Source of the DNA: Bombiscardovia nodaiensis
Lineage (GTDB): Bacteria; Actinomycetota; Actinomycetes; Actinomycetales; Bifidobacteriaceae
DNA: 64,000 nt
Direction: 5' to 3'
NCBI GenBank assembly: GCA_033127725.1
Contig: AP026798.1
Coordinates: 2,170,001-2,234,000 of the forward strand
The notes below the pieces were generated by a model. That model had not been told where the DNA came from. It saw only the letters and a program-made list of their open reading frames with translations, and did not search any database. This document shows, piece by piece, positions 1-64,000 of the stretch. Within the stretch, counting starts at the first letter, position 1. Each line of letters begins with the position of its first letter. The position numbers were made by a program, and so were the translations under genes.

Positions 1-721
1 GGGTGGACTTGCCCATGGCCGGGCGGCCAGCCACCACAATCATCTGGCCGGGCTGGAGGCCCTGGGTCACGTCGTCGATGGACTGGAAGCCTGTGGGCAC
101 ACCTTTCTCTAGCTCACCATTCTGCATTTTGTCGAGCTGTTCGAGCGTGTCCTGCACCACCGGACCGATGGCTTCGTAGTCTTGGCGAACCTTGCCTACG
201 CTCATCTCGTAGACCTCGGCCTGGGCCAGGTTCACAATGTCCTCCGCCTGGGAACCCTGTGCGGAGTAGCCCAGCTGGGCGATCTTGGTGCCGGCCGCAA
301 TCACGTTGCGCAGGATGGCCCGCTGGTGGACAATGTCGGCATAATAGGTGGCGTTCGCTGCCGTAGGGACCGATGCTACGAGCGAGTGCAGGTAGTCGGT
401 GCCGCCCACCTTCTCCAGGTCCCCGTCTTTTAAGAGCTGGTTGGCCACGAGTACGGCATCGACCGGCTGGGAGGAGGCGAAGAGCGTAATAACGGCCTGG
501 TAAATCGTCTGATGCTTGGGCTGGTAAAAGTCGGTCACGTCAATCATCTGCGAGACCTCGCCGATAGCGTCCTTGCTCATCAACATACCGCCCAAGACTG
601 CCATTTCGGCGTCGTCGTCGTGCGGGGGAACGCGGTCGAAGAGCATGTCGCGGGAGTTCGACTGCCCGCTGCCACCCTCGCGCTCGGGGTGAGAAAAATC
701 CGTTAACCGATCTGTAGCCAT
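1..721 (-). CDS. dnaB: Replicative DNA helicase DnaB, N-terminal half (runs off the window)
   Basis: This is the start of the hexameric replicative helicase, which unwinds DNA ahead of the fork and contacts primase. Reading leftward from an ATG at 721, about 240 residues are visible. A charged start (MATDRLTDFS) leads into the N-terminal DnaB domain (about residues 33-135, with AVLGGMLMSKDAI and QTIYQAVITLF). The linker follows, and then the RecA-like ATPase begins with GFQSIDDVTQGLQPGQM. The Walker A motif (ARPAMGKST) is cut by the window edge, so the rest of the ATPase, including any intein there, cannot be judged. A cluster of DnaA boxes lies upstream. Identification is secure. Only the C-terminal part is missing, and that is because of the window boundary. 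Confidence 0.96.
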   Translation of the reverse strand, partial: MATDRLTDFSHPEREGGSGQSNSRDMLFDRVPPHDDDAEMAVLGGMLMSKDAIGEVSQMIDVTDFYQPKHQTIYQAVITLFASSQPVDAVLVANQLLKDGDLEKVGGTDYLHSLVASVPTAANATYYADIVHQRAILRNVIAAGTKIAQLGYSAQGSQAEDIVNLAQAEVYEMSVGKVRQDYEAIGPVVQDTLEQLDKMQNGELEKGVPTGFQSIDDVTQGLQPGQMIVVAGRPAMGKST

Positions 722-1207
722 ATAGATGATTCTATGGCCCGGCCCCTATCTTGCGGGCCTCACTTGCGCTTATCTGCGACAAGTCTTAACAGGTCGTTTC
801 GCTGCTGAGCTAGTAGCAGAAGTACATCATTTCTCCACATTTCTATGCGTGTCACGATGTGGATAAGGTTTAGTGCGAATTGTCGCTTTCTATGTGGATA
901 AAATAAAAAGTTATCCACATTTTAGGCGTGTCGTAGAGGAAAACTCACTGACTTATCCACACGATGGGTATAACTATGTGCAAAACTTGGGGATAGACAT
1001 GGGAGCAAGTTGAAGCCGCTTGCGCATATAGGACTCCTATGATACCGACCAATAAGCCTTCACATTCGGCTACCGGCAATCCTCACCCGCAGTCCACATT
1101 CGACCACAGGCCCACATTCGACCACATTCACCCTTGGCCTACCCGCTGCCACCCATCTTCGGTAGAATCGAGGCAGCGCATCAGAGCGAACCAGGGAACA
1201 GAGGACC
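722..1207. other. Intergenic region between dnaB and the MATE gene
   Basis: No gene is convincing in these 486 bp. The half next to dnaB carries the DnaA boxes. The half next to the MATE gene has a 15-bp direct repeat, CCACATTCGACCACA, at 1094-1108 and 1112-1126 (18-bp period). The two genes diverge, so both promoters must be here, but I could not assign -35/-10 boxes with confidence. Confidence 0.5.
831..961. promoter_or_regulatory. DnaA-box cluster upstream of dnaB
   Basis: Four perfect copies of the DnaA box TTATCCACA lie within 104 bp. Two are on the minus strand (858-866 and 893-901) and two on the plus strand (911-919 and 953-961), so the pairs point toward each other. A fifth, one-mismatch copy (TTCTCCACA) is at 831-839. 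The surroundings are locally AT-rich in an otherwise GC-rich window. Perfect 9-mers at this density are not expected by chance. Known roles of such clusters are an origin, DnaA-titrating loci, and DnaA-controlled promoters. Because dnaB starts at 721, control of dnaB by DnaA is the simplest reading. No dnaA, dnaN or rpmH is seen here, so calling this oriC is not supported. Confidence 0.8.
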
Positions 1208-2637
1208 ATGCGAGACGAGGGTAACGAACACAGCGAGCACGACAGCAGCCACAGCGGACCGGTGGGCGCAGCCGCGCCCGTACCCGCAGCGGCAACGGCT
1301 CTCAGCCGACGCTCGGTCTACCGGCAAATAACAGCTCTCGCTATCCCTACCTTCGGCCAGCTCATAGCCGAACCCGCGTTTGTGATGATTGACACCGCCA
1401 TCGTGGGACACATCTCGGACGCAGCCATGGCGGGCCTGTCCATCGGATCCACGGTCGTGCTCACCACCGTCGGTCTATGCGTCTTCCTGGCTTATGGCAC
1501 CACTTCCAAGGTGGCCCAGCTCATGGGGGCCGGCAAACGCAAGGAAGGCATGGAAGTGGGCATAGACGGCATGTGGCTGGCCTTCGGCATCGGCATCGTC
1601 GTCTGCGCCCTGCTCGTGGCCTTCAGCACGCCCCTGTGCCACCTGATGGGTGCCCGGGGGCCGTCCTCATCGCCGCCCGCCAGTACCTGAACGCCACCAT
1701 TTTCGGCCTGCCCGCCATGCTCCTGGTCTACGCAGCCAACGGCATCTTCCGCGGTCTGCAAAAGGTCAGAATCACCCTCATCGCAGCCGTCACGGGAGCC
1801 CTACTCAACACTGGGCTTGAAGTGCTCTTCGTCTTTGGCCTGCACTGGGGAATCCTGGGATCAGGCGTGGCCACGCTGATTGCCGAATGGTATATGGGCA
1901 TTGTCCTGACCGTGCCAGCCCTCATCTGGGCGAAGAAAGAGGGAGCCAGCTGGAAACTGCGCCCAGCAGGCATCCTCGGTTCCGCTGGCGACGGCTTCCC
2001 GCTCTTCCTGCGCACCCTAGCCCTGCGCGTCTGCCTAGCCTCAACGGTGGTGGCCGCGGCCTACCTGGGCGAGCAAGTGCTGGCCGGCTACCAGGGCGTC
2101 AACTCGGCCTGGAATTTTGGGCTCAACATGCTAGACGCGGTTGGCATCGCCGGTCAGTCCCTAGTCGCCACCGAGCTGGGAGCCCGCCACAAGCGCCGCG
2201 CCCGCATGATGACTGACCTCTCCGCCAAGGCCGGCATGATTATGGGAGTCGCCGTGGGCCTGATTATGATTGCCCTGGGCCTAGTGGCAGCACCCCTCTT
2301 CAGCCCTACGCCTGCCGTGCAAACGCTCATCACAGTCGGCATGGCCGTGGAGGGCGTATTCATGCCCATCGCCGGTTGGATGTGGGCCCTGGACGGCATC
2401 CTGATCGGCGCCGGCGACTACACCTACTTAGCTGCCACCTGCTCGGCAACGGCCGTGGTCTATGTAGCCGCCCTGGTTCCGCTGACCCTGTGGGCACAGA
2501 GCTGGCCCAGCCAAGCCTGGCGCATCGTTATGCTCTGGTGCGCCATCAACTTCCTCTATATCGGCATACGGGCCATCTTTAACGGCCTACGCGCCCGCGG
2601 GGACGCATGGATGAACCGGGCCCTGTCCGCCGCCTGA
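1208..2637 (+). pseudogene. MATE-family multidrug efflux protein, disrupted by a one-base frameshift
   Basis: The product would be a DinF/NorM-type MATE antiporter exporting cationic or aromatic compounds with Na+ or H+. The 5' frame (from 1208) gives IPTFGQLIAEPAFVMIDTA and ends at 1690 after a nonsense tail. The continuation, starting QYLNATIFGLPAML, is in another frame and ends at 2637. The break is at the G run 1656-1660: five Gs are present, and a sixth would restore LMGARG-AVLIAARQ. The repaired protein would have about 476 residues and 12 membrane segments, the normal family size. Both halves keep good coding character, so the lesion is recent, a base-calling error, or a switchable homopolymer. 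A 13-bp hairpin follows the stop. Confidence 0.85.
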
Positions 2638-2706
2638 GCCGCCAGCAGGGGCGGGGGAAGCCACGACACAGGCACCAGGAATCCGATAATAAATAAAGAG
2701 AACACC

Positions 2707-2743
2707 AAGGGCGGCAGACCAGGATACCCAGTCTGCCGCCCTT
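2707..2743. terminator. Bidirectional terminator between the MATE gene and amtB
   Basis: A perfect 13-bp inverted repeat (AAGGGCGGCAGAC at 2707-2719, complement at 2731-2743) encloses an 11-nt loop. It lies between two convergent genes. The A/T ends of the arms give short U tracts in either direction. Confidence 0.75.
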
Positions 2744-2781
2744 ACTCCCGCCAGCAGGAAACAGCACGCCAGCAGCAACCC

Positions 2782-4047
2782 TCACTCGAACTTGTTCGTC
2801 AGCTGATAAGCCCGCTCGCCCTGGGAGGCAATATCCGCGCCCGCCTCCTCCTGAGCCTCGGAGAGCCGCCAGCCCAGCGTCTTCTCTAGGGCAAAGGCAA
2901 TGACGCCCGTCACCACAGCCGAGTAGACAATAACGATCAAGCAGACCACAAACTGCACCAGGAGCTGACGGAAGCCGCCGCCCGAGAACAGCCCGGTGCC
3001 GGCAGCAAACAAGCCGAGCAGGAGCATACCCAGCAACCCTGCCACGCCGTTAATGCCCACCACGTTGAGCGAATCGTCGTACTTGAGGCTGTATTTGAGG
3101 GAGACCGTGAAGCAGCAGGCCACACCCGCAGCCAGGCCCATCACAATGGCCCACAGGGGTGCCACCGAGGCGGCAGCCGGGGAGATGACCGCCAGACCAG
3201 CCATAATGCCGTAAGCCGCGCCGCGAGCCGTGTAGTGCCCAGAACGAATCTTCTGTGTCACCATCCAGCCCAGGGCCGAGGAGCACACGGCGAGCGCCGT
3301 AGAAACCCACGCGTAACCGGCAGTACCCGTGGCACTGAAGGCCGAACCCGCGTTGAGCCCCAGCCAGCCGAAGCAGAGCAAGCCCACTCCCGAGAGCGTC
3401 ATCGGCAGGTTGTGCGGCCCCACCAGGCGCTCGCCAAAGCCCTTACGGCCGCCAATAATAATCACTATCACCAGGGCAGCGATAGCCGCGTTGAGCTGAA
3501 CCACGGAGCCGCCAGCAAAGTCGCGCAAGGGAGCTCCCAGAGCGTTGGAAATAGGGCCGTCCGCCGCCAAAAGCCCGTGGTTCCACACCATGTGCGCTAG
3601 GGGCGCGTAGTCAAAGGAGACCCACAGAGCCACGAATACAATCCAGGTTGAGAATTTCACGCGCTCAGCCAGAGCACCAGAAATCAGGGCCACTGCGAAC
3701 ATGGCGAGCGCCCCCTGGAAGCCCACATCAATGATGTGCGGGTAGAGCGCGTCCTTGGGGTCCACCGACGTAAACATGCCGTTCTTCGCCACAACCGTAT
3801 CCCGCAGGAGGAAGCCGGTGCCCGGATCACCAAAAATGCCGCCAATATCCTTGCCCGCAAAGGCCAACGACCAGCCCCAAACCCCCCAGACGAGCGTGGT
3901 AACGATGCCGGCGCCCAGGGAGAGCATGAGCATGTTGAGCACGCTCTTAGCCCGCACCATGCCTCCGTAGAAGAGGGCGAGCGCGGGGGTCATGAGGAAG
4001 ACCAAGCCCGCTGCCATCAGCATCCAAGCTGTAGAACCAGAATCCAT
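2782..4047 (-). CDS. amtB: AmtB-family ammonium transporter homologue with substituted pore residues
   Basis: This is an eleven-helix inner-membrane protein of the Amt/Mep/Rh family, 421 residues, of normal length. The start at 4047 (MDSGSTAW) is preferred to an upstream in-frame one because AGAGGTG precedes it. Family landmarks are LFYGGMVRAKSVLN near the N-terminus, GALAERVKF, AHMVW, PHNLPM and the C-terminal tail EEAGADIASQGERAYQL, the part that normally contacts PII. Pore positions differ from E. coli AmtB: the first twin-His is Gln (residue 184, DFAGGSVVQLNA) and the second is Asn (residue 333, NVVGINGV). The Phe of FQGSF is Leu (GFQGAL), and FGFNAGS reads LGLNAGS. Transport activity or selectivity may therefore be changed. 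No glnB/glnK follows, as a terminator is directly downstream. Confidence 0.9.
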   Translation of the reverse strand: MDSGSTAWMLMAAGLVFLMTPALALFYGGMVRAKSVLNMLMLSLGAGIVTTLVWGVWGWSLAFAGKDIGGIFGDPGTGFLLRDTVVAKNGMFTSVDPKDALYPHIIDVGFQGALAMFAVALISGALAERVKFSTWIVFVALWVSFDYAPLAHMVWNHGLLAADGPISNALGAPLRDFAGGSVVQLNAAIAALVIVIIIGGRKGFGERLVGPHNLPMTLSGVGLLCFGWLGLNAGSAFSATGTAGYAWVSTALAVCSSALGWMVTQKIRSGHYTARGAAYGIMAGLAVISPAAASVAPLWAIVMGLAAGVACCFTVSLKYSLKYDDSLNVVGINGVAGLLGMLLLGLFAAGTGLFSGGGFRQLLVQFVVCLIVIVYSAVVTGVIAFALEKTLGWRLSEAQEEAGADIASQGERAYQLTNKFE

Positions 4048-4271
4048 TGCTTTCACCTCTGCTTTGCTGGCGGCCTTTACGTACCTGCCGCCGCTGTCCA
4101 TCGCCGTGAGCTCGCTCGCCCACCTACCGTTTCATCCGCCCGACTACGCTGCCTTACTGCCATAGAGTACTCGCAAGCACTCGCACAGCCCTCAGCAAGA
4201 CCAGCTGCTGGCTACCTTCCCGCCGGGCCAAACCACCCGTCATCTGGACAGGCAGCCGAAGTTCCCATACT
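4048..4271. other. Intergenic gap between ftsY and amtB
   Basis: These 224 bp separate the ftsY stop from the amtB start on the same strand. They must carry the amtB promoter if amtB is transcribed on its own. I see no clear hairpin, operator or small gene. Confidence 0.4.
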
Positions 4272-5534
4272 TTACTCCTGGCCTAGGATGCCGTCCACAA
4301 ACGAACCGGGGTTGAAAGGTGCCAGGTCGTCCGGCCCCTCGCCGAGCCCCACGAGTTTGACGGGCACACCCAGCTCACGCTGCACCGAGACCACAATACC
4401 GCCCTTAGCTGAGCCGTCCAGCTTCGTAAGCACAATACCAGTAATGCCGATTGCTTCGGCGAACACTTTCGCCTGAATCATGCCATTTTGCCCGGTGGTC
4501 GCGTCCAGGACCAGCAGCACCTCGTCCACCGGCAAGTTCTTCTCCACCACCCGGCGAATCTTGCCCAGCTCGTCCATCAGGTTAGCCTTATTTTGCAAGC
4601 GTCCAGCCGTATCCACAATGAGCAAATCCGCGTCCGTGTCTTTCGCCTGCTGCGAGGCTTCAAAGGCTACCGAAGCGGGGTCGGCACCCTCCCGCTCCGA
4701 GCGCACAACTGGCACGCCCACCTTCGAGCCCCAGGTCTCCAACTGGTCAGCAGCCGCCGCACGGAAGGTATCAGCCGCCCCCATCACCACCGACTTGCCG
4801 TCTGCCACAAAGAGCCGGGCCAGCTTGCCAGCCGTCGTGGTCTTGCCAGTGCCATTGACCCCCACCATGATGACCACCGAAGGCTTAGCTGCCCCGGGCC
4901 GAGTGGCCACGAGCGAGCGGTCCTGGCCGGTATCCACCAGGTCCAGAAGCTTCTCCCGGAGCATGGCGTGCACGGCCTGCGGGTCTTTCTCGCCCTTCAC
5001 GCGTGCATCGGAGCGCAGCTGGTCCACGAGTTGCTCGCTGGCCTCGGCCCCCACATCGGCCTTGAGCAGGGTGTCTTCCACATCCTCCCAGTCAGCTTCG
5101 CTCAGGTGGTCCTTGGTCAAAATGGCAAACAGGGCCTTGCCAAAGGGGTTCGGGCTTTTAGCCAGCTTGGCCTTGAGCCGGGTCATGCGCGAGGCGGAGG
5201 ATTCAGGGGCTTCTACACCCTGAACTCTGGACTGCGCAGCTTCTTGCCCGGTCTGCTCTGTCTGCCCAGATGCTGGGCCACTCCCGCCAGCGGCCTGACC
5301 ACCGGAGCCTCGGCCAGCTTCTCCAGCCTGGGATTGCGGCGACTGATCCGACCCGGTTGGGCCAGCCGAGGTAGCCGATCCAGCGCCCTGCCCGCGCGCC
5401 TCCTGCGACCGCTGAGCAGCCTGGGACTGCTGGTCCTGATTCTTGCGCCGACGCGCAAATGCCCACCAGACGCCCGCCACAATCAGTAGCAGGACAAGCA
5501 CTCCAACCAGGGCAATAATGCTGTTAGTATTCAT
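4272..5534 (-). CDS. ftsY: Signal recognition particle receptor FtsY
   Basis: FtsY is the SRP receptor GTPase that docks Ffh-bound ribosomes at the membrane. The chosen ATG (5534, MNTNSIIALV) gives 420 residues; an in-frame GTG ten codons upstream is possible. An N-terminal membrane anchor (about residues 5-27) is followed by a basic RRRK patch and a roughly 90-residue Gln/Ala/Ser/Gly-rich linker. The N domain starts near SSASRMTRLKAKL. The G domain shows GVNGTGKTTTAGKLA (G1), DTFRAAA (I-box), DTAGRLQN (G3), TKLDGSAKGG (G4) and GLGEGPDDLAPF at the C-terminus. A true N-terminal membrane helix is the actinobacterial style of FtsY. A small membrane protein gene lies 68 bp upstream on the same strand. 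Confidence 0.97.
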   Translation of the reverse strand: MNTNSIIALVGVLVLLLIVAGVWWAFARRRKNQDQQSQAAQRSQEARGQGAGSATSAGPTGSDQSPQSQAGEAGRGSGGQAAGGSGPASGQTEQTGQEAAQSRVQGVEAPESSASRMTRLKAKLAKSPNPFGKALFAILTKDHLSEADWEDVEDTLLKADVGAEASEQLVDQLRSDARVKGEKDPQAVHAMLREKLLDLVDTGQDRSLVATRPGAAKPSVVIMVGVNGTGKTTTAGKLARLFVADGKSVVMGAADTFRAAAADQLETWGSKVGVPVVRSEREGADPASVAFEASQQAKDTDADLLIVDTAGRLQNKANLMDELGKIRRVVEKNLPVDEVLLVLDATTGQNGMIQAKVFAEAIGITGIVLTKLDGSAKGGIVVSVQRELGVPVKLVGLGEGPDDLAPFNPGSFVDGILGQE

Positions 5535-5602
5535 ACCTTCAAGAGTAAAGTTGCGAACGGACACACACCAATCTGCGGGTGGAGAACGGTACGGCTTGCA
5601 GA

Positions 5603-6049
5603 TTATTCCCTCAAGCTGCCCTGAGCAGCCTGCTCTTCGCTATGTTCCTGATCCGACACCTGGGCCGCTTCTTGAGTTGGCTCCGCGCTTTCGCCAGGGT
5701 ATGTTCCCAAGGCCCGCACTTCCACCACCGAGGATTCGTTGATGTACACCGGATTCTCCATGGTATCTTCCGGATCCCGGTATGGATGCGCCCGGCGCAA
5801 GGGCAGATTGTGGCCCTGAGGAGTAAAGGCAGGCGCAGTCCCAGCAACTCTCGGCTGTCGCTGCTGCTCGCTTTCGTCTGGTTCGCGCTCGCGCTCGCTC
5901 TTACGCTCCTTGCGGCGGCTGCGCTCATCCATCGCCTGAGTGAAGCTCTGATGGTGCGACTCGCCTTTGGCTAGGCGCAGCACAAAGACCACCAGCGCTG
6001 CCACCAGCACCACCCAAGCGAGAATAATAAGCCAGACCATACTTGACAT
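5603..6049 (-). CDS. Small single-pass membrane protein, function unknown
   Basis: I do not recognise a named family. The start at 6049 (MSSMVWLI) follows GAGAG and places a hydrophobic helix at once (about residues 4-26, ILAWVVLVAALVVFVL). After that comes a very charged Arg/Glu/Lys segment (about 35-70) and an acidic C-terminus ending QAAQGSLRE, 148 residues in all. The likely topology is N-out with a long, disordered cytoplasmic tail. It lies just upstream of ftsY on the same strand, so it may be cotranscribed with it. A role in membrane targeting is only a guess from position. High charge and low complexity make sequence-based function calls weak. Confidence 0.7.
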   Translation of the reverse strand: MSSMVWLIILAWVVLVAALVVFVLRLAKGESHHQSFTQAMDERSRRKERKSEREREPDESEQQRQPRVAGTAPAFTPQGHNLPLRRAHPYRDPEDTMENPVYINESSVVEVRALGTYPGESAEPTQEAAQVSDQEHSEEQAAQGSLRE

Positions 6050-6160
6050 TCTCTCAGGCGTCCCACCACAACGCGCCGACACCACCAAACATGCCAAGCT
6101 CATTCACAAGCGCGTATATGAACTGTATCTGTCGAGTCGCCCGCGCGAAACTCCCCCAGC

Positions 6161-6712
6161 CTAAAAACCGTCACTTTGCCGCATGAAATCAAAAAGGTCA
6201 ACGCACTGTAGCCCAAAAGAACCTGCCACTGTGGGAATTTTGGGGTGCTTCCACGGCTGGTCCGCCTCTACTTGCGCATTTTCAAAGGTGACGATCGGGC
6301 AGGAAAACTCCACAGCCGCTCCTATGAGCCATGGATCCGCGACCTTGTCCTGTGCCCAATCCCGTATGGCAGTAGATTGGTAGCCCGACTCCTCACTCGC
6401 CACGAACTGGAGCACCTGCTGGTAGGCAAGCACGATCTCCTGAGAACGCTCACACTCAATTTCCAAGGAGCGCACGTCATCCAACCACTGGTCGAGCTGG
6501 TCGCTCTGGTGCCCGTAGACTTCCTCGCGCACCTTGCTTACAAGCCCAACTTGCCCCTCTTGAACCAGACTTTTGAGCTTATCCCAAAAGACGCGCGAAA
6601 GACGAAAGTCAGGGCTGTAATACCGGTTGTAGGGGTCGACCAGGCAGTTAGAGTCTATGAGATAGTCCGGCCGTATCAGCATATCTTGCAGAGAAGTTGA
6701 CGCGGTCATCAT
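6161..6712 (-). CDS. DUF4411 family PIN-like protein, putative toxin of a TA-like pair
   Basis: This 183-residue protein matches the DUF4411 pattern as I know it: a PIN-like ribonuclease fold found beside ImmA/IrrE regulators. The N-terminal acidic signature is YLIDSNCLVDPYNRYY (Asp near residue 20), and the later family signature is VADPWLIGAAVEF, followed by IVTFE, where further PIN acidic residues are expected. The ATG overlaps the stop of the upstream HTH-peptidase gene by four bases (ATGA), which implies translational coupling. That pairing has been proposed in the literature as a toxin-antitoxin-like module. RNase activity is inferred from fold and context only. Confidence 0.8.
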   Translation of the reverse strand: MMTASTSLQDMLIRPDYLIDSNCLVDPYNRYYSPDFRLSRVFWDKLKSLVQEGQVGLVSKVREEVYGHQSDQLDQWLDDVRSLEIECERSQEIVLAYQQVLQFVASEESGYQSTAIRDWAQDKVADPWLIGAAVEFSCPIVTFENAQVEADQPWKHPKIPTVAGSFGLQCVDLFDFMRQSDGF

Positions 6713-7878
6713 AGGCCTGACCTTCTGAGCAGCTCAGGAAACGTATCCCTGCGAGTGCCTGTCATGCGGTAGGCCTCCACATACGTGGTTCTCCCCGCTG
6801 AAATAGAGTCCACCAGCCGCGCGAGCAAGCGGGAATCGAATCTGCTGCGCTGAGTATTGTAGTAATCACCGCCTGGCTGTTTTGGCTCCTGGCTGCGCTC
6901 CTGGGCCCACTGAGCAGCTTGAGCACTACATTGTTCGTACTCTTGCTGACTGATAAGGCTGTAGCCTAGGGCGCGCAGGGCCAGGCTTGAGCGAGAGACA
7001 GGGAAACGCTTTCCCACGGCTTCGAGGCGCTCTTCAAGGCTCTCACCTGCGTGCTCATGCCAGACTTGAAGAAAAGTCCGGTCCGGCATCAGAATTTGAG
7101 CACTCACTTCGTTACAGACCTGCTCCAGGCGACTGACAGCCTGCGGAAGGGCCGAATCATTGTAGAGCTCTTCCTTACCTAAACCAATATGGATCAACTC
7201 ATGCAGGAGCGAAAAAAGGCGTGCAGCGACTGGTTCATCAGCCCGATTGAGGAAGATTAAAGGAGCATAGTCATCGATGAGAGCAAAAGCGCGGAACTCC
7301 TCAGGGTCCAGCGGCCTATGGGTATTTTCGCCCACAATCCCGCTTTGCATAACGATAACGCCAGCATGTTGGGCTTTGCTGCGCAAGTAGGCTAACGCGT
7401 GACCAGCCTCAGCATAGTCAGCACGTTCATACCAGTCTTCTGTGATGCTGAGCTCCTGCCGAACCGTGCGCGCTAGAGCAGGAGTGCCAGAATTCAAACT
7501 CAGCGAACCCACGAACGGCAATGCATCCTCGCCAGTGTCAATCTGATCCTGTCTGGCCCAATCCTGCAAGGCTGTCATATTGGCAACCGTATCAACTAAA
7601 TCCCGGGAGGGTCGGCCACCGGCAGCTTGCGAATGCAGGGTACGATGGGCGAATAAAGCCGGAGTGTCGTCAATCGGTTTACTCAAGAAAAAGTAGCCGA
7701 AAGGCACGCGAAGTCTTTTGCTCACGGCCGTCAGCTCGTTCACCGTGGGAGTGGCAGTACCCTGTTTCCAGCGCTCAATCTGCTCCTGCTGCCCGCTATC
7801 TAGCCGGTTTCGCGTGCCAATGCTGAGTAACCAGTCGAGAATATTGGCCGCAACCGGCATCTGCACAGAAGTAGCCAT
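6709..7878 (-). CDS. HTH (XRE) and ImmA/IrrE metallopeptidase fusion, putative antitoxin/regulator
   Basis: This is a 389-residue two-domain protein. The first 70 residues form an XRE-type helix-turn-helix (QEQIERWKQGTATPTVNELTAVSKRLRVPFGYFF). The C-terminal half is a zinc peptidase of the ImmA/IrrE type with the HExxH site HELIH (in SLLHELIHIGLG) and a downstream glutamate region (VCNEVSAQILMP). Members typically repress their own operon and cut a regulator when signalled. The start is well supported by AAGGAGGGAATA directly before the ATG at 7878. It overlaps the DUF4411 gene by four bases, so the two are one operon. Which signal or substrate it senses cannot be told from sequence. Confidence 0.87.
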   Translation of the reverse strand: MATSVQMPVAANILDWLLSIGTRNRLDSGQQEQIERWKQGTATPTVNELTAVSKRLRVPFGYFFLSKPIDDTPALFAHRTLHSQAAGGRPSRDLVDTVANMTALQDWARQDQIDTGEDALPFVGSLSLNSGTPALARTVRQELSITEDWYERADYAEAGHALAYLRSKAQHAGVIVMQSGIVGENTHRPLDPEEFRAFALIDDYAPLIFLNRADEPVAARLFSLLHELIHIGLGKEELYNDSALPQAVSRLEQVCNEVSAQILMPDRTFLQVWHEHAGESLEERLEAVGKRFPVSRSSLALRALGYSLISQQEYEQCSAQAAQWAQERSQEPKQPGGDYYNTQRSRFDSRLLARLVDSISAGRTTYVEAYRMTGTRRDTFPELLRRSGL

Positions 7879-7993
7879 TATTCCCTCCTTTGAGCCAGCC
7901 GACAGTGGCCGCGGTAGCGATGTTTCTTATGCCTTTTATCCTACTGAACCCCACCTACCTCGCAAGTTGCGCACAGACCTGCTCAGAAGCTGA

Positions 7994-8545
7994 TCACAGG
8001 CTGATCCAGTAGCGCTCGTGGGGGCCGACGCCGGGCTCTTGGACGGTGTTTTCGAGGGTGCCTCCGCAGGCGAGGATGGTCCGCCGGCTACCTTCGTTGC
8101 TCGGGTTGCAGGTGATGAGCACGCGGTCCATGCTGCGAGCGCGGGCCTGGTCCAAGCAATCACGCAGTATGTACGTCGCGTATCCCCGCCTGCGGAAACT
8201 GGGGTGGACCGAGTAGCCGATGTGCCCGCCGTAGAGCCGCAAATAGTCGGTGAGCGCCAGGCGCAGCTGAATCATCCCCACTATTTGGTCGGCCGCGTTG
8301 AGCGCATAAAATTGCACAGCAGGCACCCAGCCCTCCGGCAAATCCGTGCCTGCAGCCTCTTTCAGCGCCTGCGGAACCCAACCGCGCTCCGCATCCTCAG
8401 CGCTCTCAAAGGACTCCAAGCAGCCCAGGCCAGCGGTTTCGTCGTCCACCGCCTTGCAGTCCTGCATGTACTGCCAGGCCGCCCGCGCGTAGGCCTGCGA
8501 CTCTTCACTCACCTGCACCAGCCGAATCTCGTCTTGCGCGCTCAT
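7994..8545 (-). CDS. GNAT family N-acetyltransferase
   Basis: This 183-residue protein transfers an acetyl group from acetyl-CoA to an amine that cannot be named from sequence. The start at 8545 (MSAQDEIRLVQ) is set by AAGGAGG nearby; longer readings enter non-coding sequence. GNAT landmarks run in order: strand beta4 (IGYSVHPSFRRRGYATYILRDCL), with the R-R-G-Y-A pyrophosphate-binding turn (Q/RxxGxG/A type), then LITCNPSNEGSRRTILACGG, the late helix with the CoA-contacting Asn. It is closest to the uncharacterised acetyltransferases of the RimJ/RimL-like COG3981 group. It stands alone, between the peptidase operon and a rightward gene. Confidence 0.85.
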   Translation of the reverse strand: MSAQDEIRLVQVSEESQAYARAAWQYMQDCKAVDDETAGLGCLESFESAEDAERGWVPQALKEAAGTDLPEGWVPAVQFYALNAADQIVGMIQLRLALTDYLRLYGGHIGYSVHPSFRRRGYATYILRDCLDQARARSMDRVLITCNPSNEGSRRTILACGGTLENTVQEPGVGPHERYWISL

Positions 8546-8978
8546 GCTCAGCCTCCTTACAGTCCGCCGCCACCTGCCAGGCCCTGCACACGAAGTTACA
8601 GCGGGTCTACCAGCCAGCCAATTACCCCAAAGCATATGCTCGCTGCGTGTACCGGTCAATCTCCGTCTCACTATGTGAAGGCCACATTTGAGCTTAGTCT
8701 TGCGCCAAACTTGCTTTCTCGCCGCATTTGATTTGGCTCCTATGTTCAACAGTTCAAAAAGCGCTCTGGTTACGAGAGACGCTAAATTTGCAGGCATAGT
8801 ATTTTAGGGTATACTTCCCCTTACCAGCGGGCGAAAAGCCCCACATGCGCACATGCGCAGGGTCTCTCTTTCGGATGTTACGGCCAAGGAAAGCAATCCG
8901 TTTCCTCAATTGATATAGGTTATGAGGCATTTCTCTCCTTGGGGCGGGGAGAAGTGGATTCGGAGCGGGAGGGGTACT
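8546..8978. other. Divergent intergenic region
   Basis: I see no gene in these 433 bp. Small hairpins are present: GGGCGAAAAGCCC near 8830, a direct repeat ACATGCGC twice near 8844-8859, and AGGAAA/TTTCCT at 8887-8892 and 8901-8906. None has a U tract or matches a riboswitch class that I know. Confidence 0.35.
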
Positions 8979-9536
8979 ATGGGCCCAGCAAAGAAGCCGT
9001 TCAGTGAGTGGTTCGTCGTCGCCTTCCTTGACCGGTATGCACTCGTGCTACTGGGTGAAGTTGCGAGCGACCTTCTCATACTGCCCGTCGTCCTCGTGGT
9101 GAGCGTCTTCCTGCCTGCAACTCGGATGAGCCTGGGGCAGTTCGCGCTTGGATGCCTGGTTATCGTTGTTTTTACTTCATTTTTGGACACTATTGTGCTC
9201 CACTGGCGCGGGTCCAGCCGCGAGGACGGCGTGCCTCTGCCCCCGTGGAGCCCCGAATCCATCGGCCTAATTGTCTGCAGCCTGATCGGTCCGCCCCTTG
9301 CCGCAGTGCTTTTCCTGCGCTCCAACCACGCGGCTTGGTTCTTGGCCGTAGCCTTCATGATCTACGGCACGGCTCTAGAAATCTCCAACAACCGCACGCC
9401 GACCGTCAACTCCTCAGACGGCAGCTCGCCCACCGCCTCCGGCTGGCTAGCAACACCCATACCCCTCAAAGACATTTGGCCCCAGCCCCAGGTCAAGCCC
9501 CCGCAGTCCGCCCTCCCCGCAAGCGCCACCTCCTGA
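8979..9536 (+). CDS. Hypothetical multi-pass membrane protein
   Basis: I do not recognise this gene. The start at 8979 (MGPAKKPFSEW) is supported by GGGAGGGG nine bases upstream and gives 185 residues. Hydrophobic segments lie near residues 23-45 (LLGEVASDLLILPVVLVVSVF), 50-73, 95-115 and 118-135, so three to four membrane helices are likely. The last 45 residues are a polar, Pro/Ser-rich cytoplasmic or outer tail with no motif. The gene stands alone, with the tRNA-Lys gene downstream. It has ordinary codon use for this genome, which supports it being real. Confidence 0.6.
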   Translation: MGPAKKPFSEWFVVAFLDRYALVLLGEVASDLLILPVVLVVSVFLPATRMSLGQFALGCLVIVVFTSFLDTIVLHWRGSSREDGVPLPPWSPESIGLIVCSLIGPPLAAVLFLRSNHAAWFLAVAFMIYGTALEISNNRTPTVNSSDGSSPTASGWLATPIPLKDIWPQPQVKPPQSALPASATS

Positions 9537-9785
9537 CCCGCAAGCGCCGCTAAGGTCCGCAGTCGCTCCAGATTACATACCACAGCAGAGGCATGTCTAA
9601 GTTTCCGCGGACTCTATCTGCGCTCCATATTATTAATCAGTTCTCTGTAGCATACGTACCATTCGCTTGCGCTCGTATGCAGTGCGCTTATCGCCGCGCC
9701 TGGACGACTGATGGCCTATGCCGCCACTCCCTAGAGCTCAAAGGACTTGCCTTGTGCAGGGCGGGATGTAGAATGTTATGTTGTT

Positions 9786-9858
9786 GCCCCTCTGGCTCAA
9801 TGGTTAGAGCAGCGTCCTTTTAAGTCGTGGGTTGTGGGTTCGAATCCCACGGGGGGCA
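9786..9858 (+). tRNA. tRNA-Lys (anticodon TTT) with a mismatch in the anticodon stem
   Basis: A full 73-nt cloverleaf is visible. The acceptor GCCCCTC (9786-9792) pairs with GGGGGGC (9851-9857), and discriminator A is at 9858. The D arm is GCTC/GAGC, and the T arm is GTGGG-TTCGAAT-CCCAC. The anticodon loop CTTTTAA (9817-9823) gives TTT. The anticodon stem GCGTC/GTCGT has a T-T mismatch (9815 with 9825), where an A at 9815 would make a perfect stem. CCA is not encoded. Confidence 0.93.
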
Positions 9859-10027
9859 CTTGGTTTGATACTCGGCCACACAGTTGGCCATACTTATTCC
9901 TGAGGATATTATCGATTCCCCTCAATCAAGAGTTCTTTCCTCATCCCCACATTCCACTCTCAGCGCAGCGGGCGTGGCGAATTGACAGCGGCAGACGAAA
10001 CCGATATTGTTTGAACCTTGCAACAAT

Positions 10028-10059
10028 GATTAAACGTTTTATCATCGTTAGTAACGATG
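10028..10059. promoter_or_regulatory. Operator-like palindromes upstream of the nucleoside hydrolase operon
   Basis: Two abutting palindromes lie about 85 bp before the hydrolase start. One is a 16-bp near-palindrome centred on AACGTT (10028-10043). The other is a perfect 8-bp inverted repeat, CATCGTTA-G-TAACGATG (10043-10059). The central CG in the first is typical of LacI-family operators. The cognate regulator is not adjacent. Confidence 0.55.
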
Positions 10060-10143
10060 GTGAGTTTACATCGAGCAGACAGACCGCAAGGCGCACTCCC
10101 ACTTGGGCCCCGCCGCCGGTTTGAAAGCGAGAATGGAGCGAAG

Positions 10144-11202
10144 ATGCTAACCAGCACCACCGGCAACACCAGCGCACGCACCACCAGCACGGATGCCAGC
10201 GCAACAAGCCCAGCAAGCGCAACCACCGCGGGCAAAAGCACCAAAATCATCCTGGATCTGGACACGGGCATCGACGACACCCTGGCCCTCTCCTACATCC
10301 TAGCCTCGCCCGAAGCTGAGCTCATCGGCGTGACTGGCACCTACGGCAACGTCGTAGTGGACCACGGCCTGGCGAACGACCTGCGCTTGCTGGCCATGTA
10401 CGGGCGCGAAGACATCCCGGTATTCAGGGGCATCGACCACCCCTCTACCGCCAGCTCCTTCGAAGTGCCGCCAGATTCCGCCATTTTCCACGGCTCGAAC
10501 GGCACCGGCGACGCGCAAATCCCGGCCGAAACCACCCGCCAGCCCCAGGAGCAGAGCTCGGTGGACTTCATGATTGAGTCCGCCCGCAAGTACCCCAAGG
10601 GCGAGCTCGTCATCGTCCCCACCGGCGCCCTGACCTCCGTGGCGGCGGCCCTGGAGCAGGCCCCAGACATCGTCGACAAGGTCCGTATCGTACTCATGGG
10701 CGGCAGCCTGACCCAGCCCGGCAACATGAACCCCTTCACCGAGGCCAACATCTCCCAGGACCCAGAGGCCGCCAACGCCCTCTTCCACACCGCCGCCGAC
10801 ATCACCATGGTGGGCTTGGACGTCACCACGCAGGTGCTCATGACCCGCGAAGACACCCGGGCCCTGCGCGAGACCGGCACCCAGGTGGGCACGTTCCTGG
10901 CCGACATGACCGACTACTATATCTCCATCTCCGAGCAGGAGGACGGTGACAACTACCAGGGCGGCTGCAACCTGCACGACCCCCTGGCTGCCGCCGTGGC
11001 TCTGGACCCCAGTCTGGTCACCACTTTCGCCACGAATCTGATGGTCGAGACGGATGGCCCCCAGCGCGGCCGCACTATCGGCGACCCAAGCCGCATTTTG
11101 CAGACCCCCAAGCCCACCAAGGTGGCGCTCGAAGTAGACGCGGACCGCTTCACCAAGCGCTTTATGGACCGCCTACTCACGCTCGCCAGGTCCAGCAAGT
11201 AG
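10144..11202 (+). CDS. Inosine/uridine-preferring nucleoside hydrolase family protein
   Basis: The enzyme hydrolyses ribonucleosides to base and ribose for salvage. The start at 10144 (MLTSTTGNTS) follows GGAGCGAAG and gives 352 residues. The first 28 are a low-complexity Thr/Ser/Ala extension, unusual for the family. The metal-binding motif DLDTGIDD (DxDxGxDD) starts near residue 35. VTGTYGN, the LMGGSL loop with its following NxxxDPEA segment (EANISQDPEAA) and the C-terminal active-site HDPLAAA are also present. The gene is followed after 75 bp by a transporter, so this is probably a nucleoside uptake and cleavage operon. Base preference cannot be told. The two palindromes upstream probably control it. 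Confidence 0.9.
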   Translation: MLTSTTGNTSARTTSTDASATSPASATTAGKSTKIILDLDTGIDDTLALSYILASPEAELIGVTGTYGNVVVDHGLANDLRLLAMYGREDIPVFRGIDHPSTASSFEVPPDSAIFHGSNGTGDAQIPAETTRQPQEQSSVDFMIESARKYPKGELVIVPTGALTSVAAALEQAPDIVDKVRIVLMGGSLTQPGNMNPFTEANISQDPEAANALFHTAADITMVGLDVTTQVLMTREDTRALRETGTQVGTFLADMTDYYISISEQEDGDNYQGGCNLHDPLAAAVALDPSLVTTFATNLMVETDGPQRGRTIGDPSRILQTPKPTKVALEVDADRFTKRFMDRLLTLARSSK

Positions 11203-11277
11203 CCCAGCAAGCCCTTCCCAGACTTTCCCCAGACCTCCCCCGACCAGTCACCCCAACAAGCAAGCGAGGAACCAGCC

Positions 11278-12729
11278 ATGACAGAAGTCACCTCAACCGC
11301 GGCCCAATCGGCCCAATCGGCGCAGGCAGCTCAGGCCCAAACCCAGCCCGACCCCAATTCTGAGGCCGAGATCAACCGCCGCAAGACCAAAAAATCCCTA
11401 CCCGCCCTCCTGACCATCTTCCTGCTCGGCACCCTGATGGTCCAGGCCTTCAATCTCGTCTTCCAAAACGTGGGCGACTCCCTGGGCATGTCCGCCAACG
11501 CCGCGCTCATCTCCACCCTGCCCGGCATTGTGCTCGGCGTGGTCTGCATGCTCTACGGCACCCTGTGCGACTTTATCTCCCCTAAAAAGATGACCCTGTT
11601 CGGCGTCTTCGCCCTGATTTTCGGCAGCCTTCTGGGCTTCTTCGGCTCCTTCAACTTCTGGATTGTGCTCGTCGCGCGCATCATCCAGACCGCAGGCGGC
11701 CAAGTTGCAGGCTCCGTCTTCCTGGTCATGGCCATGAAGTACCTGAATAATAAGGAGCGCGCCTTCTATCTGGGCATGTTCAACGCGGTCTACTACGCCT
11801 CCTCCGCGGTGGGCGTCTTCGCGGGCGGCCTAATTGCCTCCATCGACTGGAAGTACCTCCTGCTCGTCCCCCTACTCTCCGTATTCTTCATTCCGCTGAT
11901 CATCAAGGACACCCCCGATATCTCCGGCAAGGGTGACCGCATCGACATCTTCGGCATCTCCCTGTTCGCCGTGGTCGCGGGCCTGGTCGCCATTTACTTC
12001 TCCTTCCCCTCCGGCTGGATTCTAGGCCTGCTCGCGCTCTTCGTCCTGGCCTTCGCAGCTTACGTATGGAAGGGCAAGAACCCCTTCTTGAGCAAGCGCT
12101 TCCTGACCAACAAGGGCTACATGTCAGTCCTCCTGGCCCTCTTCGTCTTCTACTTCTTCAACTTCGCCTGCGTGCCGATTTACAACGTCATCGGCGACCA
12201 GATTTACCACATCTCCCTGAGCCAGGTCTCCCTGTGCCTGACCGTGGTCTACATTGTGGCCACCCTGGTCGGCTGCATTTCGGGCGCTATTATCGCCGCT
12301 CTGGGCCGCGTGCGCATGTTGGTGCTCTCGGCAGTGCTCATGATTATCGGCGCAGTGGGTTCCGCGGTCCTGATTACGAGCGGCTTCTGGCTGCTTACAT
12401 TCATGGCCTGCATTTTCATCGCCGGCATCACCATGTCCTACACGCCCCTCTACGACTCCTTCTCCGTCACCCTTCCACAAGATGAAAACGGGCGCGGCGT
12501 AGGTATCGGCGACCTGATGATGAACACCTCCGCCTCCATCGGCATGGCGGTTTACTCCGGCCTCATGGCCAACAAGGGCTTCGGCTCTCGCGGCTTCTTC
12601 GGCGTGTCTGCGGGCTCTGCGGCTCAGGCCTCGAACATGTTCCTGGTCATGGGCGCCGCGGCCGTAGTGGCTCTGCTTATCGTCGGCGTTGTACACAAGC
12701 ACCTGTCCCGTCAGCAAGCCGCCCAGTGA
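11278..12729 (+). CDS. MFS transporter, probably for nucleosides
   Basis: This is a 483-residue major facilitator with about 12-14 membrane helices, beginning near residue 38 (LPALLTIFLLGTLMV). The A-motif region after helix 2 reads YGTLCDFISPKKM, which keeps the D and the basic residue, and FVVARIIQ-like helix 4 contains the expected Arg (LVARIIQTAGG). The N-terminal 35 residues are an Ala/Gln-rich repeat with AQSAQSAQAAQAQ. The start at 11278 follows GAGGAAC. It resembles the drug/proton 14-TM type families in length. Its substrate is inferred from the hydrolase gene just upstream, with which it shares a promoter and terminator. A strong hairpin ends the operon 70 bp later. Confidence 0.82.
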   Translation: MTEVTSTAAQSAQSAQAAQAQTQPDPNSEAEINRRKTKKSLPALLTIFLLGTLMVQAFNLVFQNVGDSLGMSANAALISTLPGIVLGVVCMLYGTLCDFISPKKMTLFGVFALIFGSLLGFFGSFNFWIVLVARIIQTAGGQVAGSVFLVMAMKYLNNKERAFYLGMFNAVYYASSAVGVFAGGLIASIDWKYLLLVPLLSVFFIPLIIKDTPDISGKGDRIDIFGISLFAVVAGLVAIYFSFPSGWILGLLALFVLAFAAYVWKGKNPFLSKRFLTNKGYMSVLLALFVFYFFNFACVPIYNVIGDQIYHISLSQVSLCLTVVYIVATLVGCISGAIIAALGRVRMLVLSAVLMIIGAVGSAVLITSGFWLLTFMACIFIAGITMSYTPLYDSFSVTLPQDENGRGVGIGDLMMNTSASIGMAVYSGLMANKGFGSRGFFGVSAGSAAQASNMFLVMGAAAVVALLIVGVVHKHLSRQQAAQ

Positions 12730-12798
12730 GCTCGACCGCCCGAGCGCATCAGTCCTGAGCAGGTTCGGGCTACATGCTCGCGGCATCGGCAGCTCCCA

Positions 12799-12832
12799 AA
12801 AGCCTCTCTCCCACCCTACGGAGAGGGGCTTT
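12799..12832 (+). terminator. Rho-independent terminator of the nucleoside operon
   Basis: A 13-bp stem (12799-12811 with 12820-12832, one T-G pair) with an 8-nt loop ends in TTT and follows the transporter stop by 70 bp. Confidence 0.8.
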
Positions 12833-13239
12833 CCTTCTTCCCTGTACTCATGTTGTCTCAAATCCCACTCTGCCGGTACTGTCTCGCATTCCCCACCGCT
12901 AGCTCAGCAAGTGCAGCCCCCTTCTGCCACCACGCACGGCCGCCAGCTCTCCTTCTACGCTGGTAGCGATGGTTTTTGAGCTCCAAGAACGGCCTCACGC
13001 AAGCTTTCTCAAAGCCTAGCTCCGACCGCCGCTTTGTAGCTCTCCGCGACTACGATGGATTCTTTAGTATGCTCGTGTGGTTGTGTACTCGCTTATGTAC
13101 TCAGCCAGCCAGACCAGCTTGCGTTAGGAGCTGTCAGCAGTCGCCTCCGCCGGAGGTGGCTCAGGCAGCGGAAGAGGGGCGGATCAAGACCACTGAGCCG
13201 TGAAGTATCAGGGACCTATAGGAAGGCAACAGAAGAAGT
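12833..13239. other. Intergenic region before the YhgE/Pip genes
   Basis: These 407 bp hold no supportable gene. The only structure I see is CCTCCG-C-CGGAGG near 13145-13157 and the ribosome-binding region of the next gene. The promoter of the YhgE pair is presumably here. Confidence 0.4.
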
Positions 13240-16053
13240 ATGAGGAACGCATTTGCGATCGCCAAACGCGATATCTTGCGTCTGCTGCGCGTGCCGGCAG
13301 CCTGGATTATCTTGTTTGGTCTCGTATTTATTCCTCCGCTCTACGCCTGGTTCAACGTGCTCGGCTTCTGGGATCCATACGGCAATACGCTCAACATCCG
13401 CGTGGCGGTGGTCAACCAAGACCGCGGCGCCGACAACGAACTCATGGGCAAAGTGAACTTAGGCAATCAAATTGTCTCCCAGCTCAAGGGCAATTCGCAG
13501 CTAGGCTGGCAATTCGTCAGCGAAGACGAGGCCATGAGCCAGGTGAAATCTGGCAAAAGCTATGCCGCGATTGTCATTCCCGAGGATTTTAGCCAGCAGT
13601 TGACTGGCGTCATTACCGACGGCTCGGCCCGCCCACAATTAGAGTACTTTGTCAACGAAAAAGCGAACGCCATCGCCACTAAAGTGACCGATACCGGCGC
13701 TTCGACGGTGGACAAGCAGGTCAACAACACCTTCGTTTCCACCGCTGCCAAGGTCGTCTCATCGGCGGTCAACTCAGCTGGCGACCAGCTCGGACAAGAC
13801 CAGCAAAAAGTCACCCACCAGACTGTCTCGGACCTGGTGGCTGTCAAGACGAGCATAGGGAAAACCCGCTCCGCTATTGGAGACGTCAACACCGAGCTCG
13901 GCCGCATTCCCAGCAAAACGCAAGATGTCCGCCAGGCGCTGGACAAGGCACAGCAATTGCAAAAAGATGCCTCCCAGGGCTTGGACAGCGCCAGCAGCCT
14001 CCTGGGCCAGACGCAGACCAGCCTCAACGACTTCCTCCTGTCGTCCTCCAGCAATCTTGACCAAGCCTCAAGCCTGCTCTCCCAAGCCAGCGGCCAGGCC
14101 AACCTCTCGCTTTCCAAGGTGATCGGCGGCCTGAGCGTGGCCAACGACGGGGTGGGTTCGCTCATGGGCAAAGCCCAGGAGGTCAACAGTCAGAATGCCC
14201 AGCTCATTCAGGACTTAGAGAGTCTACAATTGCCGGCCTCCAGCGGCATTATAAGCGACTTAAAGCAGCGCAACGGAGACCTTAAGCAGTCAATTACCAA
14301 CCTCCAGCAGCTCAACTCCGACACCGGAGAAACCGTCAAAAAAACGGCTTCCCTGGCCGACCAGCTCAACGGCGTAGCTCAAGACTCGCTGGCTAGCTCA
14401 GGCGCGGCCCGCAAAGATGTCCTTTCCGGCTCACTCCCCCAACTCAACCGGGGCCTGCAGACCCTGTCGAACTCGTCGAGCACCCTGGGCCAGGGGCTCA
14501 ATGGTCAAAGCGCGCTCGTTCAACAGGCCAAGACCACACTCGACCAGCTCGATCAGACCGCAGCAGCCACCCGCCAGTCCCTCTCCTCCACCGACACCTA
14601 CTTGGCTGGCTTAGAGGGCAAGCTCAACACGCTCTCCACCGACATCAACGCGCTCGGCTCCTCCAACGCCCTCACCCAATATTTCGGCAAGGACGGCAAG
14701 CTCGACGTCGCCAAAGTGGCTGATTTCATGCTCTCCCCCACCGTACTCGACACGAAAGTGGTCTACCCGGTCGCTTCCTACGGCTCAGGCATGGCCCCGC
14801 TTTTCATCAACCTTTCCATGTGGGTGGGCGCTTTCATGCTGATGGTGATTGTCAAGCTGGAAGTAGACGACGAAGGCATCGACAACCCCACACCCGGCGA
14901 GCGCTACTGGGGCCGCTGGCTCCTCCTGGCACCTCTGGCCGCCGCCCAGGGCCTGGTCACCACTGTCGGCGCCATACTGATCGGCGTTCAGACAGCTTCA
15001 ATGCCGCTCTTCATCCTGACCGCCATGGTCACCTCCCTGGTCTACCTGTCGATTATGTACGCCCTGTCCACCACCTTCATGCACGTTGGCAAGGCCCTGT
15101 GTATCGTATTAGTTATCCTGCAGATTCCTGGCGGCTCCGGCCTTTATCCCATCGAAATGATGCCCGCCTTCTTCCGCAAGCTCTACCCGTTCTTCCCCTT
15201 CACCTACTCCATCAACGCCCTGCGCGAGACTATCGGCGGCTTTTACCGCAACGACTGGGTTATGGATATGGGCAAGCTTCTCATCTTCGCCGTGCTCTTC
15301 TTCATTTTGGGCCTGTTTGGGCGGCCTCGCCTCAATAATTTGAATCGACTCTTTGCGCGCGAAATTGCCGCTAGCGATATGATTGTGGGCGAGCCCGTCA
15401 AACAGATTAGCCACGAGTTTACGCTCTCCCAAGCTCTAGCAGCTTTGGCAAATCAAAGTGAATACCGGCAGGCCATCGTAGCCCGCGCCACTCATTTTGC
15501 GAACTTGTATCCTAAGCTCAAACGGGGTGCTCTGATCGCTGGCGTGGTGGTGCCTGCCGCCCTTGCGCTCACTTTCTCCTTTACTTCCAGCAATATGGTG
15601 GTAGCTCTGGCCGCATGGGTCATTTGGGTCCTGGTGATTATTGCTTTCCTCATGACCATTGAAATGATGCGAGACAACGTTGTGCGTCAGATTAAGCTCG
15701 GCACTCTGAGCGAGCAGACCATCCGCGGCATGGTTTTGGACTACGACAAACCGCGGCGCAAGCGGGCATACAAGTCTGTAACTCCTGCAACCTCCGCAAC
15801 TCCCGCGCCAGCAGCTGCACCGGCCCCAGAGCCTCCAGCCGCAGCTACAACCACCACGAGCGCAGCAGATATGGAAGACACCGTCACCATCCCTCCCACG
15901 CCTCCCGCTGACCCACCAGCTGCTTCGTCTTCTACAGCGAGCGACTCAGGCGACTCAGGCGACCCTGATGATTCCAGCGATCCAAGCGACTCAACCAGCA
16001 CCAGCGACTCCAGCAGCTCCAGCGCGCACACGCAAGAAGGTGAGCAGGCATGA
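13240..16053 (+). CDS. YhgE/Pip family membrane protein, first of a tandem pair
   Basis: This 937-residue protein has the YhgE/Pip architecture. There is one N-terminal helix (about residues 18-38, AAWIILFGLVFIPPLYAWF) directly followed by NVLGFWDPYGNT and the conserved VAVVNQDRG. A long extracytoplasmic domain of coiled-coil Ser/Gln/Leu repeats (about 150-480) comes next, then a C-terminal bundle of about six helices (from MAPLFINLSMWVGAF, near 512). Unlike its partner it carries an extra C-terminal module with two more helices (about 765-810) and an acidic Ser/Asp/Pro-rich tail of about 85 residues. Family members include Lactococcus Pip, a phage receptor, and type VII-linked EsaA. What it does here is unknown. 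It overlaps the next gene by four bases. Confidence 0.9.
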   Translation: MRNAFAIAKRDILRLLRVPAAWIILFGLVFIPPLYAWFNVLGFWDPYGNTLNIRVAVVNQDRGADNELMGKVNLGNQIVSQLKGNSQLGWQFVSEDEAMSQVKSGKSYAAIVIPEDFSQQLTGVITDGSARPQLEYFVNEKANAIATKVTDTGASTVDKQVNNTFVSTAAKVVSSAVNSAGDQLGQDQQKVTHQTVSDLVAVKTSIGKTRSAIGDVNTELGRIPSKTQDVRQALDKAQQLQKDASQGLDSASSLLGQTQTSLNDFLLSSSSNLDQASSLLSQASGQANLSLSKVIGGLSVANDGVGSLMGKAQEVNSQNAQLIQDLESLQLPASSGIISDLKQRNGDLKQSITNLQQLNSDTGETVKKTASLADQLNGVAQDSLASSGAARKDVLSGSLPQLNRGLQTLSNSSSTLGQGLNGQSALVQQAKTTLDQLDQTAAATRQSLSSTDTYLAGLEGKLNTLSTDINALGSSNALTQYFGKDGKLDVAKVADFMLSPTVLDTKVVYPVASYGSGMAPLFINLSMWVGAFMLMVIVKLEVDDEGIDNPTPGERYWGRWLLLAPLAAAQGLVTTVGAILIGVQTASMPLFILTAMVTSLVYLSIMYALSTTFMHVGKALCIVLVILQIPGGSGLYPIEMMPAFFRKLYPFFPFTYSINALRETIGGFYRNDWVMDMGKLLIFAVLFFILGLFGRPRLNNLNRLFAREIAASDMIVGEPVKQISHEFTLSQALAALANQSEYRQAIVARATHFANLYPKLKRGALIAGVVVPAALALTFSFTSSNMVVALAAWVIWVLVIIAFLMTIEMMRDNVVRQIKLGTLSEQTIRGMVLDYDKPRRKRAYKSVTPATSATPAPAAAPAPEPPAAATTTTSAADMEDTVTIPPTPPADPPAASSSTASDSGDSGDPDDSSDPSDSTSTSDSSSSSAHTQEGEQA

Positions 16054-18284
16054 AAGCGATGTGGAAGCTCTTCACCGGTGACATCCGCCGCCTGACTTCG
16101 AACATAGTCTCCATTATTATTGTGATCGGTCTCGTCGTTATTCCCGGCATCTTCACCTGGTTCAACGTGGCTGCCTCCTGGGACCCCTTCTCCAACACCA
16201 AGAACCTCAAGTTCGCGGTGGCGAACGTTGACAAGGGCTACAAGTCGGATCTCATTCCCGTCAAAATCACCGTGGGCGACACGGTGGTCAACGAGCTGCG
16301 CGCCAACAGCCAGCTCGACTGGACCTTCACCTCCCAGGAAGACGCCATTGACGGCACCAAGTCCGGCAAGTACTACGCCTCGGTCATCATCCCCGAGGAC
16401 TTCAGCCGTGACATGATGACCTTCTTCTCCGCCGATGTGCAGCACGCCAAGCTCACGTATTACACGAACGAAAAAACGAACGCTTTAGCGCCCAAGGTCA
16501 CCGGCCAGGGCGCCGACCAGGTGGCTGGGCAGATCAACGAGATGTTCGCCAAGACTATCACCGGCACAGCGCTCTCCATCGCCTCCCAACTGGCCGACCA
16601 GCTGAGCAAGCCCCAGGCCAAGGAGCAGCTAGCCAACTTCTCGGGCAACATTGACTCCTTCGCCAAGGAGGTGAGCCAGGCCGCCCAGCTCTTGGACTCC
16701 TTCAGCTCCCTAGGGACCGGCGCCCAGGCGCTCATGACCTCCTCCAACCAACTGGCACAAGGCTTAGCTTCGAGCGCAGACCAATCGGCCTCAGATTTGA
16801 AGGCAGCGAAGAGCGGCGTGACCGACATCACCGGCGCCTTAAAAAGCACCACAGCCACGCTCTCGCAAGCCCTGGCCCAGTCCAGCTCTTCCTATGCGGC
16901 AGTAGGCCAGAGCATTGATTCCACCTTCGACTCGGCGGGCCGCAGCGTGGAAGACGTGGCGACCAGCATCCGCCATCAAGCGGATTTGGTGGATCAGCAG
17001 AGCGACAAGTACCAGCAAATTCGTGACGCCATTGCCAAGCTGCCTGACTCGGTCACCGTCAACGGTGAGCACGGTTCGGTCACCATCGGCGGCCATGTGG
17101 TGGTCAACGGCAAGGACGCGAAAGACATCCTCACGCAGGAAATCGACAAGGTCATCTCCCAGCTCAGGACCTTGAGCAGCTCCCTGAACGCCACCGCGCA
17201 GAACCTTACTGCCAAGGACCAGGACCGCCAACAGCAGCGGCAGGAGGTCAAGGACCTAGCCAAACAGGCCCAGGACAGCATTTCCGCAGTCAAAACCGAC
17301 TTCGACAGCAAGCTCAAGCCGCAGCTCAACAACGTGATGGGGTCAGTCAGCCAATCCACGTCGCTTCTCGACCAGAGCTCCGGCCAGCTGGACTCCACCT
17401 TGAGCGGGCTCTCCGCCACCACCGACAAAGCCAAGGGCGATGTGGGCAAGATTCAGCAGGTCTTGGGCGATATGTCCGGCCAGCTCAACAAGACGAGCGG
17501 CCGCTTGAACGACTTTTCCAACAAGCTCACGCAGGCGCTCAACTCCGGCGACATGGACAAGGTGCGCCAGGTGCTGGGCGGCCGCGACCCAGAAACGTTG
17601 GCCTCCACGCTCGCCGCACCAGTCAAGCTCAAGCGCACGGCCCTCTTCCCAGTGCAAACCTTCGGCACGGCCCTGACCCCCTTCTACACCTTCATCCCCC
17701 TGTGGGTGGGCTCCCTCCTCCTAGCGATAACGCTCAAAATTACGGTCTCCCGCAAGACTCGCGCCGCCCTGGGCGACCCCAAACCATACCAGCTCTACCT
17801 GGGCCACTACGGCATCTTCGCCCTGATGGCCCTCCTCCAAGCGACTTTCTCCTGCGCCGGCAGCCTCCTCTTCCTCCACGTTCACGCGGTCCACCCCTGG
17901 CTCTTCATGACCGCCGGCTGGCTAAGCGCCCTGGTCTACTCCTTCTTCATCTACACCCTGGTGGCCACTTTCGGCAACGTAGGCAAAGCCATTGGCGTGA
18001 TTATCCTGGTCATGCAGATTTCCGGCTCTGGGGGTGCCTACCCCTTGCAGGTCCTGCCCGGCTTCGTCTCTGCCGTGAATCCCTACCTGCCCGCAGCCCA
18101 CTCCATCCAGGCCATGCGCGCCGCCATCGCCGGAGTCTACATGAACGACTTCTGGATAGAGATAGGCAAGCTCTTCCTCTTCGTCATCCCCATGCTCCTC
18201 CTAGGCCTCTTCCTGCGCAAGCCCCTAGACAAGTTCAACCAATGGACCATGGCCAAGGTAGCCACCACCAAGCTCATGGGCTGA
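16050..18284 (+). CDS. YhgE/Pip family membrane protein, second of a tandem pair
   Basis: This 744-residue paralogue of the preceding gene starts at an ATG that overlaps its stop (ATGA), so the two are translationally coupled. The layout is the same: N-terminal helix (about residues 15-38), WFNVAASWDPFSNT, FAVANVDKGYKSDL, a long coiled-coil extracytoplasmic domain rich in Gln/Ser/Asp with repeated LDQSSGQLDSTLSGL-type heptads, then six C-terminal helices starting at TPFYTFIPLWVGSLL. It lacks the first copy's extra C-terminal module. The coupling and shared topology suggest a heterodimer acting as an envelope transporter or receptor; that is inference. A hairpin follows the stop. Confidence 0.9.
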   Translation: MKAMWKLFTGDIRRLTSNIVSIIIVIGLVVIPGIFTWFNVAASWDPFSNTKNLKFAVANVDKGYKSDLIPVKITVGDTVVNELRANSQLDWTFTSQEDAIDGTKSGKYYASVIIPEDFSRDMMTFFSADVQHAKLTYYTNEKTNALAPKVTGQGADQVAGQINEMFAKTITGTALSIASQLADQLSKPQAKEQLANFSGNIDSFAKEVSQAAQLLDSFSSLGTGAQALMTSSNQLAQGLASSADQSASDLKAAKSGVTDITGALKSTTATLSQALAQSSSSYAAVGQSIDSTFDSAGRSVEDVATSIRHQADLVDQQSDKYQQIRDAIAKLPDSVTVNGEHGSVTIGGHVVVNGKDAKDILTQEIDKVISQLRTLSSSLNATAQNLTAKDQDRQQQRQEVKDLAKQAQDSISAVKTDFDSKLKPQLNNVMGSVSQSTSLLDQSSGQLDSTLSGLSATTDKAKGDVGKIQQVLGDMSGQLNKTSGRLNDFSNKLTQALNSGDMDKVRQVLGGRDPETLASTLAAPVKLKRTALFPVQTFGTALTPFYTFIPLWVGSLLLAITLKITVSRKTRAALGDPKPYQLYLGHYGIFALMALLQATFSCAGSLLFLHVHAVHPWLFMTAGWLSALVYSFFIYTLVATFGNVGKAIGVIILVMQISGSGGAYPLQVLPGFVSAVNPYLPAAHSIQAMRAAIAGVYMNDFWIEIGKLFLFVIPMLLLGLFLRKPLDKFNQWTMAKVATTKLMG

Positions 18285-18315
18285 GAGTGGATGGAAACTG
18301 AGCTTTCAAGTTTCG

Positions 18316-18351
18316 AGCGCGGCAAAGTTACACCGTTAACTCCGCCGCGCT
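18316..18351 (+). terminator. Two-tier hairpin after the YhgE/Pip pair
   Basis: An outer 8-bp stem (AGCGCGGC at 18316-18323 with 18344-18351) encloses an inner AGTTA/TAACT stem (18326-18330 with 18337-18341). No U tract follows, so it may be a terminator or a processing/stability hairpin. Confidence 0.45.
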
Positions 18352-18632
18352 GCTGTATCACACCACTTGCCGCCTACCGGCCCACAATGATAGGCTACAG
18401 GAAGATTATAGTGTGAATGCATTCAGCCAAAGAAGGTTGACGGCAAAGAGCGCCACTCACTGTCCGTCATAAAAGTAGAACACACACCAACAACCAGCTA
18501 CCGCCACCCGAAACTCAAGCGTTCAGCGCAGCAATTCATTCATCACCCGCCAAGAGACCACCAGCAATGTTGCAGGTCGCTAGCAGCCCCGTTCAACACA
18601 CCGCGAAACCCATCCCGCGAAGGAGGGCCGTA

Positions 18633-20690
18633 ATGCGTAAGCAGTCAATCCGCTGGGCAGTCTGGTTCGCCGCGCTCATCGCTGTTCTCGCGCCCTTCCT
18701 CATTCTGGATATGTTCGACAGGCAAGCTCCGCTGGGAGTCCAAGCGACTATCCAGATTTCAGGATCATCCCCGCGGGTCTCGAGCGCAGATACACTAGCG
18801 ACGATTGAGCGGCTGGCGGCCGAGAGTCACAGTAATATTGCCAAGCTGGTGGACAACGTTCGCTCCCCGGGCAACGCGCGCGACCTCTATCTGGCAATCG
18901 GAGACTCCGCTTCGGACTCGGCCTCCTGGCTGACGCACGGTTACCCAGATTTTTCTCGAACAATGACAACGCGCGTCCACACGCTCGCCGCTGCTGCCGG
19001 GCAAGACCCGCGCGGCCTTTACTTCGTCTACGGCACCCCTACGACCGCAGCAAAACTCAAAAAACAGCTCACCAACCAAGGCTACGAGATTGCCGCTAAA
19101 ACTGACTACACGATTTCCGCCATCGGTTTTCTGCTCACACAACCGGTAGGCATAGGAATCGCAGTGGGGGCCCTCCTTTTAGCCATGCTCGCCGGTATGT
19201 ATTCCCTGCTTAACGGCAAAAGTTACGCCGTACAAGGTCTGCAAGGCCGGGCCTTCTGGCAGATGACGGTCCTGGATTTGAAGGTCAACCTCTTCGCCTG
19301 CTCGCTCGGCACGCTTGTAGTGGCCGCATCAACGGCCGTCGCCAGCGCCCTCTACAACGGCGGAAGCCACTGGCCCCCCTTAGCTTTTTGGTGCTGCACG
19401 GCTTTTCTAGCTCTCCTTTTCCTGCTCGTCATCGCCTATCTCATTGGCTTTTGGCTCGCTCAATCCATGCCCCTCCTCCAGGCACTCAAGGGCAAGTTGC
19501 CCGTGCGCATGGCCTGCGCAGCGATTTATTGCGTGCGAATCCCTGCCCTGATTGTCACGATTTGGGCCATATCGCTCGCGGGGCTCACGGTAAGCACCGT
19601 AGCGGTCGAAGCCCAAACCCAGGGAGCCTGGAAGAGCGCGAGCGAGGACGTGAGACCCTTCCTCAGCCCCAATATGTCGCCTGAGGAGGAAGATGCGTAC
19701 ATACAAAGGACAGGCCGTTGGCTCATTTCCGCAGAAAATGAGGGAAAAATGATCCTCGCCAGGGAGCAGAGCCCCCCTCTTTCGCAGCCGTCGTCGGGCA
19801 CCCTTCCCGACCAAACCGCAAACTTCCTGCTAGTCAACGATGTGTACTTGCACGAACAAGTCGTCACAGATAGGACCGGCCGCCGTTTATCTACTGCTGG
19901 CAGCAAGCGCGTTCTGCTCATTCTGCCGAGCAGTGAGATTCGCCAAGACGCTCTCCTTTCAGCTGCCCGCCAGTGGGTAAATACCCAGGCGTCGAGGTCG
20001 GGAATCACTCCTCCAGAAGTCGAGCTGGCCTTGCGCCTGCCGGGTCAGCAGTTCTTTGGCTACGGGTCGTCGCTTGCCCCAACGTCATCCACCCTGTGCG
20101 CCGATTTTCCGCTCCTGGTCGTCAACTCGGGCACGGGCGTGCTCACTACCGACGATTATGGCTCCTTCGCCAGCCAGGGAGACGCTCTACTCATTGGGAT
20201 GAACTACGCCATCTCAAGCTCCCGGAAAGCTGGGTTGGGGCAGTTCATTTACGCCTTCGCCAACGTTGCTCAACAGGCTGCCGACCGATTCTCCAAAGCC
20301 AAGACCGATTTATACGAGCACATTGTCAACTTGATTGTTGCTTTTATCGTACTCATCGTGTCCGCTCTGGCCGCCGCCCAAACCGTAGTGCGCGGCCGGG
20401 CTCAGCGAATATTCTCCAGATACGTGAACGGCTGGTCATTTTTCAAGACCCACGCTGTGCTCTTGAGCGTGGAGGCAGTGCTCTTTCTCACGCCCGTCTT
20501 GTGGTTCAGCTATCAAGCGGGCCTGAACGCCCAAATACCAGCAGCGCAAAAACCCGTCAATCCTCTGGTATTAGGCGGCTGGCAGCCTTTGCTGGTAGTC
20601 ATCGTTACAGGTGTCAGTTTCCTAGCCTGCACCTTAGCCTTGCGCTATTACACTCAGGTCATCGTCCGCACTCATTCGAGGGAGGAGTAG
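18633..20690 (+). CDS. Bacteriocin-associated integral membrane family protein (ABC permease)
   Basis: This 685-residue permease resembles the bacteriocin-associated integral membrane family, partner of lactococcin-972-type ABC exporters. The start at 18633 (MRKQSIRWAVWF) follows AAGGAGGG; an ATG 22 codons earlier has no such site. The order is an N-terminal helix (about 10-32), a 120-residue outer domain, four helices (about 165-190, 220-245, 255-285 and 300-330), a second outer domain (about 335-570) and three C-terminal helices (from IVAFIVLIVSALAAA). The stop region GGAGGAGTAG doubles as the ribosome-binding site for the ATPase five bases later. No bacteriocin precursor gene is recognisable in the 280 bp upstream. 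It may also be a MacB/FtsX-like envelope transporter. Confidence 0.72.
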   Translation: MRKQSIRWAVWFAALIAVLAPFLILDMFDRQAPLGVQATIQISGSSPRVSSADTLATIERLAAESHSNIAKLVDNVRSPGNARDLYLAIGDSASDSASWLTHGYPDFSRTMTTRVHTLAAAAGQDPRGLYFVYGTPTTAAKLKKQLTNQGYEIAAKTDYTISAIGFLLTQPVGIGIAVGALLLAMLAGMYSLLNGKSYAVQGLQGRAFWQMTVLDLKVNLFACSLGTLVVAASTAVASALYNGGSHWPPLAFWCCTAFLALLFLLVIAYLIGFWLAQSMPLLQALKGKLPVRMACAAIYCVRIPALIVTIWAISLAGLTVSTVAVEAQTQGAWKSASEDVRPFLSPNMSPEEEDAYIQRTGRWLISAENEGKMILAREQSPPLSQPSSGTLPDQTANFLLVNDVYLHEQVVTDRTGRRLSTAGSKRVLLILPSSEIRQDALLSAARQWVNTQASRSGITPPEVELALRLPGQQFFGYGSSLAPTSSTLCADFPLLVVNSGTGVLTTDDYGSFASQGDALLIGMNYAISSSRKAGLGQFIYAFANVAQQAADRFSKAKTDLYEHIVNLIVAFIVLIVSALAAAQTVVRGRAQRIFSRYVNGWSFFKTHAVLLSVEAVLFLTPVLWFSYQAGLNAQIPAAQKPVNPLVLGGWQPLLVVIVTGVSFLACTLALRYYTQVIVRTHSREE

Positions 20691-20695
20691 TTCCC

Positions 20696-21365
20696 ATGAA
20701 ACATCAGACTCCGCAGCAAGCAGGTCCGGCCTCGACCAAGGGCTTGCACATTATCAGCCTCGAAAAGCGCTTCGGTCAGCGAGTCCTGTGGTCGCAATTG
20801 TCAGTAAGCATCCGCCCGAGCGAAATGGTAGCCATCACTGGGCCTTCGGGATCAGGAAAAAGTACCCTACTCAATTGCATCGGGCTTTTGGAAGAGCCGA
20901 GCGCAGGCTCTATCGAAGTAGACGGCAAGACCATAACACACATGGGCGCCCACAGGTCTCGTCTTTTCCGCCGTAACCGCTTAGGCTACCTCTTCCAGGA
21001 CTATGCGCTGATTGACGAAGCCAATATTGAAGACAATCTCACCGTGGCTATGCAGGCAACGCAGCGCAGCAAACGCAAGCACCTCATTGGTCAGGCTCTC
21101 GAACGTGTGGGCTTAGAAGGTCGGCAGAAAGAGCCTATTTACCAGTTGTCGGGCGGTGAACAACAGCGTGTCGCATTGGCGCGCCTCCTGGTAAAAAAGC
21201 CCAATATTATCTTAGCTGATGAGCCAACCGGAGCCTTAGACTCGGCCAACGCCCAAATGGTCATCGACAGTCTGCGGGCCATGGCCAAAACCGGGGGGCA
21301 TTGTCCTCATCGCCACCCACGCAGACAGCATTGTACAAGTCTGCGATAGGGTCATCCGCCTCTAA
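20696..21365 (+). pseudogene. ABC transporter ATP-binding protein, frameshifted near its end
   Basis: This is the ATPase partner of the preceding permease, of the LolD/MacB-like type. Motifs run GPSGSGKSTLLN (Walker A), FQDYALIDEANIEDNL (Q-loop), LSGGEQQRVALARLLV (signature) and IILADEPTGALD (Walker B), all intact. After MAKTGG the frame goes astray: six Gs at 21293-21298 where five would give GIVLIATHADSIVQVCDRVIRL and a stop at 21363-21365, including the switch histidine. As read, the protein loses that H-loop and ends at 21349. The intact length would be about 222 residues, normal for the family. Whether this is a real lesion, a sequencing slip or a variable G run cannot be settled here. 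Confidence 0.85.
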
Positions 21366-21409
21366 CCAAACCCATGGGCTGAGGGCGGCTGGGGCGGTAG
21401 ACTTGGCGT

Positions 21410-21886
21410 ATGGGGCTTGAGGATTGGAAGCAGGATAGGATTCGCTCGGCCCGCGAGGGTCGCAACCCTACGGTGATTGCGCGCTTGCCCAGTGGGTTTG
21501 TTGTGCTGGCAGACATGCAATTTCTGCCTGGATGGTGCATTTTGCTGCCCTACAAGCAGGTCTCTTCGCTCAACGATTTGTCGATGGTAGAGCGCGCACA
21601 TTTTTTGCTCGACATGTCAGTTTTGGGCGATGCAATCCTCGCTGTCTGCCGCCCTAAGCGCGTCAATTACGACATTCTGGGCAACACCGACGAATTCCTC
21701 CACGCCCACGTCTACCCGCGCTACGATTGGGAGCCGCCCGACCGCCAGCCTCTCCCCGTCTGGCTCTACGAGGACCACTACGGGTCCGATCCCAGCACCG
21801 CTTTCTCCCCAACCCGCCACGCCCAACTCATGTCAGACCTGCGCAACTACATATCCTCCCACGCGAGCGCACACGCCCAGCAGTAA
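21410..21886 (+). CDS. HIT-like (histidine triad) family protein
   Basis: This 158-residue protein has HIT-fold features. PSGFVVLADMQFLPGWCILLPYKQV matches the strand region of Ap4A hydrolase-like HIT proteins, and FLHAHVYPRYDWEPP carries the His-x-His-x-x-Pro core (expected HxHxHxx, here HAHVYPRY). Members act on nucleotide-linked phosphates such as Ap4A or AMP-lysine. The third triad histidine is not visible in the normal place, so it may be a diverged hydrolase. The ATG at 21410 has no clear ribosome-binding site, so the start is not certain. The gene stands alone between the ABC exporter and the toxin-antitoxin pair. Confidence 0.7.
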   Translation: MGLEDWKQDRIRSAREGRNPTVIARLPSGFVVLADMQFLPGWCILLPYKQVSSLNDLSMVERAHFLLDMSVLGDAILAVCRPKRVNYDILGNTDEFLHAHVYPRYDWEPPDRQPLPVWLYEDHYGSDPSTAFSPTRHAQLMSDLRNYISSHASAHAQQ

Positions 21887-21936
21887 ATGCAGCTGAAAAG
21901 ACCAATATTTCGACCCATCAAGCAAGATAAGATACA

Positions 21937-21954
21937 ATATCTTGTACAAGATAT
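21937..21954. promoter_or_regulatory. YefM-YoeB operator palindrome
   Basis: A perfect 18-bp palindrome, ATATCTTGTACAAGATAT, sits 33 bp before the yefM start. Its centre is TGTACA, the core that E. coli YefM is reported to recognise. Only one full palindrome is seen here, not the long/short pair of E. coli. Confidence 0.8.
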
Positions 21955-21986
21955 ATGAGAGCGAATATTGAGGCTAGGAGATTCCC

Positions 21987-22271
21987 GTGCAAGCCGTAGC
22001 GTATAGCAATTTCCGCAGGGACTTGAAGTCCTACATGCGCAAGGTCAACGAAGACGCGGACCTGCTCCTGGTGACGAATACGAATCCCGAAGACAATGTA
22101 GTCGTCATGAGCGCCGACGACTACGATTCGCTGCTAGAAACATTGCGCATTTACCAAAATTCGTACCTGGCCGACAAGGTGACTCGCGGCCTGCAATCCG
22201 CAGCTCAAGGCCAAGTTGTCCGGCACAGCCTGGCCAATGATTCCGAGCCCGGCGCGCAGGTTGCAGCATGA
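21987..22271 (+). CDS. yefM: YefM/Phd-family antitoxin
   Basis: This 94-residue antitoxin binds and neutralises YoeB and represses the operon. The start codon is GTG at 21987 with TAGGAG before it. The Phd/YefM pattern is clear: VAYSNFRRDLKSYMRKVNEDAD in the DNA-binding half, VVVMSADDYDSLLETLRI in the dimer helix, then a polar, disorder-prone C-terminus (VTRGLQSAAQGQVVRHSLAN) that wraps the toxin. It overlaps the toxin gene by four bases. The 18-bp TGTACA-centred palindrome upstream is the likely autoregulation site. Confidence 0.93.
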   Translation: MQAVAYSNFRRDLKSYMRKVNEDADLLLVTNTNPEDNVVVMSADDYDSLLETLRIYQNSYLADKVTRGLQSAAQGQVVRHSLANDSEPGAQVAA

Positions 22272-22522
22272 TTCTGGCCTGGACCGAAGACGCTTGGGCC
22301 GACTACTGCTACTGGCAGTCACAAGAGCGGAAAACGCTCAAACGCATCAACGCGCTCATCACTGACACCAGCCGCCACCCTTCTACCGGTATCGGCAAGC
22401 CCGAACCGCTCAAGTGGGGACTCGAAGGCGCCTGGTCCCGCCGCATCAACTCCGCCAACCGCCTCATCTACGCCTTCACCGCCACCCAACTCACCATCCT
22501 CTCCGCCCGCGACCACTACTAA
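22268..22522 (+). CDS. yoeB: YoeB-family mRNA interferase toxin
   Basis: YoeB is a RelE-fold, ribosome-dependent endoribonuclease. The 84 residues match the family end to end: MILAWTEDAWADYCYWQSQERKTLKRINALI, GIGKPEPLKWGLEGAWSRRI, and the C-terminal LIYAFTATQLTILSARDHY. The catalytic set of E. coli YoeB (Glu46, Arg65, His83, Tyr84) is present as Glu in KPEPL, the Arg of RLIYAF and the terminal His-Tyr, so it should be active. The ATG overlaps the yefM stop. The pair is one transcript. Confidence 0.94.
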   Translation: MILAWTEDAWADYCYWQSQERKTLKRINALITDTSRHPSTGIGKPEPLKWGLEGAWSRRINSANRLIYAFTATQLTILSARDHY

Positions 22523-22674
22523 AAATCCGCACCCGCAAGAGCACAGCAATGCGCATTCCGCTGTTCTCCTACACCAAACACCGATGGCTTTCGCGGGGGA
22601 AAGAGACTAGGCTGGGGGTAGCACCAAGATGGTGCTGCGATCCAATGGAGGATCGGTTGATGAAAGGAAGTTCG

Positions 22675-23568
22675 ATGAAGAGCTTAGCAACCGTGACCGT
22701 AGCTGGCGGAGGCGTCTTAGGCAGCCAGATTGCCTATCAATCAGCTTTCAAAGGCAAGAGTGTCACTATCTACGATATTAGCAACGAAGCCCTGAAGCAG
22801 GCCAAGCAGCGAGTGAACGCCCTGCGGGACTCGTACAAGCGCGACTTGCAGGCGAGCGACGAGCAGTTCGACGCCGGCCTGGAGCGCCTCTCCTACACCA
22901 CCGACCTGGCGAGCGCCCTGGCGGACGTTGACCTAGTGATTGAAGCGATTGTCGAGAATCGCTCAATCAAGCATGACTTCTACCAAAACCTGGCGAAGCT
23001 GGCTCCCGAGCGGACCATTTTCATCAGCAATTCCTCCACCTACCTGCCCTCCGATTTTATGGAGGACACCGGGCGGCCCGACCGCTTCCTCAACTTGCAT
23101 TTTGCCAATCAGATTTGGAAGATGAACACCGCCGAAGTCATGGGTTCGCCCAAGACGAGCCCGAAAGTTTACCAACAAATTGTGCAATTTGCGCGCGAAA
23201 TTGGCATGGTGCCCATCGAGCTGAAGAAGGAGCAGCCGGGCTACGTGCTCAACACGATTCTGATTCCCTGGCTCAACGCCGCCGGATACTTGTGGGGAGA
23301 AGACATTGTGGACCCTCAGACCGTGGACAAAACCTGGATGATTGCCTCTGGCGCGCCTGTGGGCCCCTTCGCCATTTTCGACATGATTGGCCTGCGCACC
23401 CACTACAACATCGTCAAGGAGCAGGAAGGTGATAACCCGAAGCTGCAGTCCTTCCTGCGCAAAATGAAGGAGCGCATCGAGGAGCATCGGGTCGGCATCG
23501 AATCAGGAGAAGGCTTCTACCACTATCCCAACCCAGAGTACGCCGACCCTGACTTCCTCAAGTCCTGA
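22675..23568 (+). CDS. 3-hydroxyacyl-CoA dehydrogenase-like protein
   Basis: This 297-residue NAD-dependent dehydrogenase has the short-chain HAD fold. The start at 22675 (MKSLATVTVAGGG) follows AAGGAAG; an in-frame ATG at 22660 after GGAGG is also possible. The Rossmann loop is AGGGVLGSQIA, with an acidic end of strand two (TIYDIS), which fits NAD rather than NADP. The catalytic His lies in NLHFANQIWKMNTAEV, where the usual NP is NQ and the Glu partner is kept. Bifidobacteria have no beta-oxidation, so the real substrate is probably another 3-hydroxy acid. A second HAD-like gene is at 38683-39639; the two are not close copies. Confidence 0.82.
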   Translation: MKSLATVTVAGGGVLGSQIAYQSAFKGKSVTIYDISNEALKQAKQRVNALRDSYKRDLQASDEQFDAGLERLSYTTDLASALADVDLVIEAIVENRSIKHDFYQNLAKLAPERTIFISNSSTYLPSDFMEDTGRPDRFLNLHFANQIWKMNTAEVMGSPKTSPKVYQQIVQFAREIGMVPIELKKEQPGYVLNTILIPWLNAAGYLWGEDIVDPQTVDKTWMIASGAPVGPFAIFDMIGLRTHYNIVKEQEGDNPKLQSFLRKMKERIEEHRVGIESGEGFYHYPNPEYADPDFLKS

Positions 23569-23667
23569 CCATCTGCCTCACTTCCACTACCTGCGAGCGC
23601 CTGCTCCGCTACAATGAGTCTACAAGCGGAGCAGTCGCCGCAGACCGCACAAAGCAAGGAGCACATA

Positions 23668-24063
23668 ATGGAACCGATGACAGAGTTTACCACGGATTTG
23701 CAGCACTCGGGCATGATTGCTTGGGACTTGGACGAGACCATCAAATTCTACACAGAGAAGCTGGGCTTCGAGCTGGCCGGGCTCTTCCACAACGGCGAAA
23801 ACCGCTGCGCTTTCCTGCGCTACGGCCACCTGACCATCGAGACCTGGGAGGGCGACAAGGCTCCCATGACGACCGGTGCCATCAACCATTGGGCGCTGGA
23901 TACGCCCGACATTGAAGCCGCCTTTGAGAACGCGCACGCCCTCGGGCTCAACATCAAGGAGAAGGAGATTCAGTCCATCCCCAGCTTCTGGGAGCACGGC
24001 ATCCGCTACTTCAACATCTGGGGTCCCAACAAGGAGACTATCGAGTTCTGCCAAATTCTCTAG
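23668..24063 (+). CDS. VOC (glyoxalase/bleomycin resistance) family protein
   Basis: This 131-residue single-module VOC protein has its start at 23668 after AAGGAGCAC. The beta-alpha-beta-beta-beta pattern shows as SGMIAWDLDETIKFYTEKLGFELAGLF, then RYGHLTIETWEG, NHWALDTPDIEAAFENAHALG and FNIWGPNKETIEFCQIL, the usual last strand with a metal-binding Glu. Functions vary from glyoxalase to antibiotic binding, and the substrate cannot be told. It follows the dehydrogenase gene by about 100 bp in the same direction and may share its transcript. A hairpin follows. Confidence 0.85.
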   Translation: MEPMTEFTTDLQHSGMIAWDLDETIKFYTEKLGFELAGLFHNGENRCAFLRYGHLTIETWEGDKAPMTTGAINHWALDTPDIEAAFENAHALGLNIKEKEIQSIPSFWEHGIRYFNIWGPNKETIEFCQIL

Positions 24064-24121
24064 CCGATCGAAACGGCCCTTCACCCGCAGGCCCGCCATC
24101 GTCTTCACCAGCGCTCTGAGC

Positions 24122-24155
24122 GCCCGTGCAGCAGGCGGATCTGCGGGCAGTTTTT
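24122..24155 (+). terminator. Probable terminator after the VOC gene
   Basis: GCCC and GCAG (24122-24131) pair with CTGC and GGGC (24141-24148) with a two-base bulge, followed by AG and five Ts (24151-24155), about 60 bp after the stop. Confidence 0.5.
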
Positions 24156-24293
24156 CTGGTTGTGAAAGCCCTGGTGATAGAGTTGTTGTTTATGACATTT
24201 TTGTGAAGACGGATGAAGACCCGAAGTTTCACATGAAGTACGTGCTGAAAACAAGCAACCAAAGCCACGGCGAAGGAAGCCGGGGAAGGGTAT

Positions 24294-26138
24294 ATGACAG
24301 TAAGCAGCGAGAACAGCGAAGGACATCTTAGTCAGGGCGAAGACGGGTCAACTCCCAGCAGCCCCACCGCAGATCATGCGGATGCACGGCCAGCGGCGCA
24401 AGTGACAAATACGGGCGCTACTCGGCAGAACGCGGCACAGACCAAAGAGCAGCCCAAGGTACAGAACACAGCGCAGGCCAAAGCACAAGCTAAGGCGCAG
24501 ATACGAGCCGCACGTAAGGCCAGCAAAGAGCGCGAACGAGCAGCAGCGAGAGAGCGCAAGGCCCGCGAAAAAGCTCAGAAGGCCAACCCTTACAGCCTCC
24601 ATAATTGGCAGCACCGCCTGCATTTGAGCGACGTAACCGTCGTAGAAAAGTCCACCCTCAAGCGCGCTATTGCCGGCACGGTCGTGGGCAACTTTATGGA
24701 GTGGTACGACGTTGGCGTGTACGGCTACCTGGCGGTCACTATCGGCACCGTCTTCCTCTCCGACGCTTCCCCAGCCATTCAGCGACTCTTCTCCCTGGGT
24801 GTATTCGCTGTCACTTTCATCGCCCGACCCTTGGGCGGTATCGTTTTAGGCCAGCTGGGCGACAAGCTGGGCCGCCAGAAAATCCTAGCCTTCACCCTCC
24901 TATCCATGTCGGCCGCCACCCTCCTCATCGGTCTCCTGCCCGGCTACAAAACCATCGGTTTCTTGGCTCCCATTGCGCTGATTATTTTGAAACTGGCCCA
25001 GGGCTTCTCCACCGGCGGCGAGTACGCGGGCGCCTCCACCATGGTCACCGAGTACGCGCCTGACCGCCACCGCGGCTTTTTCGCCTCCCTGCTCGACGTG
25101 GGCTCATACTTGGGCTTTGCCTTCGGAGCCGGCCTGGTTTCGCTCATTGAATTCTCTATCAGTCCGCAGGCCATGACCGCCTGGGGCTGGCGCATTCCCT
25201 TCATTTTGGCGCTTCCACTGGCCGCTATCGCTGTCTACTTCCGCAATAAGGTAGAGGACACTCCCGCCTTCCAGCAGACGCAGAACGCCAGCGAGGAACA
25301 CAACGAAAGCACAGACGAAGACGAGCCCAATGGCCTGCTGGCGCTCATCCGCGGCTACTGGCGCGAGCTCCTTCTGGCCTTCATTCTAGTCGCCGCAGCC
25401 AACACCCTGGGCTACACGCTCACCACCTACATGCCCACCTACCTGACCACCACCCTCCACCAGAGCATGGCCCAAGCCAACCTGCTCACCCTGCCAATCC
25501 TGCTGATCGTGGCAGCCTGCATCCCTATCACCGGCGCCCTTTCCGACAAGTTTGGCCGCAAGAAAATCCTCTTCACCGGCGCCCTGTTCGGATTGGTATT
25601 CATAGTGCCAGCCTTCAAGCTCATGGAGCGCGACAGCCCCGCAACCACCTTCTTTGGCCTGCTCTTAATCGCTATCCCGGTCATTTTCTTCGTGGCGAAC
25701 CTGGCTTCTTCCCTGCCCGCTCTCTTCCCCACGGCCTCCCGCTACGGCGGCATGGGCCTGTCGTACAACCTGGCTGTGGCCGTTTTTGGTGGCACTGCCC
25801 CGCTGATTATGGAGGCCCTGGTCTCGGCCACTGGCAACGCTCTGGCGCCCGCCTACTGGATTATGTTCACCTCCACTTGCGGTCTGGTCACGGTACTCTT
25901 CCTGGCTGAGTCCGCCCGCCGCCCCATGCCCGGCACTCTGCCCACGGTCTCGAGCCAGCAGGAGGCCCGCGACCTGGTGGCTACGCAAGACAAGAACCCG
26001 GATTTGGATGTGAAAACCATCATCAAGGATGCCGAGGAGAATGGCACCCGTCAGGTTCCCGAAAGCGTCAAAGCCGCGGCCAAGGTCGTGCAACAAGCCC
26101 AAGAGCGTTCGGCTGACGAGCGTGGGCAGCACAACTAG
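24294..26138 (+). CDS. MHS-type MFS transporter (ProP/ShiA-like)
   Basis: This 614-residue metabolite:H+ symporter has 12 helices. About 115 N-terminal residues are Ala/Gln/Lys/Arg-rich and likely form a charged cytoplasmic helix, with AQAKAQAKAQ. MHS signatures follow: VVGNFMEWYDVGVYGYLAV (helix 1, with the conserved F-E-W-Y-D), LGQLGDKLGRQK (A-motif GxxGDxxGRxx), LKLAQGFSTGGEYAGASTMVTEYAP and TGALSDKFGRKK (second A-motif). Family substrates are proline, betaine, citrate, alpha-ketoglutarate or shikimate, and which applies here is unknown. The tail has about 90 polar residues. The start is supported by GGGGAAGGG. The long N-terminal arm is unusual for the family. Confidence 0.86.
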   Translation: MTVSSENSEGHLSQGEDGSTPSSPTADHADARPAAQVTNTGATRQNAAQTKEQPKVQNTAQAKAQAKAQIRAARKASKERERAAARERKAREKAQKANPYSLHNWQHRLHLSDVTVVEKSTLKRAIAGTVVGNFMEWYDVGVYGYLAVTIGTVFLSDASPAIQRLFSLGVFAVTFIARPLGGIVLGQLGDKLGRQKILAFTLLSMSAATLLIGLLPGYKTIGFLAPIALIILKLAQGFSTGGEYAGASTMVTEYAPDRHRGFFASLLDVGSYLGFAFGAGLVSLIEFSISPQAMTAWGWRIPFILALPLAAIAVYFRNKVEDTPAFQQTQNASEEHNESTDEDEPNGLLALIRGYWRELLLAFILVAAANTLGYTLTTYMPTYLTTTLHQSMAQANLLTLPILLIVAACIPITGALSDKFGRKKILFTGALFGLVFIVPAFKLMERDSPATTFFGLLLIAIPVIFFVANLASSLPALFPTASRYGGMGLSYNLAVAVFGGTAPLIMEALVSATGNALAPAYWIMFTSTCGLVTVLFLAESARRPMPGTLPTVSSQQEARDLVATQDKNPDLDVKTIIKDAEENGTRQVPESVKAAAKVVQQAQERSADERGQHN

Positions 26139-26212
26139 CCTCCAGCACAATTGTGGAGAAGTTTGCGCTCATACTCTTTACAAGCCCGAAAAAAGTCACT
26201 AGTCTCACCAGT

Positions 26213-26452
26213 ATGACCGATTCGTTGCGCACCTGCCCGCTCGGGGTAGACATAGAGATATGTCGCATAGACTTAGGCGAGGCCTACCGCTTCCGCCTGG
26301 GCGAACTGGGCTTCCGCGAGCACGAAACCATTCGCGTCATCCAAAAAGCCAACTTTGGCGGGCGCGTGGTAGCTCACGGCTCTGAGCGCATTGCCTTAGA
26401 CGGCGCTACGGCTCGGCATATTTTTGTTCAAACCCGCCAAGCGGTGGGCTAG
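26213..26452 (+). CDS. feoA: FeoA-family ferrous iron transport protein
   Basis: This 79-residue SH3-like protein works with FeoB in Fe2+ uptake. I chose the ATG at 26213 (MTDSLRTCPLG) because FeoA begins this way; longer readings have no homology and no good ribosome-binding site. Landmarks are CPLGVDIEICRIDLGEAYRFRLGELGF (the usual LxxLGF region), an I-R-V-I-Q-K central strand, and GGRVVAHGSERIALDGATARHIFVQ. It is followed after 87 bp by feoB in the same direction. No DtxR/IdeR-type box was obvious in the 74 bp upstream of it. Confidence 0.9.
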   Translation: MTDSLRTCPLGVDIEICRIDLGEAYRFRLGELGFREHETIRVIQKANFGGRVVAHGSERIALDGATARHIFVQTRQAVG

Positions 26453-26539
26453 TAGGAGTCGGAGCTAGGCCGAGGTCGGGCAGCCGCCAGCTCATTGGCT
26501 TTTTGGCGCCCAAGAAAGCAGCACAGGGAAGGACGGGCA

Positions 26540-28771
26540 ATGCGCGATAGTTCAATGCCTGCCAAGAGTGCGGCCGCCGATCAGGTGCAGGCCGGCCAGC
26601 CTGCCGAAGCTCTTCACCCGGGCGCCCACAACCCAGATACCCACAACTCAAGAGTCAACAATCCGAGCGCCCATAATTCAAGCGCGCATATGGTTCCAGA
26701 CATGAGCGAGCACTCCGGCCACCACCATCGCCGCGGATTAGCCGTCCTCCTGCCCATGCCCCACCACCACATGGCTCCTGCCGAGCAGTACCCCAACATC
26801 GTTTTCGTTGGCAACCCGAACGTGGGCAAATCCACGCTCTTCAACGCCATCTTGGGCGCTAATGCCGCGGCCATGAACGCGCCCGGCACTACGGTGCTGG
26901 TTGAGCGCGGCCAGCTCAAGCGCGAAGGTGCGGTCTGGGACTTTGTAGACACCCCCGGAACCGCGTCTTTGGAAGCCCTGAGCCCAGACGAGCAGGTGGC
27001 TTCCCAGGCGGCAATGGGCCGGGCTGGCAATCCCCTGCCCAGCGTCATCGTCTACGTGTTCGATGCCACGTCTCCCTCAAAATCTCTCTACCTGCTGAGC
27101 CAGCTGCTCGACCTGGGTCGGCCTATCGTCGTGGCGGTGACCATGCTCGACCTGGCCGCCAAGCAGGGCTCGTCCATTAGCATCGCCGCCTTGAGCCAGC
27201 AGCTGCCGGGCATCAATTTCGTGCGTGTGGACGGGCGCACGGGCCAGGGCAAAGACGAGCTGCTAGCTATGGTGGCCGCTGAGCTCGCCGCCTCCGCGCA
27301 GCCAGATGCCGCCAGTGCGTCCAGCCAGCAGCTGCCGGTCAGCTCCCTGCCCGCTCCCGGCCCGGAGTCCTCGCCGGAGGAAGTTTCCGCCTGGGTTCGG
27401 TCGAGCGCCAACGAGCGCTTCGATTGGACAGCCCGGGTGCTGAGCGCCCTCAATCCGCAGGCCAGCGAAAGCGCCAGCAGCAGCCTCACGTTCTCCGACA
27501 AGCTGGACCGTGTCCTCCTGCACCCGGTGGCAGGAATCGTCATTTTCCTAGCAGTCATGTACCTGGTGTTTGAGGCGACCACGGCCCTGGCCGCCCCGGT
27601 CAACGACTGGTTCGACGTCACAGTGCGCGGCTGGGCCACCTCCGCCATCGACTGGGTTTTCTCGGCCACCGCAGGTCAAGCTTCCCTGGACTCCTGGCCC
27701 CACTCCATGCTGGTAAACGGCCTGCTCGACGGATGCATCACCGTCCTGACCTTCGTAGCCCCCATGGGCATCATTTTTATGGTCCTCTCCCTGCTGGAGG
27801 ACTCCGGCTACCTGGCCCGCGCCGCCTTCGTGATGGACAAGGCCATGCGCACCATTGGCCTGGATGGTCGCGCCTTCCTCCCGCTCGTCGTGGGCTTCGG
27901 CTGCAACCTGCCCGCCCTGGCCTCCACGCGCACCCTCCCCGACTCCCGCCAGCGCCTGATGACCGGCCTGCTCATCCCCTTCACCTCCTGCTCGGCCCGC
28001 CTGAGCGTCTACATCGTCTTGGCCTACGCCTTCTTCGGCCGCTTCGCCGGTCTGGCCATTTTCTGCATGTATGTGGCCTCAATTCTTATCATTTTGGGAG
28101 TTGGCCTCCTCCTGCGCAAGACGCAGTTCAAAACCCTGACCACGCAGCCTTTCGCCATCGGCCTGCCGCCCTACCAGATGCCCCGCCTCCTCCAGCTGGT
28201 CAAGTCTGTAGCCCTGCGCCTCTGGGCCTTCCTCACTGGCGCCAGCTCCATTATTATCACCATGATTATTATCATGTGGTTCCTGGCCGCCATTCCCGTC
28301 ACTGCCGGCGCGGACGGCAATAACTCCTTCGGCCATGTGGACCAGGTGCGAGACTCCCTCTACGGCTCTGTGGCTTCGGCTGTGGCCCCGGTCTTCACGC
28401 CCGCAGGCTTCAACGACTGGCACGCCTCGGCGGCGCTCATCACCGGCTTCGTGGCCAAGGAGGTGGTCGTGGGCTCTATGTCGCAGTCCTACCAGCTCCA
28501 CTCCGCCGACGACGCCTCCGAGCAAGACCAGGGCAAGGGCACCCTGGGCCAGGCTGTGCGCAAGTCCTTTGAGCAGTCCAGCCACGGGCACGGCAGCGCT
28601 GCGGCAGCGGCTTTCATGATTTTTGTGCTGGCTTACACTCCCTGCCTGGCGACCATCGCCGAGATGAGGCGCCAGTACGGTGGCAAAATAGCGGCGCAAT
28701 CTGTAGGAATGGGGCTCGTGATCGCCTATGTGCTGGCTATCATAGTCTTCCAAATTGGTAGGCTCTTATGA
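26540..28771 (+). CDS. feoB: Ferrous iron transporter FeoB
   Basis: This 743-residue Fe2+ permease has a cytosolic GTPase domain. The start at 26540 (MRDSSMPAKS) follows GGGAAGGACGGGC. About 75 N-terminal residues are rich in His and Asn, with HSGHHHRRG and PHHHM, and could bind metal. G1 is GNPNVGKST and G3 is DTPG; G4, usually N-M-x-D, reads VTMLDLA. An insertion-domain linker (about 250-300) follows, then the membrane part from VAGIVIFLAVMYLVFEA with the two Gate motifs (MDKAMRTIGLDGRAFLPLVVGFGCNLPA and GFVAKEVVVGSMSQ). Intact and of normal length. The stop overlaps the next gene by four bases. Confidence 0.95.
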   Translation: MRDSSMPAKSAAADQVQAGQPAEALHPGAHNPDTHNSRVNNPSAHNSSAHMVPDMSEHSGHHHRRGLAVLLPMPHHHMAPAEQYPNIVFVGNPNVGKSTLFNAILGANAAAMNAPGTTVLVERGQLKREGAVWDFVDTPGTASLEALSPDEQVASQAAMGRAGNPLPSVIVYVFDATSPSKSLYLLSQLLDLGRPIVVAVTMLDLAAKQGSSISIAALSQQLPGINFVRVDGRTGQGKDELLAMVAAELAASAQPDAASASSQQLPVSSLPAPGPESSPEEVSAWVRSSANERFDWTARVLSALNPQASESASSSLTFSDKLDRVLLHPVAGIVIFLAVMYLVFEATTALAAPVNDWFDVTVRGWATSAIDWVFSATAGQASLDSWPHSMLVNGLLDGCITVLTFVAPMGIIFMVLSLLEDSGYLARAAFVMDKAMRTIGLDGRAFLPLVVGFGCNLPALASTRTLPDSRQRLMTGLLIPFTSCSARLSVYIVLAYAFFGRFAGLAIFCMYVASILIILGVGLLLRKTQFKTLTTQPFAIGLPPYQMPRLLQLVKSVALRLWAFLTGASSIIITMIIIMWFLAAIPVTAGADGNNSFGHVDQVRDSLYGSVASAVAPVFTPAGFNDWHASAALITGFVAKEVVVGSMSQSYQLHSADDASEQDQGKGTLGQAVRKSFEQSSHGHGSAAAAAFMIFVLAYTPCLATIAEMRRQYGGKIAAQSVGMGLVIAYVLAIIVFQIGRLL

Positions 28772-29322
28772 GCGGCTCCACTAGTTTCCGGCAGACAGCC
28801 CCCGGCAGAAGCGCCACAGCAGCCCCTCAAGCGAGCGCAGGCCTTGGCACCGGCGCGTTCACCAGTACAAGTGTTGGCACAAGCACAAGCCCAAATACAG
28901 GCGTAACAGCACACGCAAACGCAGCCACGAGAGGGCTCACCCAGTCCATTGCATCCAGCGACAAGCCCAGCTCCAAGCCCGCCGCCGACCAACCGCTGCC
29001 CGTTGCCGACCGCATTATCGCCGCCCTCAGCTCAGGTCAACCGCCCCAGGTCGTAGCCCAGAATCTGGGCCTCCCCCTAGATTTCATCACCATGGTCACC
29101 GAGCAAGCCCGGCGCTCAGGCCAGCTCAATTATTACGAACTCGAATCCGGCAACTGCGGCCTGGGAACCGGCTGCCAGCCCGACCCCGAGTCCCTGGTCT
29201 GCGCCTCCTGCCCTATTCTCCCAGCAGCCATCCGCCGCCAGCAGTCCCCCTTCGCCCGCCTGCGCCAGGCCCTATCCAGCAGCAAGCGCAGCACACAAGC
29301 CAGCAAGAATACTCAGCTATAG
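28768..29322 (+). CDS. FeoC-like small protein with a Cys cluster
   Basis: This 184-residue protein is translationally coupled to feoB. The first 70 residues are a Thr/Ser/Ala-rich low-complexity stretch. The C-terminal half is compact: VADRIIAALSSGQPPQVVAQNLGLPLDFITMVTEQARRSG, a helix-turn-helix reminiscent of winged-helix FeoC, then four cysteines in CGLGTGC and CASC. That arrangement (C-x5-C-x9-C-x2-C) suits an Fe-S or zinc site, as in FeoC. FeoC in enterobacteria protects FeoB from proteolysis, and a like role is an inference. A conserved partner of FeoB in this group is likely, but I cannot name a family. Confidence 0.6.
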   Translation: MSGSTSFRQTAPGRSATAAPQASAGLGTGAFTSTSVGTSTSPNTGVTAHANAATRGLTQSIASSDKPSSKPAADQPLPVADRIIAALSSGQPPQVVAQNLGLPLDFITMVTEQARRSGQLNYYELESGNCGLGTGCQPDPESLVCASCPILPAAIRRQQSPFARLRQALSSSKRSTQASKNTQL

Positions 29323-29331
29323 CCTCTCAGG

Positions 29332-29354
29332 GCCCTCAGGCCCCTTCCAGAGGC
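29332..29354. terminator. Convergent terminator between the feo operon and the DUF4186 gene
   Basis: GCCTCT (29332-29337) pairs with AGAGGC (29349-29354) around an inner AGGGCC/GGCCCCT-type stem. It sits between two convergent stops. Confidence 0.5.
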
Positions 29355-29360
29355 CGAATC

Positions 29361-29747
29361 CTAGCTCGCGGGATGGTCGGTAAGGTCTCGCTCTATCCAG
29401 GCCATCACCAGCGCGGCTAGGCGGTCTATCTCCTCTTCGCTCAAGGGCTGGCCCTTGGGAATGTGGTGCCAGCGCTCAATGCAGCCCCTGCAGCAGGTGG
29501 CGGTCGCGTGCTGGGCCGTAAATACTGGGTGCCCCCGGTAGGGCGTCTGCTTGCCGTCTTTGAGCGGCTGAGCTGGCCCCACCCGCTGAGCGAGCATCTC
29601 GTGGGCGTGACGCTCAATCACCGCTTTGCCCTTCGCGCGCGCATAGGCCCGGTCTTTCGCGCTCAGGCTAAAAGAGGCGCGAAACTTGGAAGTGCCCAGC
29701 CGCGCGAGCATATCTTGGCACCACGCCTGCCCTGTCTCCTCCGTCAT
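29361..29747 (-). CDS. DUF4186 family protein
   Basis: This 128-residue protein matches the DUF4186 family over its length: RLGTSKFRASFSLSAKDRAYA, KGKAVIERHAHEMLAQR, the diagnostic DGKQTPYRGHPVFTAQHATATCCRGC and WHHIPKGQPLSEEEI. The conserved His/Cys set (GHPVF, QHATATCCRGC) suggests a metal site, but no activity is established. The ATG at 29747 has AGGAGG nine bases upstream. It is divergent from the cfa gene and alone in its transcript. I see no link to the feo operon beyond position. Confidence 0.9.
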   Translation of the reverse strand: MTEETGQAWCQDMLARLGTSKFRASFSLSAKDRAYARAKGKAVIERHAHEMLAQRVGPAQPLKDGKQTPYRGHPVFTAQHATATCCRGCIERWHHIPKGQPLSEEEIDRLAALVMAWIERDLTDHPAS

Positions 29748-29928
29748 GAACCACCGCCTCCTAGCTCGTACTATAAGCCTCCACCTACCCTTTTAGCAGC
29801 AATAGTATTGTCTCGCTCTCAGCCACAAAGAGGCCCCCGAGGAGTAGGGTGGAGGGTAGGAAGTATAACAAGTTTGCCCCTATCTGCGAATCGAAATTGG
29901 CAACCGGGGCGGTTGAGAAAGAGGCTGT

Positions 29929-31218
29929 ATGAACGCACGAAGTATGACAGTAGCTCAGATGATTGAGGCCTTTATAGAGCCGGATGCTCCGGTGCAGGTG
30001 CTCGCTTTCGATGGCTCGCGCTTCGGTTCAGATGACGCTCCCCTGCATTTGGAAGTCAAGAGCTCCCGGGCCATGTATTACATTGCTGAGAATCCGAACG
30101 ATTTGGGCTTGGCTCGCGCTTACCTGCAGGGCGATTTAGACTCCCCTGAGCTGCTGCCTGGCAACCCCTATGAGGTGTTCAAAAAGCTCACGGCCCTCAA
30201 GGGCTACATGAAGAAGCCAAGCAAGGCGGAGATTGCCCGCATTGGCGCCGCCGTCTTCTCCCACGGTTTCCATGTGCCCGATCCGCCCGAAATTGAGGGT
30301 CCTTCCCTGCTCATGCGCCTTCGAGAGGGCATTCGTCCCCACACCCGCCGGGGCGATGCGGCCACGGTGAGCTACCACTACGACCAGTCGAACGACTTCT
30401 ACCGGCTCTTCCTGGGCTCCTCCATGACCTACACTTGCGCCGTGTTCGATACCCCGGAAACTTCATTGGAAGACGCTCAGTGGCACAAGCTGAACATGGT
30501 GCTCGACAAGATGAACCTGAAAAAGGGCGACCGCTTGCTTGACATCGGCTGCGGCTGGGGCTCTATGGAGATTGCCGCGGCTAAGCGCGGTATTCACGTC
30601 ATCGGCGTCACCCTGGCCGAGGAGCAGGTCGAGTGGGGTCAGGAGTGGATCCAGCGGGAGAAGCTGGGCGACCTGGCCGAGGTTCGACTGATGGACTACC
30701 GCGATGTGCCCGAGTCAGGGTTTGACGGCATTTGCTCGATTGGCATGATGGAACACGTAGGCTTCAAGCAGTATCCGGCCTACTTCCACGAGATGATGGA
30801 CAAGCTGCGCCCAGGCGGCATTTTGCTTAACCACCAGATCACCCGCACCAACTCCCACGACGGCAAGCGCGCTGGCGGCTTCATTGACCGCTACATCTTC
30901 CCCGACGGCGAGCTGGCCAGCCCTGCTGAGATTGAGATGACCATTCAAGACAACGGTTTTGAGGTCATGACCCAGGAGAACCTCCGCCAGCATTACGCTC
31001 TCACCTTGAAGCATTGGACTGAAAACTTGCAGTCCCACTGGGATGAGGCCAAGCAGATGGTCGGCGAGCCCAAGGCCCGTCTCTGGGGCCTGTACATGGC
31101 TGGCTCCCGCTTCAACTTCGAACTGAACACCATCCAAATCCACCAGTTCCAGTGCATCAAGCCCGATCCCTCTACGGGCACCATCACCTACCCCCTCCGC
31201 CCCTGGTGGGATCGGTAG
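29929..31218 (+). CDS. cfa: Cyclopropane-fatty-acyl-phospholipid synthase
   Basis: This 429-residue SAM-dependent enzyme adds a methylene bridge to unsaturated acyl chains of membrane lipids, usually in stationary phase or acid stress. The N-terminal domain (about 1-130) includes DLGLARAYLQGDLDSPEL. The Rossmann methyltransferase domain begins VSYHYDQSNDFYRLFLGSSMTYTCAVF and has motif I DIGCGWGSMEIAAAKRG and VTLAEEQVEW. The catalytic GMMEHVG region and the C-terminal YFHEMMDKLRPGG and WWDR end follow. The start at 29929 is supported by AAAGAGG. Two tandem hairpins follow the stop; the nearer is its terminator. Length is normal for actinobacterial members. Confidence 0.95.
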   Translation: MNARSMTVAQMIEAFIEPDAPVQVLAFDGSRFGSDDAPLHLEVKSSRAMYYIAENPNDLGLARAYLQGDLDSPELLPGNPYEVFKKLTALKGYMKKPSKAEIARIGAAVFSHGFHVPDPPEIEGPSLLMRLREGIRPHTRRGDAATVSYHYDQSNDFYRLFLGSSMTYTCAVFDTPETSLEDAQWHKLNMVLDKMNLKKGDRLLDIGCGWGSMEIAAAKRGIHVIGVTLAEEQVEWGQEWIQREKLGDLAEVRLMDYRDVPESGFDGICSIGMMEHVGFKQYPAYFHEMMDKLRPGGILLNHQITRTNSHDGKRAGGFIDRYIFPDGELASPAEIEMTIQDNGFEVMTQENLRQHYALTLKHWTENLQSHWDEAKQMVGEPKARLWGLYMAGSRFNFELNTIQIHQFQCIKPDPSTGTITYPLRPWWDR

Positions 31219-31231
31219 TAAATAGATCATC

Positions 31232-31261
31232 GAAAGGCTCCATCTAAAGATGGGGCCTTTC
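31232..31261 (+). terminator. Terminator of cfa
   Basis: A 13-bp stem (31232-31244 with 31249-31261, one T-G pair) has a TAAA loop and T-rich end, 14 bp after the cfa stop. Confidence 0.85.
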
Positions 31262-31298
31262 CACTATCCGCTCAAGATACGAAGGTACTACATACAAG

Positions 31299-31322
31299 AA
31301 AAGGCCCCGGGTGGGGCCTTTT
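31299..31322. terminator. Bidirectional terminator next to the pilin gene
   Basis: A perfect 10-bp stem (AAAAGGCCCC at 31299-31308 with 31313-31322) has a 4-nt loop. Ts follow on both strands, and it lies 15 bp beyond the stop of the leftward pilin-like gene. Confidence 0.85.
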
Positions 31323-31336
31323 CTTTTGACGATTAG

Positions 31337-32344
31337 TTACTTGTTGTGCTTGCTGCCGGCTTTGCGGGCGGCCCAGAGGAGGACGGCTCCTACAGCTATG
31401 AGGACTAGGGCGGCTATTACTAGGCCGTAGACTGCGGCGCCGGTGGCTACCAGGTTGCCGGAGGGCAAGTAGGTGGGGTCAGCTGGCTTGCAGGTGGGGC
31501 AAGCGGCCGGAGGATTGATTACCGTTGGAGCAGCGGGCTGACGCACGGGAACTGTTGGCTGATCAACTGGGCGCTTAGGCTGAGTTGGATTATCCGGCTG
31601 CTTAGGGTTTTCAGGCTGATTGGGCTTTTCGGGATTAGTCGGTGTAATCGGTGTGGGCTGATCGTTTGCAGGCTTGGTTTGGACCTTGGGATAGATCTCT
31701 ACCTTGTAATTAAACGTGCCGTCGTCCATTTTAGTCGGCAGCTGAACGGTAACCGCATCGGCTGTAGCAACTTGATCTTTTGGAGCGCCTACGAACTGAA
31801 TGAGCCAGTAAGAGCAGTCATGACCTGCGGTCGTAAAGACAGCTGGGGTACCGCCGTCTAGGCTGCGCTTATCAGCGTTGTAGGTGGCATCTTGGAGCCA
31901 GACACCCTGCTCGGCTTTGCTGCCCACTGCAATAGTGCCTTGGGCATCTGTAGAACCTTGGAAGATAATGCTCTTGCCATCGACTTTGTCGGTGAAGTCT
32001 GTCAACTTCGCAAGAACCTTGTCAGTTACCTCTTTGTTATCATTCTTATCTTTATTAGGGGCAACTGCTTGGATAGCATCATAATTGAGCCGAGTGGCGC
32101 TGTAGACGTAGCCTGCGCCGACTGGCTTGGCATCTTTGGGTAGCATTTCTGCTACGGCTTCTAGACCCTTGGCTCCACTGGTGGAACCGTTGTCGAGGAC
32201 ATGAATCGTGAGGGTGGGGTCTGGTTGGGACTGGGCCTCGTCGGCGTGTGCCTGAGCAGGGTGTAACCCTATGACCAGGGCTAGTGCCAGCATGCAGGCC
32301 AGTATGCTGGCTCCTGCAGCTGAGACAATTGCTTTCAGCCTCAT
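31337..32344 (-). CDS. Cell-wall-anchored pilin-like surface protein
   Basis: This 335-residue secreted protein is read leftward from an ATG at 32344, after GGGGAG. It has a signal peptide (MRLKAIVSAAG..., cleaved near AQA-HADE). The N-terminal pilin-like domain contains HDCSYWLIQFVGAP and YNYKVEIYPKVQTKP, of the type seen in bifidobacterial fimbrial subunits. A Pro/Gln/Asn/Lys-rich stalk (PTNPEKPNQPENPKQP type, about 235-280) and a CPTC pair follow. The C-terminus has YLPSGNLVATGAAVYG, a hydrophobic helix and KHNK. The sortase signal could be LVATG, a departure from LPxTG, or the LPSGN just before it. No sortase gene is in the operon. Probably a minor pilin or adhesin. Confidence 0.72.
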   Translation of the reverse strand: MRLKAIVSAAGASILACMLALALVIGLHPAQAHADEAQSQPDPTLTIHVLDNGSTSGAKGLEAVAEMLPKDAKPVGAGYVYSATRLNYDAIQAVAPNKDKNDNKEVTDKVLAKLTDFTDKVDGKSIIFQGSTDAQGTIAVGSKAEQGVWLQDATYNADKRSLDGGTPAVFTTAGHDCSYWLIQFVGAPKDQVATADAVTVQLPTKMDDGTFNYKVEIYPKVQTKPANDQPTPITPTNPEKPNQPENPKQPDNPTQPKRPVDQPTVPVRQPAAPTVINPPAACPTCKPADPTYLPSGNLVATGAAVYGLVIAALVLIAVGAVLLWAARKAGSKHNK

Positions 32345-32628
32345 GTGAATACTCCCCATCAAAATCTTAAATGTTCGGCTCCCCAGCCTTACTCGGGTAA
32401 CTTCTTGCACAACTATACGTGTGGGAACCGCTGTTCAATCCTACTGCTCTCTCCTTCAGCAGGACCTTGTTGCCCGCCCGAAAGCGGGCCAACAAGACAT
32501 CTGAATCCAAGTGGATTCTTCCCAGCTACACTTCAAGGTTTGGGCCGGTAGCCCGCCCGGAGACGGGCTACCAACTTGCACCCAATCACCACTAGCTAGC
32601 AGTAGTGATCTGGATCTGATTCAAAGAA
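32345..32628 (-). other. Intergenic region between the two pilin genes, with three hairpins
   Basis: The 284 bp between these same-strand genes are packed with inverted repeats: TTGTTG/CAACAA with an inner CCCGC/GCGGG (32467-32495), a perfect 9-bp stem GGTAGCCCG (32547-32555 with 32564-32572) and a perfect ATCTGATTC-AAA-GAATCAGAT that overlaps the upstream stop codon (32614-32634). These may act as partial terminators or stabilisers that fix the ratio of major to minor pilin. No gene is present. Confidence 0.6.
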
Positions 32629-34707
32629 TCAGATGTGACGAGCTGCGTTCTTGCGGTTGCGAACAACCAGAACACCACCCATGATGGCGAGGCCAACGAC
32701 GAGCAGGAGGACAATGCCCTTACCACCAGTCAGAGGCAGGCTGATAGGAGAAGACTGATCCACACGATAGTTCTTCATACCCATGGTGACCTTGTTGCCC
32801 TTAGCGTTCGTAACGCTGGCAGCGATATCGGTATCTGCTGCTGCATAAGCACCGAAGCTCAGGCTGCCCATAGTAGCATTCATGCCGTCAGGAGCCATTG
32901 CCACAACTTCTGTGACAGTCTTGCCCGAATACTGGGAGAAGTCGACATCTTTGAACACCATGTCGGGGGTCTTATAGCCGGTAGGGGCCTGCATTTCTCG
33001 AATGCCGAAGTGCACCTTGTTGGCATCAACCTTCCTATCGGGAGTGCTGTCGTCAAGAACCGGGATACCGTTGAAGGTGACAACACCATTGCTATTCGAT
33101 GTTGCAGTCACGGGAACCTGGGTACCGATGTGAGTTGCAGTTGCAGGAATAGTATCAAAAATACCATCCGTGTAGAGGTACTTGTCGCCTGCCGCGTTGG
33201 TCAGACCGAACTTGGCACCTGCGAGAGGTGTTTTATCGGTCTTAACCTTTGCGAACTGAAGGCCAGCAGAAGTGACATGCGTTTCGCTGTGCTGAGGAGG
33301 AGTATTTGCATCGGCACCCTTGTAGTTAGATTCTGCACGGTTGGTTAACTGACCTGCTACGTTACCAGCAGAATCGTTGGTGCGGACAACCTTGGTGTGA
33401 ATCGTAATCTTAAAGCTGAGACCGGTGATACCAGCTCCAGTAGGCATAACTGAGCCAGCAATCTTTGCAAAGTTGAACTCTACATAATTCGTGCTCGCCT
33501 CTGCATTGCCACCGAAGAAGTCATTTGCTGAGGAGGATGCAGTAGGATTTGAACGATGAGGAAGAGTATCGGTCACTGCAACACCACTAGTTACACCGTT
33601 AGCTTTCCAATCATTCGCAGCTGGGAGAGTCACATTGGAATGAGGACTACCAGCAGCATCGGTGTAAGAAATCGTAACCTCAGGATCACCATTAAGATCC
33701 ATGGTGTCGCTCAAGCGATCCACAATCTGGAGATACTGTTCGCCCACTGCTGCGCCGTCGATAGTAGGCCAATCGAGGTAACCAGCAGTAGCAGCGTCAG
33801 CAACTGAGTAATTGATATCCCAGTCAACGGTGTCGCCAGTCTGCACGAAATTGTTACTTGGGGAAACGGGTTGACCATTGATCTTGGAAGCAGACTTAGC
33901 CAATGCCTGGCTACTCTTGTTCTTCGGGAAGATACTCAGATTGTACAGATAACCGTATGTGTCCACGTTAGACACCATGCCATGCGTGTAGTATGCCATC
34001 GGGAACATATTAGCTTCAGCCATATTGTATGAACCCGAATACGGAGAGAAGACCTCAGTTAGCTGATAGTAGTGAACAGCATCCTTCGGGAACTCTGGCA
34101 CTGCACTTGTGCCCGTTCGAGTTCCAGCCGCAACCCAGCCAGCTGCATTCTTATTAGCACTAGCCGCCAAATAAGATTTGTCGCCAGAAGAATACCTAAC
34201 CCACTGACCCTGCACCGTCTTGTCGGAACCGACCTTAATCTGGCCAGCACCATCCGTGACACCGTAATACTGAATCGGGCCACTGCCGTCCGTAGACACC
34301 TTCCACTTACCAGCAATGCTAGTAGTAGCAGTCCCTAGCGGATCAAAGGCTTGATCAGCACCCATGTCCGAAGCGGTAAAGCCAGTATCTGGCTCAACCT
34401 GAGTCAGAATGAAGCCGACACCCACACCAAGTGCAGTACCGGGCTTTGCATCGTTTACAGAACCCGTTGGCAGCTCTCCGGCGGTAGTCGACAGGTACTT
34501 AGTAACTGTCAGCGTAACATGATCGTTCGGAGTTGGTGCAAAAGCACCCGCCTTAAAGTTATCCTTACCTGAGTCGAAAGTGTCAGCGGCGTGAGCACCT
34601 GGGACGGCAACCATGAAGGCTGCTGCTGAGGTGAGCACCGCTACAGAGAGGCCAAGCACCCGCTTTGCGAGGCTCACGCTCCCAGCGTTCTCATTATGAA
34701 TACGCAT
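32629..34707 (-). CDS. Major pilin subunit, LPxTG-anchored (FimA/SpaA-like)
   Basis: This 692-residue secreted protein has a start at 34707 after AAGGAG. The signal peptide is MRIHNENAGSVSLAKRVLG... cut near AHA-ADTFDS. The pilin-like motif FPKNK (usual YPKN, with the lysine for polymerisation) is near residue 260, and FGIREMQAPTGYK is a good E-box, the glutamate that promotes isopeptide bonds. Domains in between are beta-rich SpaA/Cna-B-like. The C-terminus is a classical sorting signal: LPLTGGKG, a membrane helix and RNRKNAARHI. A second surface gene follows, but no class C sortase is seen nearby. It may be polymerised by a sortase encoded elsewhere. Confidence 0.88.
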   Translation of the reverse strand: MRIHNENAGSVSLAKRVLGLSVAVLTSAAAFMVAVPGAHAADTFDSGKDNFKAGAFAPTPNDHVTLTVTKYLSTTAGELPTGSVNDAKPGTALGVGVGFILTQVEPDTGFTASDMGADQAFDPLGTATTSIAGKWKVSTDGSGPIQYYGVTDGAGQIKVGSDKTVQGQWVRYSSGDKSYLAASANKNAAGWVAAGTRTGTSAVPEFPKDAVHYYQLTEVFSPYSGSYNMAEANMFPMAYYTHGMVSNVDTYGYLYNLSIFPKNKSSQALAKSASKINGQPVSPSNNFVQTGDTVDWDINYSVADAATAGYLDWPTIDGAAVGEQYLQIVDRLSDTMDLNGDPEVTISYTDAAGSPHSNVTLPAANDWKANGVTSGVAVTDTLPHRSNPTASSSANDFFGGNAEASTNYVEFNFAKIAGSVMPTGAGITGLSFKITIHTKVVRTNDSAGNVAGQLTNRAESNYKGADANTPPQHSETHVTSAGLQFAKVKTDKTPLAGAKFGLTNAAGDKYLYTDGIFDTIPATATHIGTQVPVTATSNSNGVVTFNGIPVLDDSTPDRKVDANKVHFGIREMQAPTGYKTPDMVFKDVDFSQYSGKTVTEVVAMAPDGMNATMGSLSFGAYAAADTDIAASVTNAKGNKVTMGMKNYRVDQSSPISLPLTGGKGIVLLLVVGLAIMGGVLVVRNRKNAARHI

Positions 34708-34937
34708 TGAATGCGCTCCTTTTCTCTTACATTATCTATAGCGCAGATCTAGCTGTCCCTCCCCCATCGCACGCAGGCCGCATAGACAACCGCAGCTAGC
34801 GTTAGCTAGACTCCGCACAAGTACTAGTATACGCATGTTTTGGCCAAAAGAGCAAATAATGCGCAGAAAGAGCCCTACTCCTGTAAAGAGTTTGTAACTA
34901 CGCGGGTGTGATTCTGGGCCAGCTCCACCCGCCAGCA

Positions 34938-36446
34938 TTAGGCCTGAGCCGACGCTTGACTCCGGTGCTTCCAGAGGCAGATGCCGCCAAAAACGACCAG
35001 CCACAAGAGCCCACAAATGGCGGAAGCGCGCGTATCTTCGGCCAAAAACAGGGAGCAATAGACGAAGACAAAGAAGGCAATCGCCAGGGCACCAGTCCAC
35101 TTGTAGGCAGGCATTAAGAAGCCGTCTGGCATGAAATCATCGCTCGCCCGGTAGCGCCGGTGGGTCAGGATCAACAAAATATATATGAAAATAATCACAG
35201 CGCTGGAAGCCGATGCAAAGAGCACAAAAGCCGACGAGAAGCCGGGCAGGAAGCGCAGAATAGGCGAGAGCAAGATAAACAAGCCCGAAACCACGATGGC
35301 GCGCGCCGGCACATGGCCCCGCTTAGAGATGACACTCAAGGAGCGCAGGGCCGGGGACTGGGCCGATTGGGCCAGCTGGAAGAGGTTGCGGCCAGCCGAA
35401 TACAAGAGCGAGTTTAAGGCCGAGGAAGCCGCCGTAATCACCACGAAGAAGACCAAGGCCGCCGCCCAGTCCAAGCCCGCGTAGCGGAAGACCATGACGA
35501 ACGGGGAGGCAAAGGTGCCGTCAGCCTTGGGCTTAAAAGTCCGCCAGGGCACAATCAGCATAATGGCCACCAGGGCGCCCACGTAGAAAATCAGCACGCG
35601 CACAATAATTTCGTTGATGGCCTTGGGCAGGACCTTGCGGGGATTTTGCGTCTCCGAGACCGTGACGCCCACAAACTCAATCATCTCGTAGGCGAAGAAG
35701 ACCATCTGGAAGCTCATGAAGAAGGAGAGCCAACCGTTCGGGGCCAGGGAGAAACCGTTCACAATGTTGCTGATGCTCGCATGACCGGCCGGGGAAGCGG
35801 GCTCCGAGCCCGACATGTGGACCGCCGGATAGTGGAAGTTGACCGCCACCATCACTAGGGCCGTCACAATCATGGCCACAATCAGCGTGATCTTAATCAT
35901 GGAGAACCAGAACTCGGCCTCACCAAAGACCTTCACCGCGATTAAGTTAATCGCCACCATAGCCAGGAGGAAAGCCAGCTCAATCGGGAACCGCCAGGCC
36001 GACAAGTCAATGCCGAAGGTGTTGAAGAAAGTGACGAAATAGGTGCCCACAGCGGTCAGCTCGGACATGCCAATCAGGATGAGCACAATCCAATAGGACC
36101 AGCCGGCGAACGCGCCCCAGCCCTTGCCCAGGTAGCGCGAAATGAAAGCGATAAAGGTGTGCTCGTTGGGATTGGAGTACATGAGCTCGCCGATAGCGCG
36201 CATGAGGAGGAACATGATAATGCCCACGGCAATATAGACGAAGACGATCGAGGGGCCGGTCAGCGCAATCGACTTGCCCGAGCCCAGGAAGAGGCCGGTG
36301 CCAATCGTGCCGCCGATGGCGATGAACTGCACATGGCGCTTGCTCAGGCCGCGCTCCATCTGGTTCGCCGAAGCGGCCTGCTCGCTCGAAGGCTGAGTAG
36401 AGCGCTGGGCAGGGTCCTGTTGCTTGTCATGTTCCGAATTTCGCAT
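34938..36446 (-). CDS. Amino-acid permease (APC superfamily)
   Basis: This 502-residue 12-helix H+-coupled amino-acid transporter belongs to the AAT group (AroP/ProY/CycA-like). The N-terminal 38 residues are polar, then GLSKRHVQFIAIGGTIGTGLFLGSG gives helix 1 with the conserved G-T-G substrate loop, and PNEHTFIAFISRYLGKGWGAFAGWSYW follows. NPRKVLPKAINEIIVRVLIFYVGAL is the mid-protein family signature. The specific substrate (for example alanine/serine/glycine or aromatic acids) cannot be fixed. The start at 36446 follows AAGGG. It diverges from a second APC permease, sharing a 316-bp promoter region. Confidence 0.9.
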   Translation of the reverse strand: MRNSEHDKQQDPAQRSTQPSSEQAASANQMERGLSKRHVQFIAIGGTIGTGLFLGSGKSIALTGPSIVFVYIAVGIIMFLLMRAIGELMYSNPNEHTFIAFISRYLGKGWGAFAGWSYWIVLILIGMSELTAVGTYFVTFFNTFGIDLSAWRFPIELAFLLAMVAINLIAVKVFGEAEFWFSMIKITLIVAMIVTALVMVAVNFHYPAVHMSGSEPASPAGHASISNIVNGFSLAPNGWLSFFMSFQMVFFAYEMIEFVGVTVSETQNPRKVLPKAINEIIVRVLIFYVGALVAIMLIVPWRTFKPKADGTFASPFVMVFRYAGLDWAAALVFFVVITAASSALNSLLYSAGRNLFQLAQSAQSPALRSLSVISKRGHVPARAIVVSGLFILLSPILRFLPGFSSAFVLFASASSAVIIFIYILLILTHRRYRASDDFMPDGFLMPAYKWTGALAIAFFVFVYCSLFLAEDTRASAICGLLWLVVFGGICLWKHRSQASAQA

Positions 36447-36762
36447 AGGCCCTTATCGTAGTCCAAAGCCTGGGACGAGGGCGAGAAGTTGGGCGAAATG
36501 GCTCCCCCGCGGCTACTGCGGCATAGCTTTGCGCAGGTTTGCGGCGGAGAGAGGGCGGGAGGTATCGAGGAGGCCTCGGGGGCGAGGCTTCCACAGAGTG
36601 AGACGGGGGAAACGCGGCGGGTGAGGCTGCCGGTAGACTCATAGATAACTTCACTGCGAGCCCAAAAGGTGGGAAGAGCGGGGTCAAGTCACTTCCGCGC
36701 GAACAGCGAACTACTAGGCGGACTACAGGACCAGAGCGACGGGAATAAGGAAAGAAGGCATC
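36447..36762. other. Divergent promoter region of two APC permeases
   Basis: The 316 bp are G/A-rich with one clear inverted repeat, GCCTCG (36573-36578) with CGAGGC (36583-36588). No gene, riboswitch core or T-box pattern is seen. Confidence 0.4.
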
Positions 36763-38280
36763 ATGAGCCGGAACGATGCCAAAACAAGCGCGGCAGACCC
36801 GACGGATGCGGTCGACACGACGAACACAGCAGAGAAAATCAGCGAAGGCGGCGGGCTGAAACGAACCCTGAAAAACCGCCATATTCAGCTCATCTCACTG
36901 GGCGGCGCCATCGGAACCGGGCTCTTTTACGGGTCGAGCGAATCCATCAAACTAGCCGGGCCCGCCATTTTGCTGGCTTATCTGATTGGCGGCGGGGCCA
37001 TTTTCATGATTGTGCGGGCCCTGAGCGAGATGAGCGTGGAAGATGCTCAGGCGGGCGCTTTCTCCTACTACGCCACCCGCTACTGGTCCAAGCGCGCGGG
37101 CTTCGTCTCCGGCTGGAACTACTGGTTTAACTACATTCTGGTCTCCATGGTGGAGCTCTCCGTCGTGGGATCGTTCGTCAACTACTGGTTTCCCGGCATC
37201 CCCGCCTGGCTTTCGGCCGCCGCCTTCCTCCTTATTATTACTGCCACGAATTTGATGGGCGTGGCCCAGTTTGGCGAATTCGAGTTCTGGTTCGCCATTA
37301 TTAAAATTGCCGCCATTATCGCCATGATTCTCGGCGGGGCGGCCGTCGTCATCATGGGGCTTCCTGGGGCCGGCGGGGCGCGGGCCTCTTTCGCCAACTG
37401 GTTCAACGACGGCGGGCTCATGCCCACCGGGCTCTTGCGCCAGGGCTCCGACGGGCAGTGGACGGGCCTGCTGATGGCGCTGACCGTGGTCATGTTCTCC
37501 TTCGGGGGCACCGAGCTGGTCGGCATTACCGCCGGGGAGACCGCGGAGCCGCGCAAGACCATTCCGCGCGCCACGAACGACATTATTTGGCGAATTTTAG
37601 TTTTTTATATCGGCGCTCTCGGCATCATTATGGCCGTGGTGCCCTGGCGGCAGATTGGGCAGCCGGACGCGCACGGGGTGGTCACGAGCCCATTTGTGCA
37701 GATTTTCGACTCGGTTGGCGTGCACGCGGCCGCCGGCATCCTGAACTTTGTGTGCCTGACCGCCGTGATGAGCGTGTACAACTCTGCCCTCTACTCCAAC
37801 TCACGGATGCTCTACTCCCTGGCCCAGCAGGGCAACGCGCCCCGCTACTTGGCCCGGGTTTCGCGCGGCGGCGTGCCTTACGCGGGGGTGCTCACTTCGG
37901 CTGCCATCACCGTAATTGCCGTGGTAGTGGTGTTCCTGTGGCCGCAGTTCGCCTTTAACTACTTGATGAGCGTGGCCACGATTGCCGCGCTGATTAACTG
38001 GACCATCATCATGATTACCGAGATGAAGTTCCGCAGGGCCGTGGCCTCCGGGCAGGGGCCTCAAGCGCTAGCGGGCAAACGCGGGCAGGCAGCGCTCAAC
38101 ACCATCCAATTCAAGCTCCCCTTCTGGCAGGTCACGCCCTGGGTAATCCTAGCCTTCATGGCGCTCGTAGTAGTGCTCATGTTCTTCTCCCCCACCTACC
38201 GCGTGGCCCTCATCATAGGCCCCATCTGGCTCGCCATCCTCCTCCTCGCCTACCAACTCACCTCCCGCCGCCGCAGCTAA
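36763..38280 (+). CDS. Amino-acid permease (APC superfamily), paralogue of its divergent neighbour
   Basis: This 505-residue 12-helix transporter has a start at 36763 with AAGAAGG upstream. The N-terminal 30 residues are polar, then KNRHIQLISLGGAIGTGLFYGSSE has the G-x-G-x-G helix-1 loop. EDAQAGAFSYYATRYWSKRAGFVSGWNYWFNYIL and ETAEPRKTIPRATNDIIWRILVFYIGAL follow, the latter the family signature. It is closer to GabP/ProY/AnsP-like permeases than to the LysP pair further right. The sequence ends in RRRS. The stop is followed by a repeat-rich region. Substrate unknown. Confidence 0.9.
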   Translation: MSRNDAKTSAADPTDAVDTTNTAEKISEGGGLKRTLKNRHIQLISLGGAIGTGLFYGSSESIKLAGPAILLAYLIGGGAIFMIVRALSEMSVEDAQAGAFSYYATRYWSKRAGFVSGWNYWFNYILVSMVELSVVGSFVNYWFPGIPAWLSAAAFLLIITATNLMGVAQFGEFEFWFAIIKIAAIIAMILGGAAVVIMGLPGAGGARASFANWFNDGGLMPTGLLRQGSDGQWTGLLMALTVVMFSFGGTELVGITAGETAEPRKTIPRATNDIIWRILVFYIGALGIIMAVVPWRQIGQPDAHGVVTSPFVQIFDSVGVHAAAGILNFVCLTAVMSVYNSALYSNSRMLYSLAQQGNAPRYLARVSRGGVPYAGVLTSAAITVIAVVVVFLWPQFAFNYLMSVATIAALINWTIIMITEMKFRRAVASGQGPQALAGKRGQAALNTIQFKLPFWQVTPWVILAFMALVVVLMFFSPTYRVALIIGPIWLAILLLAYQLTSRRRS

Positions 38281-38291
38281 CCGCCCTAAAG

Positions 38292-38389
38292 TTATCGGCC
38301 ACATAACGGCCAATTAAAGACACTTATCGGCCAGTTAATGACACTTATCGGCCAGTTAATGACACTTTGGCCGATAAAGTGGCCGATAA
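38292..38389. repeat. Direct and inverted copies of TTATCGGCCA
   Basis: Three forward copies of TTATCGGCCA lie at 38292-38301, 38324-38333 and 38345-38354, and two reverse copies (TGGCCGATAA) at 38368-38377 and 38380-38389. A degenerate forward copy lies at 38303-38312. The middle copies repeat with a 21-bp period. Below them are a run of ten Ts (38418-38427) and a 9-bp inverted repeat CGCAGAATT (38439-38447 with 38464-38472). The region lies between convergent genes, so it is not an ordinary promoter. Confidence 0.75.
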
Positions 38390-38682
38390 AATCTGCGAAG
38401 GAACTGGCTAGAATCTCTTTTTTTTTTCTCATAATAAACGCAGAATTGGAAACAGAAACACAGAATTCTGCGAAAAATCTTTGATTCTGATATGTGTTTG
38501 GTGATTTAGGCGGGTTCAAGGCTCGGCATCTGCCCGGCACGAGCTGCTTGCTAGGCCGCCTGCGCGAACACTTGCGGCTACCAATGCGGCTATTATTACG
38601 ATTCAGCCGCCGTCAGCATTGGCCCGGACGGCAGCTGGCAGCGGCTGAATCAGAAACTCTTGATACGCAATCCCTCGAAAAT

Positions 38683-39639
38683 TTACTGTGCAGAGCCTTC
38701 CTGGGCATCACGCTGGAGGGCGGCGAGGAGTTGGTGGTCGCGGGACTTGATGATGTCTTGGCCCGCGCTGCCCTGCCAGGAGTAGAAGCCCTGGCCGGAC
38801 TTGGCACCGAGCTCGCCCGCCTCCACCTTCTTGCGCAAGAGCTCAGATTTGCCGGTCGAGTTGTCCAAATCGGCGGGCAGGTAGGAAGAAATCGCATAGA
38901 AGATGTCGAGACCACCCAAGTCGGCACTCGCCATCGGGCCCAAGATAGACCAGCGGCGGCCGAGCGAATACTTAACCACATCGTCAACAGCCTCTGGGCT
39001 GGCGATGCCGCGGTCAACAATGTTGAAGCACTCGCGCATCACTGCCGCCTGAATGCGGTTGCCCACAAAGCCCGGAGCCTCCACCTTCAGCGGCACCGCG
39101 TGCTTGCCAATCTTGTTCATCAGCGCCACCGTGGCCTCAACCGTCTCTTGGCTGGTCTGCTTGCCCGGTACTACCTCCACCAGGGGCATGAGCTGGGCTG
39201 GATTGTAGAAGTGAGCCACTACGAAGCGCGCGGGATTCTTGAGGCCTGCTGCAATAGTTGTGGGACTCAGGCCCGACGTGTTGGTCGCCAAAATCGCCTC
39301 GTCGGACACGATAGACTCCACCTGCGCCCACACCCGGTGCTTCAAATCCAAGTCCTCCAAAATCGACTCGATAACAAAATCCACATCTTTGAAGGCCTCG
39401 TAATCGGTGGTGGCTTCGATACGGGCCAAGACAGCAGCGCGCTGGTCGGCAGGAACCAGCCCCGCCTCGATGAAGGTGTCCAGGTCGTGCTCAATCAGGG
39501 AAATACCGCGATCCAAAGCCTTCTGGTCGTTGTCAACCAGCACCACCGGGTAGCCATTCATAGCGAACTGCAAGGCCGTGGCGTGGCCCATCGTACCGGC
39601 ACCAATATTGCCGATGCGCTTGATATTGTCAACGTTCAT
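38683..39639 (-). CDS. 3-hydroxyacyl-CoA dehydrogenase / L-gulonate dehydrogenase-like protein
   Basis: This 318-residue NAD-dependent HAD-fold dehydrogenase is read from an ATG at 39639 after AAAGGAGACGG. The Rossmann loop is IGNIGAGTMGHATALQ with VVLVDND after it; the acidic end of strand two fits NAD. The catalytic site has ATNTSGLSP, AHFYNPAQLMPLVEVV (His and Glu) and the C-terminal domain KVEAPGFVGNRIQAA. Both the 3-hydroxybutyryl-CoA and L-gulonate/carnitine dehydrogenase types share these. It lies 84 bp downstream of the arabinofuranosidase gene in the same direction, which favours a role with sugar acids or secreted products over fatty-acid oxidation, but only by position. Confidence 0.85.
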   Translation of the reverse strand: MNVDNIKRIGNIGAGTMGHATALQFAMNGYPVVLVDNDQKALDRGISLIEHDLDTFIEAGLVPADQRAAVLARIEATTDYEAFKDVDFVIESILEDLDLKHRVWAQVESIVSDEAILATNTSGLSPTTIAAGLKNPARFVVAHFYNPAQLMPLVEVVPGKQTSQETVEATVALMNKIGKHAVPLKVEAPGFVGNRIQAAVMRECFNIVDRGIASPEAVDDVVKYSLGRRWSILGPMASADLGGLDIFYAISSYLPADLDNSTGKSELLRKKVEAGELGAKSGQGFYSWQGSAGQDIIKSRDHQLLAALQRDAQEGSAQ

Positions 39640-39723
39640 GTCCGTCTCCTTTGACCCGACCGCACCGAGCGGCGCGAAGTTACCACTAAGTATAGCTAGA
39701 ATCAGGCGAGAGCGGTATTCCCA

Positions 39724-42363
39724 TTATTTGAGAGCAGAACAATAGACGCGCAGACCATATATCTGAGCAACTTTGCCGCCCTCAGACTTAAAGGTAAAGC
39801 GAATACGCCCCTTTTGAGCCGCCTCAAGTAATCCTTGCGGCATTTCAACAGGATACCAAACTAGGTCTGAGGGCTGCTCGGTCTGCGGTTGCGCCGCAAA
39901 GGTGGCCAGCGTGCAGGCCTGAGCCGAGAACGAGAGCTGGTCAGCCGAAGCGTCCGAATCATGCTGGGATTCCAGCTCAGGGCACGGATCCGCAACCAGG
40001 CTAAAGGCCGCTGCCTGACCGGGCACTTGTTCGGCGAGGGCAGAGCTTGTCAGCAAGCTCAAATAGTAAGTACCAGGCTTGGAATCTACAGTCAATTCGT
40101 AGGAGAACCAGCCGGCGGGGCCAGCGTCGCGGAACGTACGGCCGCCCGCAATCAGAGACCGAGAATTGGCTGATGCCTTGAGTTTTTTGGCGCGCTCAAT
40201 ATTATTGCCCTGGTCGGGAGTGACCGAATCAAGAATGCGCATATCGCAATGCGCCGCTGCGTCTTGTCCTGCGGCACCCTGAGCAGCGGCCAAGCCAGTG
40301 TTTGCAGGCTCAACCAGGTCAAGATAGACGGCGTACACACTGCGGTGGAGCTTGGAATACGGCAGGAGGAGCATCTTTCTAGCCTTGCGAGCGCCGGGCT
40401 CATGACCGCTCTGACTGCCCAGGCTCGCGGGGGACGCCTCAGACTGGGCCGACACAGCCGAAGGCGTGGTTTCGAGCTCGAAGGCGAAGGGCAGCGAAGG
40501 GTCCGTCGGGTTTACTGGCTGAATCCACCGCGGCAAGTCCTCCAACCAGTCCTGGGCGCTCATACCCTGGGGCAGTTGGATGCGAGCGCGCCGGGCCGCC
40601 CGTGCATCGTATTTGCCCACGCGCACCAAAATCCCACCGTACGAGTAGTTGGAAGCGCTGTCGGTAGGGCTTAAAACGCCGGCCAGGAGCGCCGGACCGT
40701 AGGCAAAAGCCACCCAGTTCGGGTTGTCAGGAGCGGGCAGGGCGCGCAAACGTGGCGGCAACCGGTAGGCAATATTCGTTCCCGGGCCGACCGGCAGCTC
40801 TAGCCAGCCCTGCTGATTTGGCTCTATTGCAAGCTTTTTACCGTTGACCAGGAGCCGAGCGGCGCTTGCTTGAGCCCAGTCTGGCAAGCGCAGGCGCAAG
40901 AGGGCCTGCCGCTTTTCGCCCGCCTGCGCGGACTCAGTATCGCCGTCGAGCGCTTCCACAGTAAACGTCACTTCCGGGTTTTGCGGCAGGTGGGCTTCCT
41001 GGTGAATTCGCAGGCCGTGGGCCTCGTCCGCAAGATCTGAGCTGACAAACTGGTTGGCATAAACGCCGCTCTTATCGGTAAAGTAGGCCGAATCGCCCAA
41101 CTTGGCGAAGTTCTCAATACCCGTCCCCTGGCAGCACCAAAACTCGCCGTAGGGGGTGCCAAAAACCTTGGGATACCCGGCTTGCATGGGCTGGAAGTAA
41201 GTGGTCATGCCCGTGCACGGGTCCTGGGAGGCGAGAATGGCGTTGGTGAAAGTCCACTCGTAAAAGTCCGCGTACTTGACTTCGCCGGTCAACTCCAGCA
41301 AGAGTCGTGTGAGCTTGAGCATGTTGTGCGCGTTGCAGGTCTCGCAGGTGGAGTTGTTGTTGTAGCCACCGTCCGCATTACCGTTCGTGGTAGCGTCCTG
41401 CCAGAGCTCGCCGGGCTGGTGGAAGTGCTCGGCCTGGGAGTTGCTGCCCGTGGCGTAGGTGTGCTGGGCTACTACCATATCCCAAAAGTTGCGCGCGGCC
41501 TGGAAATAGCAGTCGTCTTGACTACGCCGACCCAGGAGCGCATAGCGGGTCAGGGCGCCGATGACCTTGGGAATCGTGGCATTCGCGTGCAGACCGGGCA
41601 GGCAGTCCCCGCCCGCAGCCAGTTGGCGGAAGAGCGTGTCTTCGTCAAAGAGCTGGGCTGCCTTGAGATGATTGGGATTGCCGGTCAGGGCGTAGAGGCG
41701 GTAGAGGGCCTCGTTCATGCCGCCGTATTCGATGGCGAGCATGTCCACATCCGCATGGGCTTGCTGCCAGCGGACCACAAAATCAGCGAAATCGCCCGCA
41801 GCCGCGAGCGCCGTCTGCGCCAGGTCATCCTCCCCGCAGGCAGCCGCACAGTCGTGGGCATCGATGAGGCCCTGCACGAGCTTGTGAAGGTTGTAAAAGG
41901 GGACGATAAGGCCATCTTTGCCGCCTGGCAGCGCGTCGACGCGGAAAGCAGGCAGGAAACCCGCGTTGGCTGGATCCTGGCTAGCGTAGGCTTCTTGCGC
42001 CTGACGCAGGCCCACCACGAGCTGGCGCTGAATGCTCGCCAGCTTTCGCCGCTGGTCCGCTCTAGCAAACGGACCGGTGAGCGCCTGCGAAATAGCCGAA
42101 AGATAGTGCCCTACAAAGTGACCGGTAAAGCGGGAAGGCTGGTCAGTGCCGTCGGGATTCGTGCGAGCGCTGTAGCCGCGCTCCCAGCCGCCATAATTCT
42201 TGAGCCCATGCGCCTCTAGGCCGCTCTGCACGCGGAATTCCACCAGTAGGCGGTCTGGATTGAACGAGAGCAAGTAGTCCAGCTCCAAAGCCGCAGCGTG
42301 GATCCAAGTCTCGTCGTGCACCTGTAAGTCAGACCTCTGCGCCGCTCGTAGCTCCTGTGCCAC
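39724..42363 (-). CDS. GH127-like beta-L-arabinofuranosidase
   Basis: This 879-residue enzyme likely releases L-arabinose from plant hydroxyproline-rich glycoproteins or arabinan-like oligosaccharides. It starts with GTG at 42363 and has no signal peptide, so it is cytoplasmic and acts on imported sugars. An (alpha/alpha)6 barrel shows as FTGHFVGHYLSAIS, YNLHKLVQGLIDAH and EYGGMNEALYRLYALTG. The Zn/Cys site of family GH127 is present: CETCNAHNMLKL (Glu and Cys ligands) and EFWCCQGTGIENFAKLGD, whose first Cys is the nucleophile by analogy with HypBA1. A roughly 250-residue beta-sandwich tail ends the protein. GH146 is the alternative family. The gene leads an operon with the dehydrogenase. Confidence 0.88.
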   Translation of the reverse strand: MAQELRAAQRSDLQVHDETWIHAAALELDYLLSFNPDRLLVEFRVQSGLEAHGLKNYGGWERGYSARTNPDGTDQPSRFTGHFVGHYLSAISQALTGPFARADQRRKLASIQRQLVVGLRQAQEAYASQDPANAGFLPAFRVDALPGGKDGLIVPFYNLHKLVQGLIDAHDCAAACGEDDLAQTALAAAGDFADFVVRWQQAHADVDMLAIEYGGMNEALYRLYALTGNPNHLKAAQLFDEDTLFRQLAAGGDCLPGLHANATIPKVIGALTRYALLGRRSQDDCYFQAARNFWDMVVAQHTYATGSNSQAEHFHQPGELWQDATTNGNADGGYNNNSTCETCNAHNMLKLTRLLLELTGEVKYADFYEWTFTNAILASQDPCTGMTTYFQPMQAGYPKVFGTPYGEFWCCQGTGIENFAKLGDSAYFTDKSGVYANQFVSSDLADEAHGLRIHQEAHLPQNPEVTFTVEALDGDTESAQAGEKRQALLRLRLPDWAQASAARLLVNGKKLAIEPNQQGWLELPVGPGTNIAYRLPPRLRALPAPDNPNWVAFAYGPALLAGVLSPTDSASNYSYGGILVRVGKYDARAARRARIQLPQGMSAQDWLEDLPRWIQPVNPTDPSLPFAFELETTPSAVSAQSEASPASLGSQSGHEPGARKARKMLLLPYSKLHRSVYAVYLDLVEPANTGLAAAQGAAGQDAAAHCDMRILDSVTPDQGNNIERAKKLKASANSRSLIAGGRTFRDAGPAGWFSYELTVDSKPGTYYLSLLTSSALAEQVPGQAAAFSLVADPCPELESQHDSDASADQLSFSAQACTLATFAAQPQTEQPSDLVWYPVEMPQGLLEAAQKGRIRFTFKSEGGKVAQIYGLRVYCSALK

Positions 42364-42517
42364 TCTTACCGCCCCTCGATCGATCTATCTAACAACAACA
42401 TTCTAGGAGGCAGGGCAGTCAGGAGCAGGCAGACCCGCAAAAGCCTGGAAACGCACGGGTTGAACGGCCGTAACACGAGCAGGCGAACCAGTAGTGTATA
42501 GTGTAATCCACATTACA
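42364..42517. promoter_or_regulatory. Divergent promoter region between GH127 and the lysine operon
   Basis: A TATAGT -10-like hexamer at 42497-42502 precedes the riboswitch, and a TGTAAT/ATTACA repeat lies at 42502-42507 and 42512-42517. I found no operator matching the LacI palindrome at 47303. Confidence 0.4.
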
Positions 42518-42692
42518 AGTCACAGAAGAGGTCGCTGAACTCATCAGTAACCAGGCGGAGGCAGAACGGTGCCCGCGAAACCTGGCGAAAGGGTGGTCAG
42601 CCGAAACGCTGAAGATGCCGGTCAGTCTTCGGAGTTGGGCCTGGACCTAACAGATCCAGGACTGTCGCAGCGGGTGCGCTGCGGAGCGCTAT
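42518..42692 (+). ncRNA. Lysine riboswitch (L box)
   Basis: The conserved L-box core appears in order: AGAGGTCGC at 42527-42535 with GAACTCATCAGTA after it, GGCGGAGG, then GCGAAAGGGTGGTCAGCCGAA, the AAAGG and GCCGAA loops of the consensus. Next are the GGACTGTC element and GGAGCGCTATGGA, which closes the aptamer. Paired arms such as CCTGGACC-type P3/P4 stems (for example CCTGGA/TCCAGG near 42640-42660) fit. It lies 120 bp before a lysine-permease-like gene, its expected target. Downstream GATGCT (42722-42727) can pair with AGCATC (42769-42774), followed by five Ts (42776-42780), a plausible terminator platform. Exact ends are estimated. Confidence 0.85.
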
Positions 42693-42814
42693 GGACGGTT
42701 TATGTGCTTACCTCAGCCAGTGATGCTTGGGCGTTTTGCAACTTCTGAGCAGGCAAGGGCTGGCGGGCAGCATCGTTTTTACGCTCCTTCTTACATATTG
42801 CAAGGAGGATGGGT

Positions 42815-44365
42815 ATGCCCCAGGAACACGGCAGAGCCAATTCAGCAACGGCCGCAGCAACGGCTACAGCTACGAATACGGCAAGTAGTAACAGCAGCGA
42901 AAGCAGCGGCTCAGGCGGCGTGCAACGCAATTTGAAGGCCCGGCATGTCTCGATGATTGCCCTCGGCGGCTGCATCGGCACCGGGCTGTTCATGACATCT
43001 GGCTCCACCATTGCCAAGGCTGGTCCGGGCGGCGGGCTCGTGGCCTACGCTGCTATGGGCATTATGGTCTACTTTTTGATGACCTCCCTGGGCGAGCTGG
43101 CCACCCACCTGCCCGTCTCCGGCTCCTTCGCCACCTACAATGCGCGATTCGTGGACCCTGCTCTGGGCTTCGCCATGGGCTGGAATTACTGGTTCAACTG
43201 GGCCATCACCGTGGCCGTCGACATCTCCACGGCCGCAATTTTGATTCAGTATTGGCTGCCCAGCACACCGGGCTGGATTTGGAGCCTGCTGGTCCTGGTC
43301 GTCATCTTCCTCATCAACGCCCTGACCGTTTCCACCTTCGGCGAGACTGAATTCTGGCTCTCCCTGATCAAGGTAATTACGGTAATCGTCTTCCTGGTCA
43401 TCGGTTTCGCCATGATTTTCGGCATCATGTTCCACCCGGCAGTAGGCCTGCAAAACTTCACCTACAAGGGCGGCCCGTTCGTAGGCGGCTTCCCCGCAAT
43501 TTTGTCGGTCTTCCTGATTGCTGGATTCTCCTTCCAAGGCACTGAGCTGGTCGGCGTCACTGCTGGCGAGTCTGACAACCCAGCAAAGGCCGTGCCCAAG
43601 GCCATCAACGAAGTGTTCTGGCGGATCCTGCTCTTCTACATTCTCTCGATTTTCGTCATCGCCGCACTGATTCCCTACACCTCCCCCAATCTGCTCTCGG
43701 CAGCTGACGGCAACATCGCCATGTCGCCCTTCACGCTCGTCTTCCAGCGGGCCGGCCTGGCGAGCGCAGCCAGCGTGATGAACGCCATCGTGCTCACCTC
43801 GGTGCTCTCGGCCGCCAACTCGGGCTCCTACGCTTCTACTCGTATGCTCTACGCGCTAGCCAAGGACCACTACGCGCCGCAGATTTTCGCCCGCACCACC
43901 AAGCACGGCATCCCCTTGGCTTCCCTCATTGCCACTACAGTTGTGGCTCTGGCCACCTTCACCACCTCAATTTTTGGTCAGCAAGTGTATATGTGGCTGG
44001 TCGCGGCATCCGGCCTGACCGGCTTCATTGCCTGGGTTGGCATCGCCCTGAGCCACTACCGCTTCCGCCGGGCCTTCGTCTTGCAGGGCCACCAGCTGAG
44101 CGAGCTCAAATATCACGCTAAGCTCTTCCCTCTTGGGCCCATTCTGGCGCTCATTCTGTGCGTAGTCGTCATCTGCGGGCAGAACATCGAGGCCTTCGTG
44201 CAGTGGAACTGGCAGGAAATTGGCGTGACGTATATGAGCGTGCCCCTTGTGCTTATCCTCTTCTTCGGCTATAAAATGAAGCATCATACTAAATTGATTC
44301 CACTGAAAGATATTGATGTTTCGGGTATAGAAGATAGGAACGAAGCCGATGAGCAAGGCAAGTAA
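42815..44365 (+). CDS. lysP: Lysine-specific permease-like APC transporter, first copy
   Basis: This 516-residue, 12-helix H+ symporter has an ATG at 42815 with AAGGAGG six bases upstream; an ATG two codons earlier falls too close. LysP-type signatures are IALGGCIGTGLFMTSGSTIAKAGPGG, TSLGELATHLPVSGSFATYN, GFAMGWNYWFNWAI and NPAKAVPKAINEVFWRILLFY. It follows the lysine riboswitch, so it is probably regulated by lysine. Substrate lysine is inferred from the riboswitch and the LysP-like sequence. It overlaps the second copy by 17 bases. The N-terminal Ala/Thr/Ser-rich 30 residues are variable. Confidence 0.88.
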   Translation: MPQEHGRANSATAAATATATNTASSNSSESSGSGGVQRNLKARHVSMIALGGCIGTGLFMTSGSTIAKAGPGGGLVAYAAMGIMVYFLMTSLGELATHLPVSGSFATYNARFVDPALGFAMGWNYWFNWAITVAVDISTAAILIQYWLPSTPGWIWSLLVLVVIFLINALTVSTFGETEFWLSLIKVITVIVFLVIGFAMIFGIMFHPAVGLQNFTYKGGPFVGGFPAILSVFLIAGFSFQGTELVGVTAGESDNPAKAVPKAINEVFWRILLFYILSIFVIAALIPYTSPNLLSAADGNIAMSPFTLVFQRAGLASAASVMNAIVLTSVLSAANSGSYASTRMLYALAKDHYAPQIFARTTKHGIPLASLIATTVVALATFTTSIFGQQVYMWLVAASGLTGFIAWVGIALSHYRFRRAFVLQGHQLSELKYHAKLFPLGPILALILCVVVICGQNIEAFVQWNWQEIGVTYMSVPLVLILFFGYKMKHHTKLIPLKDIDVSGIEDRNEADEQGK

Positions 44366-45899
44366 CGACAGCACAGCAGGTAGTAGTAGCGGCCAAACCC
44401 CGGAAGGGCAGGCTCAGCACTCCGGGCAGGCCGCTAACTCTGTGCATCGCAACTTGAGCACCCGGCAAATTTCGATGATTGCGCTGGGCGGCTGCATCGG
44501 TACCGGCCTCTTTATGACCTCCGGGTCCACCATTACCAAGGCGGGCCCGGGAGGCGGCCTCGTGGCGTACACGGCTATGGGGCTCATGGTCTACTTTTTG
44601 ATGACTTCCCTGGGCGAGCTGGCCACATACATGCCTGTTTCGGGCTCTTTCGCCACCTACTCGTCCCGCTTTGTGGACCCGGCCCTAGGCTTCGCTATGG
44701 GCTGGGACTACTGGCTGAACTGGACCATCGCGGGCGCGGTTGACATCTCCACCGCGGCCCTGCTGATTCAATACTGGCTGCCCAACACGCCGGGCTGGAT
44801 TTGGAGCCTACTGGTTCTGGTCATCGTCTTCCTGATTAACGCCCTGGCCGTCTCAGCTTTTGGGGAGACCGAATTTTGGCTCTCTCTGATTAAAGTGGCG
44901 ACGATTATTATCTTCCTCGTCGTCGGTTTCGCTATGATTTGCGGCATTATGTTCCACCCGGCGGCCGGTCTGGGCAACTTTACCTACAAAGACGCGCCGT
45001 TCGTGGGCGGGCTACCGGCCATCATGTCGGTCTTCCTAATAGCTGGTTACTCCTTCCAGGGCACAGAAGTGGTCGGCGTGACGGCTGGCGAGTCCAAGGA
45101 CCCCTCCACGGCCGTGCCCAAGGCCATCAACGAAGTGTTCTGGCGGATCCTGCTCTTCTATGTGCTTTCGATTTTCATCATCGCCGCGCTGATTCCCTAC
45201 ACCTCCCCCAATCTTTTGGGCGCTTCGGACACCAATATCGCTATGTCGCCTTTCACACTCGTCTTCCAGCGGGCTGGCCTGGCGGGAGCTGCGAGCATTA
45301 TGAACGCAGTCGTGCTCACCTCCATCCTCTCGGCGGTCAATACCGGCGCCTACGCCTCCTCGCGCATGCTCTACGCGCTGGCCCAGGACGGGTACGCCCC
45401 CAAGCTCCTGGCCCGCACCACCAAACACGGCATTCCCATGCCAGCGCTCATCGCCACCCTGTGCATGGAGGTCGCCACCTTCGCCACTTCCATTTTCGGG
45501 CAGTCTTTCTACCTGTGGCTGGTGACCGCCACCGGCTTGACAGGCTTCATCGCCTGGATTGGCATTGCCCTGAGCCACTACCGCTTCCGCCGGGCCTTCC
45601 TCAAGCAGGGCCACCAGCTGAGCGAGCTGAAATATCACACCAAGCTCTTCCCCCTGGGGCCGGTACTGGCTATGGCCTTGTGCTTAATCGTCATTTTCGG
45701 GCAGGATATTCCCGCTTTCGCCGCCGGCAACTGGCAGGAAGTGCTCATGACCTACTTCAGCGTGATTCTCGTGGTTGGGCTCTACCTGGGTTACAAATTC
45801 AAGCACCACACCAAGATTGTGGCCCTAGCAGACATTGATCTGGAGACCTCTGCTGCCAAGAACGGTTCTGCTGCAGACAGCGAACATGCTGGAGAATAA
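44349..45899 (+). CDS. Lysine-specific permease-like APC transporter, second copy
   Basis: This 516-residue tandem paralogue of the previous gene has an ATG at 44349 inside the last codons of lysP1. The core is nearly the same (IALGGCIGTGLFMTSGSTITKAGPGG, SLGELATYMPVSGSFATYSS, DPSTAVPKAINEVFWRILLFY), with differences concentrated in loops and the N-terminal 30 residues. Positions that vary (for example AGAVDIST for TVAVDIST) are conservative. It shares the riboswitch-controlled transcript. Possible uses are different affinity, a related cation (ornithine, arginine) or gene dosage; sequence cannot separate these. Confidence 0.88.
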   Translation: MSKASNDSTAGSSSGQTPEGQAQHSGQAANSVHRNLSTRQISMIALGGCIGTGLFMTSGSTITKAGPGGGLVAYTAMGLMVYFLMTSLGELATYMPVSGSFATYSSRFVDPALGFAMGWDYWLNWTIAGAVDISTAALLIQYWLPNTPGWIWSLLVLVIVFLINALAVSAFGETEFWLSLIKVATIIIFLVVGFAMICGIMFHPAAGLGNFTYKDAPFVGGLPAIMSVFLIAGYSFQGTEVVGVTAGESKDPSTAVPKAINEVFWRILLFYVLSIFIIAALIPYTSPNLLGASDTNIAMSPFTLVFQRAGLAGAASIMNAVVLTSILSAVNTGAYASSRMLYALAQDGYAPKLLARTTKHGIPMPALIATLCMEVATFATSIFGQSFYLWLVTATGLTGFIAWIGIALSHYRFRRAFLKQGHQLSELKYHTKLFPLGPVLAMALCLIVIFGQDIPAFAAGNWQEVLMTYFSVILVVGLYLGYKFKHHTKIVALADIDLETSAAKNGSAADSEHAGE

Positions 45900-46015
45900 G
45901 GGTCGAGCCGGAATCTGAGGAAAGCCTTCGTGGCAGTGGTCAGAAGCACCGTTCGTCAGTGCTGCCTGAGCTGTCGCTCACGAATCACAAGCTAGGGGCA
46001 GCGCTGGGGCCTTAA

Positions 46016-47206
46016 CTATCGTAAATCTTCCAGCCTGCCCTGCCAGCGGGTAGATTCGCCCAACTTGATCGACATAGGAATCAGTTCATTGCGAACGCCC
46101 GGCTCCAGTTGAGCCGCTGGCTGAGCGGGAGCCTGAGAGGTGGGCTTCGGCAGCATTCCAGGCTGCGGACCCTCTGCTGATTGGTCGTCCTTATCGGCCT
46201 GCTCAGCCGTTGGCTCGGCCGAAGTCTGGCCTTGTATCTCAGTAACCATCTGCCGGGCTAAGGCGTTCGCTACGGCGTCAACATTTTGCAGGACACTGGT
46301 TAGCTTAATGCCTGCCAAATCAGCCACGTACGTGCCGTCATAGGCAATCACTTGCAAGTCACTCGGAATTGCCCTACCGCGCCCAATGGCCTCCTGGACG
46401 CAAAAGGCAGCAGCTAAGTCCGGTGCTACAATCGCATCCAAGTCAGGGTAGGTTTCAAAAGCCTTATGGGCGGCTTGGCGGAACTCTTCCATGCGGGCCA
46501 CGGACTCGATTTCAATATAGTTATAAGGAATGCCTGCCTGGCGCAGAGTCCGTTCGAAAGCTAGATGGTAGCGAATAGGTGGGAAAGTAGTCTGGCCGGC
46601 GATACGAACGCTCCCCAGGGAAATGGATTGCATGCCCGCAGCGGTCTGATAGTGCGTGCGCGGGCCACCAATCTCTACCACATGCCGGACTCCGGTCTGC
46701 ACAAACAGCTGCGCCGCCAAACGCCCTCCTTGGCTGTGGTCCGAGCCAACGGAGGGTATGGAATTGCCCAAATACCGGTCAAAAGCCACGATAGGCCGGT
46801 CAATTGAAGACCAGTAATTCGCAGGGTAGACGGCGTGCGCACCCATAATAATGCCGTCCATAGCGCGCCTGCGGAGCATGTCTACGTATTGGCTCACGTC
46901 CTGGTCCACGTCCGCCGTAGAACACAAGACCGTGCGGAGCTGCCGCTCATACAGGGCTCGCTGGAGGGAGGCGGCTAAGGAGGCGAAGAAGGGGTGGCGG
47001 ATTGTGGGTACGATAATGCCCACGAGATTGGTACGGTTGCGCGAAAAGTTGCGAGCCAGCTCATTGGGTACGTAATTGAGCTGCTGCATAGCTTGCGAGA
47101 CCCGGCGCGCCATCGAATCCGAAACGTACCCATTGCCATTGACCACTAAGGAGACCGTGCTCGTTGAGACACCCGCCTCCCGTGCCACATCGCGCATACC
47201 TACCAT
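46016..47206 (-). CDS. LacI-family transcriptional regulator
   Basis: This 396-residue repressor has an N-terminal LacI HTH (MVGMRDVAREAGVSTSTVSLVVNGNGYVSDSMARRVSQAM) with the hinge helix RRVSQAMQQLNYVPNELARNF. The periplasmic-binding-like sensor starts at LVGIIVPTIRHPFFASLA. It is long by about 50 residues because of an Ala/Pro/Gln-rich insert near residues 325-375, containing GPQPGMLPKP. The ligand is probably a sugar. A perfect 14-bp palindrome upstream (47303-47316) is the likely autoregulatory operator. No sugar transport gene is adjacent, so the regulon lies elsewhere, and GH127 about 4 kb left has no matching site that I could find. Confidence 0.9.
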   Translation of the reverse strand: MVGMRDVAREAGVSTSTVSLVVNGNGYVSDSMARRVSQAMQQLNYVPNELARNFSRNRTNLVGIIVPTIRHPFFASLAASLQRALYERQLRTVLCSTADVDQDVSQYVDMLRRRAMDGIIMGAHAVYPANYWSSIDRPIVAFDRYLGNSIPSVGSDHSQGGRLAAQLFVQTGVRHVVEIGGPRTHYQTAAGMQSISLGSVRIAGQTTFPPIRYHLAFERTLRQAGIPYNYIEIESVARMEEFRQAAHKAFETYPDLDAIVAPDLAAAFCVQEAIGRGRAIPSDLQVIAYDGTYVADLAGIKLTSVLQNVDAVANALARQMVTEIQGQTSAEPTAEQADKDDQSAEGPQPGMLPKPTSQAPAQPAAQLEPGVRNELIPMSIKLGESTRWQGRLEDLR

Positions 47207-47302
47207 AGGGGCCCTTCCCTTGGAGAACCTAGGAATACCTAAGCAGCAGGACAGACATGAGCAGCTTGATCCCTACCCATACCCTCTTTCAGCTCAGCAG
47301 GC

Positions 47303-47316
47303 ATCGAACGTTCGAT
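47303..47316. promoter_or_regulatory. LacI-type operator palindrome
   Basis: ATCGAACGTTCGAT is a perfect 14-bp palindrome with the central CG of LacI-family operators, 97 bp before the LacI-family gene start and just downstream of the purA stop. It is likely to serve autoregulation. Confidence 0.7.
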
Positions 47317-47325
47317 ACCTGGCTC

Positions 47326-48627
47326 CTAGTCTACCAAAGATCGCAGGGAGACAATTTGGTCACGGCCTGCACCCGAGCCAATGGCCGAAATACGGCAACC
47401 CGACAGGTCCTCCAGATGGTGCACGTAGTCCTTCGCTGCCGGCGGGAACTCTTCAAAGGAGCTGGCGCCCGAAATGTTTTCGGACCAGCCAGGAAACTCT
47501 TGATACACCGGCTGGGCGGAGACGAACTCGGCCTGGTCCGTGGGCAAATCCTTGACCCGCGCGGTGCTGCCATCGGCCATCTTGACGTCGTAGGCCACAC
47601 ATACGGGGATAGATTCCAGGCCGGTCAACACGTCAAGCTTGGTGAGCACAATATCGGTCAGACCGTTGACCTGAGTGGCATAGCGGGCCACCAGGGCATC
47701 GAACCAGCCGCAGCGACGAGGCCGGCCTGTGGTCACGCCGAACTCGTGTCCCTGCTGCCGCAGCCACTCGCCCGACTCGTCGTTCAGCTCCGTGGGGAAG
47801 GGGCCCTCGCCCACGCGCGTCACATAGGCCTTGGCCACGCCGATCACGCGGTCAATCTTCGTGGGGCCTACTCCCGTGCCCGTGCAGGCGCCGCCAGCAG
47901 TGCAGTTTGAGGAGGTGACGAAGGGGTAAGTGCCGTGGTCCACGTCCAGCATGGTGGCCTGTCCGCCCTCAAAGAGAACCGACTTGCCAGCGTCCAGCGC
48001 CTGGTTGAGTAGGAGGGAAGTGTTGGCCACGTATGGCTTCATGCGCTCGGCTGCTTTGAGCAACTCATCCACCGTCTGATCCACATCTACCGTTGGCAGA
48101 TCGTAGATTTTTTCAAGCATTAAGTTCTTCTGGTGGAGGGAGGCCTGCACCTTGTCCCGCAAGTGATTCTCGTTAAAGAGGTCGTGTACGCGAATGCCCA
48201 CACGGTTTACTTTGTCAACATATGTAGGCCCAATGCCGCGACCGGTGGTTCCAATCTTATGCGAACCCAAAAAGCGCTCAGAAACCTTGTCAAGCGTGCG
48301 GTGGAAGGGGGTGATGATGTGCGCCGCCTCGGAAATTTTGAGCTTTGAGCAGTCCACGCCCCGCTCCTGCAGGCCGTCAATCTCGCTCAAAAGCGCCTCC
48401 GGATCAACCACCACGCCGTTGCCGATCACCGGGGTGACTTGGGAGTGAATAATGCCGGAGGGGAGCAAGTGCAGGGCATAGGTTTGGTCGCCAACCACCA
48501 CCGTGTGACCAGCGTTATTGCCGCCGTTGAACCGAGCCACATAATCGACCTTGCTGCCGATGAGGTCGGTAGCTTTGCCCTTACCCTCGTCTCCCCACTG
48601 TGCGCCAACGATTACGATTCCAGGCAT
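47326..48627 (-). CDS. purA: Adenylosuccinate synthetase
   Basis: PurA converts IMP and aspartate to adenylosuccinate using GTP, the first step to AMP. The start at 48627 ([18 protein letters not shown]) follows GAGGAGG and gives 433 residues. Motifs are complete: the P-loop [21 protein letters not shown], the switch loop [38 protein letters not shown] and, in the C-terminal part, [13 protein letters not shown]. It is intact and of normal length. The class II aldolase gene is upstream on the same strand with a 127-bp gap, so a shared transcript is possible but not certain. Confidence 0.98.
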
Positions 48628-48754
48628 GAGCTCCTCCTCTACGTCAAGCGGGTCCAGCGCCTCGCGCCGAATCGACCGCCACCAGAAGCCTACCCCAGAG
48701 CCTAGAGGAAACGGCGCGCATCGGCGGCAGGAGTAGTGCGCCCGAGCCGGGCCT

Positions 48755-49876
48755 TCATCGAAGTGCACGACCGGCGGAACCCAGCTCTTGGCAGGCCAGC
48801 ACCACGCGAGCTGCCATCGAGTCTTCGGCCTCACGCCCCCAGGAACGCGGATCGTAGGCGCTTTTCTCGCCCACTTCGCCGTCAATCTTGAGCACTTTGT
48901 CATAGTCGCGGAACATGTGGCCGGCCACGCCGCGCGTAAAAGCGTACTGAGTGTCGGTGTCCACGTTCATTTTGACCACGCCGTAGCTCACCGCCTGCGC
49001 AATCTCAGCTGGCGGGGAGCCCGAACCGCCGTGGAAAACGAGCAAAAATGGCTTGTCGTCCGGTGCACCTGCGAGCGCGCGCCCGGCAGCAGGCTCATTC
49101 GGTTTTGGAGCCTGCGACTTCTCGCCCTGTTTTGGAGCCTGCGCCAACTCACCCTGGCGAATCGCCTGAGCCGTCGTCGTCTGGATCTCGCGCAGGAGCT
49201 CGGGCCGGAGCTTGACCACGCCCGGCTTGTAGGCCCCGTGCACATTGCCAAAGGTGAAAGCCACCATGTACCGCCCCTGCTCGCCCAGGCCAAGAGCGTC
49301 GATTACCTTCATGCCATCAGCAGGGCTAGAGTAGAGTTTTTCGTTGATTTGCGCGGACTGCCCGTCCTCTTCGCCCCCAACAGCGCCCACTTCCAGCTCC
49401 AACACGGTGTGGGCCGCGCGAGACTGGGCCAGCAGTTCCCGGGCGATAGTCAGATTGCGCTCCAGAGGCAGGGTTGACCCGTCCCACATGTGCGACTGGA
49501 AGAGCGGCGCTTCACCATGCTCAACTTGCTCACGCTCGTAGGCCAGGAGAGGCCTGACCCACTCATCCAGGTACTGGGGAGCGCAGTGGTCGGTGTGCAA
49601 GGCAATCGTGATGCCCTTGTAGTGGGAAATGAGCTCGGCAGCAAAGCGGGCGAAAGCAATGGACCCCGCTACCCGGTCCTGCAGGCGCTGGCCTGAGAGG
49701 TAGGACGCCCCGCCCACAGACACCTGAATAATGCCGTCCGACTGAGCATCCGCAAACCCCTGGAGGGCAGCGTTCAGGGTCTGCGTAGATGTCACGTTAA
49801 TCGCCGGATACGCATAAGCGCCACGCCGCGCCTGGTCGAGCATGTGCGCATAACTTTCAGGGCTTGCAAGGGTCAT
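48755..49876 (-). CDS. fba: Class II fructose-bisphosphate aldolase with a low-complexity insertion
   Basis: This 373-residue, zinc-dependent aldolase cleaves FBP to DHAP and G3P. Its start at 49876 ([13 protein letters not shown]) has a weak ribosome-binding site (GGGGG). Zinc and catalytic motifs are LHTDHCAP, the Glu-rich metal region ([14 protein letters not shown]), [20 protein letters not shown] and [14 protein letters not shown] stretch near residues 250-280 has [16 protein letters not shown], a two-fold repeat with Pro/Ala/Gly after it. That insert lies after the [10 protein letters not shown] strand and is not usual in the family. Bifidobacteria ferment mainly by the phosphoketolase shunt, so the enzyme is likely gluconeogenic. 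Confidence 0.92.
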
Positions 49877-49953
49877 ACCCCCAGTATCCTCGCCGCACTC
49901 GATAAGTGGGGGGAAGGCGAAAACCGTGATACGCGCCGTCTGCCCACATAAAG

Positions 49954-50607
49954 TCAAGCGCAAGTCACTCCATCGGCTTTATTCCACTCATATATGGCAA
50001 AGGCAGCCAGAGTGAGCCCGTCAACAATATACCCAGCCACAGCCAGAGCTCGGAAATCTTGGGCTTTGACCCATTGGAGATCAGATAGTTCCCAGTCTGT
50101 TCCCTCTGCCTTACCTGCGCGAGGTACAACTTCCAAGACTTGGCGTATATCTTCGTCCTTAGTAAAAAGAACCTGTGCCACCCGAACGTCATCGCGTAAA
50201 ACACCAGCATCGGCATGAATGCTCGACAATATGTGAACTTGTTCAAGCTGAGCTCGGATTCCCGTCTCTTCGCACAATTCACGTAAGGCTGTGGTTTCTG
50301 GATTCTCATCGGCTTCACCCATACCCCGGGGGAACTCCCAATCCCACTCACCTGTAGCCACACGCCAATGACGGGCAAGTAAGAGCTCATCCTGCTCACC
50401 GCTGCGTAAAACCACCAAGCAAACAGCACCAGGCCGCCCGTCCTTCACTGAAGCAACGTGCAGCGTTAAAGACTCGCCAGTGGCCACGACCGTCTCGTCT
50501 ACAGCGGTAACTGTAAAATCAGCGCCACCCTGCTCACGGAAAACCTGCCGACGACCACGTTCTATTAAAGGTGGTCGCTTAGACTCGTTACTTTGCTGAA
50601 ACGTCAT
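49954..50607 (-). CDS. NUDIX hydrolase, ADP-ribose pyrophosphatase-like
   Basis: This 217-residue NUDIX protein starts at an ATG at 50607, which overlaps the upstream gene's stop by four bases. The NUDIX box is clean: GMGEADENPETTALRELCEETGI. The preceding LARHWRVATGEWDWEFPRG is typical of ADP-ribose/GDP-mannose pyrophosphatases, and an E-P-G/F-like strand is present (RVAQVLFTKDEDI). Substrates may be ADP-ribose, NADH or a nucleotide signal. Coupling with an unknown membrane protein suggests it makes or destroys a small signal for that protein. It is intact and of normal length. Confidence 0.88.
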   Translation of the reverse strand: MTFQQSNESKRPPLIERGRRQVFREQGGADFTVTAVDETVVATGESLTLHVASVKDGRPGAVCLVVLRSGEQDELLLARHWRVATGEWDWEFPRGMGEADENPETTALRELCEETGIRAQLEQVHILSSIHADAGVLRDDVRVAQVLFTKDEDIRQVLEVVPRAGKAEGTDWELSDLQWVKAQDFRALAVAGYIVDGLTLAAFAIYEWNKADGVTCA

Positions 50608-52211
50608 ACCTGCTCACCTTTCTCGTCGCTGATCGTATGCGTTTGCCGCAAAGAGTAGTAAATGATAGTTTCAGCCTTTGAACGCCCACCGTACCACCAT
50701 TGTAAGGCACTCACCACATCAGGGAAAATAGTAATAATCCAAGCCAAGAAAACAATAATATATAGCGGAAGATTATTGTTAAAAACAACCTTGTCGAACC
50801 AGACAGAGATAAAAGCGAGTGCACCGGTTACCAGCAAACTCGTCCCAATCTTTTTCCCTTCCTTATTGCGGTCGCAGGGCTGGGAGTGCTGCTGAACACA
50901 GTACGCGATATTTCGATTGCGATTATTCTGACGCCAGCGAGATTTTTTCGTCTGCTCCTGGGTGCTGCTCCTCCAGCTCTCAATAGCAGAGCGGGAATCA
51001 TAGCATAAGTTGACAAACCGAGGATTTGCCATCTGGCCCAAGGTGTTCGTTACCTCTTCAGGTATGGCGATTGTAGGCTGGGTCTCACTCGAACGCGCGA
51101 GCTGCTCATACGTGCTGGGCGGAGTGTTGACAGCCATCAGATCACAATTTAAGTGGTCGGCCATAGTTTCCTGGTAAACGAACTGGTACCAGCTGCGCAG
51201 GCTCTGTTTATCAAAGTTGAGACTGGCATCATGCCCGCCCGCACGCTCGGGTAATTCGCAAGAACTGATGACAGTAAAAGCATCTGTTCTGTTAATTTTT
51301 CCACTAATCTCGCCGAGCACATCCTCAAAGAGCTGGCGCTGCTCTTCAGTGAATTCAACTCCAGAAACGTTCTGAGCCCAGTCCTTCATAATTCGAAAAT
51401 GCTTGGCACTCTTACTGAAGAAAATATCTCCAAACGGTTGGCTGTGAATTAAACGCTTGACTTTTGGATCCTTTTGGTTCTCATAAAGGATAAGACCCTC
51501 ACGCTCTGCTTCTAGCCACTCCTGCCAGCGTTCCCCCAGAAAACGGAGTTCATCTTCTTGAGCATCACCCGCTCGCACCGTCTTGCCTAGCATACTTGCT
51601 ATCACGCACCCGAGGGACTTCTCGCCTGCTTGCGCGCTCTCCAAGTCACGATTGAAGGCATCATAAGTTGCTTGAGATAATCCCAAAGCACTGTCGCGTC
51701 GAATGTTACAGTCTAATACCGATGACAGGATCGGGCGAATCGTGTTTTGCTCGTCCTTGCCTTTACAATTATTATTCTCGCCCTCTTGAAAATTCTTTTT
51801 TACTTCACCAATTTTCTTCACGGTAAAAGAGCACAGACTTTGAGACAAGGTGGGCTGAAGCCCTGACACAATCAAGGTTGGTTGATCAACGTGCAAGTTC
51901 CCCAAAAGATCAAGTATTCTGCGAGGTCCCAAAGCCAGGAAAAAGATGCCGTCGAAGAGCTGGGCAGTGTTGATGAGAATCGTTGGACGGTAAAGATAAG
52001 CGGTACGGATGACTCCGGCAAAAGATTCAATAAATCGGGGATATTCAGCAAGAAGGCGCTCGCAAGTACTCCGCCCGCGGTGCCGATACCAAAGCTTCCT
52101 ATTTGCCTCCTGCCCGCACGACTCTTGAGCAGCGATGTTGTTCCAGACCTTCCGCTGCTCAGTAGAGTCAAAGTTCGTGAGCATAACCGCGTTCAATTGG
52201 TGCTTATCCAT
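50604..52211 (-). CDS. Uncharacterised 535-residue protein with two C-terminal membrane helices
   Basis: I recognise no family. The protein is mostly polar, with an Asn/Glu/Lys-rich segment (about residues 135-160), a soluble central part (about 175-410, including WQEWLEAEREGLILYENQKDPK) and a Gln/Arg-rich stretch before two membrane helices (about 455-475 and 482-505). A short cytoplasmic tail ends it. Cys residues are scattered, with no clear motif. Composition is more AT-rich than its neighbours. The downstream NUDIX gene overlaps by four bases, so both are one unit. The soluble-then-2TM layout is like membrane-disrupting effectors of nucleotide-signal defence systems, but no sequence motif proves it. 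The ATG at 52211 lacks a strong ribosome-binding site. Confidence 0.6.
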   Translation of the reverse strand: MDKHQLNAVMLTNFDSTEQRKVWNNIAAQESCGQEANRKLWYRHRGRSTCERLLAEYPRFIESFAGVIRTAYLYRPTILINTAQLFDGIFFLALGPRRILDLLGNLHVDQPTLIVSGLQPTLSQSLCSFTVKKIGEVKKNFQEGENNNCKGKDEQNTIRPILSSVLDCNIRRDSALGLSQATYDAFNRDLESAQAGEKSLGCVIASMLGKTVRAGDAQEDELRFLGERWQEWLEAEREGLILYENQKDPKVKRLIHSQPFGDIFFSKSAKHFRIMKDWAQNVSGVEFTEEQRQLFEDVLGEISGKINRTDAFTVISSCELPERAGGHDASLNFDKQSLRSWYQFVYQETMADHLNCDLMAVNTPPSTYEQLARSSETQPTIAIPEEVTNTLGQMANPRFVNLCYDSRSAIESWRSSTQEQTKKSRWRQNNRNRNIAYCVQQHSQPCDRNKEGKKIGTSLLVTGALAFISVWFDKVVFNNNLPLYIIVFLAWIITIFPDVVSALQWWYGGRSKAETIIYYSLRQTHTISDEKGEQV

Positions 52212-52282
52212 ACAACTATTGTATGTGCGTCGTGACAGATGCCGACAAGCGCGCCACCTAGGGGAGCCGCAGGAAATAGAAA

Positions 52283-52308
52283 ACCCGGCGGATGGGGAGC
52301 CGCCGGGT
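52283..52308 (-). terminator. Terminator-like hairpin upstream of the unknown gene
   Basis: A perfect 9-bp stem (ACCCGGCGG at 52283-52291 with 52300-52308) has an 8-nt loop. On the minus strand it is followed by TTTTCT, so it would end leftward transcripts. It lies in the leader of the 535-residue protein, which raises the chance of attenuation, or of a small leftward RNA to its right. Confidence 0.55.
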
Positions 52309-52803
52309 AGAGAGAAGAAGAGAAAAGGAACTGCAGCTATCGAGCAAATGCCTTACCAGCCAACTTTGACAATTACTCGATCGCCTTATTTCATTTCGCC
52401 AACAATTCATAGTAAAGCAGGTCAACCTCGGCAAAGTGAGAGAGTTATCTGGGAATTATCTGAGAATTATGTAATGAAGTTGTGAAGGCAATGTGTCACC
52501 TATCTGCTTTTCTCTCTTTTTCAATCGCGCTTCTTCAATTGCGCTTTCGCCCCTGCGTGCCTAGTCTACCGCCTTCAAACGCTAGCATAGTAGCAGCTAA
52601 ACCTGATTGCAGCATCATTCAAGACATGCCTGCCGAGGAGAAGCCAGGCGAGCACCACAAAACTCGAACATCCCAATATGAGCACCGAACTTGGGCCTCG
52701 CACCTTATGGCAGTAGACTAGAAGCAGATACTGCATACTGGTTGAGGCTGGGAGCACGCCCCGTGCTGTGGCTAACTGACCAATGAACCAAAGGAGAGCA
52801 CTC
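52309..52803. other. AT-rich intergenic region before dcd
   Basis: About 495 bp with no convincing gene. GAATTATCTG-like direct repeats occur near 52449-52470. The dcd promoter must be near its right end. A small RNA reading leftward into the hairpin at 52283-52308 is possible but unproven. Confidence 0.35.
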
Positions 52804-53385
52804 ATGCTGCTCAGCGACCATGACATAGTGGCAGCCCACGATGCGGGATACGTTTCGCTGGACCCGTGGACCCCCGAGATGGTACAACCCGCGAGCATCG
52901 ACGTGCGCCTCGACAAGTTTTTCCGTCTCTTCAACAACCACGAATATACGTATGTGGACCCGGCCGAGAACCAGGGCGACTTGACCGAGCAATTCGAGGT
53001 AGCCCCCGGAGACCCCTGGATCCTGCACCCCGGCGAGTTCGTGCTGGGCTCCACCTGGGAGTACGTCAAACTTGGCTCCGGCATCGCAGCCCGGCTCGAG
53101 GGCAAAAGTTCCCTAGGCCGCCTAGGCATTCTGACCCACTCCACGGCCGGCTTCATCGACCCCGGCTTCGAGGGGCACATCACCCTGGAACTCTCGAACG
53201 TGAGCACCCTGCCCGTCAAGCTCTGGCCCGGCATGAAAATCGGCCAAATGTGCTTCTTCCAGCTCAGCTCCCTAGCCGAGCACCCCTACGGCTCCCAGGG
53301 CACCGGCTCCCACTACCAGGGCCAGCGCGGCCCCACCCCCTCCCGCTCCTACATCAACTTCTACAAGGCCGACGTGGAGGAGTAA
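52804..53385 (+). CDS. dcd: dCTP deaminase
   Basis: This 193-residue enzyme deaminates dCTP to dUTP (and in some lineages also hydrolyses it to dUMP), feeding dTMP synthesis. The start at 52804 ([11 protein letters not shown]) follows AAAGGAG. The family motifs are [33 protein letters not shown], the active-site [29 protein letters not shown] and the C-terminal [22 protein letters not shown]. It is intact and complete. A broken second copy lies 2 kb to the right (55483-55736). Neighbouring genes are unrelated. Confidence 0.97.
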
Positions 53386-53533
53386 GGCGGGTACAGTCGT
53401 TTTTCACGACAGGATTTGTAGAGACTTGCCCACGAGAGCCCAAAACTCAGCTTCTCCATGCACAATTGATATGTTTGGTCAGTTAGCAGGAATCTTTCTT
53501 GCTTAGCTATTGTCGAAGTGTCAGGAGCTATAC

Positions 53534-55399
53534 ATGCCTAGTTCGAGTGCCTCATACAAGGTTGCTGAGCCTGCAAGCGGCAAGGGACATCACGACTGGT
53601 TTGGCTCTCACAGCCGGCAGATAAAGCCCAAAAAGCGCCACATCCTGCGCTACGTTCTTCTTACCATCTTGTTGCTGCTCATCATTGCCGCAGCCGTATG
53701 CGGGTACGTAGGATACAAGTTCTATCAGGATGCCATGGCCGTTAAAACCCATGAGGAACAGGCGCTGAGTTACATCAAAACATTCCAGGATGAGCAAAAG
53801 CTGATGCAGGACCCTGGCGCTTTGACTCGCTCGGTGCCGCAAATACAATCTGAAACAGCAGCCGCCAAGAAAATCGCTCATGGGGACATGTGGGAGCGTG
53901 CGGCCAAATTGCCCAAGTACGGCGACGACATCAAGACCGTGCAAGGCATGGTGGATGTCGTTGACGACATGGCTAAATCGACTTTCCCTCCCCTAACGCA
54001 AACCATTGAAAAACTAACCACAGCCAAATTCAGCCAGGGCGACGGCCAGATCAACCTGCAGCCGATTGAAGATGCGAGCGCAGGATTTTTAGCAGCTAAC
54101 CAGAATATTCAAAAGGAGCTCAAAGCACTGAAGGCTCTACCTAAGCCTCAGATTTCCCAGGTTCAAAGCGTGTATGACACGAGTGTGAAGCAATTTTCAG
54201 ACGTATCCGCCAAAGTTGAACAACTCAACAACACTATCCAGATTTTGCCACAATTCCTGGGCAGTAAGGCTCCTAGAAACTACATCATCGTCGCACAAAC
54301 TCCCTCCGAAGAGCGCTCCGGCGGCGGCCTAATTGGTTCATTAGGCTCCATGAACGCCACGAACGGCAAAATCACCGTCGGAGATTTCCATCCCAATACA
54401 GAGTTCATCGAACTAGGCAAGGGTGGAGTCACCGGCGCAGAGAATATCTTCACCGGTCCACTGAAGTTTAGTTTTGATATTCGAGATCTCTCTGCCTACC
54501 CTGACTTCTCCCAAGAAGCACAAATAGTGAACCAAAGGTGGCAGTGGTCACAATATGCAGGCCCCGTTGATGGCGTTATCATGATCGACCCGGTGTTCAT
54601 CCAGGAAGTTATTAAGATTAGCGGCAATATCAAAACTCAAGGTGGTTTAGAGCTCACAGGCGACAATACCGCCGAATTCTTCTTGAACGGCATATACAAA
54701 ACGGTACCCGTCTATTTGCAGGATGAAGTGTTTGCGGGGGTTGCAGCCCAAGCTATGAACAATGTATTCAGTAACATGGATATTCATAAGCTGCTCAGTC
54801 TAACGAACATGATGGCTCCCATGGCCGAAGGTCGTCACCTCTACGCATATACCTTCCATGAAGACGAGGCTAAGAGCTTCCAGGAAGCGGGCTTGGCCAA
54901 AGATGCGCCAAATAGCGCCGAAAATCCAGAGGTTGGTGTTTACCTCAATGAAAACAACCCGTCAAAGTTAGGTTGGTATTTGCATCGTAAATCAACCATT
55001 ACTAAAACGAGCCATAACTCTGACGGGTCACAGAGCTACCATATGGTTTTCTCAATGGCTAACACCATACCGCAGGCGGATCTATACAGCGGTAACTCCT
55101 ATATTCTTGGCGGAATCAACAACATTGGGGCCGTAGGCACACCTGTAGAGCGTATGCTCTTCTACGGCCCCAAAGAAGGTTCTCTCAGCAATTTCAAAAT
55201 AAACGGTAACAGCACTGAGTTGCGACAGGCGACCATGAATGGAAAGAGTTTATGGACTGGCGTGGCAACAATAGCGCCAGGCAAGAGTGTAACCTATGAA
55301 TTCGACGTAACAACCTCTCCCAAAGCCCAGACAGATTTGAAGCTAGACCAAACACCTATGGGCTGGGCAGATCCCGGAGTTACGTACAACAAGCAGTAG
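53534..55399 (+). CDS. DUF4012 domain-containing membrane-anchored protein
   Basis: This 621-residue protein starts at 53534 after TCAGGAG. It has a basic cytoplasmic head, one membrane helix (about residues 40-62, LRYVLLTILLLLIIAAAV) and a long outer part. The DUF4012 core begins near APRNYIIVAQTPSEERSGGGLIGSLGSM and continues with VDGVIMIDPVFIQEVIKISG. The end carries a Gly/Ser/Asn-rich, beta-strand-like part. In Gram-positives such genes sit in exopolysaccharide regions and resemble LytR/CpsA-associated proteins. Here it lies near the acyltransferase array, which fits an envelope polysaccharide role. Function is otherwise unknown. Confidence 0.82.
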   Translation: MPSSSASYKVAEPASGKGHHDWFGSHSRQIKPKKRHILRYVLLTILLLLIIAAAVCGYVGYKFYQDAMAVKTHEEQALSYIKTFQDEQKLMQDPGALTRSVPQIQSETAAAKKIAHGDMWERAAKLPKYGDDIKTVQGMVDVVDDMAKSTFPPLTQTIEKLTTAKFSQGDGQINLQPIEDASAGFLAANQNIQKELKALKALPKPQISQVQSVYDTSVKQFSDVSAKVEQLNNTIQILPQFLGSKAPRNYIIVAQTPSEERSGGGLIGSLGSMNATNGKITVGDFHPNTEFIELGKGGVTGAENIFTGPLKFSFDIRDLSAYPDFSQEAQIVNQRWQWSQYAGPVDGVIMIDPVFIQEVIKISGNIKTQGGLELTGDNTAEFFLNGIYKTVPVYLQDEVFAGVAAQAMNNVFSNMDIHKLLSLTNMMAPMAEGRHLYAYTFHEDEAKSFQEAGLAKDAPNSAENPEVGVYLNENNPSKLGWYLHRKSTITKTSHNSDGSQSYHMVFSMANTIPQADLYSGNSYILGGINNIGAVGTPVERMLFYGPKEGSLSNFKINGNSTELRQATMNGKSLWTGVATIAPGKSVTYEFDVTTSPKAQTDLKLDQTPMGWADPGVTYNKQ

Positions 55400-55482
55400 T
55401 TGTGCCGTTAACTAGGGCTTTGTCTTGTTAAGTGTGTAACTAGTGTTTTATTGGCTTTGGTCGTTGTTTTGTATGGTGTAGC

Positions 55483-55736
55483 CAGCTAGCATCGGCGTTA
55501 GCCTCGACAATTTCTTCCAGCTGTTCAGCAATCATCAGTGTACGCATGTCGACTCGGCCTAAAACCAAGGCGTTTTGACTGAGTAGTTCGAAGTTCCAGC
55601 AGGCGAGAGCCTTGGACTTTACACCCCTGAGAGTTCATTCTCGGCTCCAACCGGCACGGGGTCGCGCTACCAAGGCAAGCGCCCCCTCCCCTTCTACGCG
55701 AACTTCTACAGAGCAGATATTGAGGGGAAACGCTGA
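55483..55736 (+). pseudogene. Decayed partial copy of dcd
   Basis: From ATG at 55483 the translation gives MV-stop-PASIGVSLDNFFQLFSNHQ, which matches dcd [18 protein letters not shown]; a CAA/CAG to TAG change makes the stop. After a frameshift FEVPAGES follows FEVAPGD. The catalytic centre (EGKSSLGRL through the late strand) is deleted. The C-terminus GTGSRYQGKRPLPFYANFYRADIEG matches [28 protein letters not shown] and ends with TGA at 55734-55736. It cannot encode an active enzyme. Confidence 0.85.
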
Positions 55737-55852
55737 TCTCGTACCGCTGCAATAGTTGCGACGTCAAACTCAGCGTCGCAACTACCTATACAGTCATAGA
55801 ATCATCTATATTAACAAATCCGATAATAGAAACCTTGGTGCCGGGGGTGAGG

Positions 55853-56930
55853 TGGGATATACGTGGACACTCGATTGGAGGGTTTTGGTTCATGGTGTAT
55901 CCCAGGGAGTTGCGCGAGCGGGTGGTCGCGTACGCGTATGAGAATCACGCGGTGCGGGAGGCGGTCGGGCTGATAAGAAAAGACCCAGGCGTCGACCCGG
56001 CGGGACTCTCGAATCGTGAGCGGAGCCTGCTGGTCGACGCCTTGTGGGACAAGTGGCCGGTGGGCGCCCTGTGCGCAAGGCTGCGCCTGCCCCGGAGCTT
56101 CTACTACCGGCATCGAGGCCAAGCGGCACGCCAGGCGAAAGCCTCCAGGCGCATCGCGCTCGGGGAGCGGTTGCGCTCGGTGTCCGAGTCCAACTGGCGC
56201 TCGTACGGCTATCGTCGCCTCACCGACGCGTTGCAGGCGGGGGTGTGAAGGCCTGACAGGGCCTGGCGCAATCCCTGATGCGCGAGCTGATCATCCGCCC
56301 CAGGCTGAAAAGACGCAGGAGATACAGCTCCTACCTGGGCGAGATCACACCAGTGGTGCCCAACCTCCTGGAGCGTGACTTCCACGCCGGGACACCGGGC
56401 GTGAAGCTGCTCACGGACATCACCGAGTTCCGGGTCCGGGACGGCGAGCTCTACCTCTCCGCCATTGTGGACTGCTACGACGGCATGATCGTTACCTGGA
56501 CGGTGGGCGAGCATCCCGACTCGGCCCTGGTCGAACGCATCCTCGACCAACTCGCCCAGGTCCTGCCTGGGAACGCGACCCCCGTCATCCATTCGGACCG
56601 GGGCTGCCGCTACCGGTGGCCCGGATGGATAAACAGCATGAAGGAGCAGGGTGAACCAGATCGATGAGCATGAACGGGTGCAGCCCGAACAACACGCCTG
56701 CGAGGGGTTCTTCGGGCGCATGAAGAACGAGATGTTCCACAACCGCGGCCACACCACTATGACCCAGGCAAGCCTGAAACCGAAATCAACAACTTCATCA
56801 GCTGGTACAACACCACCCGCATCAAATGCTCACTAGGTTCCAAAAGCCCCAGCCAATACCGCAAGACACAAAACCTGCTAACCTAAAACACAACAACACA
56901 ACACCGTATCCAAGTATCCCATCACACCCC
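55853..56930 (+). mobile_element. IS3-family insertion sequence remnant
   Basis: The ends carry imperfect inverted repeats: GGGGGTGAGGTGGGATATACG on the left (from 55853) and, reversed, GGGGTGTGATGGGATACTTGG on the right (ending near 56930). The length of about 1.08 kb is short for IS3 (usually 1.2-1.5 kb), consistent with internal deletion. The transposase inside is broken. No target duplication could be confirmed. Confidence 0.75.
55892..56886 (+). pseudogene. Degraded IS3-family transposase
   Basis: The OrfA-like start MVYPRELRERVVAYAYENHAVREAV is joined directly to the end of the HTH and the OrfB-like LCARLRLPRSFYYRH, then stops at 56248. The integrase core resumes in another frame (VKLLTDITEFRVRDGELYLSAIVDCYDGMIVTW and VIHSDRGCRYRW; the D-D part of DDE is visible) and breaks again. 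The last part, HACEGFFGRMKNEMF, then WYNTTRIKCSLGSKSPSQYRKTQ, ends at TAA 56884-56886. At least three frame changes and an OrfA deletion mean it cannot transpose. Confidence 0.82.
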
Positions 56931-56947
56931 TGATGATAGCAGCATAT

Positions 56948-58080
56948 TTAATCGTTTGCTAGAATTGTGGCAACGTTGGTTGCAGTACGACTATTGCTAA
57001 CTTTTCTCCACAGTTTTTCGAATGCGGCTCCGTGGTGGCGGTCAATGGTAACTCTGAATATGGCTTGGCGTATGAGATCTATGCTTATACAGGCTACAAA
57101 GCAAATAGTCGGTATGATGATCATATACATCAAAACTATCCACGGGCTGTTGTCATAAATAAAGATGAGCTTCTGGTTGATAAATGTATTTGCCCAGGGA
57201 TGCTGCAAAATAAGATAAGGTGCGAAGGTACCTGATGAAACGCAGTTGATGAATCGATTTGTGGGTGTTACCTCTCGACTCGTTCGGCCTTGTCGGCTGC
57301 GAGTGCTCCACATAAGAATAGAAAAACTTACGAACAAGGTTGGCAACAGCCGTGGAGAGCCAAATGTTCCTCCAGTGGTGTGGCCCGGGAATTCGCGTAT
57401 GTTGCAAGACCTATAACAATCGCCGAAGTGCCTGTTATAAACATGTATTTACGGAGTTTAGCATTGATGAGCCAGTCATTACGGTACCACCGCAAGTACG
57501 CGATAAGGACGTATTCGTAGAGGAAAAGCCACACGGATAAAGGCATGTCGAGATTGAAGAATGGGATAATGCCCCAGATGAAAAGTAAGAGGACACACAA
57601 GTGTCCGTGCATCTGCTTTCCTAATGATCGTAGCCCGCTATTGAACCAGGGATACAACAGCAAAAAAAGGATATAGCTAGTTGGATACCACCACAAGCTA
57701 CTTAGCGTCGGTAATAGTGTTCTCTCAATCATACCAGTCACGGTATCTTGAGGTAGACTCACAAAACCTATTTTTCGTAAGAGCAAACAAATGATAAAAA
57801 TCCAGTAAGAGTAAAACAACAATTGTCGTTCTAATAGCCAGCTTTTCTTTGCAGACTGTTTGAATGAAGGATGAGGCTTCATGCATAAGAACCAGGCTGT
57901 TATACCGAAGAATAAGGAATCGCCTAAGTCACCTAGGTTTTTTAGCACTCTTAATAAAGCGTCAACTGGAAAATAGCCCGTTGCCGTGTTTCCGTCTCCA
58001 ATGGCATGTTGTAAAACAATCATGAACATGGCGATAATACGAACTAACTCTATGGAGCTATTCCTGGTATCTGTTTTCAT
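56948..58080 (-). pseudogene. Acyltransferase-3-like membrane protein, frameshifted (first of five tandem copies)
   Basis: The leftward gene starts at 58080 (MKTDTRNSSIELVRIIAMF). The N-terminal frame encodes the AT3 R-x10-H motif (RIIAMFMIVLQH, Arg and His kept), FFGITAWFLCM, WWYPTSYILFLLLYPW and YLRWYRND, and ends after 250 residues near 57328. The C-terminal part continues in a different frame from about 57346 (LPTLFVSFSILMWSTRSR, FINCVSSGTFAPYLILQHPW and ISIDLIRQAIF), to a stop at 56948. One base missing near 57345-57350 explains the break. If repaired, the protein would have about 380 residues, the size of its neighbours. These proteins transfer acyl groups to surface glycans. Confidence 0.82.
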
Positions 58081-58114
58081 TAGCTACTCGCTATTCCGCA
58101 TTTCACGCCTAAGT

Positions 58115-59293
58115 CTATTGTTTCATAGCGGCTTGTACCCAGCCGATCAGAGCTTGCGTACAGTGGAGTTGAGACAACCAACTCCATGTCCGGTCAAACA
58201 CGCGCCCCTTGTGCTTGTCTACAGTGAAAGAGAACAATAATTGACGTACTATATCACCGGCTGCACATAAGCTGAATATCAGCAAAGCAATGCCACATGA
58301 GTATATGAATGCCAGCGGCTGATTGTAGAATTTCCCAAGGCCAAAAAGTTTATCCCACACAGTCCCCAACAGAGGCGGGTATGCGTGGAACAGGTACACG
58401 CCAAATGTGGTTGAAGCAATTCTATTGATTACACGATTCGTGAACTGGTGGTTTGCAGCTACGAGCACCAACCCGAAACCGACGATAATTACAGGTGTAC
58501 TAAAACGGTCGATCACGTACAATGATCTGTCTCTGAGCTCCACGCGTCCGGTAAGCTCTGATCGGAGATAGCCCGAGCCCATAATAGCAAGAATGATAGT
58601 AAGTCCAGTAGCTACAGCTATCCAACCTACGCGTGCAGATGCATCCTTCATATACCAGCGGTAGAAAGATATAAGAATATACATGTAGATAAATCCGCCA
58701 AAGCCGTACGGCAAGTCTAAGAAACGATAGGGGAATAGTCCAGCTACGGCTCCCCACATAACCAGAAGTATGAGGCATAAGGCTGCGTGTTTTCCCCTAC
58801 CGAGACTATGCAAACCTACTGTGAGGAACGGATACAGTATGAGAAAAATAATGTAACTAGTTACATACCACCACGTGCCGGTGATAGTAGGGATGAATGA
58901 ATAAGCTGCATTCCTTTTGCCGAGCAAGGGGAAATCGAAAGCGGCAAAAACTATCAGTAAGCCGATACTATAGAACAGAACTTCGCGTTCTAGAAGCCAA
59001 GCCCTTTTAAGAGACTTTTTTATGGTCGGTGCTGTATCGGTGCATAAATACCATGCGGAGATGGCGAAGAAAACTACAACTCCGATATTGCCGATTCTAG
59101 AGAGGAAGACATATGCGAACTGTTTTAGAGACGGAGATAACGTTGTAATATTCGGTTTTGAAAAAATAATATGGTGATCTAGGACAATCATTAGCATTGC
59201 AACGATGCGGAGAAGTTCGATGCTTGAGTTTCGTGTTTTTCCAGGAACAGGTGTAACGCGGTTTTTACCAGCTATTGGCTGCCCTTGCTCCAT
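58115..59293 (-). CDS. Acyltransferase-3-like membrane protein (second copy)
   Basis: This 392-residue, ten-helix membrane protein starts at 59293 (MEQGQPIAG) after GGGGATT. The R-x10-H motif is LLRIVAMLMIVLDHHII. It also has VVFFAISAWYLC, WWYVTSYIIFLILYPF, FYRWYMKDAS and DIVRQLLFSFTVDKHKGRVFDR. It is the most divergent of the five: YLCTDTAPT replaces the usual WFLCxxPxPT, and residues 225-300 hold a different outer loop. Intact. It lies 34 bp upstream of copy one and 125 bp downstream of copy three, so all read leftward as one array. Confidence 0.84.
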   Translation of the reverse strand: MEQGQPIAGKNRVTPVPGKTRNSSIELLRIVAMLMIVLDHHIIFSKPNITTLSPSLKQFAYVFLSRIGNIGVVVFFAISAWYLCTDTAPTIKKSLKRAWLLEREVLFYSIGLLIVFAAFDFPLLGKRNAAYSFIPTITGTWWYVTSYIIFLILYPFLTVGLHSLGRGKHAALCLILLVMWGAVAGLFPYRFLDLPYGFGGFIYMYILISFYRWYMKDASARVGWIAVATGLTIILAIMGSGYLRSELTGRVELRDRSLYVIDRFSTPVIIVGFGLVLVAANHQFTNRVINRIASTTFGVYLFHAYPPLLGTVWDKLFGLGKFYNQPLAFIYSCGIALLIFSLCAAGDIVRQLLFSFTVDKHKGRVFDRTWSWLSQLHCTQALIGWVQAAMKQ

Positions 59294-59417
59294 AAGTAAT
59301 CCCCTATACAATAGCCCCGGTAATGCTTCAAAACTGTAATCAGCAAAGTACATTTTACAGCGTACTCTTGTCATTATGGAAAAGTGCGTTAATGCAATTA
59401 GAGGCTGCTAATAGTGT

Positions 59418-60638
59418 TTAATCAGTAATTGTGTCGCGGCGAGGTTGAACGCTATCGTTTTGGAGTAAACCGTTAATAAATTTGGCTATGCGGCTATTTA
59501 AGGCAGCAGACCAGGCTCGTTCGAAAAGTTGCCCTTTATGCTGGTCTATGGTGTAGTGAAACAGCAGCTGTCGAACTAAATCAATACTGATGCATACAGT
59601 TAAGAATATGCAGGGCATGACTAGTTGGAATACCAGTACCTTCCATGGGTTGCCCTCTAACATGGAGTGCAGCTTCCATTGTAAAAATGAATGCATCCAG
59701 GGGTGAGTGATAAGTAAAAATGCAGCAAAAGATCCTGAGGCTATTCGATTGATAAATGTGTAAAATCGTCTTCGAGATGAGGTCTCTTTGCTGGAAGCGC
59801 TAGCGGTATAGGTTGCCCACATGAGTAGAGAAAGACTAATTGCCAATGCAGGTATTGAACGCGGCGAGTCTGCAAATAGCTCATTGTATCTGCCAGGGAC
59901 GCGAATTGCTGCTATGATGTCAAAAATAAGTACCAGCAGCATACCAATGTAAAACACACAGCGGCGGAGCTTAACTGATTGGAGCCAACTTGTATGGTAC
60001 CAGCGTAAATATGAGATTATGATAAATTCATACACGAAGAGCCAAACGGATGTGATAACCAAATCAAGTGTGAAGTATGGAATCAGACCCCAGAGCAGCA
60101 AACAGAGTACGGTCAATCCCCCGTGTGATGCCTTGCCTAATGAACGAAGTCCACGATCAATCCAGGGGTATAGAAGCAAGAAAAGAATGTAGCTTGTTGG
60201 ATACCACCAAACTCGCGTTATGGTCGGACATAGAGTTTTGAACGCCATGATTAAAAACTCTGAACGTGAGTGTGATTGAACGTTGGCGAGTTTTAACGCG
60301 ACAAAAATACCAAAGACTAAGCTTGTGTAAAAAATCAATTGTCGTTCAAGGAGCCAGACCTTCTTCGCTGACTGTTTGAAACTGGGCAGCGATTTTTCGC
60401 ATAAGAACCAAGCTGTGATACCGAAAAACAGCATATCGCTGATTCCACCGAAGTTTTTAATATATCTGATGACAATGTCGACAAACAGATTCTTACCAGT
60501 GTAAAAGTCAGCATCCGCTAAGCCATGCATACAGATAACCATAAACATAGCGAGGATCCGCAGCATCTCAATAGAGCTATTTCTGCTATGCGCTTTTCTC
60601 TTTACACTTGGAAATCCGTATTGTATATCAGGGCTCAC
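59418..60638 (-). CDS. Acyltransferase-3-like membrane protein (third copy)
   Basis: This 406-residue copy starts with GTG at 60638 (reading MSPDIQYGFPSV) after AGGAACC and overlaps the stop of the upstream copy by four bases. It has MLRILAMFMVICMHGLADAD (R-x10-H present), FFGITAWFLCEKSLPS, WWYPTSYILFLLLYPWIDRGLRSLG, YLRWYHTSWL and IDLVRQLLFHYTIDQHKGQLFERAW. The N-terminal 20 residues include KRKAHSRNSS, a basic inner-face stretch. Of the five it is closest to copies one and four. Intact and of typical AT3 length. Confidence 0.86.
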   Translation of the reverse strand: MSPDIQYGFPSVKRKAHSRNSSIEMLRILAMFMVICMHGLADADFYTGKNLFVDIVIRYIKNFGGISDMLFFGITAWFLCEKSLPSFKQSAKKVWLLERQLIFYTSLVFGIFVALKLANVQSHSRSEFLIMAFKTLCPTITRVWWYPTSYILFLLLYPWIDRGLRSLGKASHGGLTVLCLLLWGLIPYFTLDLVITSVWLFVYEFIIISYLRWYHTSWLQSVKLRRCVFYIGMLLVLIFDIIAAIRVPGRYNELFADSPRSIPALAISLSLLMWATYTASASSKETSSRRRFYTFINRIASGSFAAFLLITHPWMHSFLQWKLHSMLEGNPWKVLVFQLVMPCIFLTVCISIDLVRQLLFHYTIDQHKGQLFERAWSAALNSRIAKFINGLLQNDSVQPRRDTITD

Positions 60639-61858
60639 TGCAGGTTCCTACTCGGTGGCGTTACTTGTGGTGGAATAAAAATATGTTCTTTTTGAGGTGC
60701 AAGACCAGTGTAGTTGAGGAACTGTCTTATCCTATCCGCTATATAGCTTTCGCTAGCCTTTTGCCAAACTCGGTTAAAAAGATTTTGCTCAAAGTAATCA
60801 ATAGAAAAGTGGAATAGAAGTTGTCTAGCTAAGTCGATGACAACGCATATAGCGAAGAATATCGGAGGCAAAGCCAGTTGATATGTAACAACCCGCCAGG
60901 GATTGCCTTCGAGCACGAAATGGAGTTTTGTGTTCAACAGCATCTGAACCCAGGGATGCATGATTATTAAGAAGGCAGCAAATGCGCCAGAGGCAACAAC
61001 ATTAATTGTCGTATCGATAGCTTGTAGCGTAGGAGTGCGGTGAAGAGTTTGCTTCTGAGTTGCCCACATGAGTAAAGAAAAACTGAGCATGATGGCAGGG
61101 AACATTCTGGGAGAGTTTACAAAGCTCTCGTTATACATGCCGGGCAGTAGTCGAGCTCCGACAAAGTCACCGAAGACAATGCAGACTGAAGAAATTAGAA
61201 AAAGAATCTGTTGAAACTTCCGCGATTGCAGCAGATCATTGTGGTACCACCGCATGTATGAGATAAGAACATATAGATACAAAAATAGCCATACTGAATT
61301 AACCATATCCAAGGTCAGAAGCGGAATACAACCCCACACTGCAAACATCACAAATGCTAGCCATCCGTGAGCTCTTGGGCCGAGCGCATGGAGAGTCCTA
61401 TCTAACCACGGGTATAAAATTATAAAGAAACAATAACTGGTCGGATACCACCATAAGCCTGTCAGAGTCGGCATTATTGTATATATACTCAAGTTCTTAA
61501 AGTAACCGCGGCTGATGAGTGTAAACCCGTTGAACTTGCAAATTACGAATATCATATATATAGAAATCGAGTAGAACAATAATTGCTGCTCAAGTTTCCA
61601 GATTTTAGACATTGAACGCTTTAACGTAGGCGATTGATTCACACATAAAAACCATGCAGTAATACTGAAAAAAAGACAGTCACTCAAACCTCCTAAGTTT
61701 TTTACTCCGCGGATAATGACATCTGCAAGGTAGCTCTGTCCAGTGTAGAACCGACCGTCGGCGATGTCGTGCATGCAAATAACACCAAGCATAGCTGCAA
61801 TCCTCAAAGCTTCTACTCTGGTGTTGCGCTGGCGTAGATTATTCTTGTCATGAATCAT
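60635..61858 (-). CDS. Acyltransferase-3-like membrane protein (fourth copy)
   Basis: This 407-residue copy has an ATG at 61858 (MIHDKNNLRQRNTR) after AAGAGG. It has ALRIAAMLGVICMHDIADGRFY (R-x10-H kept), FFSITAWFLCVNQSPT, WWYPTSYCFFIILYPWLDRTLHALGP, YMRWYHNDLLQ and IDLARQLLFHFSIDYFEQNLFNRVW. The C-terminal 25 residues are polar and end IPPQVTPPSRNLQ. It is coupled to copy three by the GTGA overlap. The gene is intact. Confidence 0.86.
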   Translation of the reverse strand: MIHDKNNLRQRNTRVEALRIAAMLGVICMHDIADGRFYTGQSYLADVIIRGVKNLGGLSDCLFFSITAWFLCVNQSPTLKRSMSKIWKLEQQLLFYSISIYMIFVICKFNGFTLISRGYFKNLSIYTIMPTLTGLWWYPTSYCFFIILYPWLDRTLHALGPRAHGWLAFVMFAVWGCIPLLTLDMVNSVWLFLYLYVLISYMRWYHNDLLQSRKFQQILFLISSVCIVFGDFVGARLLPGMYNESFVNSPRMFPAIMLSFSLLMWATQKQTLHRTPTLQAIDTTINVVASGAFAAFLIIMHPWVQMLLNTKLHFVLEGNPWRVVTYQLALPPIFFAICVVIDLARQLLFHFSIDYFEQNLFNRVWQKASESYIADRIRQFLNYTGLAPQKEHIFIPPQVTPPSRNLQ

Positions 61859-61934
61859 CTGTTTCCTCTTATCCTACATGGGTTTTGCATCTTTCCCGTT
61901 GACGCTGGCCCCAATAGTTTCCCTAAATATAAAC

Positions 61935-63167
61935 TCACGGTTTCGAATTTCCCGAAGTTTCAAAAGAAGATGCGGCTGACTCAATAAATAGTGAGATCTT
62001 TTCTGCCAATCTATTATATCGAATCATCGCCCATCCGCGCTCAAACAACGGAGCTTGGAACTTATCAACAGTAAAACTAAATATGAACTGTCTAATGAGG
62101 TCTATGGCAATAGCTATAGAAAGATATATTACTGGCATTAGGAGTTGACCAATTAATATATGAAAAGGGCTCAGTTCCAGTGCAAAATGGAATTTCCAAT
62201 TGATAAAGCCGTTAACCCAAGGATGCACAATTATCAGATAACCCGCAAAACATCCTGATGCTGCTGTATTAATGAATTTGTGAGTAACAATCTCTAACGC
62301 ATTCGATTCTCTAACCTCGCGCTGGGTTGCCCACAGGATAAGGGATAAAGCGAGGATTAGTGCTGGGAAATACCTGGGGTTGTTAAGCAGCGTGTAGTTG
62401 AAAGTACCGGGCAACCATTTAGCACCTATGAGAGTGCCAAGGATAAAGATACATAGAGCAGTGATAAATAGATTGATTTTCAACCGTTTTGACTGTAATA
62501 AGTCATTTCTGTACCAGCGCAAATATGAAATGAGGACATACAGGAAAATGAACAACCAAACACTGATATTCATATCGAGTAAAAAATAAGGTATAAGACC
62601 CCAGATGGCAAACATAATAATCGCGAGAGTGCCGTGAGTCTTTTGGCCTATTGCTCTGAGCCCTTTGTTAATCCAAGGGTAAAGGATTAAGAAAAAGGCA
62701 TAGCTTGTAGGGTACCACCATAGGCCAGATAGGGTTGGGAATAGCGTCTGAATGCCCATAGCAATGAAGCCAGCTCGGTTGTGATCTTCGATACCCTTGA
62801 TTTTTAATATCAAGAAAAGAAGAAGAATTGGGTATGCGTAGAAAAGTAGCTGCCATTCGAGTTTCCAGATTCTTTTGAAAGAACCTTTGAGTGTAGGCTT
62901 TTTCGCCATGCATAAGAACCATGCGGTGATACCAAAAAAAAGTGCATCACTAGTGCCACCGAAGTTTTTAATAAATCTTAGTGAGGCATCGACAGCATAA
63001 TTTTTTTCCGTAAAGTAGTTACCATCGGCAATGTCATTAGAACAAACAATCATAAGCATCGCAAGTATTCTTAACAATTCAATATTTGGATTGCGCGTTT
63101 TTTCAGCAGTTACAGAAGCTTCATCGATATCTGTGTGTTGCAATATTCCTCCCACAGTAATCTCCAT
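61935..63167 (-). CDS. Acyltransferase-3-like membrane protein (fifth copy), catalytic His replaced by Asn
   Basis: This 410-residue copy, the first read in the array, has an ATG at 63167 (MEITVGGILQH) with a weak ribosome-binding site; an alternative in-frame TTG just after GGGAGG is possible. It keeps LLRILAMLMIVCSNDIADGNYF, FFGITAWFLCMAKKPT, WWYPTSYAFFLILYPWINKGLRAIG and YLRWYRNDLLQ. The C-terminal IDLIRQFIFSFTVDKFQAPLFERGW is also present. The R-x10-H position (residue 44) reads Asn, a one-base change (CAT to AAT). The other four copies have His. If His is needed here, this copy is inactive, or it has changed function. There is no frameshift or stop. Confidence 0.86.
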   Translation of the reverse strand: MEITVGGILQHTDIDEASVTAEKTRNPNIELLRILAMLMIVCSNDIADGNYFTEKNYAVDASLRFIKNFGGTSDALFFGITAWFLCMAKKPTLKGSFKRIWKLEWQLLFYAYPILLLFLILKIKGIEDHNRAGFIAMGIQTLFPTLSGLWWYPTSYAFFLILYPWINKGLRAIGQKTHGTLAIIMFAIWGLIPYFLLDMNISVWLFIFLYVLISYLRWYRNDLLQSKRLKINLFITALCIFILGTLIGAKWLPGTFNYTLLNNPRYFPALILALSLILWATQREVRESNALEIVTHKFINTAASGCFAGYLIIVHPWVNGFINWKFHFALELSPFHILIGQLLMPVIYLSIAIAIDLIRQFIFSFTVDKFQAPLFERGWAMIRYNRLAEKISLFIESAASSFETSGNSKP

Positions 63168-63284
63168 TCAATGTATAGATGCTTCTACCCTCACCAGTAC
63201 ATAGACTACAGCACTTTAGACACGAGATGGAAGACAGCATGTGTTTTGGGCTTAAGCATTAAATTAAAAACGGAAGTGCAGTGG

Positions 63285-63410
63285 AATACTTGGACACTCG
63301 GTCAAGAGGTTTGATTGATGGCGTATTCTAGGGAACTGTGTGAAGAGGCGGTTGCTTATGCGCATGAGGGGCACTCGGCGCAGGATGCGATGGAGCAGTT
63401 CCACAGTTTC
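63285..63410 (+). mobile_element. Fragment of a second IS3-family element
   Basis: The start GGAATACTTGGACACTCGG matches the left end of the other IS3 remnant, and MAYSRELCEEAVAYAHEGHSAQ follows (ATG at 63318), clearly related to MVYPRELRERVVAYAYENHAVREA at 55892. After about 30 residues the similarity stops. It lies on the other side of the acyltransferase array, in the same orientation. Confidence 0.72.
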
Positions 63411-63434
63411 CAGTCATGCTACGGTACGCTCGTG

Positions 63435-63842
63435 GCTGGGATATATATAGTACGCTCATAGTGCTGGGGCGACTTGAACCGGTGGTTCGTGTGAGTGTGG
63501 CTGGTATGGAACGCTTGTTTCGACCAGATGGGCTGGTGTGTTTTGATGTCGCTGGGCGCATGGTTGAGAGTAGTACGCGGGCTTGTGCCATGACGTTCAT
63601 GTTGATGCGAAATAGGAGACGTTGCATGAATGTACCTGGCCAGATTTGTCTCAAGGCTTTAACTATGCTGCCGCCCTCGTCACACACCAGGACCTTGGAA
63701 CTGTGCGTTGTATTAGGAGACTCCAGGTCAGACTGGTTACGCGTCTTGTTACCCGCCACCCGGTCACATGGTTCTCGGCCGCAGCAACCAATACCACGGT
63801 CTTGCGGTGCAAACAGATCCCTTCAATCTGCACCGCCCTTGG
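63435..63842 (-). pseudogene. Remnant of an IS1249/Mutator-like transposase
   Basis: On the minus strand, VQIEGICLHRKTVVLVAAAENHVTGWRVT starts near 63842 and resembles the core of IS1249-type transposases. A frame change leads to KVLVCDEGGSIVKALRQIWPGTFMQRLLFRINMNV, like their D-G-G...KAL-WP-...-QRCLFH motif, but the Cys and His of that motif are lost. A further break follows. It is a broken fragment with no intact ends, adjacent to the IS3 fragment. Confidence 0.6.
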
Positions 63843-64000
63843 ATGAGGGGGTCAGGTAGCATCAGGGACGAGATGAGCTAGTTAGGCGTTGTTTAGTACG
63901 AGCACTAACCCAGCCTGCCTCAATGCTTGTTTAGAGAATAGCCTGTCCAGACCACTTCTCAGATCGGTAGCCCATCTGTCATAGGTACGAGTTTTTAGGC
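63843..64000. other. Right edge of the window, no gene visible
   Basis: The last 158 bp show no supportable reading frame or repeat. Confidence 0.4.

Follow-up and report, generated by a model that had tools for sequence, protein, structure and literature searches.

The sole Amt gene of Bombiscardovia nodaiensis (search of the assembly, 2 contigs, 2.29 Mb) encodes a bacterial Amt protein in which both histidines of the twin-His pair and both residues of the Phe gate have been replaced, and which is under purifying selection. Same-locus counterparts occur elsewhere in the Bifidobacteriaceae. We put at roughly even the chance that this family has repeatedly converted an ftsY-linked, deprotonating Amt into either a passive pore or a scaffold that no longer transports, through replacement of twin-His and gate residues, with PII also gone in Bombiscardovia, Gardnerella and genus code g10. 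The variants would then be natural, selected twin-His mutants.

The altered pore and its rarity

The gene occupies positions 2782..4047 on the minus strand of the 64,000-nucleotide stretch analyzed here (the window) and was delimited by its open reading frame, alignment, and Pfam and TIGR profiles. The 421-residue product matches PF00909 over its full length (309 bits, profile positions 1-399 of 399) and passes the TIGR00836 cut-off (348.5 versus 343.3 bits), and it does not reach that of the AmtB equivalog NF007947 (286.3 versus 657). Residues 2-415 align to E. coli AmtB chains, gap-free across the pore motifs (phmmer), and the alignment speaks for 4047 as the start rather than a second in-frame ATG upstream at 4101. 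An AlphaFold2 model built from 26 sequences (pLDDT 73.9, pTM 0.79) is of moderate confidence and informative on the fold only. Its top Foldseek match is the AmtB chain 2nuu_D (TM 0.80/0.82, rmsd 4.6), and the predicted structure has the 11-helix Amt fold.

Using the numbering of mature E. coli AmtB, the alignment places Gln at the first twin-His (H168Q, codon 184, 3496..3498) and Asn at the second (H318N, codon 333, 3049..3051; these and all codons below on the minus strand), as an earlier note on this DNA had proposed. That note also reported a gate Phe changed to Leu and FGF changed to LGL; both gate residues are Leu, the outer (F107L, codon 114, 3706..3708) and the inner (F215L, codon 231, 3355..3357), together with F213L (codon 229, 3361-3363). 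I110F (codon 117, 3697..3699) adds a Phe one helical turn deeper, a change repeated in a Bifidobacterium aemilianum variant described below, and D313N (codon 328, 3064..3066) lies at the cytoplasmic end of the pore. F103, Q104, W148, D160, W212, N216, and S219 are unchanged, so that all three residues of the entrance site (D160/W148/S219) are present. An indel that moved the histidines elsewhere, the caveat attached to the original observation, is ruled out, as the alignment has no gap near the sites.

Among the 120 matches listed, the nearest proteins are those of Bombiscardovia apis (88% identity) and B. coagulans (85%), followed by P0004 (82%). These three and the window Amt share L107, F110, Q168, L215, N313, and N318. 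Because all four twin-His and gate changes recur in these four distinct proteins, chance or sequencing error is an unlikely source. At the entrance, D160 is retained in all four and S219 in three (Ala in one), and W148 is Phe in two. None of the other 116 matches listed carries the set F107L/H168Q/F215L/H318N, and F107, H168, F215, and H318 are each found in 116/116.

We surveyed the phylum with a draw of 100 genomes, 78 of which gave Amt matches (the window's included), and read 110 stretches, some of them pieces of one gene; five fragments (two from G196:C10 and one each from G228, G261, and G193) and the window's gene were left out. H318, F107, and F215 were present in 108/108 readable stretches; H168 was found in 103 and Glu in 5. 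Loss of both histidines occurred in 0 of the 107 stretches readable at both sites. The five Glu forms (DFAGG..VE) belong to Amts of other Actinomycetota (L219, L233, L239, L290, and L292) and establish that bacterial E168 forms exist. Both histidines were likewise present in every Amt read from 74 of the 142 PII-positive Bifidobacteriaceae genomes with no variant copy seen, where the Amt read for G171-G173 was only an extra copy. Judged by these alignments, loss of both histidines was seen only in Bifidobacteriaceae in this sample.

Locus, PII loss and selection

By tblastn context, the gene order of the family is ftsY-amt-glnB-mate-dnaB (for example, L002, L006, L007, and L152). In the window and at L001, L146, and L147, glnB is absent between amt and mate, with the remainder in place. 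The amt-mate gap of the window (2638..2781, no strand assigned) corresponds to the glnB position of relatives, and a terminator-like 13-base inverted repeat was read from the sequence at 2707..2743 (arms 2707-2719 and 2731-2743, no strand assigned). The conserved upstream neighbor is ftsY (4272..5564, minus strand; Pfam, context), and the conserved downstream neighbor is a MATE-family gene (1208..2637, plus strand; Pfam, ORFs). The frame of the latter is broken in the window genome, being split over two frames at about 1648-1660 through either a real change or a sequencing error; the match is continuous in four relatives (L146, L147, L317, and L318).

The earlier note's remark that no glnB or glnK lies beside amt extends to the whole genome, in which no PII gene was found by a search positive in 13 of 14 control genomes. 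PII matches are absent from all five genomes of the clade (G000, G126, G127, G138, and G151), which form one supported group (95/96) in an FtsY tree, next to the asteroides group with its normal Amt and PII. As the five PII-less genomes group together, PII was probably lost once, and amt may afterwards have been either altered and kept or deleted. Deletion would describe G126 and G151, where the order is ftsY-mate-dnaB and no amt relic was found.

The surviving gene is under purifying selection. For the window versus B. apis, dN/dS is 0.073 for Amt and 0.066 for the neighboring FtsY, dS being saturated in several other pairs. The stem of Bombiscardovia measures 0.41-0.48 in the Amt trees, with tips of 0.10-0.12, whereas in the FtsY tree the stem is only 0.04 long and the tips 0.05-0.07; from these branch lengths, we read the history as a burst of Amt change followed by constraint. 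Of 18 conserved pore sites in the core, 7 are replaced, versus 17 of 136 others (p 0.009), although the list of pore sites includes the four that gave rise to the test; leaving these out, the count is 3/14. With a wider 35-site pore list, the figures are 8/29 versus 16/125 (p 0.051). Lower variability of pore sites among the four closest proteins was not significant (5/35 versus 94/386, p 0.22), and the pore enrichment test failed for the g10 variants.

The same long stem would also fit an amt gene decaying under relaxed selection, as would the sister genomes G126 and G151 and the wider family, in which all 11 genomes lacking an Amt match also lack a PII match (three of the 11 are <80% complete). 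Against decay, the frame is intact in 4/4 proteins with the same new residues, and dN/dS is similar to that of FtsY. A pseudogene is not supported on these grounds, and we regard ongoing decay as the least probable of the readings weighed here.

Across the 189 genomes, Amt was matched in 178 and PII in 156. The 22 PII-less genomes with an Amt include 21 in which at least one twin-His is replaced (G188 being uncertain and G181 also carrying a normal Amt); the remaining one, G110, has a normal Amt. In G110 and G181, the contig stops at amt, where glnB would sit. The independent events behind these counts are few: Bombiscardovia, Gardnerella, g10, and perhaps G188. Variant copies also occur in 14 PII-positive genomes (G015, G001-G004, G182, G183, and G174-G180), and glnB adjoins the variant in B. 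aemilianum, g2, and g13, so PII loss is not a condition for the alteration. The overall pattern nonetheless suggests that loss of the PII off-switch and of the proton relay are linked. Position 313, which we take to be a PII contact, is Asn in Bombiscardovia and His in Gardnerella and retains Asp in g10, all three being PII-less.

Variants elsewhere in the Bifidobacteriaceae and their descent

The Gardnerella type, found in 12 genomes, combines F107C, F215L, H318N, and W148C (Tyr in G123) with H168 retained in 11 of 12; H168 with N318 recurs in 120/120 of the Gardnerella-type matches listed, and the G118 Amt is 97% identical to G. vaginalis proteins. At L150 (6951-8774), this type has 71 additional residues inserted behind E. 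coli position 190, and its C-terminus is extended by approximately 120 residues, many of them acidic. The B. aemilianum variant (F107L, I110F, H168Q, and H318Q) lies at the ftsY-glnB locus (L148, 5205-6710, G015:C28) and extends C-terminally by approximately 90 residues. A normal Amt is encoded elsewhere in that genome (L149, G015:C50); it clusters with the asteroides group, which is bee-associated (98, or 97 without the longest rows), from which it was perhaps acquired.

The remaining groups show other residues. The g13 variant has H168G and H318N, whereas in g2, H168 becomes Phe or Trp and H318 becomes Phe, Ala, or Cys. In g2 (L132-L135), S219 is Lys, His, or Arg, and glnB still adjoins. The g10 variant has H168Q with H318 retained at approximately 31-34% identity. 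The g12 and G188 Amts are so divergent that alignment columns are uncertain; subject to that uncertainty, g12 (L136, L137, and L141-L145; seven genomes of 0.6-0.9 Mb) has no Asp aligned at D160, and these genomes carry a divergent PII match. Variants adjoin ftsY in Gardnerella, B. aemilianum, g2, g13, g10 (L151), the g12 loci, and L101; ftsY was not seen at L099, L102, or L115. A normal twin-His Amt is also present in G015, G182, G183, and 5/7 g12 genomes.

The main rival reading takes its strength from this collection: the pore would be closed and the protein kept for a non-transport role, as a membrane scaffold, docking site, or receptor. We consider it possible, on the doubtful side. Pore changes differ chemically by lineage (Gln, Asn, Gly, Trp, Phe, Ala, and Cys at the two histidines), as expected if loss of transport alone is shared. 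Several variants adjoin glnB, with normal Amts elsewhere in B. aemilianum, g13, and most of g12; the long C-terminal extensions noted above, and the inactivity of known Amts mutated at both His or at both Phe, argue the same way. The Bombiscardovia Amt itself fits less well: it lacks both an extra domain and a long tail, there is no PII for it to dock, and most of its entrance residues are retained.

Descent was examined with two sets of trees. The FtsY tree (46 rows; 25 further loci were dropped, FtsY being absent or too short) rejects a single clade of variant carriers (p-AU 2.9e-6), and parsimony counts six changes on it, or three when starred branches alone are counted. The same result speaks against one ancient paralogue behind all variants. 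Since FtsY traces the organisms, amt alone may still have been replaced horizontally. In the Amt tree (73 hand-picked rows), all variants fall on one branch (89, drawn open) that carries a long-branch warning; without the longest rows, they form two groups, and one clade has a p-AU of 0.06, above 0.05. The long-branched Amt trees thus do not settle variant ancestry. We also saw little sign that the Bombiscardovia and B. aemilianum genes exchanged sequence by gene conversion: in 40-residue sliding windows, identity peaks N-terminally (0.82) and is elsewhere mostly no higher than to ordinary Amts.

Pore mechanism and comparison with known Amt proteins

In the passages cited here, the twin-His pair of AmtB is described as a bridge between two water wires that conveys the proton during NH3 passage through the pore (PMC7447429). 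The H168A/H318A mutant does not transport ammonium, and single His-to-Ala changes lose specificity (PMC3647058, PMC7447429). F215 is essential in AmtB and F107 is not, with F215A and four other F215 changes reported inactive (PMC10433425); loss of both Phe residues abolishes ammonium transport in AtAMT1;2 (PMC6856177). Given these inactive mutants, the Bombiscardovia pore may simply be dead. We found no measurement of a Gln/Asn twin-His pair in the open-access literature.

On general chemical grounds, the proton relay that His provides is not available to amides. Our tentatively favored reading, for which we would claim somewhat less than an even chance, is that this relay has been lost, leaving the protein as a passive, non-concentrative path for NH3/NH4+ with no need of a PII switch. 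The two-lane NH4+ mechanism of the Amt at the ancestral ftsY-amt-glnB locus would have been lost: as the amides of Q168 and N318 would be unable to pass protons between the two water wires, NH4+ would no longer be split and driven inward. The entrance site (D160, S219, and W148) would still gather ammonium, and the pore would offer a passive path for NH3 or hydrated NH4+. Because such a path could not drive accumulation in the cell against a gradient, a PII plug would be superfluous, which would explain the joint loss of PII and the histidines in the Bombiscardovia clade. Residue patterns point both ways: retained entrance residues favor contact with ammonium, and the variety of replacements and the bulky F110 favor a closed pore. 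L107, F110, S165, and Q168, common to the Bombiscardovia and B. aemilianum variants, suggest that the pore can be packed in another, workable way.

The earlier note's suggestion of a repurposed transporter or sensor survives in its first half, in that the protein appears to be no ordinary transporter any longer; a sensor is disfavored, PF00909 being its only domain in the Pfam search and its C-terminal tail short and ordinary. The note had also raised K+ passage, and an unspecific channel for NH4+ and K+ has a precedent in AmtB H168D/H318E, reported as a K+-passing channel in a study where hydrophilic pairs widen and flood the pore (PMC9040831). Against such a channel, the amides of Gln and Asn carry no charge, F110 is a bulky addition, and the cited passages describe no gain of H+ or K+ permeability in gate-less AmtB (PMC10433425) and no K+ passage by any AtAMT1;2 gate mutant (PMC6856177). 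Kup is encoded in 27/27 genomes of the genus and TrkH in 0/27, making K+ uptake independent of this amt. A necessary role in K+ uptake is rejected accordingly; a K+/NH4+ leak is possible, and we judge the channel reading unlikely.

The bee gut is assumed to be rich in ammonium, and glutamine synthetase, present in 27/27 genomes of the genus, makes ammonium assimilation possible. A study of termite symbionts (PMC11707648, in the passage cited) reads the combination of Amt and glutamine synthetase as an indication that reduced Bifidobacteriaceae assimilate ammonium.

In length, fold, and most entrance residues, the window Amt resembles the Amt subfamily (PF00909, TIGR00836), E. coli AmtB included. 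It departs from AmtB in that both twin-His and both Phe-gate residues are replaced and no PII partner gene was found. Family members without pore histidines are also known from the human RhD/RhCE proteins, which have a structural role. In the RhAG-RhCE-ankyrin entry 7uzq, chains of this Rh branch match the model of the window Amt at 14-15% identity. The receptors Ca. Kuenenia Amt5 and Shewanella Amt1 (6eu6, 8qj3), also among its Foldseek matches, use the Amt fold for sensing; Amt5, as described in the passage cited, retains the twin-His and Phe gate (PMC10433425); the window Amt has no extra domain.

Fungal Mep1/Mep3 and the five Actinomycetota Amts are natural twin-His changes as well, but of the first His only, to Glu, and the five retain the second His and both Phe residues, unlike the window Amt. 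The passage cited from eLife 2020 gives this first-site His-to-Glu change, in some fungal Meps, as the sole natural twin-His variation (PMC7447429). We found no description of the present variants in the titles, abstract openings, and cited passages of the open-access literature, where twin-His mutants are known only as laboratory constructs, the single Glu form excepted. As in the AmtB laboratory mutants H168A/H318A and H168D/H318E, both pore histidines are replaced in the window Amt; it differs from them in its Gln and Asn, in the accompanying changes at the gate Phe residues and I110, and in being natural and kept by selection. In this context, the variants serve as ready-made natural test proteins for twin-His function.
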